From Candidatus Aminicenantota bacterium (lineage in GTDB: Bacteria; Acidobacteriota; Aminicenantia; UBA2199): 47,277 nucleotides of DNA. Of this stretch, positions 1 to 47,277 are shown in pieces. The translations under genes and the position numbers were made by a program. Under the pieces are notes generated by a model. It searched no databases. It had not been told where the DNA came from and saw nothing but the letters and a program-made list of their open reading frames with translations. The stretch spans positions 1 through 47,277 of the forward strand of contig JAUWQW010000006.1 of the NCBI GenBank assembly GCA_030610885.1, read 5' to 3'. Numbering within the stretch: the stretch's first letter is position 1; the number at the start of each line of letters is the position of its first letter.

Positions 1-470
1 CCTATAAGAGTAAAATGGTCTATATCAATTGAAATATTTTTTGCACCTACACCCTGCCCAATTATAACATCAATCTTGAAATCTTCCATAGCTTTATAAA
101 GGATCTCTTCAAGATTGGTCTTTAACCTATGAATTTCATCAATAAATAACACATCATCCGTGTCTAAGTCAGTTAAGATAGCGGTTAAATCCCCTTTCTT
201 ATCCAGGGTTGGGCCTGATGTCTGTTTTATGTTTACACCAATTTCATAAGCAATTATATGAGCAAGAGTTGTTTTACCCAATCCAGGAGGTCCAGAAAAC
301 AAAACATGATCAAGAACTTCATTTCTATGTTTTGCGCCTTTTATGTATGTTTTTAAATTCTTAATTTTCTTTTTTTGCCCAATAAATTCTTTAATATTTG
401 TTGGTCTTAAGTTTTGCTCAAATTTAATTTCTTCATTACTCTCCACAGGATTTAATTTTGTTTCGCTCAT
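1..470 (-). CDS. ruvB: Holliday junction branch-migration helicase RuvB (partial, C-terminus off window)
   Basis: AAA+ motor that drives branch migration of Holliday junctions together with RuvA. Only the first 156 codons are present because the gene runs off the left edge. Visible features are Walker A GPPGLGKT (residues 60-67), Walker B/box [10 protein letters not shown] (109-116) and the RuvB-specific stretch following [12 protein letters not shown] near residue 21. The ATG at 470-468 lies 2 bases after the ruvA stop and is preceded by AGGA, so it is the last visible gene of a thiC-MBL-yebC-ruvC-ruvA-ruvB run. Identification is firm; the C-terminal winged-helix domain cannot be assessed. 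Confidence 0.96.
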
Positions 471-472
471 AA

Positions 473-1060
473 TTATTTCCTACTAATTTTTTTTAATACT
501 AATTTAAATAGAATACTAAACGAATTTTCTTCTGGATTTTCTTTAATGGTTTTATTAACAAATTCCCTTATAGGTCTTGTTGGATAACCCAAATTAACAA
601 GGGCTGAAATCAAATCTTCCTTTAATTTTACTTTAGTATCACCAACTTCATATTCTTTAAAATCAATTTTCCCTGTTAATTCTAATATAATCCTTTGAGC
701 TGTTTTTTTACCAATACCTGGTACTGAGCTCAACTTGAGTACATTGCTTGTTTCAACTGTTTGAACAAATTCATCTATTGAAAAAGCTGAAATAAAACAA
801 AGGGCTGTTTTTCCACCAATTCCAGATATAGAGAGCATCTTTTTAAACAAGATTTTTTCCTTTTTAGATAAAAAACCATAAAGAAAAAATTCTTCATCTT
901 TTTGCCTTAAAACAGTGTATAATAAAATCTGTTCTTTTTTCTTAATATCAGAATAACTCGAAACAGGACACAAAACTTTAACAATTAAGCCATTCCCTAT
1001 ATCAAGATGTACCTCTCCTGGTGAAATATCAAAAATCTTACCCTTTATTGCTGAAATCAT
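473..1060 (-). CDS. ruvA: Holliday junction DNA helicase subunit RuvA
   Basis: RuvA binds four-way junctions as a tetramer and loads RuvB. The N-terminal [11 protein letters not shown] and the OB-fold part are followed by paired helix-hairpin-helix segments ([11 protein letters not shown] and [12 protein letters not shown]), and a C-terminal domain III contacts RuvB. I chose the ATG at 1060 (195 residues) over an upstream in-frame TTG because it forms an ATGA overlap with the ruvC stop and matches the family N-terminus. Length is normal. It is translationally coupled to ruvC upstream and ruvB downstream. Confidence 0.95.
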
Positions 1061-1524
1061 TTTAAATTCAACGAATAACAATAAGCAATTGCCAAAGCAT
1101 CACTTTCATCATTAGTAAGTTCTCTCTCCTTTAAATTTAATAAAATTTTTATCGTATTATTCACTTGAGTTTTTGTAGCATTACCATTCCCGGTTAATGC
1201 TAACTTTATCTGCATTGGTGAATAAAATTTAAGATCTATATTTTTAATTAACAAAGATGCAAGAACAACTCCTCTAACCTTTGATAAAAGATTCATTGAT
1301 TTCACATTCTTACCCAGAAAGCCTTCTTCTATAGCTGCTTCATCAATTGGAAAAGAAGTATAAATTTTTCCAAGTCTTTTCCATAATGTTTTCATTTTTG
1401 AATAAAAATCATTTTCTTTTAGTTTGATTGTCTCAGAATGGAGATAATATTTTTTCTTTTTCTCTATTTTTATAATCCCAACTCCAAAGTAGATTGAACC
1501 GGGATCAAATCCAATAACTATCAT
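1057..1524 (-). CDS. ruvC: Crossover junction endodeoxyribonuclease RuvC
   Basis: RuvC resolves Holliday junctions with an RNase H-fold active site. The four acidic residues are visible: D7 in GFDPG, E66/E67 in AIEEGF, and D139 and D142 in [11 protein letters not shown]. The length of 155 residues is typical. The start ATG overlaps the yebC stop (ATGA) and the stop overlaps the ruvA start, so yebC, ruvC and ruvA form a coupled unit, a common bacterial arrangement. Confidence 0.96.
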
Positions 1525-2273
1525 AAACTGTTGTTATATTCTTCAATATCTTCATCTGAAATATCAAAATTAGACCAAACATTCTGGACATCATCAAGCT
1601 CTTCAATTTTATCAGATAATTTAAGCATCTGTTGCGCCTGTTTCCCCTCTAAATTTATATATGTTGATGGTATCATGGAAATTTCAGCAGACTCAACTTT
1701 AATATTCTTTGATTTTATTGCATTTAATACAGCTTCAAAATCCTCAATTGTAGTAAAAATTTCATAATCTTCATCCTCTACTTTCATATCCTCAGCTCCA
1801 CTTTCCAAAGCTACTTCCATTAAATCATCCTCATTAATTGAGCTCTTAGAAATAATAATTATACCCTTTCTTGAAAACATCCAGCTAACACAACCATGGT
1901 CACCCAAATTTCCGTTATATTTATCAAATACATACCTGATCTCAGCAACAGTTCTATTTTTATTATCTGTAAGTGTTTCAACAAGAACAACAACTCCACA
2001 TGGCCCATATCCTTCGTATACTATTTCTTCATAATTAACTCCATCTAACTCGCCTGTACCTCTCATAATTGCCTTTTTAATATTTTCATTGGGCATATTA
2101 ACAGATTTAGCACCTTCAATTGCGTGTCTTAACCTTGCATTTGATTCAGGGTCACCACTAATTTTTGCAGCAACTGTAATTTCCTTAATATAACGAGTGA
2201 AAATCTTACCTCGTTTTGCATCAGTTGCTGCCTTTTTATGCTTTATTGAAGCCCATTTTGAATGACCTGACAT
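1521..2273 (-). CDS. yebC: YebC/PmpR-family protein
   Basis: Member of the YebC/TACO1 family, which acts as DNA-binding transcriptional regulators or, as shown more recently for some members, as translation factors at difficult peptide motifs. The hallmark N-terminus [20 protein letters not shown] is present, followed by the family domains over the full 250 residues ([32 protein letters not shown]). A strong AAGGAG lies just before the ATG, inside the end of the upstream MBL gene. The usual yebC-ruvC linkage supports the call. Which of the two known activities it has cannot be told from sequence. Confidence 0.95.
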
Positions 2274-2274
2274 T

Positions 2275-3121
2275 TTAACTCCTTAAATCTATCTTATCTA
2301 ATTCTCTTGAAAGAAATGTGTTTTTAAACATTTTTTTTGCATCTTTAAGAATTCTTTCAAGATCATTATCCAAACGATCCGGATTATAATGAAATAGAAA
2401 TAATTTTTCAACATCACATTTTATTGCATTTTTAATAGCCATAGATACAGTGCTGTGGCCAAAACCCTCTTTTGAATTTTTCTCATTATAATACTCAGAA
2501 TCAATATACTGAGCATCATGAATTAGAACTTCAGCACCTTTTATAAAATCTATAATTTTACTTTTAAACCCTTTTGGAGACTCTACATCAGTTGCATAAA
2601 CAATACTTTTGTTCTCTGAGATCAACTTGTATATTAAAACTCCAGATATAGGATGTGAAGCATCTTTTGTAAATTCAACTTTAATATTTTCATCAATTTT
2701 CACACTCTTATTTTTCTTAAAATCCAGTTCATAAAAATTTATATTAGCTTTTATTCCCTTATTGCAAATCGGAGAAAATGGGTGATTAAAAATAGAATAA
2801 ATAACATTTTTCAAAGATATGTTCGGATAATAAGGGCAATAAATATTTATTTTAAAATTATTATCATAAAAAGGAGTAAAAAAAGGAAGCCCCTGAATAT
2901 GGTCAAAATGCAAATGAGTTAAAAAAATATCTATTTTTTTTGACATTCTTTTTCTTCTTTTTTAAATAATCCCCAATACTAATTATCCCGGTTCCTGCAT
3001 CGAAAATCACTATATTCTCTCTATTTTCTATTAAAATCGAAGAAGTATTACCTCCATATTTTAAAACATTTTTGTCAGGAACAGGATAACTCCCCCTTAC
3101 TCCATAAAATACAATATTCAT
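2275..3121 (-). CDS. MBL-fold metal-dependent hydrolase, split by a frameshift in an A8 tract
   Basis: Two overlapping reading frames make up one metallo-beta-lactamase-fold hydrolase. The first (start ATG at 3121) gives [24 protein letters not shown] and [10 protein letters not shown], the normal N-terminus of this family. The second carries the metal site HLHFDH followed by later ligands such as HDAQY and FGHST. The frames meet at a run of eight A on the minus strand (2934-2941). With seven A the protein would read straight through (NVKK then [12 protein letters not shown]) as about 281 residues. This could be a sequencing error, a real mutation or transcriptional slippage. It lies 7 bases after thiC and 1 base before yebC. 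Substrate unknown; phosphodiesterase-like members exist. Confidence 0.85.
2934..2941 (-). other. A8 homopolymer at the frameshift point
   Basis: Eight consecutive A on the minus strand sit exactly where the MBL-hydrolase reading frame changes. Losing one A restores a continuous family-like sequence. The downstream frame also has its own ATG just before the run, but a protein starting there would lack the first beta strands of the fold. Confidence 0.8.
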
Positions 3122-3128
3122 ACTTTTT

Positions 3129-4403
3129 TTATAATTTATCCTTTAAAATTTTATAAACACATAGATCTCCACACATTGAACAAGCTTCAGTACTTGAACT
3201 TCTTTTTAATCTTACATCTATATACTTTTCCGGATCAATACAGTATTTTTCCTGGTCTTTCCAATTTAAATTCCTCCTTGCTTCAGCCATTCTATTATCT
3301 ATATCAATTGCCTTTGGAATTTTCTTACCAATATCAGCTACATGAGCAGCTATTCTTGATGCTATAATGCCCTCTTTAACATCTAATTCATCAGGGAGAC
3401 CTAAGTGTTCAGCAGGAGTAACATAACACAAAAAATCTGCTCCAGCTGTACCAGCAATAGCTCCTCCAATTGCAGCAGTAATATGATCATACCCCGGAGC
3501 AATATCAGTAACAATAGGACCCAAAACATAAAATGGAGCTTCATCACAAATAGATTTTTGTAATTTTATATTCATTTTAATCTGATCTATAGGAAGATGC
3601 CCTGGACCTTCTACCATTACCTGCACTCCTGCATCTCTTGATCTTTTCACAAGCTCTCCTAAAGTTAATAATTCTTCTATTTGTCCCCAATCTGTTCCAT
3701 CAGCAAGACAACCTGGTCTCAATCCATCTCCCAGAGAAAGAGTCACATCATATTTTTTTGCTACATCAAGTATTTTATCAAAATATTCATACAAGGGATT
3801 CTCTTTATTGTTATGTATCATCCAGCCTGTGATCAATGAACCACCACGTGACACAATATCTGCTTTCCTTTTTTGAATTCTTATTTTATTAATAGCTTTT
3901 AAAGTTACACCTGCATGAACAGTCATAAAATCAACACCATCCACAGCCTGCTCTTCAATAAATTCAATCATTTCTTCAATACTCATATCAACAAATGTTT
4001 TACCATTTTTCACAATATCTCTTACCATCTGGTATACAGGAACATTTCCAAAAGGTATGGTTGATCTTTCAATCAAAGCCTTTCTTATGTCCCTTATATT
4101 ACCACCTGTACTTAAATCCATAACTGTATCACATTTATATTTTATAACCATATCAATTTTTTTTATTTCATTATTGATATCATAATAATCTTCAGAAGTA
4201 CCAATATTTGCATTTACTTTTGTTGTTAGATTTTTACCAATTCCAATTGGGATTAAATTTTTATGATTTTTATTTGCAGGTATAACAATCATACCTTTTG
4301 CAAGCAAATCTCTCAGTTTTTCTTCTTCTACAAACTCATTTTTAGCAACAATTTTCATCTCATCAGTTATTATGCCTTTTCTTGCATTCTCAATCTGTGT
4401 CAT
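3129..4403 (-). CDS. thiC: Phosphomethylpyrimidine synthase ThiC
   Basis: Radical-SAM enzyme that converts aminoimidazole ribotide to HMP phosphate, the pyrimidine half of thiamine. The 424-residue length fits the short ThiC type. Conserved stretches include CDTVMDLSTGG, IPFGNVPVYQ, FMTVHAGV, VMVEGPGHLP and DFLCYVTPAEHLGLP. The C-terminal cluster-binding cysteines are C408, C411 and C415 (CSMCGDLC, a CX2CX3C form). The start ATG has GAGGG 4 bases upstream and a consensus promoter 20 bases away. No TPP riboswitch fits in the roughly 95-bp divergent gap, and no other thiamine gene is nearby. It heads the run ending in ruvB. Confidence 0.95.
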   Translation of the reverse strand: MTQIENARKGIITDEMKIVAKNEFVEEEKLRDLLAKGMIVIPANKNHKNLIPIGIGKNLTTKVNANIGTSEDYYDINNEIKKIDMVIKYKCDTVMDLSTGGNIRDIRKALIERSTIPFGNVPVYQMVRDIVKNGKTFVDMSIEEMIEFIEEQAVDGVDFMTVHAGVTLKAINKIRIQKRKADIVSRGGSLITGWMIHNNKENPLYEYFDKILDVAKKYDVTLSLGDGLRPGCLADGTDWGQIEELLTLGELVKRSRDAGVQVMVEGPGHLPIDQIKMNIKLQKSICDEAPFYVLGPIVTDIAPGYDHITAAIGGAIAGTAGADFLCYVTPAEHLGLPDELDVKEGIIASRIAAHVADIGKKIPKAIDIDNRMAEARRNLNWKDQEKYCIDPEKYIDVRLKRSSSTEACSMCGDLCVYKILKDKL

Positions 4404-4422
4404 AATTCCCTCATTACACTAA

Positions 4423-4451
4423 ATATTATCTTATTTTTTGCTTTAAATCAA
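4423..4451 (-). promoter_or_regulatory. Promoter of the thiC-MBL-yebC-ruvCAB run
   Basis: On the minus strand TTGATT (4446-4451), a 17-base spacer and TAATAT (4423-4428). The predicted start near 4416 leaves a leader of about 13 bases holding the GAGGG ribosome site of thiC. The leader is too short for a riboswitch. Confidence 0.7.
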
Positions 4452-4519
4452 GTATTAAAATCTATTTTCAGTTATATATCTTACACTATCAATTATATGT
4501 GAAATATTTAAAAAAACAC

Positions 4520-4548
4520 TTGCCACAAACACTGTTTTTAATTATACT
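4520..4548 (+). promoter_or_regulatory. Promoter of the RlmD/TrmA-type gene, nearly leaderless
   Basis: TTGCCA (4520-4525), 17-base spacer, TATACT (4543-4548). The predicted transcription start (about 4555) is only a few bases before the ATG at 4559, which has no Shine-Dalgarno sequence. Confidence 0.65.
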
Positions 4549-4558
4549 ATTTCTTATT

Positions 4559-5740
4559 ATGAAGACCGGTATTGTAGAAAGAATAGTTAATGGAGGATGG
4601 GGCATTGTAAGAAGCCCAGAAGGTATAGTCTTTTTAACAGGAGTTATACCCAGCGAAACCGTAGAATTTGAAATAAAGGAAAAAGCAAGGGGAATATTAT
4701 GGGGGCGTTTATTAAAAATTATATCTTCGCACCATAGTAGAGTTAAACCTATTTGCCCATATTACGAAGAATGTGGCGGGTGTTGTTTTCAACATATTGA
4801 ATACACATTTCAGCAAACTATAAAGACCTCTATTTTCCTGGATGATTTAAAACGAATAGCAGGACTTGAACGACGTATTGATAGGTATGTTGTTTCTCCT
4901 CCCTTTGAGTACAGGATAAGGGCAAGGATGAAACCTGCAAGTAATAATTGTATTGGATTTATAAAAAAATCTACAAATCAGGTTTTGCAAATAAACAATT
5001 GTCTTTTGTTTAATGAAAGGATAAACAGATTTTTAACTGCATGGAACAACCAGAAAAGTCCCCCCTTTTTTTATCAATATGATATTCTATTTAATCCAGA
5101 CAATGAGAAATTATATGTTCATCTTTCACACCCTCCATCCACAAAAACAGAGATTATCTTAAAAGGTTACTCTGATGTTGTATTTACATGGAAAGGGAAC
5201 GAACAGGCAGGGATATCTTATATTAAAATTGGAAATTTCAAATATTTGGCATCACCATCTCTCTTTTTTCAGAATAATTTTTTCATGCTGGAAAATCTTC
5301 TGGATCTTGTTAAACAATACCTGTGTTCACATGATACTGTAATAGATCTTTATTCAGGAGTTGGCTTTTTTCTTCCTCTTCTTTACTCCCATTCAAAACA
5401 AACAATAGGTGTGGAAAGTTCATCTTTTGCAGTCAAACTGGCTTCCATGTCCTTTCCAGAAGCCTCTCTTTATAATATGCCTGTAGAAAAGTTCGATTTT
5501 CCTCCTGCTGATATTGTTTTATGCGATCCTCCCAGATCAGGACTTTCCAATATAGTGAAAAAAAGAATAAAAGATAGGAATTATAAAAGCATTATTTATA
5601 TATCCTGTAATTCTGCAACATTTTGTCGTGATTTGCGATTTTTCCTTGATCATGGTTATCAAATCAAAGATCTCAATCTAATCGATCTTTTTCCACAAAC
5701 CCCCCATTTTGAAATAGTAAGTAATATTATACTAACTTAA
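4559..5740 (+). CDS. Class I SAM-dependent RNA uridine-5-methyltransferase (RlmD/TrmA family)
   Basis: Methylates C5 of a uridine in rRNA or tRNA. From this start (393 residues) the protein opens with a TRAM domain (about 1-58), then an iron-sulfur-type cysteine set C66, C72 and C75 (CPYYEECGGC) with a possible fourth in NNCLLF. The methyltransferase domain follows: DLYSGVGFF (SAM site), DPPRSG (motif IV) and SCNS holding the catalytic cysteine. The C-terminal PHFEIV is typical. An in-frame ATG at 4499 would add 20 hydrophobic residues absent from the family and would lie upstream of the promoter, so I prefer 4559. RlmD versus TrmA specificity cannot be decided. Confidence 0.88.
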   Translation: MKTGIVERIVNGGWGIVRSPEGIVFLTGVIPSETVEFEIKEKARGILWGRLLKIISSHHSRVKPICPYYEECGGCCFQHIEYTFQQTIKTSIFLDDLKRIAGLERRIDRYVVSPPFEYRIRARMKPASNNCIGFIKKSTNQVLQINNCLLFNERINRFLTAWNNQKSPPFFYQYDILFNPDNEKLYVHLSHPPSTKTEIILKGYSDVVFTWKGNEQAGISYIKIGNFKYLASPSLFFQNNFFMLENLLDLVKQYLCSHDTVIDLYSGVGFFLPLLYSHSKQTIGVESSSFAVKLASMSFPEASLYNMPVEKFDFPPADIVLCDPPRSGLSNIVKKRIKDRNYKSIIYISCNSATFCRDLRFFLDHGYQIKDLNLIDLFPQTPHFEIVSNIILT

Positions 5741-5746
5741 ATATAT

Positions 5747-6451
5747 CTATATAGAAATATCCTTAAAGAGTTGGCTTAATGCAACTGATGCACATTCCCT
5801 AATATTCTGATCATAAATATGAGATATTACAGATGGCTCAGGGTTAATTTCTATACAAAATGCTCCGTTGTTTTTAGCAATTTCAGGGAAACCAGCTGCA
5901 GGATATACAATTCCTGAGGTTCCAATACTAATAAATATGTCACAAGTGCTAATTGCACTAATGGCCTGTTGAATCACCTCATGATTCAGCATATCTCCAA
6001 ACCATACAATATCAGGTCTCAGCCAAGTGCCACATTTTTCACATCTGTAGTTCCTATAAGCATTTCCAATATCTTCAAAAATGTCATGTTTGGGGCATTT
6101 CAGCCGCCAAACGCTGCCATGAAGTTCAATAACATTCTTACTCCCTGCTCGCTGATGCATACCATCAATATTTTGAGTTACAATTATTACTTGAGGATGC
6201 GTGTTTTCCAATTCTGAGATCACAAAGTGACCCGAATGAGGTTTGCATCCCAGAACTGCTTTTCGTCTTATTTCATGGAACTTGAGCACCTTTTCAGGGT
6301 CTTGATCAAATGCTGCCTGGCATGCATACTCTTCCCAATTATACTTATTCCATATTCCGCCTTTTCCCCTGTAAGTGGGTACATTGCTTTCTGCGGACAT
6401 TCCAGCACCAGTAAAAAATACAATTTTTTTATAATCTACTGAATTTATCAT
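5747..6451 (-). CDS. cobB: Sir2-family NAD-dependent protein deacylase
   Basis: Removes acyl groups from lysines using NAD. Motifs: GAGMSAESNVPTYRG (15-29), TQNIDGMH (92-99), catalytic H111 in ELHGS, and a zinc module with C119, C137 and C140. The usual fourth cysteine position of the first pair is H122 (CPKH), an unusual Cys-X2-His half-site. The acyl-pocket motif that in CobB/SIRT5-type enzymes has Tyr and Arg reads KFHEIRR, so the Tyr position is His59. Converges with the RNA methyltransferase gene, 6 bases apart. Transcription appears leaderless from a TTGACA promoter. The deacylase call is firm; acyl preference is unknown. Confidence 0.93.
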   Translation of the reverse strand: MINSVDYKKIVFFTGAGMSAESNVPTYRGKGGIWNKYNWEEYACQAAFDQDPEKVLKFHEIRRKAVLGCKPHSGHFVISELENTHPQVIIVTQNIDGMHQRAGSKNVIELHGSVWRLKCPKHDIFEDIGNAYRNYRCEKCGTWLRPDIVWFGDMLNHEVIQQAISAISTCDIFISIGTSGIVYPAAGFPEIAKNNGAFCIEINPEPSVISHIYDQNIRECASVALSQLFKDISI

Positions 6452-6458
6452 TATAAAA

Positions 6459-6487
6459 AGAATATTAAAATAATCTCAAAATGTCAA
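6459..6487 (-). promoter_or_regulatory. Leaderless promoter of the sirtuin gene
   Basis: On the minus strand TTGACA (6482-6487), 17-base spacer, TATTCT (6459-6464), then 7 bases to the ATG at 6451. The predicted start coincides with the start codon and no ribosome site is possible. Confidence 0.7.
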
Positions 6488-6502
6488 GAACTGTACTCCT
6501 AT

Positions 6503-6531
6503 TTGATTAAAATGTTGTAGAATGGTAGAAT
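6503..6531 (+). promoter_or_regulatory. Leaderless promoter of the AbiEii-type toxin operon
   Basis: TTGATT (6503-6508), 17-base spacer, TAGAAT (6526-6531), then 6 bases to the ATG at 6538. The 86-bp gap thus holds two divergent promoters, both firing at the start codons of their genes. Confidence 0.65.
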
Positions 6532-6537
6532 ATAATT

Positions 6538-7203
6538 ATGTTACAGGGAAATATTCTAAAAAATTTAGAAACCCAGCTAATTAAATTATTAGAATGTGAT
6601 ATTCTTCCTCAGGAAAGCTATCTTGCTGGAGGTACTGCTGTTTATTTCTATTTTAAGCATCGAATATCTATTGATCTTGATTTTTTCACACCCGTGAATT
6701 TCAATCCAGATATTTTTATTTTTAAATTAAAAAATTGTTTCAAGCATGTATATGTTGAATTAATGGAGAAAAATAGTGTTATATTATATATTTCAGAAGA
6801 AAAGATAAAATTATCATTATTCTATTTTCCATACACCCTTTTATCTAAAATTCATTCATATCCTGTTAAAAATAACAAACTTTGTCCTATTGCATCATTG
6901 GATGATCTGGAAGCAATGAAAGCTATAGCCATTTCACAAAGAGGATCAATAAAAGATTTTATTGACCTCTATTTTCTATTAAATAAAACAGGCCATTGTT
7001 TTAATGATATAGTGGAACTTGTAAGTAAAAAATATAAAATAGACAGGTATGAATATCAATTAAAAACTTCTTTTGTTTATTTTGATGACGCAGAAAGAGA
7101 ATATGATAGTATCATTATGATTAAAGAAAATAATAGAAATAAGAAGATAAAAATGAAGGAGTGGAAGGAAATAAAAAGCTTCTTCTATGGATTTACAAAA
7201 TGA
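6538..7203 (+). CDS. AbiEii/AbiGii-family nucleotidyltransferase (putative toxin)
   Basis: Nucleotidyltransferase of the AbiEii family, the toxin half of type IV-like toxin-antitoxin and abortive-infection systems. The diagnostic N-terminal block LAGGTAVYFYFKHRISIDLDFF contains the GG and DxD residues of the active site. Downstream LDDLEAMKAIAISQRGSIKDFIDLYFLL is the conserved helical region of the family. Length of 221 residues is normal for the compact form. It overlaps the next gene by ATGA, so the two are translationally coupled. There is no AbiEi-type winged-helix antitoxin upstream; the partner is downstream. Confidence 0.85.
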   Translation: MLQGNILKNLETQLIKLLECDILPQESYLAGGTAVYFYFKHRISIDLDFFTPVNFNPDIFIFKLKNCFKHVYVELMEKNSVILYISEEKIKLSLFYFPYTLLSKIHSYPVKNNKLCPIASLDDLEAMKAIAISQRGSIKDFIDLYFLLNKTGHCFNDIVELVSKKYKIDRYEYQLKTSFVYFDDAEREYDSIIMIKENNRNKKIKMKEWKEIKSFFYGFTK

Positions 7204-7460
7204 GAAAAGAATTGTTCTGGGATATGGAAGCTGGTAATGTATCTTCAGACACTGAAATTGAAAGAGCAATAAATTTTGGTGGGTTTGCTTACATAAAAGA
7301 AGTTCAAAAAAAATATGGTATAAAAAAATTTAAGCATGTTTTAAAAAATAATAGAAACCTGAGCAAAAAAGCTGTAAATTACTGGTGTTTACAATTCAAT
7401 ATTAATAGAAATGAAACCCATACTTATAAATTTAAGAAAATCTGGACCCCTTTCAGATAA
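7200..7460 (+). CDS. Small partner of the AbiEii-type toxin (DUF6922-like, putative antitoxin)
   Basis: An 86-residue protein starting at the ATG within the ATGA overlap (7200). The pattern LFWDME near the start, then IERAINFGGFAYIKEVQKKYG and a C-terminal LSKKAVNYW, matches my recollection of the DUF6922-type proteins that accompany AbiEii-like nucleotidyltransferases. Gene order is toxin first, partner second. It has no recognisable DNA-binding motif, so neutralisation would probably be by direct contact or indirectly. An antitoxin role is inferred from position and not shown. A longer in-frame start at 7161 would lie inside the toxin gene and is less likely. Confidence 0.7.
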   Translation: MRKELFWDMEAGNVSSDTEIERAINFGGFAYIKEVQKKYGIKKFKHVLKNNRNLSKKAVNYWCLQFNINRNETHTYKFKKIWTPFR

Positions 7461-7511
7461 AAACCATTAACTAACATAATCAATAATCTGTTAAATCTCA
7501 CGAGTTTATTC

Positions 7512-7540
7512 TTGATATTAGAAAACAAATATGATAACAT
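7512..7540 (+). promoter_or_regulatory. Promoter of tRNA-Leu
   Basis: TTGATA (7512-7517), 17-base spacer, TAACAT (7535-7540). The predicted start is 2-3 bases before the mature tRNA 5' end at 7550. Confidence 0.6.
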
Positions 7541-7549
7541 ATTTTCCTT

Positions 7550-7634
7550 GCCGGGGTGGCGGAATTGGCAGACGCACGGGACTTAAAATCCCGGGAGGGC
7601 TAACCTCGTGAGGGTTCGATTCCCTCCTCCGGCA
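7550..7634 (+). tRNA. tRNA-Leu (anticodon UAA)
   Basis: The 85-base cloverleaf has acceptor arm GCCGGGG pairing with CTCCGGC (one G-T pair), a D-arm, anticodon stem CGGGA/TCCCG enclosing loop CTTAAAA (anticodon TAA at 7584-7586), a long class II variable arm as expected for leucine, and a T-arm with GGTTCGATTCC. Discriminator base is A. CCA is not encoded, so it must be added by nucleotidyltransferase. I see no integrated element at its 3' end. Confidence 0.97.
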
Positions 7635-7722
7635 ATTAGCACAAAATTTCATTCTTTAACGATTTGCGACTGATCATGTTTAGACCTTTCAATTGGCATT
7701 ATATTTAAATTAAAATAAAAAT

Positions 7723-7750
7723 TTGACATTTTAATTCTATCTGATAAAAT
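7723..7750 (+). promoter_or_regulatory. Promoter of the LysE-family gene, near-leaderless
   Basis: TTGACA (7723-7728), 16-base spacer, TAAAAT (7745-7750), 9 bases to the ATG at 7760. No Shine-Dalgarno sequence is present. Confidence 0.65.
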
Positions 7751-7759
7751 ATTTTCTGA

Positions 7760-8461
7760 ATGTCTTCAACATCAATAATATTTTTTTATATTTCAACATT
7801 TTTTATAGCATTTCTAATGTGTATTCCAATAGGACCTGTAAATTTAGAAATATTCCATAATTCTGTAAAAAAACACTATCCGCAAGCAATTAGTACTGCT
7901 GTTGGAGCCTCCTTTGGTGATTCGATTTGGGCTTTAACTGCCTTTTTAGGGATGTCGCCTTTTGTTTCATCTCGTTATACAGAAGCAGCTTTTTTAACTT
8001 TTGCTGCAGTAATTACATTTATACTCGGTGTTGTTACTTTAAAAGAAACAAAATATATTGAAAAAAAAGAGAAAGAACTCATAACAAAAATAAAAAGAAA
8101 AAAAAAAAGATGGGCTATATTAAAAGGGTTAACAATAGTTTTAATTAATCCATTACCTATTATTTCATGGATGATAGCCTTATCTATTCTAAGAAAATTT
8201 AAAGTATATATTCCTTCAAAATTAAATTATGAAGCAATATTTTTAATGGTTGTTGTTGTTGGGAGTTTCTCTTATTTCCTTTTAATAATATTTATAACAA
8301 ATAGAATGAAAAAATTTTTTAATCATACAAGAACTACAAAAATAATAAGAGTTTTAGGGTATTTATTTATAGGATTTAGCTTTTATTTCTTGTATTATGC
8401 AATAAAACTATTCTTTTTTAATGGAAGACTTATCAGCCCCGACAAAATAAATCTACCTTGA
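7760..8461 (+). CDS. LysE/RhtB-family exporter
   Basis: Inner-membrane exporter of the LysE superfamily, whose members export amino acids or other small solutes. The family signature is at the N-terminus: a first membrane helix ending in IPIGPVNLEIFHNSVKK, then AISTAVGASFGDSIWALTAFLGM. About six hydrophobic segments are visible over 233 residues, with a very basic cytoplasmic loop (KIKRKKKRWAILKG) before the second half. No regulator gene is adjacent, so the substrate cannot be guessed. It is followed directly by a separate promoter for the YchF-like gene. Confidence 0.82.
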   Translation: MSSTSIIFFYISTFFIAFLMCIPIGPVNLEIFHNSVKKHYPQAISTAVGASFGDSIWALTAFLGMSPFVSSRYTEAAFLTFAAVITFILGVVTLKETKYIEKKEKELITKIKRKKKRWAILKGLTIVLINPLPIISWMIALSILRKFKVYIPSKLNYEAIFLMVVVVGSFSYFLLIIFITNRMKKFFNHTRTTKIIRVLGYLFIGFSFYFLYYAIKLFFFNGRLISPDKINLP

Positions 8462-8485
8462 CGTTAATACAATATTCTGTATAAT
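8458..8485 (+). promoter_or_regulatory. Leaderless promoter of the YchF-like gene
   Basis: TTGACG (8458-8463, overlapping the end of the preceding gene), 16-base spacer, TATAAT (8480-8485), then 6 bases to the ATG at 8492. The predicted start is the A of ATG. Confidence 0.7.
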
Positions 8486-8491
8486 TTCTTT

Positions 8492-9559
8492 ATGATATTT
8501 ACTATTTTTGGATATCCAAAAACAGGCAAAACACTTTTATTTAATCTTCTTACTGATAAAAAAGAAGAAATATCAAAATTTTCAGCAGTAACAAATAAAT
8601 TTCATAAAGCAGTAGTAGATGTTCCTGATGATAGATTAAAAAAAATTTCAGATTTTTTTAAATTTCCTCCTGTATTTGCAAAAATTGAATACCTTGATAC
8701 AGGAAAGATCTCATTTGAAGAAGCGAATGACACTACTTTTATTGATCTATTAAGAAGAGCAGATGGTTTAGTTCATATTATAAGGGCATTTGAAGACCCA
8801 GAAATAGTTCACCCAAAAGGTAGCATTGATCCTTTAAGAGATATTAATAGAATAGAAGAGGAATTAAGAACAGTTGATTTTTTAAGTATTGAGAAAAGAC
8901 TTGAAAAAATTCTAATAGATATAAAAAAAATGAAATCAAAGGAATTAGAAGAAGAATTTGAGTTACTTCAAAAATTAAAAGATTTTCTTGAAAAAGAAAA
9001 ACCATTACGAGAACTTGAACTAAATTCAAAAGAAATAACAATTATAAAAGGATTTAAATTCTTATCATTAAAACCATTAATAAATCTAATAAATACAGAT
9101 GAAACCTTTTTTAATAAATATTTAAAATTAAAAAAACTACCCGAAAATAATACAACAACCATTATTTTCTGTGGGAAAATCGAATCAGAACTTCTTGAAC
9201 TTGAAAAAGAAGACAGGGGCCTATTTCAGGAAGAATATGGTTTGAAAGATTACAAATATATAAAAGAGAATTTTATAAAGACAAGTTATGAGCTTTTAAA
9301 TCTCATATCATTCTTTACAGTTGGTACAGATGAGGTAAAGGCTTGGACCATAAAAAAAAAAACATCTGCTTATATTGCTGCAGGGAAAATCCACACAGAT
9401 ATTCAACAGGGATTTATAAAAGCAGAAATTATTAAATGGAAAGATTTTCTTGATTCAGAAGGTTTCACACAAGCAAAAGAAAAGGGATTATTAAAACTTG
9501 AAGGCAAAAATTATATTATAAATGACGGAGAAATTGTACATTTCAGGTTCAATAAGTAA
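8492..9559 (+). CDS. ychF: YchF/OBG-family ATPase-like protein, divergent G motifs
   Basis: YchF-type translational GTPase-superfamily protein (355 residues; relatives about 363). The C-terminal TGS domain is typical: LISFFTVGTDEVKAWTI, IHTDIQQGFIKAEII and LEGKNYIINDGEIVHFRF. The P-loop is GYPKTGKT (7-14) where YchF usually has GLPNVGKS. The G3 region, normally DIAGLVKGAS, reads LDTGKIS, losing the Asp-Gly of switch II. The G4-equivalent NTDE is kept. A long charged coiled-coil segment lies between. It may have altered nucleotide hydrolysis. Whether the genome has a second canonical YchF is unknown. Confidence 0.82.
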   Translation: MIFTIFGYPKTGKTLLFNLLTDKKEEISKFSAVTNKFHKAVVDVPDDRLKKISDFFKFPPVFAKIEYLDTGKISFEEANDTTFIDLLRRADGLVHIIRAFEDPEIVHPKGSIDPLRDINRIEEELRTVDFLSIEKRLEKILIDIKKMKSKELEEEFELLQKLKDFLEKEKPLRELELNSKEITIIKGFKFLSLKPLINLINTDETFFNKYLKLKKLPENNTTTIIFCGKIESELLELEKEDRGLFQEEYGLKDYKYIKENFIKTSYELLNLISFFTVGTDEVKAWTIKKKTSAYIAAGKIHTDIQQGFIKAEIIKWKDFLDSEGFTQAKEKGLLKLEGKNYIINDGEIVHFRFNK

Positions 9560-9599
9560 TTATTTGTTTCTTATTTAATTTTTTTGTAATTTTATTCTA

Positions 9600-9628
9600 T
9601 TGACATTTGAAAATAACTCTGATAAATT
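9600..9628 (+). promoter_or_regulatory. Promoter of the 174-residue secreted protein
   Basis: TTGACA (9600-9605), 17-base spacer, TAAATT (9623-9628). The leader is about 11 bases and contains AAGAGG, the ribosome site, so this gene is not leaderless. Confidence 0.65.
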
Positions 9629-9645
9629 GAGTCTAAGAGGTTAGA

Positions 9646-10170
9646 ATGAAAAAAGGAATATTAGTAATTACGTTTGTTTTTCTTAGTTTTACCCTTATTA
9701 AATCCCAGACAATAACTCAAATGGGATTTATTATAAAAAAGGCAATTCCTTCAATTAAAAACATTGCTGTTATACATCCTAAAAAAATGCATGACAAAAT
9801 TTCAAAAGAAGCAAGAATGGCACAGATTATTACAAAAAAGAAGTTCACCATATATGCTGCTGTAAATAGAAAAGATGAAATATCTAAACAGATTTACAAT
9901 ATAAACAGGCTAAAAGACGTTGCTGTTATCATAATAACAGATGATGATATATTATCTATAGATTCTGTAAAATATCTTTTTAATAAATTTAATGAACAAA
10001 AAATCCCTGTTATAAGTAATAGAAAAAAAGATACTCTTATAGGTGTTTTAATGACTATATGTAAAAATGAAGATAAAATCGAGAAACATATAAATAAAAT
10101 AGTTGCATCAGCATTAGAGATTAGTTTTTCTGAAGAATTCTTATCTGAATGCATTATTGATGTAGAGTAA
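9646..10170 (+). CDS. Secreted protein resembling one lobe of an ABC substrate-binding protein
   Basis: A 174-residue protein with an N-terminal signal peptide (MKKGILVITFVFLSFTLIKS). The mature part alternates strands and helices: IKNIAVIHPKK, a helix, FTIYAAVN, VAVIIITDDD and IPVISNRKKDTLIGVLMTI. This order resembles the first lobe of ABC_sub_bind (TrpX-like) binding proteins, including the closing IPV then G stretch, but only one lobe is present and the resemblance is weak. Own promoter and AAGAGG ribosome site upstream; converges with the Nudix fusion gene. Function unknown. Confidence 0.55.
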   Translation: MKKGILVITFVFLSFTLIKSQTITQMGFIIKKAIPSIKNIAVIHPKKMHDKISKEARMAQIITKKKFTIYAAVNRKDEISKQIYNINRLKDVAVIIITDDDILSIDSVKYLFNKFNEQKIPVISNRKKDTLIGVLMTICKNEDKIEKHINKIVASALEISFSEEFLSECIIDVE

Positions 10171-10202
10171 TAAAACTTTCAATTTATATTTAAAGTATAA
10201 AA

Positions 10203-11291
10203 TTATTCTAAGATTTTCAATACCTCTTTTAACAAAATTTTAATCTCAAATTCAAAATTAGGTGTAAGAATATCCTTTCCGACATTTTCTTTGATTTTTT
10301 TTATTTTCCAGAATCCTCCATCTTCAATCTCTTGTTTATTAATAGTAATTTTTTTATCGTATCTCGAATAAAACATAAAAACAAGCTCAGATTCAATCTC
10401 AGTTTTCCATAAATATTTAGCAATAAAACTAACTTTGAATTCCCTTATTCCAAGTTCTTCTTCCGCCTCCCTTTTCAATGCATCCTCAACATTTTCACCA
10501 CTCAACACATGACCTCCAATTGCTGTATCCCATTTCCCCGGTTGTATCTGCTTTTTTATTGATCTTTTTTGTAAAAAAATCCTATCCCTGGAATCTATTA
10601 TATGCAAGTGAACAACCTGATGCATCATTTCAGGATTTGAATGACATATACTCCTTGGTGCTCTACCTTTAATTTTTCCAGAATGATCAACTATATCAAA
10701 CCATTCTTCATTATTATACTTATTAACCCTTCTTTTTTGTTTTAATCTTTTTTTTAAAACCTCAAAAATAAAATAAACAGCAAAAATTATATAAAACAAT
10801 CCCCCACTTATAAAAGCCCAGGCCCCTTCTGACATAAAAAATGCAGAATAAATTATCATACCAGTATGAATCAAAAATATGAAAAGTAAGCCTTTCAAAC
10901 TTTTTTTCAATTGGGTTAACTGCATTTCATTAAACTCAATATTTTTCATATAACGTTTTGACATAACATACATTATATTTATCGAAGAAAAAGCAGAAAC
11001 ACCTAATAAAATACATAAAATCAATTCAATAAGTGCAGGTTTTAATTTAAAAAAAATTGGGTTGTTAAATACAATAGAGACCAGACCAAGTAATACAATC
11101 ATTCCAACATCTAATAATATAAACTGATCTACTATTCTTTCTTTAATATATGAAACTATGAGCTCAATAATCCCGAATATTACAGCAGCAATTAGACCAA
11201 CCTTTGTTCCCCATATAGAATCTGCCACTATAAATATGATTAAAGGCAAAAATCCAGGTGCAAGACTTTTTAGAAGATCAAGCTTATTCAT
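10203..11291 (-). CDS. YciB-like membrane domain fused to a Nudix hydrolase
   Basis: A two-part protein of 362 residues from the ATG at 11291. Residues about 1-175 are membranous, about five to six helices, resembling the YciB/intracellular-septation family (LAPGFLPLIIFIVADSIWG). Residues about 195-360 are a Nudix domain of the isopentenyl-diphosphate isomerase/YfcD-like kind, with a perfect Nudix box from GHVLSGE to REAEEELGI and HLHIIDSRDRIFLQKRS before it. A TTG 10 codons upstream is an alternative start. The fusion would tether a Nudix enzyme to the inner membrane. Substrate unknown. Confidence 0.8.
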   Translation of the reverse strand: MNKLDLLKSLAPGFLPLIIFIVADSIWGTKVGLIAAVIFGIIELIVSYIKERIVDQFILLDVGMIVLLGLVSIVFNNPIFFKLKPALIELILCILLGVSAFSSINIMYVMSKRYMKNIEFNEMQLTQLKKSLKGLLFIFLIHTGMIIYSAFFMSEGAWAFISGGLFYIIFAVYFIFEVLKKRLKQKRRVNKYNNEEWFDIVDHSGKIKGRAPRSICHSNPEMMHQVVHLHIIDSRDRIFLQKRSIKKQIQPGKWDTAIGGHVLSGENVEDALKREAEEELGIREFKVSFIAKYLWKTEIESELVFMFYSRYDKKITINKQEIEDGGFWKIKKIKENVGKDILTPNFEFEIKILLKEVLKILE

Positions 11292-11349
11292 TATAAAACC
11301 ATTATGATATTTTCCCCTCAATTAAAAATCTTTTACTAATACAGGTTTT

Positions 11350-12249
11350 TTACGAGTTTATCCATCCCATATATCTTCCAAAAAAACTTACAATTCTGGC
11401 AAATAAGCTAATCTTAATCTCTTTTATTTTCTTGTAAAATGAAATTCTTCTTATAACAATAAACCAAAAATCCCCAAATACCTTTATGATAATACCTCCA
11501 ATCATTAGAAAAAAACCAATAAAAATAGCAGAGAATTTATTATTAAATCTATTATAAGATTGGCCTACCTTAAATTTTATTTCAAACAACTCTTTTAATG
11601 AGTAATTATGTGAATGATAAACCATTGAATTGGGTTCATAAATTATTTTCATTCCTCTGTCCAAAATCCTCTTTGCCCAATCCTGGTCTTCTGCAATAAT
11701 TATTCTATCTTTAAAAGGATATTGCATCCAAATCTCTCTCCTTATTGATGAGCTTACAGTTGAAAAAAGTATGTAATCAAATTTTTTAGCCTTTCTTTTT
11801 TCAATCTTTTTTGCAGGCATTGATTTTAATAAGTCACGAACCATATAAAGATAACAATTCTCTTTTGGAATATGCCTGCTAAAAGTTCCAGCAATATTCA
11901 TATCTTTTTTCATATCATCAATTAAAGGATTTAACCAATTTTTGTTTACAGGTAAAGCATCAGCATTCAAGTAAATAATAAAATCACCTTTTGATATTTG
12001 AGCTCCAAGATTTCTTGTTTTACCATGAGCAAATGCTTCAGGCTTTATTTTTATCAGTTTTACTTTAGAAAATTCTTTAACTATATCAATAGTTCGATCT
12101 TTTGAACCTGAATCAATTACAATTACTTCAAAATTGTATGAGGTCTCTTGTTTATATATTATATCTAAGCATTTTCCTATATTTTTTTCTTCATTTTTTG
12201 ACGGTATTATTATAGATACATCTTTTTTTTTACTCTCTATTTTATTCAT
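11350..12249 (-). CDS. GT2-family glycosyltransferase
   Basis: GT-A fold family 2 glycosyltransferase, 299 residues. The N-terminal VSIIIPSKNEEKNIGKCL and EVIVIDSGSKDRTIDIV bind the nucleotide sugar. GDFIIYLNADALP is the metal-binding region and AEDQDWAKR the catalytic base region. It resembles rhamnosyltransferase-like members. A C-terminal hydrophobic stretch (IFIGFFLMIGGIIIKVFG) suggests membrane attachment. It is transcribed from a TTGACA promoter now abutting an IS element. The Nudix fusion gene lies 58 bases downstream on the same strand and may be co-transcribed. Acceptor unknown. Confidence 0.85.
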   Translation of the reverse strand: MNKIESKKKDVSIIIPSKNEEKNIGKCLDIIYKQETSYNFEVIVIDSGSKDRTIDIVKEFSKVKLIKIKPEAFAHGKTRNLGAQISKGDFIIYLNADALPVNKNWLNPLIDDMKKDMNIAGTFSRHIPKENCYLYMVRDLLKSMPAKKIEKRKAKKFDYILFSTVSSSIRREIWMQYPFKDRIIIAEDQDWAKRILDRGMKIIYEPNSMVYHSHNYSLKELFEIKFKVGQSYNRFNNKFSAIFIGFFLMIGGIIIKVFGDFWFIVIRRISFYKKIKEIKISLFARIVSFFGRYMGWINS

Positions 12250-12286
12250 TTATAATTCTTTAGATTCTATAAAATAAGTATCAATA

Positions 12287-12315
12287 ATATTAACTTATAA
12301 GATAAAGTTTGTCAA
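12287..12315 (-). promoter_or_regulatory. Promoter of the glycosyltransferase gene, -35 inside the IS target duplication
   Basis: On the minus strand TTGACA (12310-12315), 17-base spacer, TAATAT (12287-12292). The -35 box forms the outer end of the 15-bp target duplication, so the IS landed just upstream and left the promoter whole. Confidence 0.7.
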
Positions 12316-12324
12316 AAAATTTTC
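12310..12324. repeat. Left target-site duplication of the IS element
   Basis: TGTCAAAAAATTTTC here is repeated exactly at 13912-13926, the two copies directly bracketing the IS ends. Confidence 0.85.
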
Positions 12325-12350
12325 TGTTAGCTAAAATTTAAAAGTGGACA
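12325..12350. repeat. IS left terminal inverted repeat
   Basis: Begins TGT and ends AAAATTTAAAAGTGGACA. It matches the reverse complement of 13886-13911 with a few differences just after the tip. Confidence 0.82.
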
Positions 12351-12374
12351 ATTTAAAGTTTAAAAGTGGACAGC

Positions 12375-13640
12375 TTAAGTTTTAAAAGTGAACAGGTCTT
12401 TAAGGTCTGAATTTTTTATTTTTTGAATATCAATTAACTTATTATCGACCCAGAATCTAATTTCGGAAATGTGATTATTCAGTGGATATATTTTTAAGTT
12501 AACATAATCTCTTGGATTAAGTTGATTCACTTTTAATTCCAAATTGTTAAGAGATATTTTTCTATAGGTATTTGCGATTCTATCGATTCTAAAGCAAAAT
12601 ATATCTTTAACGGATTTAAATGGAGGTTTTACAGTGAATGTTCTAAATAATGATTTATTTTCTTTTTGAGCATTTTTAAATTTGAAATAAGGTACTTCAA
12701 GAGTTGTGGAGTGTAGTTGTTTATAATTGTATCGTTTAATTTCCCGATCCAGAAGTATTTGTCCATGTTTAATATCAGTGACATTTTCTCTTACACAGTT
12801 TCTAACGAGCCTGTCTTGGAGCCACCCGTAAGGCCTTTCGATTTTCCCTTTTGCCTGGGGAGATAAGGCATGAATAACTTTCACATTGCAGTCATTAAGT
12901 ACCTGTTTCCATTGAGTGATAGCCTCATCGGTTAATTGATGATGCTTATGCCAAAAACTATCCCTGCCCCGTACAAATCTGAATATAGAATGAGAATCTA
13001 CATAATAAGAAAGAGGTAGTCCATATTTAAGGATTACAGTTTGTAAAGCCATAATATGAGCCCAAGAAGTGTCTTTTTTGACAAATTTCCCAAATAACAT
13101 AAACCTGCTATAGTCATCCAGAGAAGTGATAAGGTACCACTTTTGTCGAGCATCTGGAGCCCATAAATGATATGATGAGTCATGTTGTATTAATTCACCG
13201 ATATAGTTGGTTAAAACTTCCCGATCGTGAATTGATTTTTTTGATTTTTTCTTGTAGAAATCATACTTTTTAGCTTTAGAAATAATGGTGGGTACAGATA
13301 CTTTCTGACCATATTTTTCCATTAATAACTCTTTGATATAAGTATAATTATATGATCTCAAGGGTATTTCTTTGTTGTCGATCATTTGCTTTTCAATCGA
13401 GAGCTCTTTAACAATATTTCTCTCAATATCAGGAGATATCTTTCGGGTAGGAGTATCTCTTGTATATTTAATAGAAAAATTATCTGGATTCTGTCGATAT
13501 CTCTCGATTAAAACAAAGAATCTACTTTTACCAATACCAAAAATTTCCTGTAAATATTTACGCTTAATTTCTTTTCTAAAATAACGATCAATAAGTTCTT
13601 TAATCTCTTTATTAGTAAACCTTTTATGTATTTGTGACAT
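12375..13640 (-). CDS. DDE transposase of the IS element
   Basis: A 421-residue transposase. An N-terminal helix-turn-helix region (ELIDRYFRKEIKRKYLQEIFGIGKSRFF) precedes an rve-type catalytic core with D154 (IQHDSSYHLWAP), D215 (YYVDSHSIF) and E268 (PQAKGKIERPYGWLQDRL), a DDE triad of the ISNCY/IS481-like kind. The C-terminal part is a beta-rich domain. The HDSS.H.W pattern around the first Asp is typical of the IS1202 group. The ORF is uninterrupted. A 270-bp leader rich in small hairpins precedes it. Confidence 0.88.
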   Translation of the reverse strand: MSQIHKRFTNKEIKELIDRYFRKEIKRKYLQEIFGIGKSRFFVLIERYRQNPDNFSIKYTRDTPTRKISPDIERNIVKELSIEKQMIDNKEIPLRSYNYTYIKELLMEKYGQKVSVPTIISKAKKYDFYKKKSKKSIHDREVLTNYIGELIQHDSSYHLWAPDARQKWYLITSLDDYSRFMLFGKFVKKDTSWAHIMALQTVILKYGLPLSYYVDSHSIFRFVRGRDSFWHKHHQLTDEAITQWKQVLNDCNVKVIHALSPQAKGKIERPYGWLQDRLVRNCVRENVTDIKHGQILLDREIKRYNYKQLHSTTLEVPYFKFKNAQKENKSLFRTFTVKPPFKSVKDIFCFRIDRIANTYRKISLNNLELKVNQLNPRDYVNLKIYPLNNHISEIRFWVDNKLIDIQKIKNSDLKDLFTFKT

Positions 13641-13851
13641 AACCTAAACCTCCATGTAAAAGTTATATCACTAATAATTAGTTCTATGGAAATGCCAGAG
13701 ATGCCACAATTATGGAAATCCATTCAGGATTCCCACAATTGTTTGGAAAACTCTTCAAGTTTTCAACATCACTTTTGAAAAACTTTCAGTTTTCCAACAT
13801 TCCCACAGAATTACTATTTCGATAAAAAAAATAAAAAAGAGTATTAGTAGC
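13641..13851 (-). promoter_or_regulatory. Transposase leader with small hairpins
   Basis: A gene-free stretch inside the IS. It contains two short stem-loops, GAAAACT..AGTTTTC near 13745-13765 and GAAAAAC..GTTTTC near 13777-13795, and three loosely repeated CCCACA/CCACAATT segments. These may limit transposase expression. I see no ORF I would trust. Confidence 0.35.
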
Positions 13852-13885
13852 CTGTCCACTTTTAAACTTTAAATTTAAAAAAAAC

Positions 13886-13911
13886 TGTCCACTTTTAAAT
13901 TTTAAATGACA
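13886..13911. repeat. IS right terminal inverted repeat
   Basis: Reverse complement begins TGT and continues into AAAATTTAAAAGTGGACA, matching the left end at 12325-12350. Confidence 0.82.
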
Positions 13912-13926
13912 TGTCAAAAAATTTTC
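13912..13926. repeat. Right target-site duplication of the IS element
   Basis: TGTCAAAAAATTTTC, identical to 12310-12324. It is followed at once by the TTGACA -35 box of the GTPase gene. Confidence 0.85.
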
Positions 13927-13955
13927 TTGACAACATCCTATAAAAATGAGAAAAT
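13927..13955 (+). promoter_or_regulatory. Promoter of the mglA-like/mltD-like/comM operon
   Basis: TTGACA (13927-13932), 17-base spacer, GAAAAT (13950-13955). It leaves a leader of about 13 bases with AAGAGA before the ATG at 13975. Before the IS arrived this -35 box faced that of the glycosyltransferase gene only 11 bases away. Confidence 0.55.
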
Positions 13956-13974
13956 TCAACAAGAGATAAAAAAT

Positions 13975-14970
13975 ATGTTTATAAACCATACCACTAAAGA
14001 GATAACCGCAAAAATTGTTTATTATGGTCCTGGATTAAGTGGAAAAACTACAAACCTCCAGTACATATTTTCAATAACAAACCCAAAATCAAGAGGAGAG
14101 CTCATTAGTTTGGAAACAAAAATTGAAAGAACACTCTTTTTTGACCTACTTCCTATTAATGTAGGTTTAGTAAAAGGTTATAAAATTAAATTTCAACTCT
14201 ATACAGTTCCAGGACAAATCTTCTATGATTCTACAAGAAAATTAGTTCTAAAAAAAGTAGATGGAATTGTCTTTGTAATTGATTCTCAAATTCTTATGGA
14301 ACAGACCAATTTAGAAAGTTTCGAAAATCTTAAAAGAAATTTGAAAGATCAAAATATAGACATTTATAATATACCTTTTGTTTTTCAGTTTAACAAAAGA
14401 GACCTAAAAAATATCATCCCTATTAGTAAATTAAATAGTACATTAAATAAATCAGAAAAACCTTACTTTGAAGCAATATCCTCAAAAGGACATGGTATTA
14501 TTGAAACTCTGAGAGAAATATCAAGCATTACATTAGTAGAAATTAAAAAAACAATTGATCATAGCTATAAAGAAAAATTAGAAAAAACCATAATAGATTT
14601 TGATACAAATAAAAGCAAAGAAATTATAAAAAAGGATAAATTACCCCTAAAAAAAATCCCAATGGAATATACGGGGGATTTACCTCCTGATGAAATAACA
14701 TTTGAAGAAGACACTCATGATTTTCCTGAAAAAGAAATATCAGACTTGAAAAACAAGAAAAAGATTGAATCTGAAAAATCGAGTACTTTTAGTATATTGG
14801 ATAATTTAGGAGATAAATCCAGAATAACTATTCTAAAAAAAATTAGCTTAAAGGAGCCTGAATTATTGATTGAACTGAAAGATAAAAATTCAAATTTATT
14901 GGATTCAATGGATTTTGAAATAAACCCAGAAATAAAAAAAATCACAATTATTCTTGATGTTAAAAAGTAA
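13975..14970 (+). CDS. mglA: MglA-like small Ras-type GTPase with C-terminal extension
   Basis: MglA-family GTPases control polarity and motility in some bacteria and are widespread with unknown roles elsewhere. The N-terminus MFINHTTKEITAKIVYYGPGLSGKTT (P-loop 18-25) is almost the textbook MglA start, which decides for the ATG at 13975 over an in-frame ATG at 13906. TVPGQIFY is the G3 region and FNKRDL the G4 motif. After the GTPase domain (about 1-195) there is an extra 135 residues, acidic and lysine-rich then beta-like, not found in standard MglA. Its end overlaps the next gene. No mglB/roadblock gene is in view. Confidence 0.87.
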   Translation: MFINHTTKEITAKIVYYGPGLSGKTTNLQYIFSITNPKSRGELISLETKIERTLFFDLLPINVGLVKGYKIKFQLYTVPGQIFYDSTRKLVLKKVDGIVFVIDSQILMEQTNLESFENLKRNLKDQNIDIYNIPFVFQFNKRDLKNIIPISKLNSTLNKSEKPYFEAISSKGHGIIETLREISSITLVEIKKTIDHSYKEKLEKTIIDFDTNKSKEIIKKDKLPLKKIPMEYTGDLPPDEITFEEDTHDFPEKEISDLKNKKKIESEKSSTFSILDNLGDKSRITILKKISLKEPELLIELKDKNSNLLDSMDFEINPEIKKITIILDVKK

Positions 14971-16336
14971 AATAGTAGTTTTATTTTCATTATTTATATT
15001 ATTTAATGCATGCTCATTTATCAGCAAAAATAATAATTTTGAAAAAGATTTAAAAAATCGCTCATCTCATTTAAAAAGAGCAAATTTAACCTTTGAACAA
15101 GGGAAAAAAACCCTTTTAAATGGACACATTAAAGAATCAGAATATTACTTTGATAGAACAATAAATATTCTATTGGACTCAGACTCAATAGGATCAACTA
15201 ACAAAGAATACTTGGACTATTATATAAAAGAAATATCTGAAATTGAACTGAATTATCTAAAAAGTAGAGACACAACAAATTCTAATCAACAAAAAGCCTT
15301 TTTAGATGAAGTAATTTCAACTCCTCTATTTCATTTATCAAAGGAAGAGATTTCTAAATTTAAGAAAAAAATGGATGAAAAACATCCAAATTATACTATC
15401 CCTGTTGTAGTCAATTCTAAAGTGATTTCTTTTTTAAAAGCTTTTCAAAACATAAAACATGAAAACATCCAAAGAGCTTTATGCAGATCACAGAAATACA
15501 TTGAAAAGTTTAAGAAAATATTTAGAGAAAATAAAATCCCAGAAGATTTAGCTTATTTACCAATCATTGAAAGTGGTTTTAGAGTTAAAGCTGTTTCAAG
15601 AGCTAGAGCAAAAGGAATCTGGCAATTTATGGCATCAACAGCACGAATGTTTGGACTAAGAGTTGATTGGGTTATTGATGAAAGACTGGATCCTATTAAA
15701 TCTACACATGCAGCTGCAGAATATTTAAAGTCTTTATTCGAAGAATATGGAGATTGGTACATTGCTCTTGCTTGTTATAATGGCGGAACCAGGCGAGTCA
15801 ACAAAGCAATAAGAAAATTAAAAACAAAAGACTTTTTTAATATTGCAAGATCAAGATATATAAGGCGAGAAACAAAAAATTATGTTCCTGCTTTCCTGGC
15901 TTCACTCATAATTGTAAAATCACCTGAAGAATACGGGTTCAATTTAGATCTAACTCATCCAATAGAAAACACAAAAATCATAAAAATCCCATCTCCAATA
16001 GACCTTAATGCAGTGTCATTAAAATCTAAAATTTCATACACAAAATTAAAAGAACTAAATCCTGAACTTATAAGAGACTTTACACCTTTTGATAAAAAAT
16101 ATTACTATCTTAGAGTACCTGAAAGTGTTGATGAAGCATCCATATTAGAATTAAAAAGATTACCTCCTCAAAAAAAGTATTTTGTTGGATGGTATAAAGT
16201 AAGAAGAGGTGACAGCCTCTATGCAATTGCAAGAAAGTTTGGAACATCTGTAAAAAAAATAAAAAAAGTAAACAAATTAAGATCAAATCTAATAAGACCC
16301 GGTAAACAACTATTGATTCCCAGAGGTAGAATTTGA
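14957..16336 (+). CDS. mltD: Membrane-bound lytic murein transglycosylase (MltD-like), lipoprotein
   Basis: Cleaves peptidoglycan glycan strands. From the ATG at 14957 (459 residues) a short signal ends in the lipobox LFNAC (lipidated Cys19). Residues about 190-310 are an SLT goose-lysozyme-type domain with catalytic E205 (LPIIESGF), SRARAKGIWQFMASTARMFG, and ALACYNGGTRRV. A single C-terminal LysM (about 415-458, YKVRRGDSLYAIARKFG) binds glycan. E. coli MltD has more LysM repeats. The gene overlaps the mglA-like gene by 14 bases and the comM start by 4, making a tight operon. Confidence 0.9.
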   Translation: MLKSKIVVLFSLFILFNACSFISKNNNFEKDLKNRSSHLKRANLTFEQGKKTLLNGHIKESEYYFDRTINILLDSDSIGSTNKEYLDYYIKEISEIELNYLKSRDTTNSNQQKAFLDEVISTPLFHLSKEEISKFKKKMDEKHPNYTIPVVVNSKVISFLKAFQNIKHENIQRALCRSQKYIEKFKKIFRENKIPEDLAYLPIIESGFRVKAVSRARAKGIWQFMASTARMFGLRVDWVIDERLDPIKSTHAAAEYLKSLFEEYGDWYIALACYNGGTRRVNKAIRKLKTKDFFNIARSRYIRRETKNYVPAFLASLIIVKSPEEYGFNLDLTHPIENTKIIKIPSPIDLNAVSLKSKISYTKLKELNPELIRDFTPFDKKYYYLRVPESVDEASILELKRLPPQKKYFVGWYKVRRGDSLYAIARKFGTSVKKIKKVNKLRSNLIRPGKQLLIPRGRI

Positions 16337-17865
16337 TAAGCAAAATAAAATCTATTGTTCTTAATGGTCTTGAAGTTATTCTAACAGAGGTTGAAGTTGG
16401 ATTTTCACGCGGAATACCTGGTATTAATATTGTAGGATTACCTGATAATGCAGTAAAAGAGAGTAAAGAAAGAATAAAATTTGCAATCAAAAACTCGGGT
16501 TTTGATTACCCGGTAGGGCAAAAGATCGTTGTGAACCTTTCTCCTGCTGATATAAAAAAGGAGGGATCTGCTCTGGACCTTCCAATTAGTGTTGGTATTC
16601 TAAAAAATAAACTCCATCTAAAAAGTGATATTTTTAATAGATTTCTATTTTATGGTGAGCTTTACTTAAATGGAGAACTTAATCCAGTTAAAGGAACTTT
16701 AAATTTAGCACTTTTTGCAAAAGAAAATGGATTTAAGGGTGTGGTAATTCCATATCAAAATGGTAATGAAGCATCTTTTGTGAATGGAATTGAGGTTTAT
16801 GCTTTGAAGGATCTAAAGGAAGTAATAAAATTCATAATGGATCCATTATCTTTTAAACAACACAAAAATAGTTTGAGAAATTACAATAATATTCAAACAG
16901 ATATTGATTTCAGTGAGATAAAGGGACAATATTTTGCAAAAAGAGCAATGGAAGTAACTGCAGCGGGCTTTCACAATATCTTAATGATTGGTCCACCAGG
17001 TTCTGGAAAATCAATGATCTCAAAATCTCTCCCCTCGATTCTACCAAATATGACAGATGATGAAATACTTGAAACCTCTCTTATATACAGCACTGCTGGC
17101 TTATTAAACAGAAAAGATGCATTAATGACAAAAAGACCGTTCCGTTCTCCACACCATACTATTTCAGATGTTGGGATTAGTGGAGGAGGTAAATACCCAG
17201 TACCAGGTGAGATATCATTATCACATAATGGAGTTCTTTTTCTTGATGAACTCCCCTATTTTAAACGATCAGCACTTGAAGTATTAAGACAACCTCTTGA
17301 AGATGGTAAGATTACAATTTCAAGATCATTGACTTCTCATACATACCCTGCTAAATTTATGCTTGTTGCTGCAATGAACCCATGTGAAGATTCTATTGGT
17401 ATAAAAAATTCTGAATTTTATAATTGTAATGAATATCAAAAAAGAAAATATTACTCAAAAATCTCAAAACCTCTGTTAGACAGGATTGACATTCAGATTG
17501 AGGTAAAAAAAGTAAAGATTGGTGAGATAACTTCAAATACAAAATCAGAAAGCTCAGAAGAGATAAGAAAGAGAGTAATAAAGGCAAGAGATATTCAACT
17601 TAATAGATTTGAAAACCTAAAAAGAAAAATATTTGCAAATGGTCAGATGTCAAATAGGGAAATTAAGAAATTTTGTGTTCTTGATGAACAAGGAGAAAAA
17701 TTGATAAAAAATGCAATTGAGAAATTAAACCTCAGCGCAAGAAGCTACTTTAAAATCCTGAAAATCTCAAGAACTATTGCAGACCTTGAAAATATGGAAA
17801 AAATAAAACCCTTTCATATACAGGAAGCATTACAATATCGTTCATTAGACCTATCTAAATTCTAA
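16333..17865 (+). CDS. comM: YifB/ComM-family Mg-chelatase-like AAA ATPase
   Basis: Hexameric helicase of the ComM family, which in naturally transformable bacteria promotes branch migration of incoming DNA. Starts with TTG at 16333, overlapping the previous stop, with AGAGG seven bases before. An N-terminal ChlI-like domain (VEVGFSRGIPGINIVGLPDNAVKESKERI) is followed by the AAA core: Walker A GPPGSGKS, Walker B VLFLDELPYF, RPFRSPHHTISD, VAAMNPC. The C-terminal Mg_chelatase_C segment includes LSARSYFKILKISRTIADLE. The zinc-binding cysteine group of some members is reduced to C-x..-C. Length 510 is normal. Confidence 0.93.
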   Translation: MISKIKSIVLNGLEVILTEVEVGFSRGIPGINIVGLPDNAVKESKERIKFAIKNSGFDYPVGQKIVVNLSPADIKKEGSALDLPISVGILKNKLHLKSDIFNRFLFYGELYLNGELNPVKGTLNLALFAKENGFKGVVIPYQNGNEASFVNGIEVYALKDLKEVIKFIMDPLSFKQHKNSLRNYNNIQTDIDFSEIKGQYFAKRAMEVTAAGFHNILMIGPPGSGKSMISKSLPSILPNMTDDEILETSLIYSTAGLLNRKDALMTKRPFRSPHHTISDVGISGGGKYPVPGEISLSHNGVLFLDELPYFKRSALEVLRQPLEDGKITISRSLTSHTYPAKFMLVAAMNPCEDSIGIKNSEFYNCNEYQKRKYYSKISKPLLDRIDIQIEVKKVKIGEITSNTKSESSEEIRKRVIKARDIQLNRFENLKRKIFANGQMSNREIKKFCVLDEQGEKLIKNAIEKLNLSARSYFKILKISRTIADLENMEKIKPFHIQEALQYRSLDLSKF

Positions 17866-18005
17866 TTTATTAAGCACATGGGTTGATTTTCGACCTTTGT
17901 TAAAAAAAAATAAACTTTTAGTTAAAAAATTCGTTTAAAGACTATACTAATTTGATAACAAGTTATTGTTTCCTGAATTAGATGGAAATATAAAGGAGCT
18001 GGATC
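17866..18005 (+). promoter_or_regulatory. Leader region of the efflux operon
   Basis: A 140-bp gap with an AAAGGAG ribosome site 7 bases before the ATG at 18006 and a TATACT near 17943-17948. The -35 position is unclear. I see no operator palindrome or strong terminator. Confidence 0.3.
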
Positions 18006-19118
18006 ATGAAGAAATTTTGTCTTATTTTTTTGCTGTCAATAACATTTTTATACTTTATAGGTTGTTCAGGGGATAGTTCGAACATGAAAAAAAAAGGAAA
18101 CAAAGGTAAAATAAAAAAAGCTGAAAAAACAATGGATAACAGTAAAAGCGGAAAAAAGGGGAAGAAAGAAGATACAGACACAATACCTGTTTCAATAAAA
18201 TCTCCGACAAGAGGAGATATTAACTCTTTTTTACTGTTTTCAAGCAACATAGATTCAGAAAAAACAGTAGACATCTACCCCATGACCTACGGAATTGTTG
18301 AAAAGATTAATTTTGATGAGGGAGATCAAGTAAACAGAGGAACCATTCTTGCTGTACTTGATGACAGAGATGCTGTTATTAACGAGAAGAGAGCGAAGAT
18401 AACTTACTTGCAACAAAAGTTAGAATTTGATAGGCAAAAGGAGATCTTTGAGAAAGAACTTATCAGTAAAGAGGAATATGAAAACCTAAAATTCAACCTT
18501 GAAAAGAGCAAACTTGACTGGGAACAGAGTAAACTCCTCCTTTCATATACTCGCATAACTTCTCCTATCTCAGGTCTGGTCGCAAGAAGATATATAAAGA
18601 TCGGTAATAAAATCAATACGAACCAGTTGGCCTTCTATGTGATCTATACAAAAGAAAAGATAGCTGTCATTAATGTTCCAGAGCAGGAAAAAGATCAGAT
18701 CTTCCTTAATCAGAAAGCTATCATTAGTGCTGGAAATAAAGTTTTAAATGGTTATATAAAAAGGATATCACCGGCAATAGACCCGGAAAGTGGCACCTTT
18801 AAAATCACAATCGAAGTTAAAGATAAAAAAAACATAATGGTCGTAGGCCAGTTTGTTAATGTAAAGATCATTAAAAAAATCCATAAGAATGTCATTTTGG
18901 TAACTAAAGATGTTCTGATGCTTGAAGGGGATAGAGTTTTTGTCTTCATCATTGACAAAGATAACCTGGCTTTTAAGAAAGAGGTGAAAACAGGTTTTGA
19001 TGATGGGAGCAATGTAGAAATAGCCGAAGGTCTTACAACAGATGATAAACTTGTATCTGCAGGAAAAAATTCATTGAAGAACAAATCCAAGGTTAAAATC
19101 ATTGAACCCATCCTTTAA
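18006..19118 (+). CDS. RND efflux periplasmic adaptor (membrane fusion lipoprotein)
   Basis: HlyD/AcrA-type adaptor that couples an inner-membrane RND pump to an outer-membrane channel. A signal peptide ends in a lipobox (FIGCSG, Cys20-21 region), followed by a very lysine-rich linker. Then come the lipoyl half (VEKINFDEGDQVNRGTILAVLDDRDA), a helical hairpin with coiled-coil pattern (about 130-180), the second lipoyl half (LLSYTRITSPISGLVARRYIKIG), a beta-barrel domain and a membrane-proximal domain. Length of 370 is typical. It is 15 bases ahead of the first RND pump. No TolC-like gene is in the operon. Confidence 0.9.
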   Translation: MKKFCLIFLLSITFLYFIGCSGDSSNMKKKGNKGKIKKAEKTMDNSKSGKKGKKEDTDTIPVSIKSPTRGDINSFLLFSSNIDSEKTVDIYPMTYGIVEKINFDEGDQVNRGTILAVLDDRDAVINEKRAKITYLQQKLEFDRQKEIFEKELISKEEYENLKFNLEKSKLDWEQSKLLLSYTRITSPISGLVARRYIKIGNKINTNQLAFYVIYTKEKIAVINVPEQEKDQIFLNQKAIISAGNKVLNGYIKRISPAIDPESGTFKITIEVKDKKNIMVVGQFVNVKIIKKIHKNVILVTKDVLMLEGDRVFVFIIDKDNLAFKKEVKTGFDDGSNVEIAEGLTTDDKLVSAGKNSLKNKSKVKIIEPIL

Positions 19119-19133
19119 TAAGCAGGCTCTAAT

Positions 19134-22100
19134 ATGAAAGTTAAATCAAAATTTGAATTCACAACAAAAAAGCCAGTAGCGATCTTTATGATCGCTCTTG
19201 GTGTAGTGGTTTTTGGATTTGTTAGTTTAAAAAGACTTAGCTGGGACCTGATGCCAGAGATATCATACCCCACATTTACAATAAGGACAGAATATTCGGG
19301 AGCTGCACCTGAAGAGGTTGAGAATATTGTTTCAAGACCTCTTGAAGAACAATTGGGACTTATAAAAGATTTGATATCACTCACTTCAATATCAAGGCCT
19401 GAACAATCCGATATAATCCTTGAATTTACCTGGGATGTAAATCTTGACAGAGCAGCCCAGGAAATAAGAGAAAAAATTGATCAAACTTACCTTGACAGAT
19501 CTGTAGAGAAACCAATGATCCTCAGGTATGATCCGTCACTTGATCCGATCCTCAGAATAGGAATAGTTAGCGATATACCTTTAATAGATTTGAGAGAACT
19601 TGTTGAGGACGAGATCGCCCGTGAGTTTGAATCTATACCCGGTGTCGCTGCAGCCAGAGTCAAAGGTGGTTTTGAAAAAGAGATCCTTGTAAAACTGGAT
19701 GAAAAAAAACTTGCAATTACCCAGATCGGATTTGATGAGGTAACAAGGCGTCTGACCCAGGAAAATATTAACCTTGCTGGTGGGAACATCAAAGAAGGAG
19801 AAACCGAATATATTGTTAGAACTCTAAATGAATTTCGATCAATAATGGAGATAGAGAACATTATAATCGTCAGAAAGGACCTGGTACCGATAAGGCTCAA
19901 GGATATTGGCAGTGTTACTTACAGCCACAAAGAGAGAAAAGTAATTACAAGAGTTAATAAAAGGGAAAGTATTGAAATAAATATATATAAAGAGGCTGAT
20001 GCAAATATAGTAGCTGTCAGCAAAATGGTAAAAGATAAACTTTTCGGCACTATAGAGCAGCAACTCTATGCAAATAAACTCAAAAAAGAGAAACCAGGGA
20101 TAAAAAAATCCTTTAGAGAAAAAACCCGGGAAAAAAAATTGACAAATTTTCTCACATATAGGCTCCCGGGAAATATTCAATATCATATTCTATCCGACCA
20201 GTCTATTTTTATTGAGAATTCAATAAATGAAGTAAGGAATACTGCATTAATAGGAGGTATTCTGGCAATTATTATCCTCTATCTTTTTCTCCAACATCTG
20301 TCAACCACTCTAATAGTAGCAGTATCTATACCGCTCTCTATCATTGCTACCTTTGCACCTTTAAGCCTTTTCAAGGTTAGTCTAAATATAATGTCCCTGG
20401 GCGGACTGGCTCTTGGAATAGGTATGCTTGTGGACAACTCCATAGTGGTTATGGAGAGCATTTTTAGATGCAGGGAAGAAGGTGATGGTTGGGTAGACTC
20501 TGCTGTGAGAGGTGTATCGGAAGTTGGCGGAGCTGTGATCGCTTCCACTCTAACTACTATTGCAGTTTTTTTCCCAATTGTCTTTGTGGAAGGTATTGCA
20601 GGCCAGATATTTGGAGACCTTTCTATGGCTGTGGTTTTTTCACTTTTAGCATCTCTGATGGTTTCTCTCTTCTTTATTCCAATGCTTGCCTCAAGAAAAT
20701 TCAATAAAAAGAAAAAACTCCATTTGAGCAGTTTTAAATTCAATTTTGAAAAGGAGAAGACCATAAAGAACTGGTTATCCTTTTTTGCTGAAATGGTTAT
20801 TTACATAGTGATATTAATAGCTGAGTTTATCTTATCCTTCCTGAATATAGTATTCTCTACCCTCTCTGTGGTCTGTTTTCCACTGATCTCTATTGCAGAC
20901 AGGATATTCAGGACAGACATGAAAAGTATCTCCGGAAAATTCTCATTATTTCTTGAAAAAAAATTCTCCGATAAAAAAATCCTTTGGGATGAATATTTTA
21001 AAAATTTCCCGATTCATGCATTTTTTGGATCAATGAAGGAGAGATCTCCCTGGTTCAGAAGATCCCTGCAAAACTTTACCAGGCCTCTTACTACCCAAAA
21101 GAACCTTTTAATTAAAATAACTATATCAGTATTAAAAGGATTAAAACTTATTATCTGGGATATCACATTCTCATTTGTCTATTATCTTATACGTTTTTTT
21201 ATAAACAGTCTTTTATTCCTATTCGCAAGGCTCTTATTTACCTTAATCGCAATAATGATAATATTATTTAAAGGAGTTTCTCTGATCTTACTTACATTTG
21301 CTGTCCCATTAATAAAGTTAATAAATATAGTTTTCAGCAAGTTTATTGATTTTGTAAACAATAATTACCCGAAACTATTGAATGCTTCCCTTAAAAATGA
21401 CACAAAAATAATAATTTCAATTTTAGCTGTTTTTATTATAACAATAGTAGTAATATTACCCGGTATCGGGAAAGAACTAATCCCAGAGGTTCACCAGGGT
21501 ACTATCTATGTGAACTTGACATTTCCCGTAGGAACACCTGTAGAGAGAAACGCTACGATTTTACAAAATATCAGCGCACAAATATCAAAGCTCGTGCTCA
21601 CTAAAAAGATCAGCTACTATGCAGGAACAACAAAAGATGAGCTCAGCGAAAAAGAGGTTGGAGAGCATGTAGGGAAAATAACCGTTAATATAAAAAAATC
21701 TGGAAATATAAAAAAAACGGAAGAGATCGCAATATCAAACATCCGGACAATTTTAAGGAACTATTCTGATATCAACTTTAATATCTCAAGGCCTGTGCTT
21801 TTTACCATCAAATCTCCAATTGAGCTTATTATTAAAGGATTTAATCTGGAACAACTTAGAAAGATCAACTCAGAACTATTTAAAAAGATCTCTGAGATAA
21901 AGGGATTAAAAGATGTTCAGAGTAGTATCAAATCGGGATTCCCAGAGCTGGTTGTGGAATTTGACAGATCTAAATTATCACATTATGGTATGAATGCTTT
22001 TGACGTAGCTTCATTGATAAAAAATAAAATTGAGGGATTTGTGGCAACCAAGTATAAGGAGAGGGACAGACGTATTGATGTTAGGGTATATCTGAAAGAT

Positions 22101-22865
22101 GACCAAAGAAGGAGCGCAGAAAACATTAAAAACCTTATCATTAATCCGGGCAAGGAAATACCGATCCAGTTAAGTAGTATAGCAAATGTCAAAATACTAA
22201 GCGGACCAAATGAGATAAGGAGGGTTGATCAGGACAGATCTGCAATAATATCTGCAAACATTTCAGATATAAGTCTAACTGAAGCGGCAAAAAGAATTTA
22301 CAATATAGTAGAAGAATATCCGATGCCTCCCGATTTTACCTATGAGCTGTCAGGTCAAAATAAGGAGATGAAAACATCGTCAAAAAGCCTGACTTTGGCA
22401 ATGGTTCTTGCTATTTTCCTTGTCTATATTGTTATGGCTTCGCAGTTTGAATCATTCCTGCATCCTTTTCTCATTCTGTTCACTATTCCAATGGCTCTGA
22501 TAGGGGTTTTCCTGACTTTATATATTTTAAAAATTCCAATTGGGATTACAGTATATATAGGAATGATCACACTTGTTGGAATTGTCGTTAACAACGCAAT
22601 TGTTCTCATCGATTATATTAATACCCTGAGAAGGAGAGGGATAGAAAAAATTGAAGCTATCAAGAAGGCCGGCAAGATCCGGTTGCGCCCCATATTGATA
22701 ACAACATTAACAACAGTACTCGCACTTTTCCCAATGGCAATCGGATTAGGTGAAGGAGCAGAGATTAGGACCCCAATGGCGATCTCAATTATTGCAGGAT
22801 TATTAAGTGCAACTTTTTTAACATTGATATTGATCCCTCTTGTATATAATAAATTCAGTAAATAA
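19134..22865 (+). CDS. RND-family efflux transporter 1, with large hydrophobic central insert
   Basis: HAE1-like proton-driven pump, 1243 residues where about 1030 is usual. Two pseudo-symmetric halves each have a first helix, a periplasmic porter domain and five helices. The TM4 proton-relay region is GMLVDNSIVVMES (D434), with Asn instead of the second Asp. The extra length lies between the two halves, about residues 525-740. It contains four or more extra hydrophobic stretches (AEMVIYIVILIAEFILSFL, LLFLFARLLFTLIAIMIILF) separated by basic loops. TM12-region GMITLVGIVVNNAIVLIDY is normal. It is followed 2 bases later by a second RND gene, suggesting a mixed pump. Confidence 0.92.
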   Translation: MKVKSKFEFTTKKPVAIFMIALGVVVFGFVSLKRLSWDLMPEISYPTFTIRTEYSGAAPEEVENIVSRPLEEQLGLIKDLISLTSISRPEQSDIILEFTWDVNLDRAAQEIREKIDQTYLDRSVEKPMILRYDPSLDPILRIGIVSDIPLIDLRELVEDEIAREFESIPGVAAARVKGGFEKEILVKLDEKKLAITQIGFDEVTRRLTQENINLAGGNIKEGETEYIVRTLNEFRSIMEIENIIIVRKDLVPIRLKDIGSVTYSHKERKVITRVNKRESIEINIYKEADANIVAVSKMVKDKLFGTIEQQLYANKLKKEKPGIKKSFREKTREKKLTNFLTYRLPGNIQYHILSDQSIFIENSINEVRNTALIGGILAIIILYLFLQHLSTTLIVAVSIPLSIIATFAPLSLFKVSLNIMSLGGLALGIGMLVDNSIVVMESIFRCREEGDGWVDSAVRGVSEVGGAVIASTLTTIAVFFPIVFVEGIAGQIFGDLSMAVVFSLLASLMVSLFFIPMLASRKFNKKKKLHLSSFKFNFEKEKTIKNWLSFFAEMVIYIVILIAEFILSFLNIVFSTLSVVCFPLISIADRIFRTDMKSISGKFSLFLEKKFSDKKILWDEYFKNFPIHAFFGSMKERSPWFRRSLQNFTRPLTTQKNLLIKITISVLKGLKLIIWDITFSFVYYLIRFFINSLLFLFARLLFTLIAIMIILFKGVSLILLTFAVPLIKLINIVFSKFIDFVNNNYPKLLNASLKNDTKIIISILAVFIITIVVILPGIGKELIPEVHQGTIYVNLTFPVGTPVERNATILQNISAQISKLVLTKKISYYAGTTKDELSEKEVGEHVGKITVNIKKSGNIKKTEEIAISNIRTILRNYSDINFNISRPVLFTIKSPIELIIKGFNLEQLRKINSELFKKISEIKGLKDVQSSIKSGFPELVVEFDRSKLSHYGMNAFDVASLIKNKIEGFVATKYKERDRRIDVRVYLKDDQRRSAENIKNLIINPGKEIPIQLSSIANVKILSGPNEIRRVDQDRSAIISANISDISLTEAAKRIYNIVEEYPMPPDFTYELSGQNKEMKTSSKSLTLAMVLAIFLVYIVMASQFESFLHPFLILFTIPMALIGVFLTLYILKIPIGITVYIGMITLVGIVVNNAIVLIDYINTLRRRGIEKIEAIKKAGKIRLRPILITTLTTVLALFPMAIGLGEGAEIRTPMAISIIAGLLSATFLTLILIPLVYNKFSK

Positions 22866-22867
22866 AA

Positions 22868-25800
22868 ATGGAAGAACCAAAAATAAAAGAAAGAGCATTG
22901 CCTAAATTTTCCCTCAGAAGGCCTGTTACAGTAACAGTGATATTAATTGCTGTTCTTGTTATCGGCTTCGTATCATATACCAGAATAAAACTTGACCTGT
23001 TTCCCTCTGGATTTAATCCACCATTTCTGGGGGTTTTTGTACCCTACAGTGATGCAAACCCAAAGGAGGTAGAAGAACAGATAGTTAAACCGCTGGAAGG
23101 TGAATTGAAGACAGTAAAAGATCTGAAAAGGATATTCAGCAATTCAATGACAAGAGGCGTCTGGTTCTGGCTTGAATTTGCCCAGGGGACTAATATGGAC
23201 ATTGCTTATGCTCAGGTAACTGATAGAGTAGAGAGAGGAAGGCCCTTGATTCCGGATGAAATTGAATATATATTTATAAGGAGATTCAGAGATAGTGATG
23301 AACCCATAATATATATGGCTGCTTCGTATGAGAAAAACATTGATGATCCGTATTATGTGACTGACAAATTTATTAAACAAGCAATAGATGGGATAAAGGG
23401 AGTGGCAAATGTTGAAATGTTCGGGATCAGGGAAAAATATATCCAGATAATTGTAAATTCAGACAGAGTAAAAACATACAATGTCAACCTTTACACATTG
23501 ATGCAGAAGCTCCTGAGGGAAAATTTTTCAATCTCCAGCGGATATGTTTACGTAGGAAAGAAAAAACTTCTACTAAGGAGTACATCAAAGTTCAAAACTT
23601 TGGAAGACATTAAGAATATTTCAATAAGAAAGGGAGTGAAACTCAGCCATATTGCAGATGTCAAATACGATTTTGATGAAGAACAACGGAATTTGATGCG
23701 TGTGGATGGGAACCTGGCTGCTGGAATAGTGGCTTATAAAGAGAGTGAAGCAAATACTGTTGAGGTTTGTAATAATATTGTCTTAAAATTAAAGAGCCAG
23801 TTTCAGAACCGCCCTGAATTGAAAGGTGTAAATTATTTCATATTCTGGGACCAGGGTAGAATGATAAGTGAATCGATAAATAATGTTAAAACCGCTATGA
23901 TGTGGGGAGGAATATTCGCTTTTTTTATTCTCTATCTTTTTTTAAGAAAAAAAAGGATAACTATTATGTTAACCCTTGCTATCCCCCTCTCATTAATGAT
24001 TTCTGTAATGATTATCTATTTTATCGGCTGGACCCTGAACGGTTTTACAATGATGGGATTGATGGTCTCGATCGGGCTTGTAGTAGATAACGCCATTGTT
24101 ATAACAGAAAATATATATAGATTTAACGGGCTCGGATATGGAATTAAAAGATCGGCTATATTGGGAGCTTCTGAGGTGGGACTGGCAATTATAATGGCAA
24201 CCTTGACCACAATAGTGGTGTTTGTCCCCCTGATGATAATGGGAGGTGACTCAGGCATGTCATTCTACCTGACAAGAATCGGAGCTCCTGTAATCTTTGC
24301 ATTGGGAGCAAGCTTATTCATCGCATTAATATTCATCCCATTAGCTTCAACCAAATCAATCCCGAAAAACATTAAAATAATCCAGGCTTCTCACAGTAAG
24401 ATAACCCAGACTTATCAAAATTCGCTTGTTAAAGTACTTAAGCACAGGTTCGATTTCCTGCTGATCATAATATTGATCATCATCAGCCAGGTGATACCGC
24501 AGAGTAAAATGAAAAAATCCGATTCAGCTCAAGGCGGATCAAGAGATGCGAGGGTAATATGCAATTTCCCTTCTAACTATAGTATAGAAAAAATTGATAA
24601 AACACTCAACTATATTGCCAAAAAGATAAGGGAAAAAGACTCAACATATCATCTAGATCATATTTCAACCAGAGCTCGCAATTTTCGTGGCAGGATTGAA
24701 GTATATCTGAAACCTGATAAAGATACGCAATGGTACGAGGTGATATCAAGAAAAATTAAAAGAGTTCTTGGCTTAAGCAAATATACACGACTTACCAGGG
24801 AAGAGCTGACAGAGGATATCAAAAAAAATCTCCCCAATATTCCAGGAGTGAGAATGAGAACCTCATGGCGGGACCAGGAAGGGGGTGATGACAATGCAGT
24901 CTCATTTACTCTAAGAGGATATGATACTACAGTTCTTGAGAATCTTGCAATTGAGCTTGAAAAACAAATAAAACTTGTGGAGGGCGTTATAAGTGTGGAA
25001 ACCGACATAGAAACAGGGAATGATGAGATCCATGTTTCAGTTGATAGAGATAAAGCTTTTAAAGTGGGAGTTAATCCAAATTATATCGGACAATTGGTGG
25101 CTTTTAACCTGAGAAGAAGAAAAATATCAAATTATCAAACACCTGGAAAGGAGATCCCTATATATGTTAAATCAAACCCGGAATCAAGAGATTCTGTGGC
25201 TAAACTCAAAAATACTTTTATTAAAACCGATTCAGGGAAGGAAACAACTTTAGATTCGATTTCAGATTTTACCTTTCATAAAAGCCAGGGTAGTATAAGA
25301 CGTGAGAATGGGAAATCCTTTATGGAAATAAAAATATATATCGGTGATACGGATATGAAGAAGTTTAGAGCAAAAATGTTCAAAATATTAAAGGAGTTCA
25401 GATTCCCCACAGGATACTACTTTGAGGAAGGAGGTAGAGGGAGACGCTTCAGAGAGCAGGATTCTGATCTTTCCACAGCCCTTATTTTTTCAGTCATCTT
25501 TGTATTTTTAATAATGGGAGTCCTATTCGAATCCTTTATACTCCCACTTTCAGTACTGATTGCAATCCCTGCTGCTTTTGTCGGGTCTTACTGGTTAATG
25601 TACATAACTGGCACAACTTTTGAAATTATGGCAGGAATAGGGCTTGTGGTACTGATCGGTGTTGTAGTAAACAATGCCATTGTTTTTATTGATCTTACAA
25701 ACCAGTATAGAAATTCGGGTATGCAGAGGGAGCAGGCTATCCTTGTTGCAGGTATGAACAGATTCAGGCCAATATTAATGACAGCTCTAACAACAATCTT

Positions 25801-25984
25801 CGGGCTTTTGCCAATGTCGATTGGAAAGACTGGTCTGGTGGGAATCCCCTATGCCCCGATGGGAATAACTCTGATTGGTGGTCTAATCAGTTCTACTTTT
25901 TTGACACTCTTTGCAGTACCGATTTTTTATACATATTTTGATGATCTCGGGAATTTCTTTAAAAAATTCATAAATAGGTTTTAA
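22868..25984 (+). CDS. RND-family efflux transporter 2
   Basis: Second RND pump subunit, 1038 residues, the usual length and without the insert of its neighbour. N-terminal FSLRRPVTVTVILIAVLVIGFVSY, TM4 VSIGLVVDNAIVITENIYR with the conserved Asp-Asn, and C-terminal GIGLVVLIGVVVNNAIVFIDLTNQYR. Porter-domain sequences differ strongly from RND 1, so these are not a recent duplication. The tandem pair after one adaptor recalls MdtBC-type heteromeric pumps. Substrate cannot be inferred. Confidence 0.92.
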   Translation: MEEPKIKERALPKFSLRRPVTVTVILIAVLVIGFVSYTRIKLDLFPSGFNPPFLGVFVPYSDANPKEVEEQIVKPLEGELKTVKDLKRIFSNSMTRGVWFWLEFAQGTNMDIAYAQVTDRVERGRPLIPDEIEYIFIRRFRDSDEPIIYMAASYEKNIDDPYYVTDKFIKQAIDGIKGVANVEMFGIREKYIQIIVNSDRVKTYNVNLYTLMQKLLRENFSISSGYVYVGKKKLLLRSTSKFKTLEDIKNISIRKGVKLSHIADVKYDFDEEQRNLMRVDGNLAAGIVAYKESEANTVEVCNNIVLKLKSQFQNRPELKGVNYFIFWDQGRMISESINNVKTAMMWGGIFAFFILYLFLRKKRITIMLTLAIPLSLMISVMIIYFIGWTLNGFTMMGLMVSIGLVVDNAIVITENIYRFNGLGYGIKRSAILGASEVGLAIIMATLTTIVVFVPLMIMGGDSGMSFYLTRIGAPVIFALGASLFIALIFIPLASTKSIPKNIKIIQASHSKITQTYQNSLVKVLKHRFDFLLIIILIIISQVIPQSKMKKSDSAQGGSRDARVICNFPSNYSIEKIDKTLNYIAKKIREKDSTYHLDHISTRARNFRGRIEVYLKPDKDTQWYEVISRKIKRVLGLSKYTRLTREELTEDIKKNLPNIPGVRMRTSWRDQEGGDDNAVSFTLRGYDTTVLENLAIELEKQIKLVEGVISVETDIETGNDEIHVSVDRDKAFKVGVNPNYIGQLVAFNLRRRKISNYQTPGKEIPIYVKSNPESRDSVAKLKNTFIKTDSGKETTLDSISDFTFHKSQGSIRRENGKSFMEIKIYIGDTDMKKFRAKMFKILKEFRFPTGYYFEEGGRGRRFREQDSDLSTALIFSVIFVFLIMGVLFESFILPLSVLIAIPAAFVGSYWLMYITGTTFEIMAGIGLVVLIGVVVNNAIVFIDLTNQYRNSGMQREQAILVAGMNRFRPILMTALTTIFGLLPMSIGKTGLVGIPYAPMGITLIGGLISSTFLTLFAVPIFYTYFDDLGNFFKKFINRF

Positions 25985-25994
25985 GGAGCATAAA

Positions 25995-27317
25995 ATGTCT
26001 GAAACAGAAAAAAAAACATGGCAATTTCCCAGAACTTTCTGGATTGCAAATTTAGTAGAATTTTTTGAAAGAGCTGCATACTATGCTGTCTTTATTGCAA
26101 TCACCCTCTATTTAAGTGATGTTGTGGGGTTTAATGATATCTGGGCTGCCTGGATAGGTGGTTTGTTTTCTGCAGGACTCTATTTCCTCCCACCTTTCAC
26201 TGGAGCATATGCAGATAAGATCGGTTTTAGAAAAGGTGTTATTCTGGCTTTCATCCTGTTAAGTATCGGATATTTTTCTCTGGGTCTTTTCCCACATAAA
26301 GCTATTGTCTTACCCACACTAGTGGTAATTATGTTCGGGGGATCTTTTATTAAATCAATAATAACCGGGACTATTGCAGTAACAACCAACAAAGAGACCC
26401 GAGCAAGAGGCTATTCCCTGTTCTATATGGTGGTAAATATCGGTGCTTTTTTAGGAAAAACCTTTGCAGCTCCACTGAGAATAAATGTTGGAATTAAATC
26501 AATAAATTTTTTTTCAGGCATTATGACATTTCTAGCATTAATTGTAGTCTATTTTTTTTACAGAAACTTTAACAGTGCCGGTGAAGGGAAATCACTGAAA
26601 GAGACTTGGCAGGGATTCGTGAGAATAATAACGAATGTCCGCTTACTCACTTTGATACTCATAGTGACAGGATTCTGGATGATCCAGCACCAGCTGTATG
26701 CTACTATGCCAAAATATGTGATAAGGACAGTGGGAGCTTTTGCGAAACCGGAATGGATCGCAAATGTAAATCCTGCCATTGTTATGATATTTGTAGTCCT
26801 CATTACACATTTGATGCATAAGGTAAAAGCTGTAACCTCAATGACAATCGGTATGTTCATTATGCCATTATCTGCTTTCACAATGGCTCTGAGCCCACTT
26901 CTGGAATCTATAACCGGTCAATCCGTATCAATTTTCGGACTTTTAACTCTGCACCCTATAACAGTTATGCTCATACTAGGAATAATGTTACAGGGGCTAG
27001 CGGAGTGTTTCATATCTCCGAGATTTCTTGAATTTTTTTCTCTACAGGCACCAAAAGGTGAAGAGGGTTTATACATGGGATTCAGCCATCTCCATTCATT
27101 CCTTGCATCACTTCTTGGTTTCGGATTGTCAGGTTACCTTCTCACAGCTTATTGTCCGAACCCCAACACCCTTACTGCAATTGAAAAATTGCATGCTTAT
27201 GATCATGCTTATATGATATGGTACTATTTTGCCGGAATTGGCCTGATCTCAGCTGTATCACTTATAATATATAATTTTATTACCAGTAAATTAGATAGAA
27301 AAAAGGCTGCAAACTAA
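25995..27317 (+). CDS. MFS transporter, POT/PTR-like
   Basis: A 440-residue protein with about 12 hydrophobic helices. The first helix carries EFFERAAYYAV, matching the ExxER..YY signature of proton-coupled oligopeptide transporters, and helix 3-4 has DKIGFRKGVI. The rest is divergent from known peptide transporters. It follows the second RND gene by 10 bases (GGAGCATAAA before ATG) and so ends the efflux operon. An importer-type fold at the end of an efflux operon is unusual. It converges with the cell-wall operon from the other side. Confidence 0.75.
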   Translation: MSETEKKTWQFPRTFWIANLVEFFERAAYYAVFIAITLYLSDVVGFNDIWAAWIGGLFSAGLYFLPPFTGAYADKIGFRKGVILAFILLSIGYFSLGLFPHKAIVLPTLVVIMFGGSFIKSIITGTIAVTTNKETRARGYSLFYMVVNIGAFLGKTFAAPLRINVGIKSINFFSGIMTFLALIVVYFFYRNFNSAGEGKSLKETWQGFVRIITNVRLLTLILIVTGFWMIQHQLYATMPKYVIRTVGAFAKPEWIANVNPAIVMIFVVLITHLMHKVKAVTSMTIGMFIMPLSAFTMALSPLLESITGQSVSIFGLLTLHPITVMLILGIMLQGLAECFISPRFLEFFSLQAPKGEEGLYMGFSHLHSFLASLLGFGLSGYLLTAYCPNPNTLTAIEKLHAYDHAYMIWYYFAGIGLISAVSLIIYNFITSKLDRKKAAN

Positions 27318-27390
27318 ATGATTGGATACAGGAGTTGACTTTTTGACTCTTTATAGAAAATATTATACTCGAAACAGGAAGTTCATTTTA

Positions 27391-28083
27391 TTACAGAAAG
27401 CTATCAGAAGGATGATAAATTCGTTCATAAAGTTTTTTTTGAATAATTAGATAAAAAACTGGTTTTATTAATGATGTTTCTAAAAAATATACAAAGATAA
27501 AACCAAGTGTAAATATAAGAAAATTAACAGAGCCTTTAATAACAAATCCAGAACTAAATAAAAAGGAAATAATTGCAAAAGGTAGTAATATAACAATAAA
27601 AATAAAAAGTTCATAAAAAAAATATTTCCAAATTAGTCCCATGGAATTTTTTATCTCTTTAAAAGGGAAGACATTATTCTCTCTTCTAATTACTGATATA
27701 GCACATAATATTTTCCTTGAATAAATTTTAATATTTTGATCTTTTAATTCTTGTTTTGTCTTTTTTAGCTCTATTCTCCAATCTTTATTTACAACTGTAT
27801 CTGAAAAATCTTTTTTTTTATTTAAATAATTAAAAAATGCTATATTTAAATCATATTTATTTTTTAAAAAAAGATATCTTTCTAAAAAATAGTCTCCAAT
27901 AATTAAAACAAATAAAAAAACTATAAAAAGCATATTGTTATTCAAATATCTATAATTTATAAAAAAGATTAATAAAGTTGAAATTATTACAGCAAAAAAA
28001 TAAATAGAATAATAAAAAAAACCTATTAAAAATCTTTTATAAGAAAAACTCAAAAACATAAAAATATCTTTTATATCATTCAT
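27391..28083 (-). CDS. Unrecognised integral membrane protein after mraY
   Basis: A 230-residue protein with two N-terminal hydrophobic helices, a soluble lysine-rich middle (about 90-140) and two or three C-terminal helices. I recognise no family. The ATG shares one base with the mraY stop (TAATG), so it is translationally coupled and probably co-produced with the lipid II module. The position suggests a role linked to precursor membrane steps, but that is inference. Very AT-rich and Phe/Ile-rich like its neighbours. Confidence 0.7.
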   Translation of the reverse strand: MNDIKDIFMFLSFSYKRFLIGFFYYSIYFFAVIISTLLIFFINYRYLNNNMLFIVFLFVLIIGDYFLERYLFLKNKYDLNIAFFNYLNKKKDFSDTVVNKDWRIELKKTKQELKDQNIKIYSRKILCAISVIRRENNVFPFKEIKNSMGLIWKYFFYELFIFIVILLPFAIISFLFSSGFVIKGSVNFLIFTLGFIFVYFLETSLIKPVFYLIIQKKLYERIYHPSDSFL

Positions 28084-29180
28084 TATCTTAGCTTTATGCT
28101 TATTAAACTAACCAATGTAAATATAATTGCAATTATCCAGAACCTAACAACAATCTTCGGTTCTCCCACGCCTAGGAACTGATATGTATGATGAATAGGA
28201 GCTCTATAAAAAATTCTCCTTTTAAATAGCTTTATTCCTATATAATCCTGAATAAAAACAGACAAAAATTCAATCACAAAAATCCCCCCAGCAATCAAAA
28301 AAAGCACCTCCTTTTTCAACAAAACAGCAGTGGTTGCTATTACTCCACCTAAAAAAAGTGATCCTGTATCTCCCATAAATATTTCAGCCGGGTACGCATT
28401 AAACCATAAAAAAGCTGCAAGTGCCCCAATTAAAGCTGACATGGCTATTACCAATTCACCTGAACCATTTATATATGGAAATAATAAATAATCCGCTGCT
28501 TTTAAATTACCCAAAATATAAGCGAAAGCAGCATAAACTAAAGCTAACAATGCTACAGGAACAGTTGCAAGACCATCTAATCCATCTGCAAAATTTATTG
28601 AATTCGAAACTCCAATAACAACCAGAATTATAAATGGATAATAAAAATAAGATAAATCAATTACAGGATTTTTTATAAAAGGAACGAATAGTTTTGTAAT
28701 TATTTCTTTTGGAAAGGGAGACGAATTTTGAGATAATATAAGTAAAGCCAGAATTAATCCAAAGAGAGCTTGAAAAATAAGTTTTACACTCCTACTCATA
28801 CCCGAATCTACTGAGCCTCTTACATTCTTTAAATAATCATCAAAAAACCCAAGAGCTGTAAACCAGAAACCTGCAAACAATATAATCTTTATAAAAAAAT
28901 TATTTAAATTCCCCCATAATAATATAGAAACTAAAAATGAAATAAAAATAATCAATCCACCCATTGTTGGAGTACCAATCTTATTTTTTGATGAAATATT
29001 GCCATAATCTCTTGTTTTATCCCTGAAATCCAATTGATAAATTATATTTATTAACTTTTTACCAAAAAATACCCCTATTAAAAAAGATGTTAATACTGCC
29101 ATTAAAGACCTGAATGATATATACGAAACAAGCCTTTGTGCCGGAATATAGGAGAATAATTCTAAAAACCAAAATATCAT
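28083..29180 (-). CDS. mraY: Phospho-N-acetylmuramoyl-pentapeptide transferase MraY
   Basis: Makes lipid I by moving phospho-MurNAc-pentapeptide from UDP to undecaprenyl phosphate in the inner membrane. From the ATG at 29180 (365 residues) the family motifs are all present: GTPTMGG (69-75), FFDDYLK (112-118, catalytic Asp pair), NFADGLDG (196-203), FMGDTGS with D271 and APIHHTYQ (about 327-334). Ten hydrophobic helices are visible. A TTG three codons upstream is less likely. AAGGAG lies 10 bases before the ATG, inside the end of the MurG-MurJ fusion gene whose stop is one base away. Confidence 0.96.
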   Translation of the reverse strand: MIFWFLELFSYIPAQRLVSYISFRSLMAVLTSFLIGVFFGKKLINIIYQLDFRDKTRDYGNISSKNKIGTPTMGGLIIFISFLVSILLWGNLNNFFIKIILFAGFWFTALGFFDDYLKNVRGSVDSGMSRSVKLIFQALFGLILALLILSQNSSPFPKEIITKLFVPFIKNPVIDLSYFYYPFIILVVIGVSNSINFADGLDGLATVPVALLALVYAAFAYILGNLKAADYLLFPYINGSGELVIAMSALIGALAAFLWFNAYPAEIFMGDTGSLFLGGVIATTAVLLKKEVLFLIAGGIFVIEFLSVFIQDYIGIKLFKRRIFYRAPIHHTYQFLGVGEPKIVVRFWIIAIIFTLVSLISIKLR

Positions 29181-29181
29181 A

Positions 29182-32100
29182 CTAGTCAATCTCCTTGTAA
29201 ATTTTATTTATAATTGATTTCATTTTAAATTCAGGCATTAAATTATTGGATGTGATAAGAATTTTATTTATTTGTTCCTTTGTTTCATCTGAAGATAATA
29301 TATTCCTTTTATAATAACTATAAAATAACTCAAGCAACTCTTCTCGCAAAAGCGAATTACTACACAAATAAAAATTCTTCAAATATTGTAGATCTTCCTT
29401 ATTTCCAAGAGTAGCTATTAATCTTATATAAGATATGCTCTCTTCAATTGTAGATTTTTTTAATTTTATATGAATTAAATCTCTAAAATAATCATAGTCA
29501 TCAGGAGAAGTAATATTCTCAGTCAAATAATCAATTGCTGCAACCCTTACTTCATAATAAGGATCAGAAAGCATTTTTCTTATCAATTCCTTTATTTCTA
29601 CATTCCATATGTTTAATTCTCTCAATGAAATTAAGCTATTACGTTTAATAAACCCCTTTTCCTTTTTAGATTTTAAAATCTCAATAAGGCAATTTGCTTT
29701 AGTTTTATCCTTAAATAACCCAATTAATTTTATTCCAATATTTCTAACTTCCCACCTTCTATTTGCTAGATATATATTGATCTTATAATAGTAATCTCTC
29801 TTAAATTCATCAGGATTTTTTAAAACCTTCTCTAAAAAATTAAAAGGAGATAACATTGATATGGGAATATTATTTTTCTTTCTCAACAACCCCTTTTTAA
29901 AAATCAAAATCTCTGTATTTTTTAACATAAGAGAAAATAAAAAATATATTGAAACCCCAATAAATGATAAGGATATTATCAAAACTAAATTTCCAACAGG
30001 TTTAGAACTAAATTCAATTTGATCGAAAATAAATTTTGCCTGAACTAAAACAATGATCATAAATAGAGATGCTAAAAGTGTTTTAACAAAAGAAATAGAA
30101 ATTTCTTTATATTTTATAAAAATATCTTCTTTTTTTAAACAACTCTTTAAAACAACAATTCTAATAAAAGAAAAAAGAATAAAAGAGATTGATGTTGCAA
30201 GAGCAAGCCCTGCAAATTTCAAGGAAGTGGAAACTAAATAAATTGACAAACCTACATTTGTTAAAAGCATAAAAAAATTCAATATCATTGAAGTTTTAAT
30301 ATCCATTCTTGCAGAAAATATTCTTGTTGTAAGAGAATGTATTCCCCAGCCTATCAAACCAATTGAATAAAACTTAAGAGCAATAGATGTATTATGAACC
30401 ATAAAAATATTAAATTTCCCTCTCTCTAAAAGTAATGACACAATCGGACCTGAGAGGAAAATCATTAAAATTGAAACTGGAGTTAATAGGAATAAATTGG
30501 TTTTTATACCATCTAAAAATAGCCTTTTTGCTTTATCTTTTTCAAACAATGCAATTTTATCTGAAAACTCTTTTAATATAACACCATTGATTGCTTGTGA
30601 AATAAAGGAAAAAGGTAATCTGAAGATTGCTATAGAGAAATGAAGATATGCAATTGATCCTATTTTTAAGCCAGAAGCAAGAATTTTGTCAACTATTTCA
30701 GATGTTTTTGAAAGAAACACATCAATTGAAATAGGACCTAATTGAAAATAATATTTTTTATTTGTCTGTGTGTTGAAACTTATATGAGGTTTGTATGAAT
30801 ATTGTAAAGATTTATTCCTGAATATCCTGGTAACAAATGGAATTAAAATCAAAATTTGCATTAATCCACCCAATAATACACCTAAAGCAAGTGAATAAAT
30901 ACCAATAACAGAGTAAAACACCCATATTCCTGTTATTGTGCCTATAGAGAAAAAAACAGCAGAAGATTCAGCTATTCCAAATTTATTAAATGCTTTTAAA
31001 TATGTTGCAAAAACTGCAGCTATAGTCACTAAAAATAGATAAGGAAACATCAATCTTGTCATATTAACTGTTTCATGCATCATTCCCTTTTCAACAAATG
31101 AGGGGCATATGATTTTCAAAATTACTGGTGTAAGAATAATACCAATAATTGTAAATATAAAAGATAACAAAATAGTTACATTTATAATTGAAGAAGCATG
31201 TTCCCACGTTTTTTTGCGAGAACTCCTATGAAAAATTCTTTGAAAAATCGGAAGAAATGCATTTTCCAAAGCATTTTCTGCTACAATACGGCGCATAAAA
31301 TTAGAAATAGTAAGCCCTATAACAAAAATATCCGTAGCTCTACCAGCTCCGAAAATAGCAGCTATGACCACTTCTCTTAAGAACCCCCCTATTCTAGAAA
31401 CAATTATTCCAAAAGAAGAACCCATTATTTTTGAAGATGTTGATTTTTCAAAATCAATCTTTTCAACCTTTTCAAAATAGCTTTTTAAAAAGTAAGTCTT
31501 ATCTCCAATTTCTAACCTATCACCCTCTTTAATTTCAATCCATTCATTTACATCCTGTCCATTTAACAATATTTTACCCTTAACTCTCTTTAAGACTAAT
31601 TTATCTCCATTTGTTAAATTTCTTATTGTAAACAAAATATCATCATCATTTATTTCAAGGTAAACATCACTCAAAAAAGAATTACCAAAAGTAGTTGAAT
31701 CAAAAATCAATTCATAGCTCTTTTCAGTATCCTCAGATTGTAAATAAAAAATCTTAATTTGTTTTTCCTTTGCTTTCTCTTCCCCTAAAACAATCTGCTC
31801 AATTTCTTTAAGTATCAATTCTGAACTATTCTGCTTTTCTCCCTCTCTTAAGTGTTTCCTCATATTAAAGAGATGATTACCCTCGAACAATGTCTCTTTT
31901 ATCACATTTAGAAGGGCTTTTCCTGGAATATAAATAATCTGTTTATTATCTTTATTAATAACCTCCTCATATACTACCCTTGCCCCACCCATCTTTTTTA
32001 CCTCATTAGCATTCAATATTTGATGATCATCTGGAAGATTAATTTTCGGAATAAGTATAGAAGGAATTCCAAGAGTTGTAATTTCTTTTATAGTACCAGC

Positions 32101-32955
32101 ACCAGCCCTTGACACTATAAGATCAGTAATAGAATATATTTCATCTATATTATCAAAATATTCTCTTATTATAAATTTCCCTTTAATATCTGAAGATATA
32201 TCCATTTCCTGGAGAATTCTTACAGTATCATCAAATGCTTTATAATTCTTTGAATAGCCTCTACCAGTAGACAAAATAATTGTTAAGTCTTTTATTGCAA
32301 GAAGCATAGGTATTATCTCAACAATAGCTCTATTAATTGTCCTTGCCCCTCCACTACCCCCAAAAACAAAGACCACCTTGTTTTTCTCAGGAATATCATA
32401 TTTTGCTTTTATATTTTCACTCCTGTTAAATCTAATTGATCTTCTTAAAGGATAGCCTGTAATAACAACTTTATTGTCAGGTAAATATTTATATGAAGAT
32501 GGAAAAGAAACTCCAATCCTTGTTGCAAATTTTGAAACAAATCTGTTTAATCTTCCGGGCACTGCATTTTGTTCATGAATAAAAATTTTCAATTTAAGTA
32601 GAGATGCAGCAAATAAAATAGGTGCTGATGCATACCCACCACTTCCAATAACAATATCAGGTTTAAATTTTTTTATAATAAAAAAACTCTTTAATGTGCC
32701 AAAGAAAATATAAAATATAGATATAATGGTTTTTAAACTCTTGATTTTTTGAGGTATTGCCTTTGATAAAATATTTACAAATTCAATTGGCTGAGAAATA
32801 TTTCTTATGATTCTATTCTCAGCTCCCTTTTTTGTTCCAAGATATAAAAACTGAGACTCAGGGTATTTCTCTTTTATTACCTCATATATTGCAATATTAG
32901 GATAAACATGACCACCTGTGCCACCACCAGTAAAAATTATTTTCATCTTTTCCAT
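29182..32955 (-). CDS. murG-murJ: MurG-FHA-like-MurJ-HEAT fusion protein
   Basis: One 1257-residue chain holding two successive enzymes of lipid II handling. Residues 1-390 are MurG, which adds GlcNAc to lipid I: GGGTGGHVYP (10-19), IHEQNAVPGRLNR (126-138), FGGSGGARTIN (198-208) and VSRAGAGTIKE (281-291). Residues about 398-495 form an FHA-like beta domain ending ILLNGQDVNEWIEIKEGDRLEIG, lacking the usual Gly-Arg and Ser-X2-His phosphothreonine-binding residues. Residues about 505-1025 are MurJ/MviN, the lipid II flippase: SRIGGFLRE (520-528), D542, NFMRRIVAENALENAF (552-567). Residues 1040-1257 are helical pairs resembling HEAT repeats. The ORF has no internal stop or frame change. mraY follows one base later. 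Confidence 0.93.
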   Translation of the reverse strand: MEKMKIIFTGGGTGGHVYPNIAIYEVIKEKYPESQFLYLGTKKGAENRIIRNISQPIEFVNILSKAIPQKIKSLKTIISIFYIFFGTLKSFFIIKKFKPDIVIGSGGYASAPILFAASLLKLKIFIHEQNAVPGRLNRFVSKFATRIGVSFPSSYKYLPDNKVVITGYPLRRSIRFNRSENIKAKYDIPEKNKVVFVFGGSGGARTINRAIVEIIPMLLAIKDLTIILSTGRGYSKNYKAFDDTVRILQEMDISSDIKGKFIIREYFDNIDEIYSITDLIVSRAGAGTIKEITTLGIPSILIPKINLPDDHQILNANEVKKMGGARVVYEEVINKDNKQIIYIPGKALLNVIKETLFEGNHLFNMRKHLREGEKQNSSELILKEIEQIVLGEEKAKEKQIKIFYLQSEDTEKSYELIFDSTTFGNSFLSDVYLEINDDDILFTIRNLTNGDKLVLKRVKGKILLNGQDVNEWIEIKEGDRLEIGDKTYFLKSYFEKVEKIDFEKSTSSKIMGSSFGIIVSRIGGFLREVVIAAIFGAGRATDIFVIGLTISNFMRRIVAENALENAFLPIFQRIFHRSSRKKTWEHASSIINVTILLSFIFTIIGIILTPVILKIICPSFVEKGMMHETVNMTRLMFPYLFLVTIAAVFATYLKAFNKFGIAESSAVFFSIGTITGIWVFYSVIGIYSLALGVLLGGLMQILILIPFVTRIFRNKSLQYSYKPHISFNTQTNKKYYFQLGPISIDVFLSKTSEIVDKILASGLKIGSIAYLHFSIAIFRLPFSFISQAINGVILKEFSDKIALFEKDKAKRLFLDGIKTNLFLLTPVSILMIFLSGPIVSLLLERGKFNIFMVHNTSIALKFYSIGLIGWGIHSLTTRIFSARMDIKTSMILNFFMLLTNVGLSIYLVSTSLKFAGLALATSISFILFSFIRIVVLKSCLKKEDIFIKYKEISISFVKTLLASLFMIIVLVQAKFIFDQIEFSSKPVGNLVLIISLSFIGVSIYFLFSLMLKNTEILIFKKGLLRKKNNIPISMLSPFNFLEKVLKNPDEFKRDYYYKINIYLANRRWEVRNIGIKLIGLFKDKTKANCLIEILKSKKEKGFIKRNSLISLRELNIWNVEIKELIRKMLSDPYYEVRVAAIDYLTENITSPDDYDYFRDLIHIKLKKSTIEESISYIRLIATLGNKEDLQYLKNFYLCSNSLLREELLELFYSYYKRNILSSDETKEQINKILITSNNLMPEFKMKSIINKIYKEID

Positions 32956-33001
32956 TTTAGATAATTAGTATATCACAAATCAATAGCCTCAATAAATTGC
33001 A

Positions 33002-34261
33002 TTATTCAAATTTGAAGTTTTCAAACTTACTTCCTTTAATATCACCATATAACAAAATTGATACCTCTTTAAAATTTAAAAATTGCAAAAAAAGATCATT
33101 TATTTCATCAACATTAATTTTATCTATCTCATCAATAATTTGATCTACTCCTACTTCTCTTTTTAAATATAGTTCCTGATTTAAATTAAATCTCATTTTT
33201 GAAAAATTACTTTCAAGTCCCAGTATAAATGATGATTTCATATGATCTTTTGCTCTAATCAATTCCTCTTTTTTTATTCCTGTTCTTTTCAAAGTAAGGA
33301 TCTCAGAACTTATTGCATCTAAGTACTCCTCTATCTTTTTATGCTCAATAATAGCATATATTACATGAACACCATCCTCTAAAAAAGAATCTAAGAAAGA
33401 ACTTATAGTATAGGCAAACCCCTTTTCCTCTCTAATTTTTTGAAATAATCTTGAACTCATACCTGCTCCAAGTATATCATTCATTAACATAAACTTATAT
33501 TTTAAGGGGGAAGTAACAGCAATTCCTTTAAATCCAATAATAACATATATTTGTTCTAAAGAAGGTTTTTTTCTCACAAAAGTTTTAAACTTAAATTCAG
33601 GCTTTATATAAGAAAAATCAGCTGGTACTTGTTTTTTAAAATTAGAAAAATATTTTTCTGATATTTCAATTATTTTAGAATGACTAATATTTCCAGCTAT
33701 ACATAATAATAAATTCTCAGGCCTGTATTTATCCCTATAATAATTATATAAAATATCTCTGCTAAAATTCGAAACCTGGTTCTCTCTTCCAGCAATTGGA
33801 AAGCCAAGAGAATTATTTTCAAAAACATTCTCATAAAAAATCTCAAAAGCACTTATATCAGGATTATCTTTTGACTCTTTTATCTCTTGAAGCACAACAT
33901 TTTTTTCCTTTATAAACTCATCTTTAAGAAAAATAGAGTCAAACACAATATTAGTTAATAGATTAAAAGAATCTTCGAATTTCTCATCTATTGCTTTTAT
34001 ATAAAATTGAGTTATCTCTTTTCCTGTAAAAGCATTTATACCCCCTCCCAATCTATCTGACATTTCAGCAATCCTCTTCAGATTATACTTCTTACTCCCT
34101 TTAAAAATCATATGTTCAATTAAATGATGAATACCATTATTTTTGAAATTCTCTGCTCTTGAACCGCTTTTCAGTGATAAACTAAGCGCAAAAGAGGGTA
34201 TTTCTTGTCTGAATTCCGTTAAAACAGTTAACCCTGAATCTAAAATAGTTTTTTCTACCAA
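33002..34261 (-). CDS. M16-family zinc metallopeptidase
   Basis: Pitrilysin/processing-peptidase-like protease of the bacterial short type. The inverted zinc motif is H46-L-I-E49-H50 within GIHHLIEHMIFKGS, with the downstream acidic region VVLQEIKESKDNP. The second, inactive-type domain follows (IREEKGFAYTISSFLDSF). 419 residues. It begins with TTG at 34261: AGGAG is spaced 5 bases before it and the sequence from there (VEKTILDSGLTVLTE) matches the family start. Strong promoter TTGACT-17-TATAAT upstream. It is the first gene of the cell-wall operon, 46 bases before the MurG-MurJ fusion. Confidence 0.92.
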   Translation of the reverse strand: MVEKTILDSGLTVLTEFRQEIPSFALSLSLKSGSRAENFKNNGIHHLIEHMIFKGSKKYNLKRIAEMSDRLGGGINAFTGKEITQFYIKAIDEKFEDSFNLLTNIVFDSIFLKDEFIKEKNVVLQEIKESKDNPDISAFEIFYENVFENNSLGFPIAGRENQVSNFSRDILYNYYRDKYRPENLLLCIAGNISHSKIIEISEKYFSNFKKQVPADFSYIKPEFKFKTFVRKKPSLEQIYVIIGFKGIAVTSPLKYKFMLMNDILGAGMSSRLFQKIREEKGFAYTISSFLDSFLEDGVHVIYAIIEHKKIEEYLDAISSEILTLKRTGIKKEELIRAKDHMKSSFILGLESNFSKMRFNLNQELYLKREVGVDQIIDEIDKINVDEINDLFLQFLNFKEVSILLYGDIKGSKFENFKFE

Positions 34262-34281
34262 TTTTGCTCCTAAATTTTAAC

Positions 34282-34310
34282 ATTATATGAATTTCATCTT
34301 TTACAGTCAA
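34282..34310 (-). promoter_or_regulatory. Promoter of the M16-MurG/MurJ-mraY operon
   Basis: On the minus strand TTGACT (34305-34310), 17-base spacer, TATAAT (34282-34287). The leader to the TTG at 34261 is about 14 bases and contains AGGAG. Confidence 0.75.
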
Positions 34311-34401
34311 CTTTTATTTATTCTATATCTATCTTTCTGGTATTGATCAATAGAATTAAACCTGAAATATTTTTCATTAAATAAAAATTGAAACAGTTTA
34401 C

Positions 34402-34668
34402 CTAAGTTTTTATAAATATATCTACGCGCATTGTTTTATGAATCATATCAATATTAACAATCTTAATTTCAATATTCTCATTCTTTTCAATTAAACCTAA
34501 CTTTACAACAAGATCCTGCAATTCCTCTACAGACATATATTCAGATCTTTTTAGTTCTGTTCGTATCTTAGCAAAAGTTCCCTTATCAAAATTATCGATT
34601 CTTAAAACTGGAAACCCATATTTGTCAAATACTTCATAAATTATTTGAGGATCAAATGTTGTTTTCAT
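34402..34668 (-). CDS. Conserved-looking small protein of unknown function
   Basis: An 88-residue soluble protein, MKTTFDPQIIYEVFDKYG at the start and KIVNIDMIHKTMRVDIFIKT at the end, with an alternating beta-alpha-alpha-beta pattern. I do not recognise it. It has a good promoter of its own (TTGAAT-17-TATATT) and AGAGTG before ATG, so it is probably expressed. The 140-bp gap to the M16 gene holds that operon's promoter. Confidence 0.65.
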   Translation of the reverse strand: MKTTFDPQIIYEVFDKYGFPVLRIDNFDKGTFAKIRTELKRSEYMSVEELQDLVVKLGLIEKNENIEIKIVNIDMIHKTMRVDIFIKT

Positions 34669-34683
34669 TTCACTCTATACAGA

Positions 34684-34712
34684 AATATAAAACTATTTCA
34701 AATTAAATTCAA
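34684..34712 (-). promoter_or_regulatory. Promoter of the 88-residue protein gene
   Basis: On the minus strand TTGAAT (34707-34712), 17-base spacer, TATATT (34684-34689), then an 18-base stretch with AGAGTG before ATG. Confidence 0.6.
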
Positions 34713-34762
34713 GTTATTTTTAACTAATTCTTTCCATAAATTTATATATCTAGAAAAAATTA

Positions 34763-34791
34763 TTGAATAGAAATTATAAAATGTTTATAAT
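34763..34791 (+). promoter_or_regulatory. Promoter of the P-loop kinase-like/OPA transporter/M29 operon
   Basis: TTGAAT (34763-34768), 17-base spacer, TATAAT (34786-34791). The leader of about 23 bases holds AAAGGAG before the ATG at 34821. Confidence 0.72.
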
Positions 34792-34820
34792 ATGAATTAA
34801 AAAATTTAAAGGAGATTCAA

Positions 34821-35576
34821 ATGGAAAAGAGAGTTTTTGATATTATAATACTAAACGGGAGACCAGCTGCTGGTAAATCGGAAATCATAGATTATTTAAA
34901 AAAAACACCAATAAAAGAGCGTATTGATCGTTTTCATATTGGTGAATTTCATGAAATAGATGATTTTACATTTTTATGGGAACAGTTTGAAGATGATGAT
35001 ATTATGGAAGAAATGGGGTTACCACGCATAATATCCAATAGAGAATTTGAATATAAAGGTAAAACATATCCAGGTTATGTTTTTAAAGAAAAATGGTATT
35101 GGGACTTTCTAATAAAAAAAATAAACCTGAACTATTCAAAGCTTATTCGTAACAACCCGGATTATCATAAGAAAAATAAAACCGTGTTCATTGAATTTGC
35201 CAGAGGATCTGAACACAGCGGATTCAAATCTGCATATAATTACCTGTCAGATCAGATTCTGAAGCAGGCTGTAACCCTTTATATCAATGTTACATGGGAG
35301 GAGTCTCTCAGGAAAAACAGGAGGAGATTTAATCCTGACAAACCTGATTCAGTACTCGAACACGGACTGGAAGACATAAAAATGGAAAAACTCTATAAAG
35401 AGTCTGACTGGGAAGAATTTTCAAGTTCAAACTCTAATTTTCTGAAAGTCAAAGAATATAAGGTTCCTTACGGGATTTTCGAAAATATGCCTGAAAAAAC
35501 TGACAAGCCCGAAGTTATGGGTGCTCTACTGGAAGATGTATTGGGCAAGTTATGGAAAATATATTTAGGTAAGTAA
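34821..35576 (+). CDS. P-loop NTPase, kinase-like, unknown substrate
   Basis: A 251-residue protein with Walker A GRPAAGKS (13-20) right after a first beta strand, as in small-molecule kinases of the AAA_33/zeta type. Later motifs include a lid-like basic stretch SLRKNRRRFNPDKPDS (about 164-180) and KTVFIEFARGSEHSG as a probable second strand. No known family name fits. The next gene is an OPA-type organophosphate antiporter starting 1 base after the stop, so the substrate may be a phosphorylated sugar or related compound; that is inference. Confidence 0.7.
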   Translation: MEKRVFDIIILNGRPAAGKSEIIDYLKKTPIKERIDRFHIGEFHEIDDFTFLWEQFEDDDIMEEMGLPRIISNREFEYKGKTYPGYVFKEKWYWDFLIKKINLNYSKLIRNNPDYHKKNKTVFIEFARGSEHSGFKSAYNYLSDQILKQAVTLYINVTWEESLRKNRRRFNPDKPDSVLEHGLEDIKMEKLYKESDWEEFSSSNSNFLKVKEYKVPYGIFENMPEKTDKPEVMGALLEDVLGKLWKIYLGK

Positions 35577-35577
35577 A

Positions 35578-36912
35578 ATGCTGCACGAAAAAGGGTATAA
35601 ATTAAGAAGAATAATCAACTGGTTTCCAATGGGTTTGACATACGCACTTTTATATATGGGAAGGTATAACCTAACTGTATCAAAGAATGCCCTTGGAGAC
35701 CTGATGAGTAAAGAGGATTTTGGATGGATATTCGGTTTTGGTGCTGTAGTTTATGCATTCTCATTTCTCATCAATGGTCCGCTTGTAGACAGGATTGGTG
35801 GTAAGAAAGGTATCTTAATAGCAGCAATCGGTGCTGGAGCAATGAACCTGTGTATGGGGCTGTATCTGAAACACGTCTTAAGCCTTCCAGATCCTTCAGG
35901 AGCACCTCTGAAACTTGTTTTCACATTCCTCTACGGTGCAAACATGTACTTCCAGAGCTATGGTGCAGTATCAATTGTAAAGGTAAACGCACACTGGTTC
36001 CATGTTAATGAACGTGGGGTTTTTTCCGGAATATTTGGAGTAATGATATCATCAGGCATCTTTCTTGCATTTGATGTTTCCAGCAGAATCCTAAATTCTG
36101 GCCTTGTTAAAGGTCAAGGTCATAATGGTGGTGATGCTTTATGGTGGGTTTTCATGGTACCTGCTTTATTGCTTTTTGTTTTATTTTCAATAGAGACATT
36201 TCTTCTGAGGGACAGACCTGGTCTCGCTGGTTTCAAAGATTTTGATACAGGAGATGCATCGAGCGGAGAAGACATTGAAAAACCTGTGCCATCATTGCTT
36301 ATGCTTAAAAAGATCCTGACAAACCCGATTATTCTTACAATTGCAGGGGTAGAATTCTGTACTGGTGTTTTACGCAACGGCGTAATGCACTGGTTCCCAA
36401 TTTATGCAAAAGAACAAATAAGTGCAGGGATCTCATCCGGATGGTCATTTACACTCAATAACTGGGGACTGATACTGATGATAGCCGGAATTCTTGGCGG
36501 TAATATCGCAGGAATTTTGAGTGACAAACTTTTCCAGTCCAGGAGAGCTCCATCAGCTGGTTTCCTTTACGGGACCCTGGGGATAAGTGTAATTGGAATG
36601 TCTTTTTTTCTTAAGAATGGTTGGTTCCTGGGCGCACTGGCATTTCTTATGTCAATATGCGTTATAGGAACACACGGATTACTGTCTGGAACTGCTACAA
36701 TGGATTTTGGCGGAAGAAAAGGCGCAGCCACAGCAGTTGGTATAATTGATGGATTTGTATACCTTGGGACAGCTGTTCAGTCCTTTTCACTTGGATGGAT
36801 AACAACCAGAAACTGGTCATGGTGGCCATGGTTCCTTTTACCTTTCAGCATAATAGGTTTTATCTTACTTTTAAGGATATGGAATGCAAAACCTGGAAAG
36901 AGCACGCATTAG
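35578..36912 (+). CDS. MFS transporter of the organophosphate:phosphate antiporter (OPA) family
   Basis: A 444-residue permease like GlpT/UhpT. The first helices show INWFPMGLTYALLYMGRYNLTVSKN, the usual OPA N-terminal signature region with its conserved Arg, and DRIGGKKGIL in the 2-3 loop. About twelve helices are evident. It imports a phosphorylated compound in exchange for phosphate in characterised relatives; the substrate here is unknown. Neighbours: the P-loop kinase-like gene immediately upstream and an aminopeptidase downstream. Confidence 0.85.
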   Translation: MLHEKGYKLRRIINWFPMGLTYALLYMGRYNLTVSKNALGDLMSKEDFGWIFGFGAVVYAFSFLINGPLVDRIGGKKGILIAAIGAGAMNLCMGLYLKHVLSLPDPSGAPLKLVFTFLYGANMYFQSYGAVSIVKVNAHWFHVNERGVFSGIFGVMISSGIFLAFDVSSRILNSGLVKGQGHNGGDALWWVFMVPALLLFVLFSIETFLLRDRPGLAGFKDFDTGDASSGEDIEKPVPSLLMLKKILTNPIILTIAGVEFCTGVLRNGVMHWFPIYAKEQISAGISSGWSFTLNNWGLILMIAGILGGNIAGILSDKLFQSRRAPSAGFLYGTLGISVIGMSFFLKNGWFLGALAFLMSICVIGTHGLLSGTATMDFGGRKGAATAVGIIDGFVYLGTAVQSFSLGWITTRNWSWWPWFLLPFSIIGFILLLRIWNAKPGKSTH

Positions 36913-36944
36913 AGATAAATGTGAAAAATAAAGGAGTAGAGAAA

Positions 36945-38135
36945 ATGAATATTAGAAAAAAAGATTTAGAAAAATGGGCAGATTACCTTTTAAACCATTC
37001 TCTTGATGGTATTAAACCTGAAGACATTATTATGATAAAGGGGGAACACATAACATGGCCACTTATGTCTATTTTACAGGACAAAATATTCAGAGCTGGA
37101 GCAATTGCTGACATCAATTTAGTAGCTCCTGATAATAACAGAGGTCAAGTCTGGGGAGCTTCAATTGTAAAATATGGAAATAAAGAACAGATCGAAAGAG
37201 TCCCGGAATGGCATAAAAAAAGATATGAATCAATGACCAAATATATTGAAATATTAGGGGCTGAAGATCCACAGCTTTTTTCCAACCTCCCGGAAGAGAC
37301 CTCAGCAACAATTATGAAAGTAGATGAACAATATAAAAATATAAGATTAACCAAACCCTGGGTATTAACACTTTTTCCCACCAAAGCTTTTGCAGATTTA
37401 GAAGGTATGTCTCTTGAAGAATACACAGATATAATTGTTAAAACATCAATCATAGATCCAGCCATGTTGGGACAGGTTGAAGAACCTATTTACCAATTGA
37501 TGAAAAAAACCAGAATAATTACAATTCAAACAGAACACCCTGAAACAAGAAAAATTCTCGAACTAAAATTGAATATTTCAGGTAGAAATAGTATAAAATG
37601 TACAGGCAAAAGGAATTTCCCTGATGGAGAAGTTTTCACAAGCCCGGATGCCAATTCAGTTGAGGGTGAAATATTTGTTGACCTTCCAGTATTCAATAGT
37701 GGCGTTACTATACAGGGGATTTACCTGAAAATTGAAAAGGGAGTGATTACAGATTATAAAGCAAAAAAAGAATATAATACCTTAAAAAAGATAATTGAAA
37801 CAGACAAAGGATCTCATCGATTAGGTGAGGTTGCTCTTGGAATGAATAAGGGACTACAAAAAGCTTTAAAGCACCCACTGTTTGTTGAAAAAGTGGGAGG
37901 AACTCTGCATATTGCCATTGGTGCAAGTTATCCGGAAGCTTATGTTTCTGACCCGAATTCTATAGAGGGTAAAAGTATAATTGAAGATCTGTTTAAAAAG
38001 GGAATACTTAACAAATCCTCTCAACATGTAGATATTGTTGTTGATTTTCGTAAAGGGGGTGCTGGAAGATCAGTCTATTTTGACAATACAAAATTAGAAA
38101 TAAAAGATAATATCTGGGTTACTTCAAACCCTTAA
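36945..38135 (+). CDS. M29-family aminopeptidase
   Basis: Aminopeptidase of the thermophilic AmpS/PepS type, 396 residues from the ATG at 36945, which has AAGGAG 8 bases before it; an earlier in-frame start at 36795 would lie inside the OPA gene. Metal-binding stretches are DANSVEGEIFVDLPVF, GSHRLGEVALGMN and LHIAIGASYPEA, followed by HVDIVVDFRKGG. It trims N-terminal residues from peptides in the cytoplasm. The last 60 bases of the gene are repeated, diverged, at 38848-38908, on the far side of a DUF454 cassette. Confidence 0.92.
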   Translation: MNIRKKDLEKWADYLLNHSLDGIKPEDIIMIKGEHITWPLMSILQDKIFRAGAIADINLVAPDNNRGQVWGASIVKYGNKEQIERVPEWHKKRYESMTKYIEILGAEDPQLFSNLPEETSATIMKVDEQYKNIRLTKPWVLTLFPTKAFADLEGMSLEEYTDIIVKTSIIDPAMLGQVEEPIYQLMKKTRIITIQTEHPETRKILELKLNISGRNSIKCTGKRNFPDGEVFTSPDANSVEGEIFVDLPVFNSGVTIQGIYLKIEKGVITDYKAKKEYNTLKKIIETDKGSHRLGEVALGMNKGLQKALKHPLFVEKVGGTLHIAIGASYPEAYVSDPNSIEGKSIIEDLFKKGILNKSSQHVDIVVDFRKGGAGRSVYFDNTKLEIKDNIWVTSNP

Positions 38136-38145
38136 AAAGAAGTTG

Positions 38146-38189
38146 CCGAAAGCGATAGCCGTAGCCATATACGCTCTGTTAAGCGAAGT
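38146..38189 (-). repeat. attC-like site A
   Basis: Ends on the plus strand with GTTAAGC (38178-38184, a perfect GTTRRRY core) plus GAAGT, preceded by AGCGATA..TATACGCT arms. It lies 3' of the DUF454 gene as expected for a cassette. The outer arm is short and lacks a clear second core, so it may be truncated where it meets the aminopeptidase gene. Confidence 0.5.
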
Positions 38190-38245
38190 CGTAAAAGTTT
38201 TCCGTTCGTTCCAAACTCATTTCAAGCATCTGTTATCACCCTTCT

Positions 38246-38629
38246 TCATTGTTTTAAAGTTCGAATAGAGAGGATGTGTATAGTAACGCCAATAGCTATT
38301 AGAATCAAAATGATTCTGACAAAAAAATTGTGAACTATAAAAACAGCTGAAAATATTATTGTGACCCACAATAAAGAAATGGATAAAACCTTTACTTTTA
38401 ATGGAATCCCTTTTCCATCTTGATAATTCTTAATATAATTTCCAAACCATTTGTTATTTAAAAGCCAATTGTAAAATCTTTTTGAACTTCTCACATAGCA
38501 TGCAGCGGCAAGTAAGAGAAAAGGAGTAGTAGGTAAAAGAGGTAAGAATATTCCAAGAACTCCGAGCCCTACAAAAAAGGTTCCTGTAATAATCAATACC
38601 ACCCTATGGACAGCATTAATTCGCAACAT
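38246..38629 (-). CDS. DUF454/YbaN-family membrane protein (cassette gene)
   Basis: A 127-residue inner-membrane protein with the family hallmark VGLGVLGIFLPLLPTTPFLLLAAACYVRSSKRFYNWLLNN, then two more helices. Function of the family is unknown. Strong ribosome site AGGAGG directly before ATG, placed in the last codons of the integrase remnant just upstream. Followed by attC-like site A and bounded on the other side by a duplicated 3' end of the aminopeptidase gene, so it looks like an inserted unit. Confidence 0.88.
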   Translation of the reverse strand: MLRINAVHRVVLIITGTFFVGLGVLGIFLPLLPTTPFLLLAAACYVRSSKRFYNWLLNNKWFGNYIKNYQDGKGIPLKVKVLSISLLWVTIIFSAVFIVHNFFVRIILILIAIGVTIHILSIRTLKQ

Positions 38630-38777
38630 TTCCTCCTTTGCTCAGACTGTCTAAAGGACTTCTTATTTTTCTTAAGTCTTTATTGCTCACATGAGTATAA
38701 ATCTTTGTTGTTTTAGAACTTTTGTGGCCGAGAATTTCTTGTATATCTATGATCAACCCCATAAACCCTTTCATCAT
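38616..38777 (-). pseudogene. C-terminal remnant of an integron-type tyrosine recombinase (copy 1)
   Basis: Encodes IQEILGHKSSKTTKIYTHVS followed by SPLDSL, the last catalytic His and Tyr boxes and the C-terminal tail of IntI-like integrases. All earlier parts (the first catalytic Arg and the H-x-x-R box) are missing. An ATGATG with AAAAGGAG upstream could give a 53-residue peptide. It overlaps the DUF454 start by 14 bases. It is fused to repeat copy 1 at about 38752. Confidence 0.8.
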
Positions 38778-38849
38778 GGATTTAACTCCTTTTCTTGCTT
38801 GTATATGATTTATTATACTCAATATTATATTATAAATAAAACAAGTTTA
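38752..38849 (-). repeat. 95-bp repeat, copy 1
   Basis: On the minus strand this AT-rich unit contains several TATAAT-like boxes, AAAAGGAG and ATGATGAAAGG, ending GGGGTTGAT. It closely matches 41355-41453 and 44608-44709. It joins the integrase remnant at its 3' end and the aminopeptidase-end duplication at its 5' end. Confidence 0.85.
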
Positions 38850-38908
38850 TTTTGACAATACAAAATTAGAAATAAAAGACAATATCTGGGTTACAGCAAA
38901 CTCTTAAA
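38848..38908 (+). repeat. Diverged duplicate of the 3' end of the M29 aminopeptidase gene
   Basis: About 60 bases on the plus strand repeat 38079-38138 with around six differences, encoding VYFDNTKLEIKDNIWVTANS then stop, versus VYFDNTKLEIKDNIWVTSNP in the intact gene. Several of the changes are silent, which points to a diverged homologous gene end and not a fresh copy. The two ends bracket the DUF454 cassette. Confidence 0.85.
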
Positions 38909-39089
38909 TGGCTATGTGTTATCAAGATTATATCAGCCTTTTCCCTTTGTAAAGAATTTAAGAGCAGGACAGCAGATACTGCCTTGCTTGCAATGCATAC
39001 ATGCAAGTTTTCCATGGGGAATTGGGTTTACAAACAATTTTATTCCTTTACTTCTTAAAAAATGTTATTGCGATATATGTACCTGTGTT
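38909..39089. other. Intergenic stretch with possible tiny Cys-rich ORF
   Basis: Between the aminopeptidase-end duplicate and the GNAT stop. On the minus strand 39037-38933 a TTG after AAAGGA opens a 34-codon frame (LFVNPIPHGKLACMHC.. to KFFTKGKG) with four cysteines. It may be the tail of a lost cassette gene. GTGTTATCA at 38916-38924 recalls the attC-like cores but lacks the GAWGT extension. Nothing firmer is visible. Confidence 0.3.
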
Positions 39090-39905
39090 TTATCCACAAC
39101 AGCCACTTGCTCTACTAAAAATGTTCTCTGATTTCCAATCATATTTTTTACCAAGAATCATCCTCGGAGCATTCTTATATTTTATGTATTCGTTTTCCAT
39201 TAAAAAGTCTTTTGCTGCAATATTTGTTTCTGTAATCACAATGTTTTTCCTGTTATTGTTCAGCTTTAATTTTAATAACTCAATCCCTAAATCAGGTTCA
39301 ATAGAAATAACTAATCCATTTTCAAAATTTTCTATATAAAATCCTCCCAATTTGTTGTTTTCATTAAATATCAACTTTGTGGTTATTAAAAAACTTTTAA
39401 GCAAACATTCCCTTTTTTCTGATGTCACATAAAAATCTAGTTCCACTATTTTTTGTAAATCACTTTCTGTGGCATCTCGGATTACTTTATTTATTTCAAA
39501 TTCTTGTGAATAATCATACGGTTTGAAAAATTCATAGTATAGTTCTATTTTAAATCCAAGTTTTCTGTATATGGATTCTCCCAATTCCGTTGCAATTAGA
39601 TTGAATGTTTCAATACCTTTTTCTTTTCCTACATCAATAAGGTGTCTTGTAATATAAGTTCCTAAACCTTGATTCCTAAATTCTTTAGCAACTACGATAT
39701 TTCCAATCCATGCAATCTTCTCAAAAACCATTAAATTACCAAATCCAATGGTTTTATTGTTTATTGAGAGGATGTATGCTTTAAAATAATCAAAATTAAT
39801 ATGTTGAGATATGAATTTTTCAAAATCAAAATCCCAATCAGACGGAAAAAGATTTGAAATTACTTTTATATCCTTAATTTCAAATGATTTTATTTCTGCT
39901 TTCAT
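39090..39905 (-). CDS. GNAT-family N-acetyltransferase (cassette gene)
   Basis: A 271-residue acetyltransferase. The N-terminal GNAT domain has the acetyl-CoA loop VVAKEFRNQGLGTYITRHLI and the ESIYRKLGF motif. A second domain (about 140-271) resembles the C-terminal half of two-domain GNATs, ending APRMILGKKYDWKSENIFSRASG, the usual closing pattern of that type. Target unknown. It lies between attC-like site B (upstream in transcription) and the unexplained stretch at 38.9-39.1 kb. Typical integron cargo. Confidence 0.85.
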   Translation of the reverse strand: MKAEIKSFEIKDIKVISNLFPSDWDFDFEKFISQHINFDYFKAYILSINNKTIGFGNLMVFEKIAWIGNIVVAKEFRNQGLGTYITRHLIDVGKEKGIETFNLIATELGESIYRKLGFKIELYYEFFKPYDYSQEFEINKVIRDATESDLQKIVELDFYVTSEKRECLLKSFLITTKLIFNENNKLGGFYIENFENGLVISIEPDLGIELLKLKLNNNRKNIVITETNIAAKDFLMENEYIKYKNAPRMILGKKYDWKSENIFSRASGCCG

Positions 39906-39925
39906 ATCTTATACTTTCAAATAAT

Positions 39926-40033
39926 GGTTGGCGAGTATGCGACGTTTTACGAATAAAAAAAGTTGCGACCGAAGGGAGCAATTTGGGTGAAGGGCGTATA
40001 GCCCGGAACCGCATATTCGCTGTTATGTGAAGT
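39926..40033 (-). repeat. attC-like site B
   Basis: Arms GGCGAGTATGCG (39930-39941) and CGCATATTCGCT (40010-40021) form a 12-bp imperfect stem. The core GTTATGT (40022-40028) is followed by GAAGT. The inner part has a smaller hairpin GGGCGTATAGCCC. The outer left core is poorly conserved. It separates the flavodoxin and GNAT genes. Confidence 0.7.
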
Positions 40034-40039
40034 CACTTT

Positions 40040-40570
40040 TTATGTTTTAGATAACTTCAAAACATTTATAAGATCACTTATATACTCTTCTTTTGTAAAA
40101 TCGACTGGCTGCTTAAATGCAGCCATCATCCCTTTTTCATCATCATTTTTATTTTTTTTAAATGATAATTTTACTCGTAACAATATCATTAAAATCTTGT
40201 TAGAAAGATTCAATTTAGAAAAATTGAAACCACCTCGAAAGTAATAGAATTTTATCTTTGATATTTCTTGAGCAGAAAAATTATTTTCTATAATTTCAGT
40301 GAGTAAATTTTCTTGATTTGGTGATGCACCTATAGCAAAAATGTACAAATAATTTAAATCAATTATAGAAAAATACTTTTTTAGTTTTTTTATTCCATTT
40401 ATCCCAACAGCATGAAGACTTCCACCAAATATAATTTTATCATACTTATTCAATTCTAATTTTCTTATTTTTTTTAATGGATAAATTTCTGCTTTCATCT
40501 CATCAGCTATCCATTTGGCATATTTTTTTGTAAACCCAGAAATTGACTTATATAATACTAAATATTTCAT
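40040..40570 (-). CDS. Flavodoxin-domain protein (cassette gene)
   Basis: A 176-residue protein with an FMN-binding flavodoxin fold. The phosphate loop is YKSISGFTKKYAKWIADEM (7-25) and KYDKIIFGGSLHAVGINGIKK follows the pattern of HemG-like flavodoxins. FAIGASP is another FMN-contact strand. Redox partner unknown. Stop codon is 7 bases from attC-like site B and its start is next to site C, so it is a single-gene cassette. Confidence 0.82.
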   Translation of the reverse strand: MKYLVLYKSISGFTKKYAKWIADEMKAEIYPLKKIRKLELNKYDKIIFGGSLHAVGINGIKKLKKYFSIIDLNYLYIFAIGASPNQENLLTEIIENNFSAQEISKIKFYYFRGGFNFSKLNLSNKILMILLRVKLSFKKNKNDDEKGMMAAFKQPVDFTKEEYISDLINVLKLSKT

Positions 40571-40607
40571 TTTAAACCTTTAATCAAATTCTTAAAAAGT
40601 GATTTCA

Positions 40608-40707
40608 TATAACGTTTTGCGGTATGGCCAGTAAGGGTTTTCTGGCGACTCCCTATCAAGGTACAAGAAGAGTTGATGCGGGCTATGACCGCGTGTTGTA
40701 CGTAGTT
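40608..40707 (-). repeat. attC-like site C
   Basis: Both cores are present: ATATAAC (40608-40614) and GTTGTAC plus GTAGT (40696-40707). Arms GCGGTATGGC (40620-40629) and GCTATGACCGC (40683-40693) pair with one unpaired base, as in real attC sites where an extrahelical base sets strand choice. Located between the DUF3795 and flavodoxin genes. Confidence 0.72.
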
Positions 40708-40769
40708 TTTGAACTTATATTCTGCTTCTGTTGAAAATATCAAAAAGCACATTATCTTATCAATTTGTT

Positions 40770-41192
40770 CTATTTCGGACCTTTCCCAATTTCAATTTTA
40801 CCTTTATAGTATGCTTTTTTTATTTCCAATGATTTCTTTGTGAATTCTTCAACACCATCTTTTTTAATAGTGCATAAATTATATACTTTAATATTATGAG
40901 GCAAAACATCAGCCCTATCTGCTGCTGGAGCTAATTTCATACAAGGAAAATCATCGCACTCTGAACAGTAGGAAATGTTTTTTTCTGATGCACACTCAAA
41001 AGTTGCGCATTTCCCATTAATAATTGGACATTTCCCTTCTACGTTATTGCAGCCGTCACAAGGTAATACTTCTTTCGGAATTCCAGTTGAAATCAAATAA
41101 TCCATCAGTTGTTGGTTTTCTCTGCTCATATATAATTCGCAGATACCACAATCAATTCCGCAAGGTGCTACTAATTTTACTCGATTGTCCAT
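40770..41192 (-). CDS. DUF3795-like cysteine-rich protein (cassette gene)
   Basis: From the ATG at 41192 (AGGAG upstream) a 140-residue protein begins MDNRVKLVAPCGIDCGICELYM, the hallmark of DUF3795. Eleven or so cysteines in pairs (PCDGC, GKCPIINGKC, CSECDDFPC) suggest a metal or iron-sulfur site. Function unknown. An in-frame start 13 codons upstream is less likely. Flanked by repeat copy 2 upstream and attC-like site C downstream. Confidence 0.8.
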   Translation of the reverse strand: MDNRVKLVAPCGIDCGICELYMSRENQQLMDYLISTGIPKEVLPCDGCNNVEGKCPIINGKCATFECASEKNISYCSECDDFPCMKLAPAADRADVLPHNIKVYNLCTIKKDGVEEFTKKSLEIKKAYYKGKIEIGKGPK

Positions 41193-41354
41193 TTTATAAT
41201 ATCTCCTATATTTAAGTATGTATTGTTTCAAAAATTACGTACACCATATGTGTATGTCTACAAGTAGACTAATTTTTTCTATATCTACTTTTTTTATTTT
41301 TTGATCTAAAAAATATTATTCTTACAGATAAACCAATTTTATTCATTTATAATA
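41193..41354. other. Gene-free stretch upstream of the DUF3795 gene
   Basis: AT-rich. It contains a short palindrome GTCTACAAGTAGAC (41256-41269) followed on the plus strand by a T-run, which could terminate plus-strand transcription, and a weaker TACAC/GTGTA stem beside it. No convincing -35/-10 pair for the DUF3795 gene was found here. Confidence 0.35.
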
Positions 41355-41453
41355 TCCAAGGTCAACCCCATAAAACCTTTCATCATAGATTTAACTCCTT
41401 TTCTTGCTTGTATATAATTTATCATACTCAATATTATAAATAAAACAAATTTA
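41355..41453 (-). repeat. 95-bp repeat, copy 2
   Basis: Very close to copies 1 and 3: same TATAAT-rich start, AAAAGGAG, ATGATGAAAGG and GGGGTTGACCTTGGATAT end, but then it stops with no integrase tail. It sits immediately after attC-like site D in the direction of transcription. Confidence 0.85.
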
Positions 41454-41470
41454 TGTTGTTCCTCCATATG

Positions 41471-41533
41471 CCCTAACGTTTCCAGCATATACGAAGTCTC
41501 GACGTAGTCGGATACCCGCTTGTTGTGCGAAGT
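41471..41533 (-). repeat. attC-like site D
   Basis: Cores CCCTAAC (41471-41477) and GTTGTGC plus GAAGT (41522-41533), with arms CCAGCATATACG and CGGATACCCGCT partly complementary. About 63 bp, in the size range of short attC sites. It follows the kinase/nuclease-like pair. Confidence 0.72.
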
Positions 41534-41556
41534 ATTCGGCATGTTTATCGTTAAAT

Positions 41557-41586
41557 TACCAAAAGTACATTCATGTACTTTTGGTA
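41557..41586. terminator. Perfect 14-bp inverted repeat 3' of the nuclease-like gene
   Basis: TACCAAAAGTACAT (41557-41570), two bases, then its exact reverse complement (41573-41586). It lies 24 bases after the nuclease-like stop codon. There is no T-run directly after it on either strand, so it could be a factor-dependent or bidirectional terminator or a protein-binding palindrome. Confidence 0.5.
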
Positions 41587-41609
41587 TAGGTCCGCTAAAA
41601 AAATAACTA

Positions 41610-42272
41610 TCAATATTTTGATTGTAAATTGAAAAAAGAATCATTTTTTCTTTTTATAGTGTTTGTCTTATCTATTAAATATGATAATGAAATATGTTTG
41701 AATAATTCATTACAATTTTCAGATTGTTTTGGTAAAACAATTTCACTTAAATTATCATTACTTACTGCAATAACTCCAATCCCAAGTTGTTCAGTAAGGT
41801 CTAAATCTACATTTTTTATATATTCTGATTTTATTGCCAAATAAGAGTAATCAGAAAACAAAAGATATCTTTGAGCTTGTAATAAACCATTTCGCCAATC
41901 TTTTAGTTTTACTTCAATTGATATGTTAATACCTTGTTTATGAAAGTTAATATTCTTTTTAATTTTTATATCTTCGTTATTTAACTCAATAATATTTAAG
42001 AGAGATAACTCATCTAATATTTTTAAAGTCTTTTTTTTCGGCAATTTAAGAGATTCAAGCAAAACACCGATATTATCAATTTTCTTATTAAAAATCTCAT
42101 TATATGCTTTTATTTGATAAAAATCATTTAGATAAGGAATTTCTTGATTTAATGCTAAACCTATCATAATATCAGGAATACCATTACCCATACGAATTTC
42201 GTTTGCATAAAGATTGTTATTTAAAGATAGAAAATTATTTATATTTTCTACTAGTTCCTTCTCTTTTATCAT
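41610..42272 (-). CDS. PD-(D/E)XK nuclease-like protein, partner of the kinase
   Basis: A 220-residue protein whose spacing of acidic residues fits a PD-(D/E)XK core: E25 (NEIRMGNG), D34 (GIPDIMIG), E120-V-K122 (ISIEVKLKDW) and a QAQRY motif (Q132/Q134, Y136) resembling motif IV of this fold. Residues about 65-105 look like an inserted winged helix (KKKTLKILDELSLLNIIEL). Overlaps the kinase stop by 4 bases, so the two are coupled. DNA cleavage is not proven and a DNA-binding or sensor role is possible. Name and family unknown to me. Confidence 0.6.
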   Translation of the reverse strand: MIKEKELVENINNFLSLNNNLYANEIRMGNGIPDIMIGLALNQEIPYLNDFYQIKAYNEIFNKKIDNIGVLLESLKLPKKKTLKILDELSLLNIIELNNEDIKIKKNINFHKQGINISIEVKLKDWRNGLLQAQRYLLFSDYSYLAIKSEYIKNVDLDLTEQLGIGVIAVSNDNLSEIVLPKQSENCNELFKHISLSYLIDKTNTIKRKNDSFFNLQSKY

Positions 42273-44323
42273 AATTTTAACTCAACTCTTAAATCAGATA
42301 TTATTTTCTTCCAAATACTTAAAAAGGCATAATCGTCTGTCTTGAACACAGGCTTTAGATTTTTATAGTATTCTAAAGCATTTTCAATTCGTTCTTTGAA
42401 AAACGACAATCTATCTGGAATTGCTAACTCTTGAATTTCTTTGATTTCCTTCTGTCTACGATAAAGAAAGTGCTTTTTTGTAATTTCATCAACAACAACT
42501 TCATCAGGATTTTTACCTTTACAGTAAGGACATTCACATCTTAGGCTTTTTCCAGCTTTATTCTCTAAGATATCAAATATTTTAGATGGATCCTTTCTTT
42601 TAACAGCGATATTTCTCAACAATTCCGGAATATAATACATTACAAACATATTATATGGTTCACTTTTTTCACTATATAAACCTTCATAAAACGATTCAAA
42701 TCTAGCAGTTCCAGATTCAAATCCATGAATACCAAAGGAGAGTAATAGTAATCCAATTGTATTTACTCGTCCAGCAATAACAGGTTTACCTGTTGATTGT
42801 TGTAACAAATACAAAGTCTTTATGTAATGGAATAATTGAGCTGAATTAGATGAATAATCAATACAATCTACATATATTAAATAATAATCACAAGGCAAAC
42901 CTGAAAGAACATTTAAGAAATATTCCTGCTCCTCCTTGGATGTGAGAATATCAGTTTTGATACAAAAACCACCAACTAATGGAAGATCGATATTTTGATT
43001 ATCTAAAAAGCTTTTACTTTCTTTTAAAAGTTTTATATCAATTAAAAACCAGTCTTCTCTAGATTCATTTTTTATTGTCATTAAATTTGAATTATTACTC
43101 ATATGAAATGGTGTAATAATTGCTGTTGGATTATGTTTCAATTGCTCATTGATAACTAAATTTACATAATTCTGTTTTTTTTCTATGTCATCAAAATCGT
43201 TCAACTCAAGTTTGTTGTAGCCTTCCGGTGAATAAGGTAGTTCAACCAAACCCTTCACATCTGCAAATGTGTCATAAGCTAATCTCATAGTAGAAGGATC
43301 TATCATAAATGGGATTTGATTATCTTGTAAATGCTTTAAGAGTCCCTTCTGTCTATTCTGGTGATTTATTGGATATATACAATAATCTATATTATATCCA
43401 TCTTTATTAAAGTCTTTTAAAACTTTTTTTTCGTTATAAACTCTTAGGAAAAAAGTAGGTTCGAAAATTACTGAAGCAATTTTGTATTCTTTATCCCAAG
43501 TATCTATTGAATCGATTATTAAAGATATTTTATTAGGTCTCTTATAGTTGCTTTTTTCAAGTAGTTTATTTATTAAATTATCAATAGTATTTGAAAGTGA
43601 TGGATCAAACTGAAGTATCGAGAGTGGTTTTTCATTAATAATTTTATAAAAAAGTTGCTCTCGAGATGATACATCTCCATATGGATGTTTGCCTGTAAGC
43701 ATTTCAAAAAGAATTATGCCAAACGCATAATAGTCTGAACGATAATCTATATTTTTACTATCTTTAATTTGTTCTGGTGCCATATAAAGAGGGCTACCAA
43801 TCTGCGCCCCAGTTGAAGTAATTGAAGAAAAGTCAATTAATTTTGATAATCCAAAATCAACTATTTTAATTGTACCATCAGTTGTTAAGAAAATATTCTC
43901 CGGCTTGAGATCTCTATGTATTATATCCTTTTGGTGTATTTGATCTAAACCAATAATTATTTGTTTAGATATTTGGCTAGTTCTCTCTACATCAAATTTA
44001 CCAGTTTCTTCGATAGTTTCCTTTAAATTTTTACCATTTAGATATTCCATTACAACATACAAGTATTCTATATTTAGATTTATAAAACTACCATACCCAT
44101 AGATTTTAACGATATTTTCATGATTAACTCGTCTTAAAACTTCAACTTCTTGTGTAATCCGATTATGTTCAGGATTATTTTTAAATTCAGCATAAACATA
44201 TTGAAGGGAAAAAATCTTTATTGCATATTCTCTGTTATTTTTCTCACATTTATAAACAGAGCCAAATGATCCTTGCCCTCTGAATTCTTTGATTTTATAA
44301 CCGTTAACATTTAATCCAATCAT
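42269..44323 (-). CDS. Hanks-type Ser/Thr kinase fused to a TIM-barrel-like domain with CxCxxC
   Basis: A 684-residue two-part protein. The kinase domain (about 1-275) has every catalytic motif: GQGSFG (16-21), K36, HRDLKPEN (136-143), DFG (156-158) and APE (182-184), so it should be active. No transmembrane helix is present. Residues 285-600 form an alternating beta/alpha region (FMIDPSTMRLAYDTF, LPLVGGFCIKTDIL, YYLIYVDCIDY, GKPVIAGRVNTIGLLLLSFGIHGFESG) that looks like a barrel, closed by C596-E-C598-PY-C601 and H618. That cysteine pattern recalls the zinc site of tRNA-guanine transglycosylases, but I cannot confirm it. The C-terminus is helical. Paired with the nuclease-like gene as a two-gene cassette. 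Confidence 0.75.
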   Translation of the reverse strand: MIGLNVNGYKIKEFRGQGSFGSVYKCEKNNREYAIKIFSLQYVYAEFKNNPEHNRITQEVEVLRRVNHENIVKIYGYGSFINLNIEYLYVVMEYLNGKNLKETIEETGKFDVERTSQISKQIIIGLDQIHQKDIIHRDLKPENIFLTTDGTIKIVDFGLSKLIDFSSITSTGAQIGSPLYMAPEQIKDSKNIDYRSDYYAFGIILFEMLTGKHPYGDVSSREQLFYKIINEKPLSILQFDPSLSNTIDNLINKLLEKSNYKRPNKISLIIDSIDTWDKEYKIASVIFEPTFFLRVYNEKKVLKDFNKDGYNIDYCIYPINHQNRQKGLLKHLQDNQIPFMIDPSTMRLAYDTFADVKGLVELPYSPEGYNKLELNDFDDIEKKQNYVNLVINEQLKHNPTAIITPFHMSNNSNLMTIKNESREDWFLIDIKLLKESKSFLDNQNIDLPLVGGFCIKTDILTSKEEQEYFLNVLSGLPCDYYLIYVDCIDYSSNSAQLFHYIKTLYLLQQSTGKPVIAGRVNTIGLLLLSFGIHGFESGTARFESFYEGLYSEKSEPYNMFVMYYIPELLRNIAVKRKDPSKIFDILENKAGKSLRCECPYCKGKNPDEVVVDEITKKHFLYRRQKEIKEIQELAIPDRLSFFKERIENALEYYKNLKPVFKTDDYAFLSIWKKIISDLRVELKL

Positions 44324-44471
44324 ATATACTAACTATATACTAAAATATTTTAAAATGAAAGATAAAACCGAGCTATAGATGGCGATGATACAACAAACTA
44401 AATGCCAAATATTTCGTACAACTCGTTTATATCTGCAGTTAATTGCAGATATACATCCTTTTGTCTGGTAA
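44324..44471. other. Kinase upstream region with 10-bp inverted repeat
   Basis: TATATCTGCA (44428-44437) and TGCAGATATA (44444-44453) form a perfect stem around GTTAAT. No T-run follows. The kinase ATG at 44323 has no clear Shine-Dalgarno sequence or -35 box. The palindrome could be an operator for the kinase pair or an old terminator of the integrase fragment. Confidence 0.4.
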
Positions 44472-44612
44472 TTATTTGTCTTTATCAACTTTACCTTCTC
44501 CCTTCATACTATCCAATGGACCTACTATTAGACCCATATCTTTTCTACTAACATGAGTATAAATCTCTGTTGTTTTGCTGCTCTTGTGGTCGAGAATTTC
44601 CTGTATATATCC
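44472..44612 (-). pseudogene. C-terminal remnant of an integron-type tyrosine recombinase (copy 2)
   Basis: Reads GVELGYIQEILDHKSSKT then TEIYTHVS and GPLDSMKGEGKVDKDK to a stop at 44472-44474. This is the last box of IntI-like integrases with the Tyr nucleophile. It is about as different from copy 1 as two related integrases are, so it is not a recent duplicate. Upstream sequence passes directly into 95-bp repeat copy 3, whose ATG frame does not match the integrase frame. Confidence 0.78.
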
Positions 44613-44709
44613 AAGTTCAACCCCATAAAACCTTTCATCATAGATTTAACTCCTATTTTTGCTTGTCGTGATTTATTATACTCAATATTATATTATAAAT
44701 AAAGCAAAT
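44608..44709 (-). repeat. 95-bp repeat, copy 3
   Basis: Same unit as at 38752-38849 and 41355-41453, with TATAATATAATATTGAG, a ribosome-site-like AGGAG and ATGATGAAAGG. It passes directly into integrase remnant copy 2 and lies just after attC-like site E in the direction of transcription. Confidence 0.85.
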
Positions 44710-44739
44710 AAATCAAGTTCATTTTCATGGGAGTTTTTC

Positions 44740-44804
44740 TTTTGTTATATGTCCCAAAGAACAAGGTCCTAAACCCGCAGCGTATATGCTGTGTTATCGG
44801 ATGT
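44740..44804 (-). repeat. attC-like site E
   Basis: Core GTTATCG plus GATGT (44793-44804) preceded by the hairpin CAGCGTATATGCTG (44778-44791). The other core is replaced by GTTATAT in the inverse sense near 44743, so the outer part may be rearranged. It follows the J-domain gene. Confidence 0.55.
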
Positions 44805-44834
44805 CCCCCGCCATATTTATAAACAGGTTTCATA

Positions 44835-46625
44835 TTACGAAAATGAAAACACATAGACTTTGTTTGCTGTCATTACTTTCAAATTACCGTTCGCCCAATA
44901 TACATCGAATATATTGTTCTTGAAATTTATCCTACCTATCTCAACACCTTCGTCTGAAAATAGATGTAGTTCCTTTGCCCCTATGAGCATAAATCCAGTA
45001 TCGGTCCACCTTAAATCACCAGTTTTCCATGTTCCAACGTGAGTCAAGTATTTATCATCTTTAATGATATACAAACAATAATCTGTTTCAATGAAGAGAT
45101 ACTTTCCCTTCTCTCGTATTGATCTAGGAACGTTATGACAATGATATAGTTTTAATACGCTACCATCTTTTAATACACAGTAAACTTTGCCAGAATAACA
45201 TCCCAAATAAAACCTATCAGCATTAGGCCCTAAACACGTCGCATATATCCAATCTTCACCGGGACCAATCATTCCAATTTCGATAGTAAAGGACGTTGAT
45301 GTTCCTGGAATCTCAACCTTTATTTGATCCATCATTTTGTAATAATATTCAGCATTTTCTACTCCCCTAAAAGCTTGTTTTGCTTCTTCGCCTGTTAATT
45401 TCTCATACGCATTTATAATCTGTTTCATTCTTTCTGTAGCTCCAGGATCGTCTGGATTTCTATCAGGATGATATTTGAAGGCCATCATTCTAAACGCCTT
45501 CTTGATTTCTTCATAAATGGGTTCTCCGTGAAGTCCTAAAATAGAAAGGCTCCTTTGATATTCTTCAGAATAAGCTACTATTTCATCTGACGTCCTTTTT
45601 TCCCATCCCTCTTTAGGGGGCATCACCCAACTCTCGATTAGTTTCAAACTTGAATCCATCAAATATGCTCTATCAACATGTGTAAAAAGTAGAAATTGAC
45701 CTTCAGGAGATATGTCCACACACCGCACATGATATTTATTATCTGCAAATCTTTTAAGATCATAAGTACAAAAACAAGTGTCTTCTATAGAGTAGAAGTA
45801 AAGAATCATATCATCAGAGCTTGCAACAAACCTGTCAGAACACTCTGCTGACTTGAATCTATAAATCCCATGGTTTACTGTAAATTCTTTCTTAATGTTT
45901 CCCCCACTGTCTTTCACCATAAGAAATGACTTATCATATTTTGACTGCTCTTGGTTATAAACACAGTCAATGTAGAGAGTGTCTGATCCAACACGTTCTA
46001 TAAAATTCCAGTTCCTTCTCTTGGGGTTACTCTTTTTTTCAATTTTTGTCTCACTCAATAATATTGGGTTGTTCTGGTTAAGTTCAATTATTTCAAAATC
46101 AGGCTCTCTTTTCTTTTCTACCAATGCTACTGTTTTATAATCTGAATCGGGGGTATCTTGCCTGAGTTTTCCCACCAACTTATTAAACTTTCGTCTGTCG
46201 GTGTCTGTTATATAATCCTTACAAGTATCAAAAAATTCCTCAAATACTTTATATGCGTTCTGAAGTCTTTGCTTTTCTATCTCCTTGCTAATAATTTTTC
46301 GATATGTTCTCAACAAGTAAGTATAAAATGTTTGATGCGGATTCTCATAATTAAGCAATTTTAGAAACTCATCTTTGGCTTTTTCATACCATCTCCTGTT
46401 GTAGAAAAATACACCTTTGTTGTAGATTTCCCAATACTTTTGAGGTCGGCGATCTTCATTAAAGTCAGGTTTAGCTATCCGAGGTAAGTCAATCAATATG
46501 GCTGAGGAAGAATCTAAGATCTGCTTCTTTTTGCCTTTTTCATTTTCTTTTGATAATTTTGGTTGTATATCCTTGGATTTCTTTCCACCAAACCAATCTT
46601 TAAGACGAAAGAGCATTCCTATCAT
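44835..46625 (-). CDS. Beta-propeller-like protein with inserted DnaJ J-domain (cassette gene)
   Basis: A 596-residue protein. Residues about 60-150 are helical and TPR-like (KGVFFYNRRWYEKAKDEFLKLLNYE). Residues about 205-335 and 435-596 are repeated beta strands with a WD/propeller-like rhythm (VRCVDISPEGQFLLFTHVDRAY). Between them, about 358-420, lies a J-domain with the HPD triad at 386-388 (AFKYHPDRNPDD), which would recruit and stimulate an Hsp70. A J-domain in the middle of a propeller is unusual. Preceded by site F and followed by site E, so it is a single-gene cassette. Function unknown. Confidence 0.75.
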   Translation of the reverse strand: MIGMLFRLKDWFGGKKSKDIQPKLSKENEKGKKKQILDSSSAILIDLPRIAKPDFNEDRRPQKYWEIYNKGVFFYNRRWYEKAKDEFLKLLNYENPHQTFYTYLLRTYRKIISKEIEKQRLQNAYKVFEEFFDTCKDYITDTDRRKFNKLVGKLRQDTPDSDYKTVALVEKKREPDFEIIELNQNNPILLSETKIEKKSNPKRRNWNFIERVGSDTLYIDCVYNQEQSKYDKSFLMVKDSGGNIKKEFTVNHGIYRFKSAECSDRFVASSDDMILYFYSIEDTCFCTYDLKRFADNKYHVRCVDISPEGQFLLFTHVDRAYLMDSSLKLIESWVMPPKEGWEKRTSDEIVAYSEEYQRSLSILGLHGEPIYEEIKKAFRMMAFKYHPDRNPDDPGATERMKQIINAYEKLTGEEAKQAFRGVENAEYYYKMMDQIKVEIPGTSTSFTIEIGMIGPGEDWIYATCLGPNADRFYLGCYSGKVYCVLKDGSVLKLYHCHNVPRSIREKGKYLFIETDYCLYIIKDDKYLTHVGTWKTGDLRWTDTGFMLIGAKELHLFSDEGVEIGRINFKNNIFDVYWANGNLKVMTANKVYVFSFS

Positions 46626-46662
46626 TTTTTATTCACTCCTGAGTAAAAAGGCGGGCGATTTC

Positions 46663-46748
46663 ATATAACGCTTTCCAGTATTTGCAAAATGTCCCAAAGG
46701 GGCATTTAGGCGAACGGAGTGAGCCACAAACACCGTGTTAGCCGATGT
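46663..46748 (-). repeat. attC-like site F
   Basis: Cores ATATAAC (46663-46669) and GTTAGCC plus GATGT (46737-46748). Arms CCAGTATTTG (46675-46684) and CAAACACCG (46727-46735) pair over 9 bp with two G-T pairs. At 86 bp it is the best-formed site in the window. It lies between the HerA-like gene's stop and the J-domain gene's start. Confidence 0.75.
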
Positions 46749-46778
46749 TTTATCAATATAACACAACTGTTTCCATAT

Positions 46779-47277
46779 TTATAAATCTTTTCGCCTTGCA
46801 CGCCAACGCTTCACTATGCGGTCTACATCCATGCCTGCAATGCCTTTAGCCCAGCATTCAGCGAACTTCACATCCGCGCTCTTTGGTTCAGGGTTTGGAA
46901 AATCAATTAAAACTCTGGTAGGCATTACTACTGAATCCCCAACAATAAGCGCTTCGCCAGTTCGCAGTGATGGCAACATGGCCATCAGTCCAGCTAAGGA
47001 ATCGGGAACAAGACGCCGTACATAATTTTGGTCTTCAGGGTTGGTGAGGCGCATTGCGATAAAAGTGTTACACTGCGAAATAACAGTTTCAGAAAGTTCC
47101 TTTGGCCGCTGACTCACAACCATTACTCCTATTCCATATTTCCGTCCCTCCTTTGCAAGTCGCTCTACAGCAGATCTCGCTGCTGAGAACTTGGCTTCTG
47201 GACGGTTGGGGATATAGTTGTGCGCCTCCTCAAAGACCATCAAAATAGGAAATTCCCTTCGATTTGGATTCCAAAAA
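46779..47277 (-). CDS. HerA-like ATPase (DUF87 type), C-terminal part, runs off window
   Basis: The last 165 or so residues of a HerA/FtsK-superfamily ATPase. Walker B region ILMVFEEAHNYIP, then the sensor/arginine-type stretch VSQRPKELSETVISQCNTFIAMRLTNPEDQ and SLRTGEALIVGD, all typical of HerA-type DNA translocases. The frame continues through the window's right edge, so the internal ATG at 47243 is not the true start. Base composition is visibly more GC-rich than the neighbouring genes, suggesting a recent foreign origin. Followed by attC-like site F. HerA proteins often work with nucleases in repair or phage defence. Confidence 0.88.
   Translation of the reverse strand, partial: FWNPNRREFPILMVFEEAHNYIPNRPEAKFSAARSAVERLAKEGRKYGIGVMVVSQRPKELSETVISQCNTFIAMRLTNPEDQNYVRRLVPDSLAGLMAMLPSLRTGEALIVGDSVVMPTRVLIDFPNPEPKSADVKFAECWAKGIAGMDVDRIVKRWRARRKDL

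Follow-up and report, generated by a model that had tools for sequence, protein, structure and literature searches.

Several natural fusions between peptidoglycan enzymes are already known. In the FtsW-MurG protein of Kribbella flavida (PMC4929429) and the MraY-MurG fusions (PMC6420597), MurG shares a chain with a polytopic membrane protein that acts in the lipid II pathway, as in the protein described here, but their partner is FtsW or MraY rather than MurJ, and the passages that describe them mention neither FHA nor HEAT domains. MurE-MurF of Bordetella pertussis is likewise a fusion of consecutive enzymes, for which substrate shuttling has been proposed; it unites two Mur ligases and no flippase, and a model puts about 35 Å between its active sites (PMC6420597). 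In mycobacteria, the MurJ protein MviN is linked to an FHA protein, FhaA; the two are separate chains, and FhaA binds to the pseudokinase domain of MviN in its phosphorylated form (PMC11898655). We found no description of a MurG-MurJ fusion in the open-access literature, where the wording 'MurG fused' turned up once, in the text of PMC6191288.

The DNA analysed here, called the window, is a stretch of 47,277 nucleotides from Candidatus Aminicenantota bacterium. On its minus strand, a single open reading frame (32955..29182) runs from an ATG start to a TAG stop at 29184-29182 with zero internal stops. Profile matches and full-length relatives showed that its 1257-residue product has the order MurG-FHA-MurJ-HEAT. 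A sequence-only reading had proposed one uninterrupted 1257-codon frame carrying MurG and MurJ at 29182-32955; both the frame and the coordinates proved correct, and both domains scored above the Pfam cut-offs. Its domain list was incomplete, as residues of about 391-505 and 1046-1257 form further domains, and it overlooked the FHA-fold and HEAT domains, a second arrangement of the domains and the MurG-HEAT relatives, which are informative about the origin of the protein.

The intact fusion was found in 33 genomes: 19 carry MurG-FHA-MurJ-HEAT (the window's family), six carry MurG-MurJ-HEAT (a second family) and eight carry MurJ-MurG-HEAT. In five further genomes, MurG, FHA and MurJ are continuous in one frame that is cut by a contig end, and in six relatives the locus was not found. 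Because the whole architecture recurs in other genomes at 44-87% identity, the fusion goes beyond chance. Between residues 390 and 505, where a stop or frame change would have counted against the sequence-only reading, the frame is open in the window and likewise in the family's 18 further intact frames. The nearest full-length relative (L034) does not differ in length from the window's protein, and the dN/dS against it was 0.03-0.22 in all six segments, including two short junction segments of 35 codons. An assembly or frameshift artefact was therefore rejected, since the frame is intact in 33 genomes and aligns to L034 without any length change. The plasmid collection gave 98 matching records, none covering more than 80% of the query at one place, and the fusion was absent there. 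These results indicate that the MurG-MurJ fusion is a real, conserved single polypeptide.

The MurG (GT28) domain occupies residues 1-355 (31891..32955, minus strand). Pfam placed the GT28 N domain at residues 6-148 (6.3e-33) and the C domain at residues 194-367 (6.1e-26), both above cut-off. The NCBIfam MurG profile TIGR01133 gave 237 bits (241 in the genome search), just below its equivalog cut-off of 250.25, which was passed by three of the 38 genomes searched and by nine of 14 controls, all of which matched. Equivalents of E. coli H19, E126, N128, R164, S192, E269 and Q289, which we take to be active-site positions, are present in the window. All seven are kept in the 32 fusion sequences compared, except H19 in one frame cut before that residue, and MurG position 288 is His in the window as in each of the other 57 MurG rows of the comparison. 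In all 35 fusion genomes searched, no strong MurG other than the fused one was found, and the next-best profile match did not exceed 43.5 bits; the one exception, at 98.9 bits, is a contig-cut fragment of G471, which supplies the part missing from the fusion of that genome. In the window's genome, the profile search returned the fusion as its only match. A separate strong MurG that could do the essential work, a finding that would have spoken against the sequence-only reading, was seen in none of the 35.

The mraY gene (28083..29180, minus strand) has its ATG at 29180, one base after the stop codon of the fusion, as had been noted before. Within the 3' end of the fusion gene (29191..29196, minus strand), the sequence reads AAGGAG, a ribosome-binding-like site for mraY. 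Of 85 rows, with duplicates of one genome counted, 81 have an mraY start between -300 and +100 bases from the end of the frame.

The C-terminal HEAT-like domain (residues 1046-1257; 29185..29820, minus strand) is homologous to the C-terminus of MurG-HEAT proteins. In the window it gave 20.4 bits with Pfam HEAT, under the 27.7 cut-off. Among eight scanned relatives with a homologous domain, three passed Pfam HEAT_2 (L079, 85.3; L081, 55.5; L117, 39.9), L122 fell just below (27.3), and L067, L074, L075 and L126 gave no HEAT match at E 0.01 in the Pfam scan. We searched the 227-residue C-terminal piece alone against 396 genomes of the phylum and found 53 places, of which 49 lie in MurG-bearing frames or contig-cut fusion ends, so a generic repeat match was rejected; the other four are G091:C273, G303:C121, G364:C39 and G276:C23. 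By genome, the domain was matched in 49 of the 396, and in 46 of these the match fell in a frame that bears MurG or in the contig-cut end of such a frame. Related families of the phylum have MurG-HEAT proteins of the same MurG clade, with the same C-terminal HEAT domain and with mraY behind, but without MurJ in the chain; we found no description of these in the open-access literature. The HEAT domain therefore belongs to MurG, with MurJ nested inside MurG-HEAT in the window's protein. Other relatives have the order MurJ-MurG-HEAT or, in one genus, a separate murJ gene overlapping murG-HEAT. Most likely, judging from these sequences, the fusion protein derived from a MurG-HEAT enzyme when an adjacent murJ became inserted between its MurG and HEAT parts. 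A single origin of the nested form was examined with trees: families f1 and f2 grouped together in the MurJ tree (100/98). They did not group in the MurG tree, although the grouping was not rejected by the AU test (p 0.085); the WOR-3 MurG row was included in the MurG tree and the residue counts and left out of the AU test.

Between MurG and MurJ lies an FHA-fold domain (residues 391-505; 31441..31785, minus strand). Its 131-residue model had a pLDDT of 72.4, and the top Foldseek matches were FHA structures (best E 8.8e-4, the only one at or below 0.001). The linker domain did not match the Pfam FHA family, a PDB sequence search gave nothing significant (best E 0.46), and one of 11 members matched the YscD cytoplasmic-domain Pfam family (2.3e-6). 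The Arg/Ser/His set that we take to be the canonical phosphothreonine-binding motif was not found: Arg after the conserved Gly occurs in 0 of 11 members, and no column has a common His or Arg in at least eight of 11. The domain thus differs from the MviN-FhaA pair in being built in between MurG and MurJ, in lacking these presumed binding residues and in belonging to a protein in which the Pfam scan matched no pseudokinase domain. An FHA-like domain occurs in the window's family and again in genus g6 of f2 (91.8%), and the MurG-MurJ interval of genus g5 is merely 47-61 residues. A candidate origin of the linker as a remnant of the inter-domain region of MurG-HEAT was unsupported, as the columns common in hhalign were only the first 31-47, which are the end of MurG.

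The route by which lipid II passes from MurG to the flippase, and a possible complex of MraY, MurG and MurJ, are questions on which the fusion bears. We consider it probable that the protein is a tethered lipid II synthase-flippase, one membrane-bound bifunctional protein made beside MraY. The N-terminal MurG would attach GlcNAc to lipid I on the cytoplasmic side of the membrane, the MurJ domain would flip the resulting lipid II, and the FHA-fold and HEAT domains may serve as cytoplasmic scaffold modules. Since mraY starts only one base downstream, the activities that make lipid I, make lipid II and flip it are probably produced and kept together, perhaps in a complex with MraY, so that lipid II would be captured by the attached flippase. 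Consistent with this, the same two proteins are brought together in two domain orders and, in one genus, by separate genes that overlap. Direct handover of lipid II from MurG to MurJ is plausible. In vitro, the higher affinity of E. coli MurJ draws lipid II away from MurG and MraY (PMC9046198). That transfer takes place between separate proteins, which also suits a plain tether, where both domains work and the fusion fixes only stoichiometry and location, while lipid II diffuses in the membrane to any MurJ without channelling. The two domain orders, together with the absence of the linker domain from one genus, also suggest that the domains can do without one exact docking geometry. Against it, a fusion in two orders argues that closeness itself is beneficial, which the neighbouring genes of genus g98 would be less sure to give, although this is an argument only; we regard the plain tether as rather unlikely.

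The MurJ domain occupies residues 514-1008 (29932..31416, minus strand). Pfam MurJ matched residues 531-978 (1e-79), above cut-off, and the NCBIfam profile TIGR01695 gave 294 bits, over its equivalog cut-off of 235.55. In six genomes of genus g2 (G482, G478, G481, G034, G477 and G288), the fused MurJ scored 202-217 bits, below that cut-off. R270 has been reported as essential in E. coli MurJ (PMC9973255). At the equivalent site of the window (codons 776-779; 30619..30630, minus strand), Ala776 stands at the R270 position and Arg779 follows three residues later. The position is non-Arg in 23 of 24 nested sequences, and 20 of the 24 have Arg at +3. Arg was found at the position itself in all MurJ-first (8/8), adjacent (3/3) and stand-alone (20/20) sequences and in 0/3 of family f35. 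The cavity arginines R18 and R24 are present in the window as R521 and R527; among the 24 nested sequences, R24 is kept in 24, R18 in 20 and R52 in 21, and E57 is changed in five. The sequence-only reading had called MurJ complete-looking, a wording that the data do not support because the R270 position is Ala here and non-Arg in nearly all nested sequences. By sequence, the fused MurJ is a full-length homologue yet not wholly canonical.

We also searched for other MurJ copies. Nine of the 35 fusion genomes contain a further full-length MurJ, and the window's genome is not among these. Two non-fusion frames of the window's genome match MurJ profiles. One, of 454 residues, has Polysacc_synt_3 as its best Pfam family (82.7 bits vs 55.9 for MurJ). 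The other, a contig-cut frame on C20, gave 33.9 bits as a 197-residue open frame, over the Pfam MurJ cut-off, and 26 bits when read from its first start (185 residues), with 33.7 bits for TIGR01695 against the 235.55 cut-off. Neither looks like a MurJ equivalog, but with the C20 frame cut short and the genome at 92.6% completeness there remains a small chance of a second MurJ.

These data bear on a different role for the nested MurJ, which could have lost or changed its flippase function and become a membrane anchor or a lipid II-sensing scaffold for MurG, with another transporter flipping lipid II. The loss of the R270 equivalent, changes of R18 (four), R52 (three) or E57 in several nested sequences, the sub-cut-off scores of genus g2 and the extra MurJ copies would fit such a role, as would the Wzx-like flippase and the C20 frame in the window's genome. 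However, most nested sequences have the Arg at +3, the window's MurJ reaches 294 bits, the five most complete nested-fusion genomes (G047, G240, G004, G369 and G020; 98-100% complete) have no other MurJ match above 42 bits, and R18, R24, R52 and R270 are all kept in the eight MurJ-first fusions; we therefore judge this role improbable. That the chain is cleaved after translation into separate MurG and MurJ, the fusion being merely genetic, is very improbable, as purifying selection extends to the junction segments (residues 356-390, dN/dS 0.03 vs L034, 35 codons) and a cut would part MurG from its own HEAT domain.

The tethered synthase-flippase remains our preferred reading, against which count the replacement of R270, the changes at R18, R52 and E57, the genus g2 scores, the extra MurJ in nine of 35 genomes, the contig-cut C20 frame and a structure model of residues 1-1200 of the 1257 (pLDDT 63.8, pTM 0.39) whose quality was too low to place the MurG cleft relative to the MurJ cavity. 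More tentatively, the single chain might deliver the MurG product directly to the cavity of its own MurJ domain, with the FHA fold as a gate, the HEAT domain docking MraY, and the substrate arginine of MurJ shifted by one helical turn, the gene products together forming one lipid II assembly and export unit.

A natural fusion in two domain orders, with no other strong MurG in the searched genomes, provides genomic evidence for MurJ acting directly after MurG, and it offers a ready-made construct for testing substrate transfer. Throughout the clade, an arginine essential to E. coli MurJ is displaced, which offers a natural experiment on the binding of lipid II by MurJ, and the MurG-linked HEAT domain may be an unstudied scaffold for the early steps of peptidoglycan synthesis.

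The sequence-only reading had claimed MurG and MurJ on one polypeptide, and we found that a single frame on the minus strand of the window (32955..29182) holds both in one 1257-aa protein, with the MurG domain at residues 1-355 and the MurJ domain at residues ~514-1008. That reading recognized these two domains correctly and overlooked an FHA-fold domain (residues 391-505) and a HEAT-like domain (residues 1046-1257). The top PDB sequence matches were solved MurG structures (7d1i, 3s2u, and 1f0k) for the MurG part and solved MurJ structures, including 7wag, 6cc4, and 5t77, for the MurJ part. The assembly that contains the window comprises 2.5 Mb in 128 contigs and is 92.6% complete; among named contigs, the nearest matches belong to metagenome bins of Candidatus Aminicenantes, the best with 87% identity over the full length.

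Residues 391-505 gave an all-beta predicted model of moderate confidence (pLDDT 72.4, pTM 0.64). Its first structural match was CEP170 (8.8e-4), followed by EmbR, Rv0020c, and YscD among others; the top matches of this model are FHA structures, 4jon and EmbR among them. The YscD cytoplasmic-domain family was matched by 1 of 11 members of the domain (2.3e-6), the best Pfam match of the window's own copy was SPP1_Dit (0.0042, below its cut-off), and a PDB-sequence profile search with the domain gave no significant match. Sequence comparison showed that the usual phosphothreonine-binding residues of FHA domains are absent from the window-type domain, so phosphopeptide binding appears doubtful. 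The Pfam HEAT match at residues 1046-1257 is weak in the window (20.4 bits). Of eight relatives scanned, three gave a clear HEAT match, the strongest being locus L079 with 85.3 bits, and four carry a homologous C-terminal domain without any HEAT match.

To ask whether the fusion is the working copy, profile searches with TIGR01133 were made in 38 genomes (35 with the fusion and 3 with adjacent separate genes); they detected no second strong MurG in any of them. With TIGR01695, nine of the 35 fusion genomes (G470, G013, G276, G474, G473, G472, G482, G129, and G464) proved to carry another full-length MurJ. In the window's own genome, the other MurJ-profile matches are a Wzx-like protein and a weakly matching contig-cut frame.

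The mraY gene (TIGR00445, 290 bits against a cut-off of 192) does begin one base past the fusion stop codon, as first read, and its AAGGAG sits within the fusion gene. An in-frame TTG at 29187-29189 is an alternative start that would overlap the fusion by 8 bases, and mraY overlaps likewise in several relatives under the longest-frame call. In 81 of 85 rows from loci with murG-HEAT or a fusion (duplicates of one genome counted), mraY starts between -300 and +100 bases from the end; two of the four misses come from the same gene, which lies at a contig edge, and the other two reflect longer calls of the mraY frame, with a larger overlap. Behind mraY lies a 230-aa frame (27391-28083) that has hydrophobic segments and matches no Pfam family at E 0.001, and whose matches among the loci compared are confined to the window's family. 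Another contig of this genome (C19, 5329-9858) groups an ftsW/rodA-family gene with three Mur ligases, so mraY and murG lie away from that cluster. Elsewhere in the window, a 372-aa frame (10203-11321) has, judged by eye, a hydrophobic N-terminal and a Nudix-like C-terminal part.

An M16 peptidase gene lies upstream of the fusion on the same strand. Compared with the nearest full-length relative (L034), dN/dS was 0.03-0.22 across all six segments of the fusion. Third positions differ by 9% in codons 375-944 (window 30124-31833) versus 24% outside them, 20% in mraY, and 22% in the M16 gene, and none of 2000 shuffles matched the contrast within the fusion. Because this stretch is far less diverged at third positions, the comparison suggests recombination across the FHA-MurJ part.

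We surveyed 142 genomes of the class. In the window's family (f1, 34 genomes), the fusion is intact in 19, cut by a contig end in 5, present as a piece only in 3, and not found in 7. Family f2 has MurG-MurJ-HEAT in six of seven genomes, the seventh being without a match, and family f6 has MurJ-MurG-HEAT in 5/5. Among the matches listed, the other families of the class keep MurG and MurJ separate, while outside the class three f22 genomes of genus g36 have MurJ-MurG-HEAT and three of genus g98 have a separate murJ overlapping murG-HEAT. No HEAT domain was found in frame at the 20 stand-alone MurJ loci fetched (13 of the class) or the 11 short MurG loci fetched (8 of the class), and the loci fetched show MurG-HEAT with no MurJ in the chain in 22 genomes, counting the three of g98. 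Six f1 genomes of genus g2 (G083, G138, G351, G480, G484, and G485; 73-93% complete) have no MurG match except G351 (27 bits) and weak MraY-profile matches (<=70 bits), and retain Mur ligases and FtsW/RodA; the murG-murJ/mraY locus is either missing from these bins or genuinely lacking.

Searched alone, the HEAT piece matched 53 places, 49 of which are MurG frames, in 46 of 49 matching genomes. The MurG tree, in which the 11 short MurGs and one remote WOR-3 row served for comparison, united every one of the 46 HEAT-bearing rows in a single clade (99/98). A branch of the MurJ tree (100/99) sets apart the 35 rows fused to or directly against murG-HEAT, and f1 and f2 group together there (100/98). 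The simplest reading of these sequences is that MurG-HEAT came first, then gained murJ as a neighbour, and that fusion then followed in two ways, with MurJ in front or nested. Both trees are midpoint-rooted and f2 branches first in the MurG tree (87/90 for the rest), so they do not prove this order, and an early fusion may instead have lost its MurJ. The separate genes of g98 may be ancestral or may have been split again. Three f35 genomes carry a different MurJ directly behind murG-HEAT and mraY (L117 6465-8063, L118 10536-12173, and L119 10163-11800); it is very divergent (branch 2.26), with Gln at the R52 position and Thr at the R270 position in all three sequences.

In the 32 fusion sequences compared, the equivalents of E. 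coli MurG H19, E126, N128, R164, S192, E269, and Q289 are conserved, the H19 equivalent being missing from one cut MurG frame. R18, R24, and R270 are described as essential in E. coli MurJ (PMC9973255). The first two correspond to R521 and R527 of the fusion, while R270 corresponds to Ala776, with an Arg at 779. Among 24 sequences with nested MurJ (18 of f1 and 6 of f2), Arg occupies the R270 position in 1 and the +3 position in 20; it is at the R270 position in all MurJ-first (8/8), adjacent (3/3), and stand-alone (20/20) sequences. A shift by one helical turn could keep the charge in the cavity. Sequences of the f1 genus g2 also have changes at R18, R52, or E57, R18 is replaced by Lys in one sequence of genus g214, and six g2 fusions score below the MurJ equivalog cut-off (TIGR01695), which makes flippase activity less sure there.

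Both ends of MurJ face the cytoplasm, so MurG and HEAT would stay on the cytoplasmic side whether MurJ is nested between them or placed in front. MurJ itself has 14 transmembrane helices (PMC9973255). Most likely, the protein works as a tethered synthase-flippase that is produced next to MraY. In vitro, affinity lets MurJ draw lipid II from MurG and MraY (PMC9046198), and the tether could therefore shorten this transfer; this may or may not be true channelling of lipid II, and a predicted model of residues 1-1200 gave no reliable domain orientation.

The peptidoglycan-enzyme fusions named in the available text of PMC6420597 (MurE-MurF, MurB-MurC, MurG-MurC, MurC-Ddl, and MraY-MurG) and PMC4929429 (FtsW-MurG) do not include MurG-MurJ, and no published description of it was found in the open-access literature searched. 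The MurG-MurJ fusion is therefore a new addition to the known peptidoglycan-enzyme fusions. Three features make it unusual: a nested membrane transporter separates a soluble enzyme from its own C-terminal domain, an FHA-fold insert is present, and a residue essential in E. coli is displaced.
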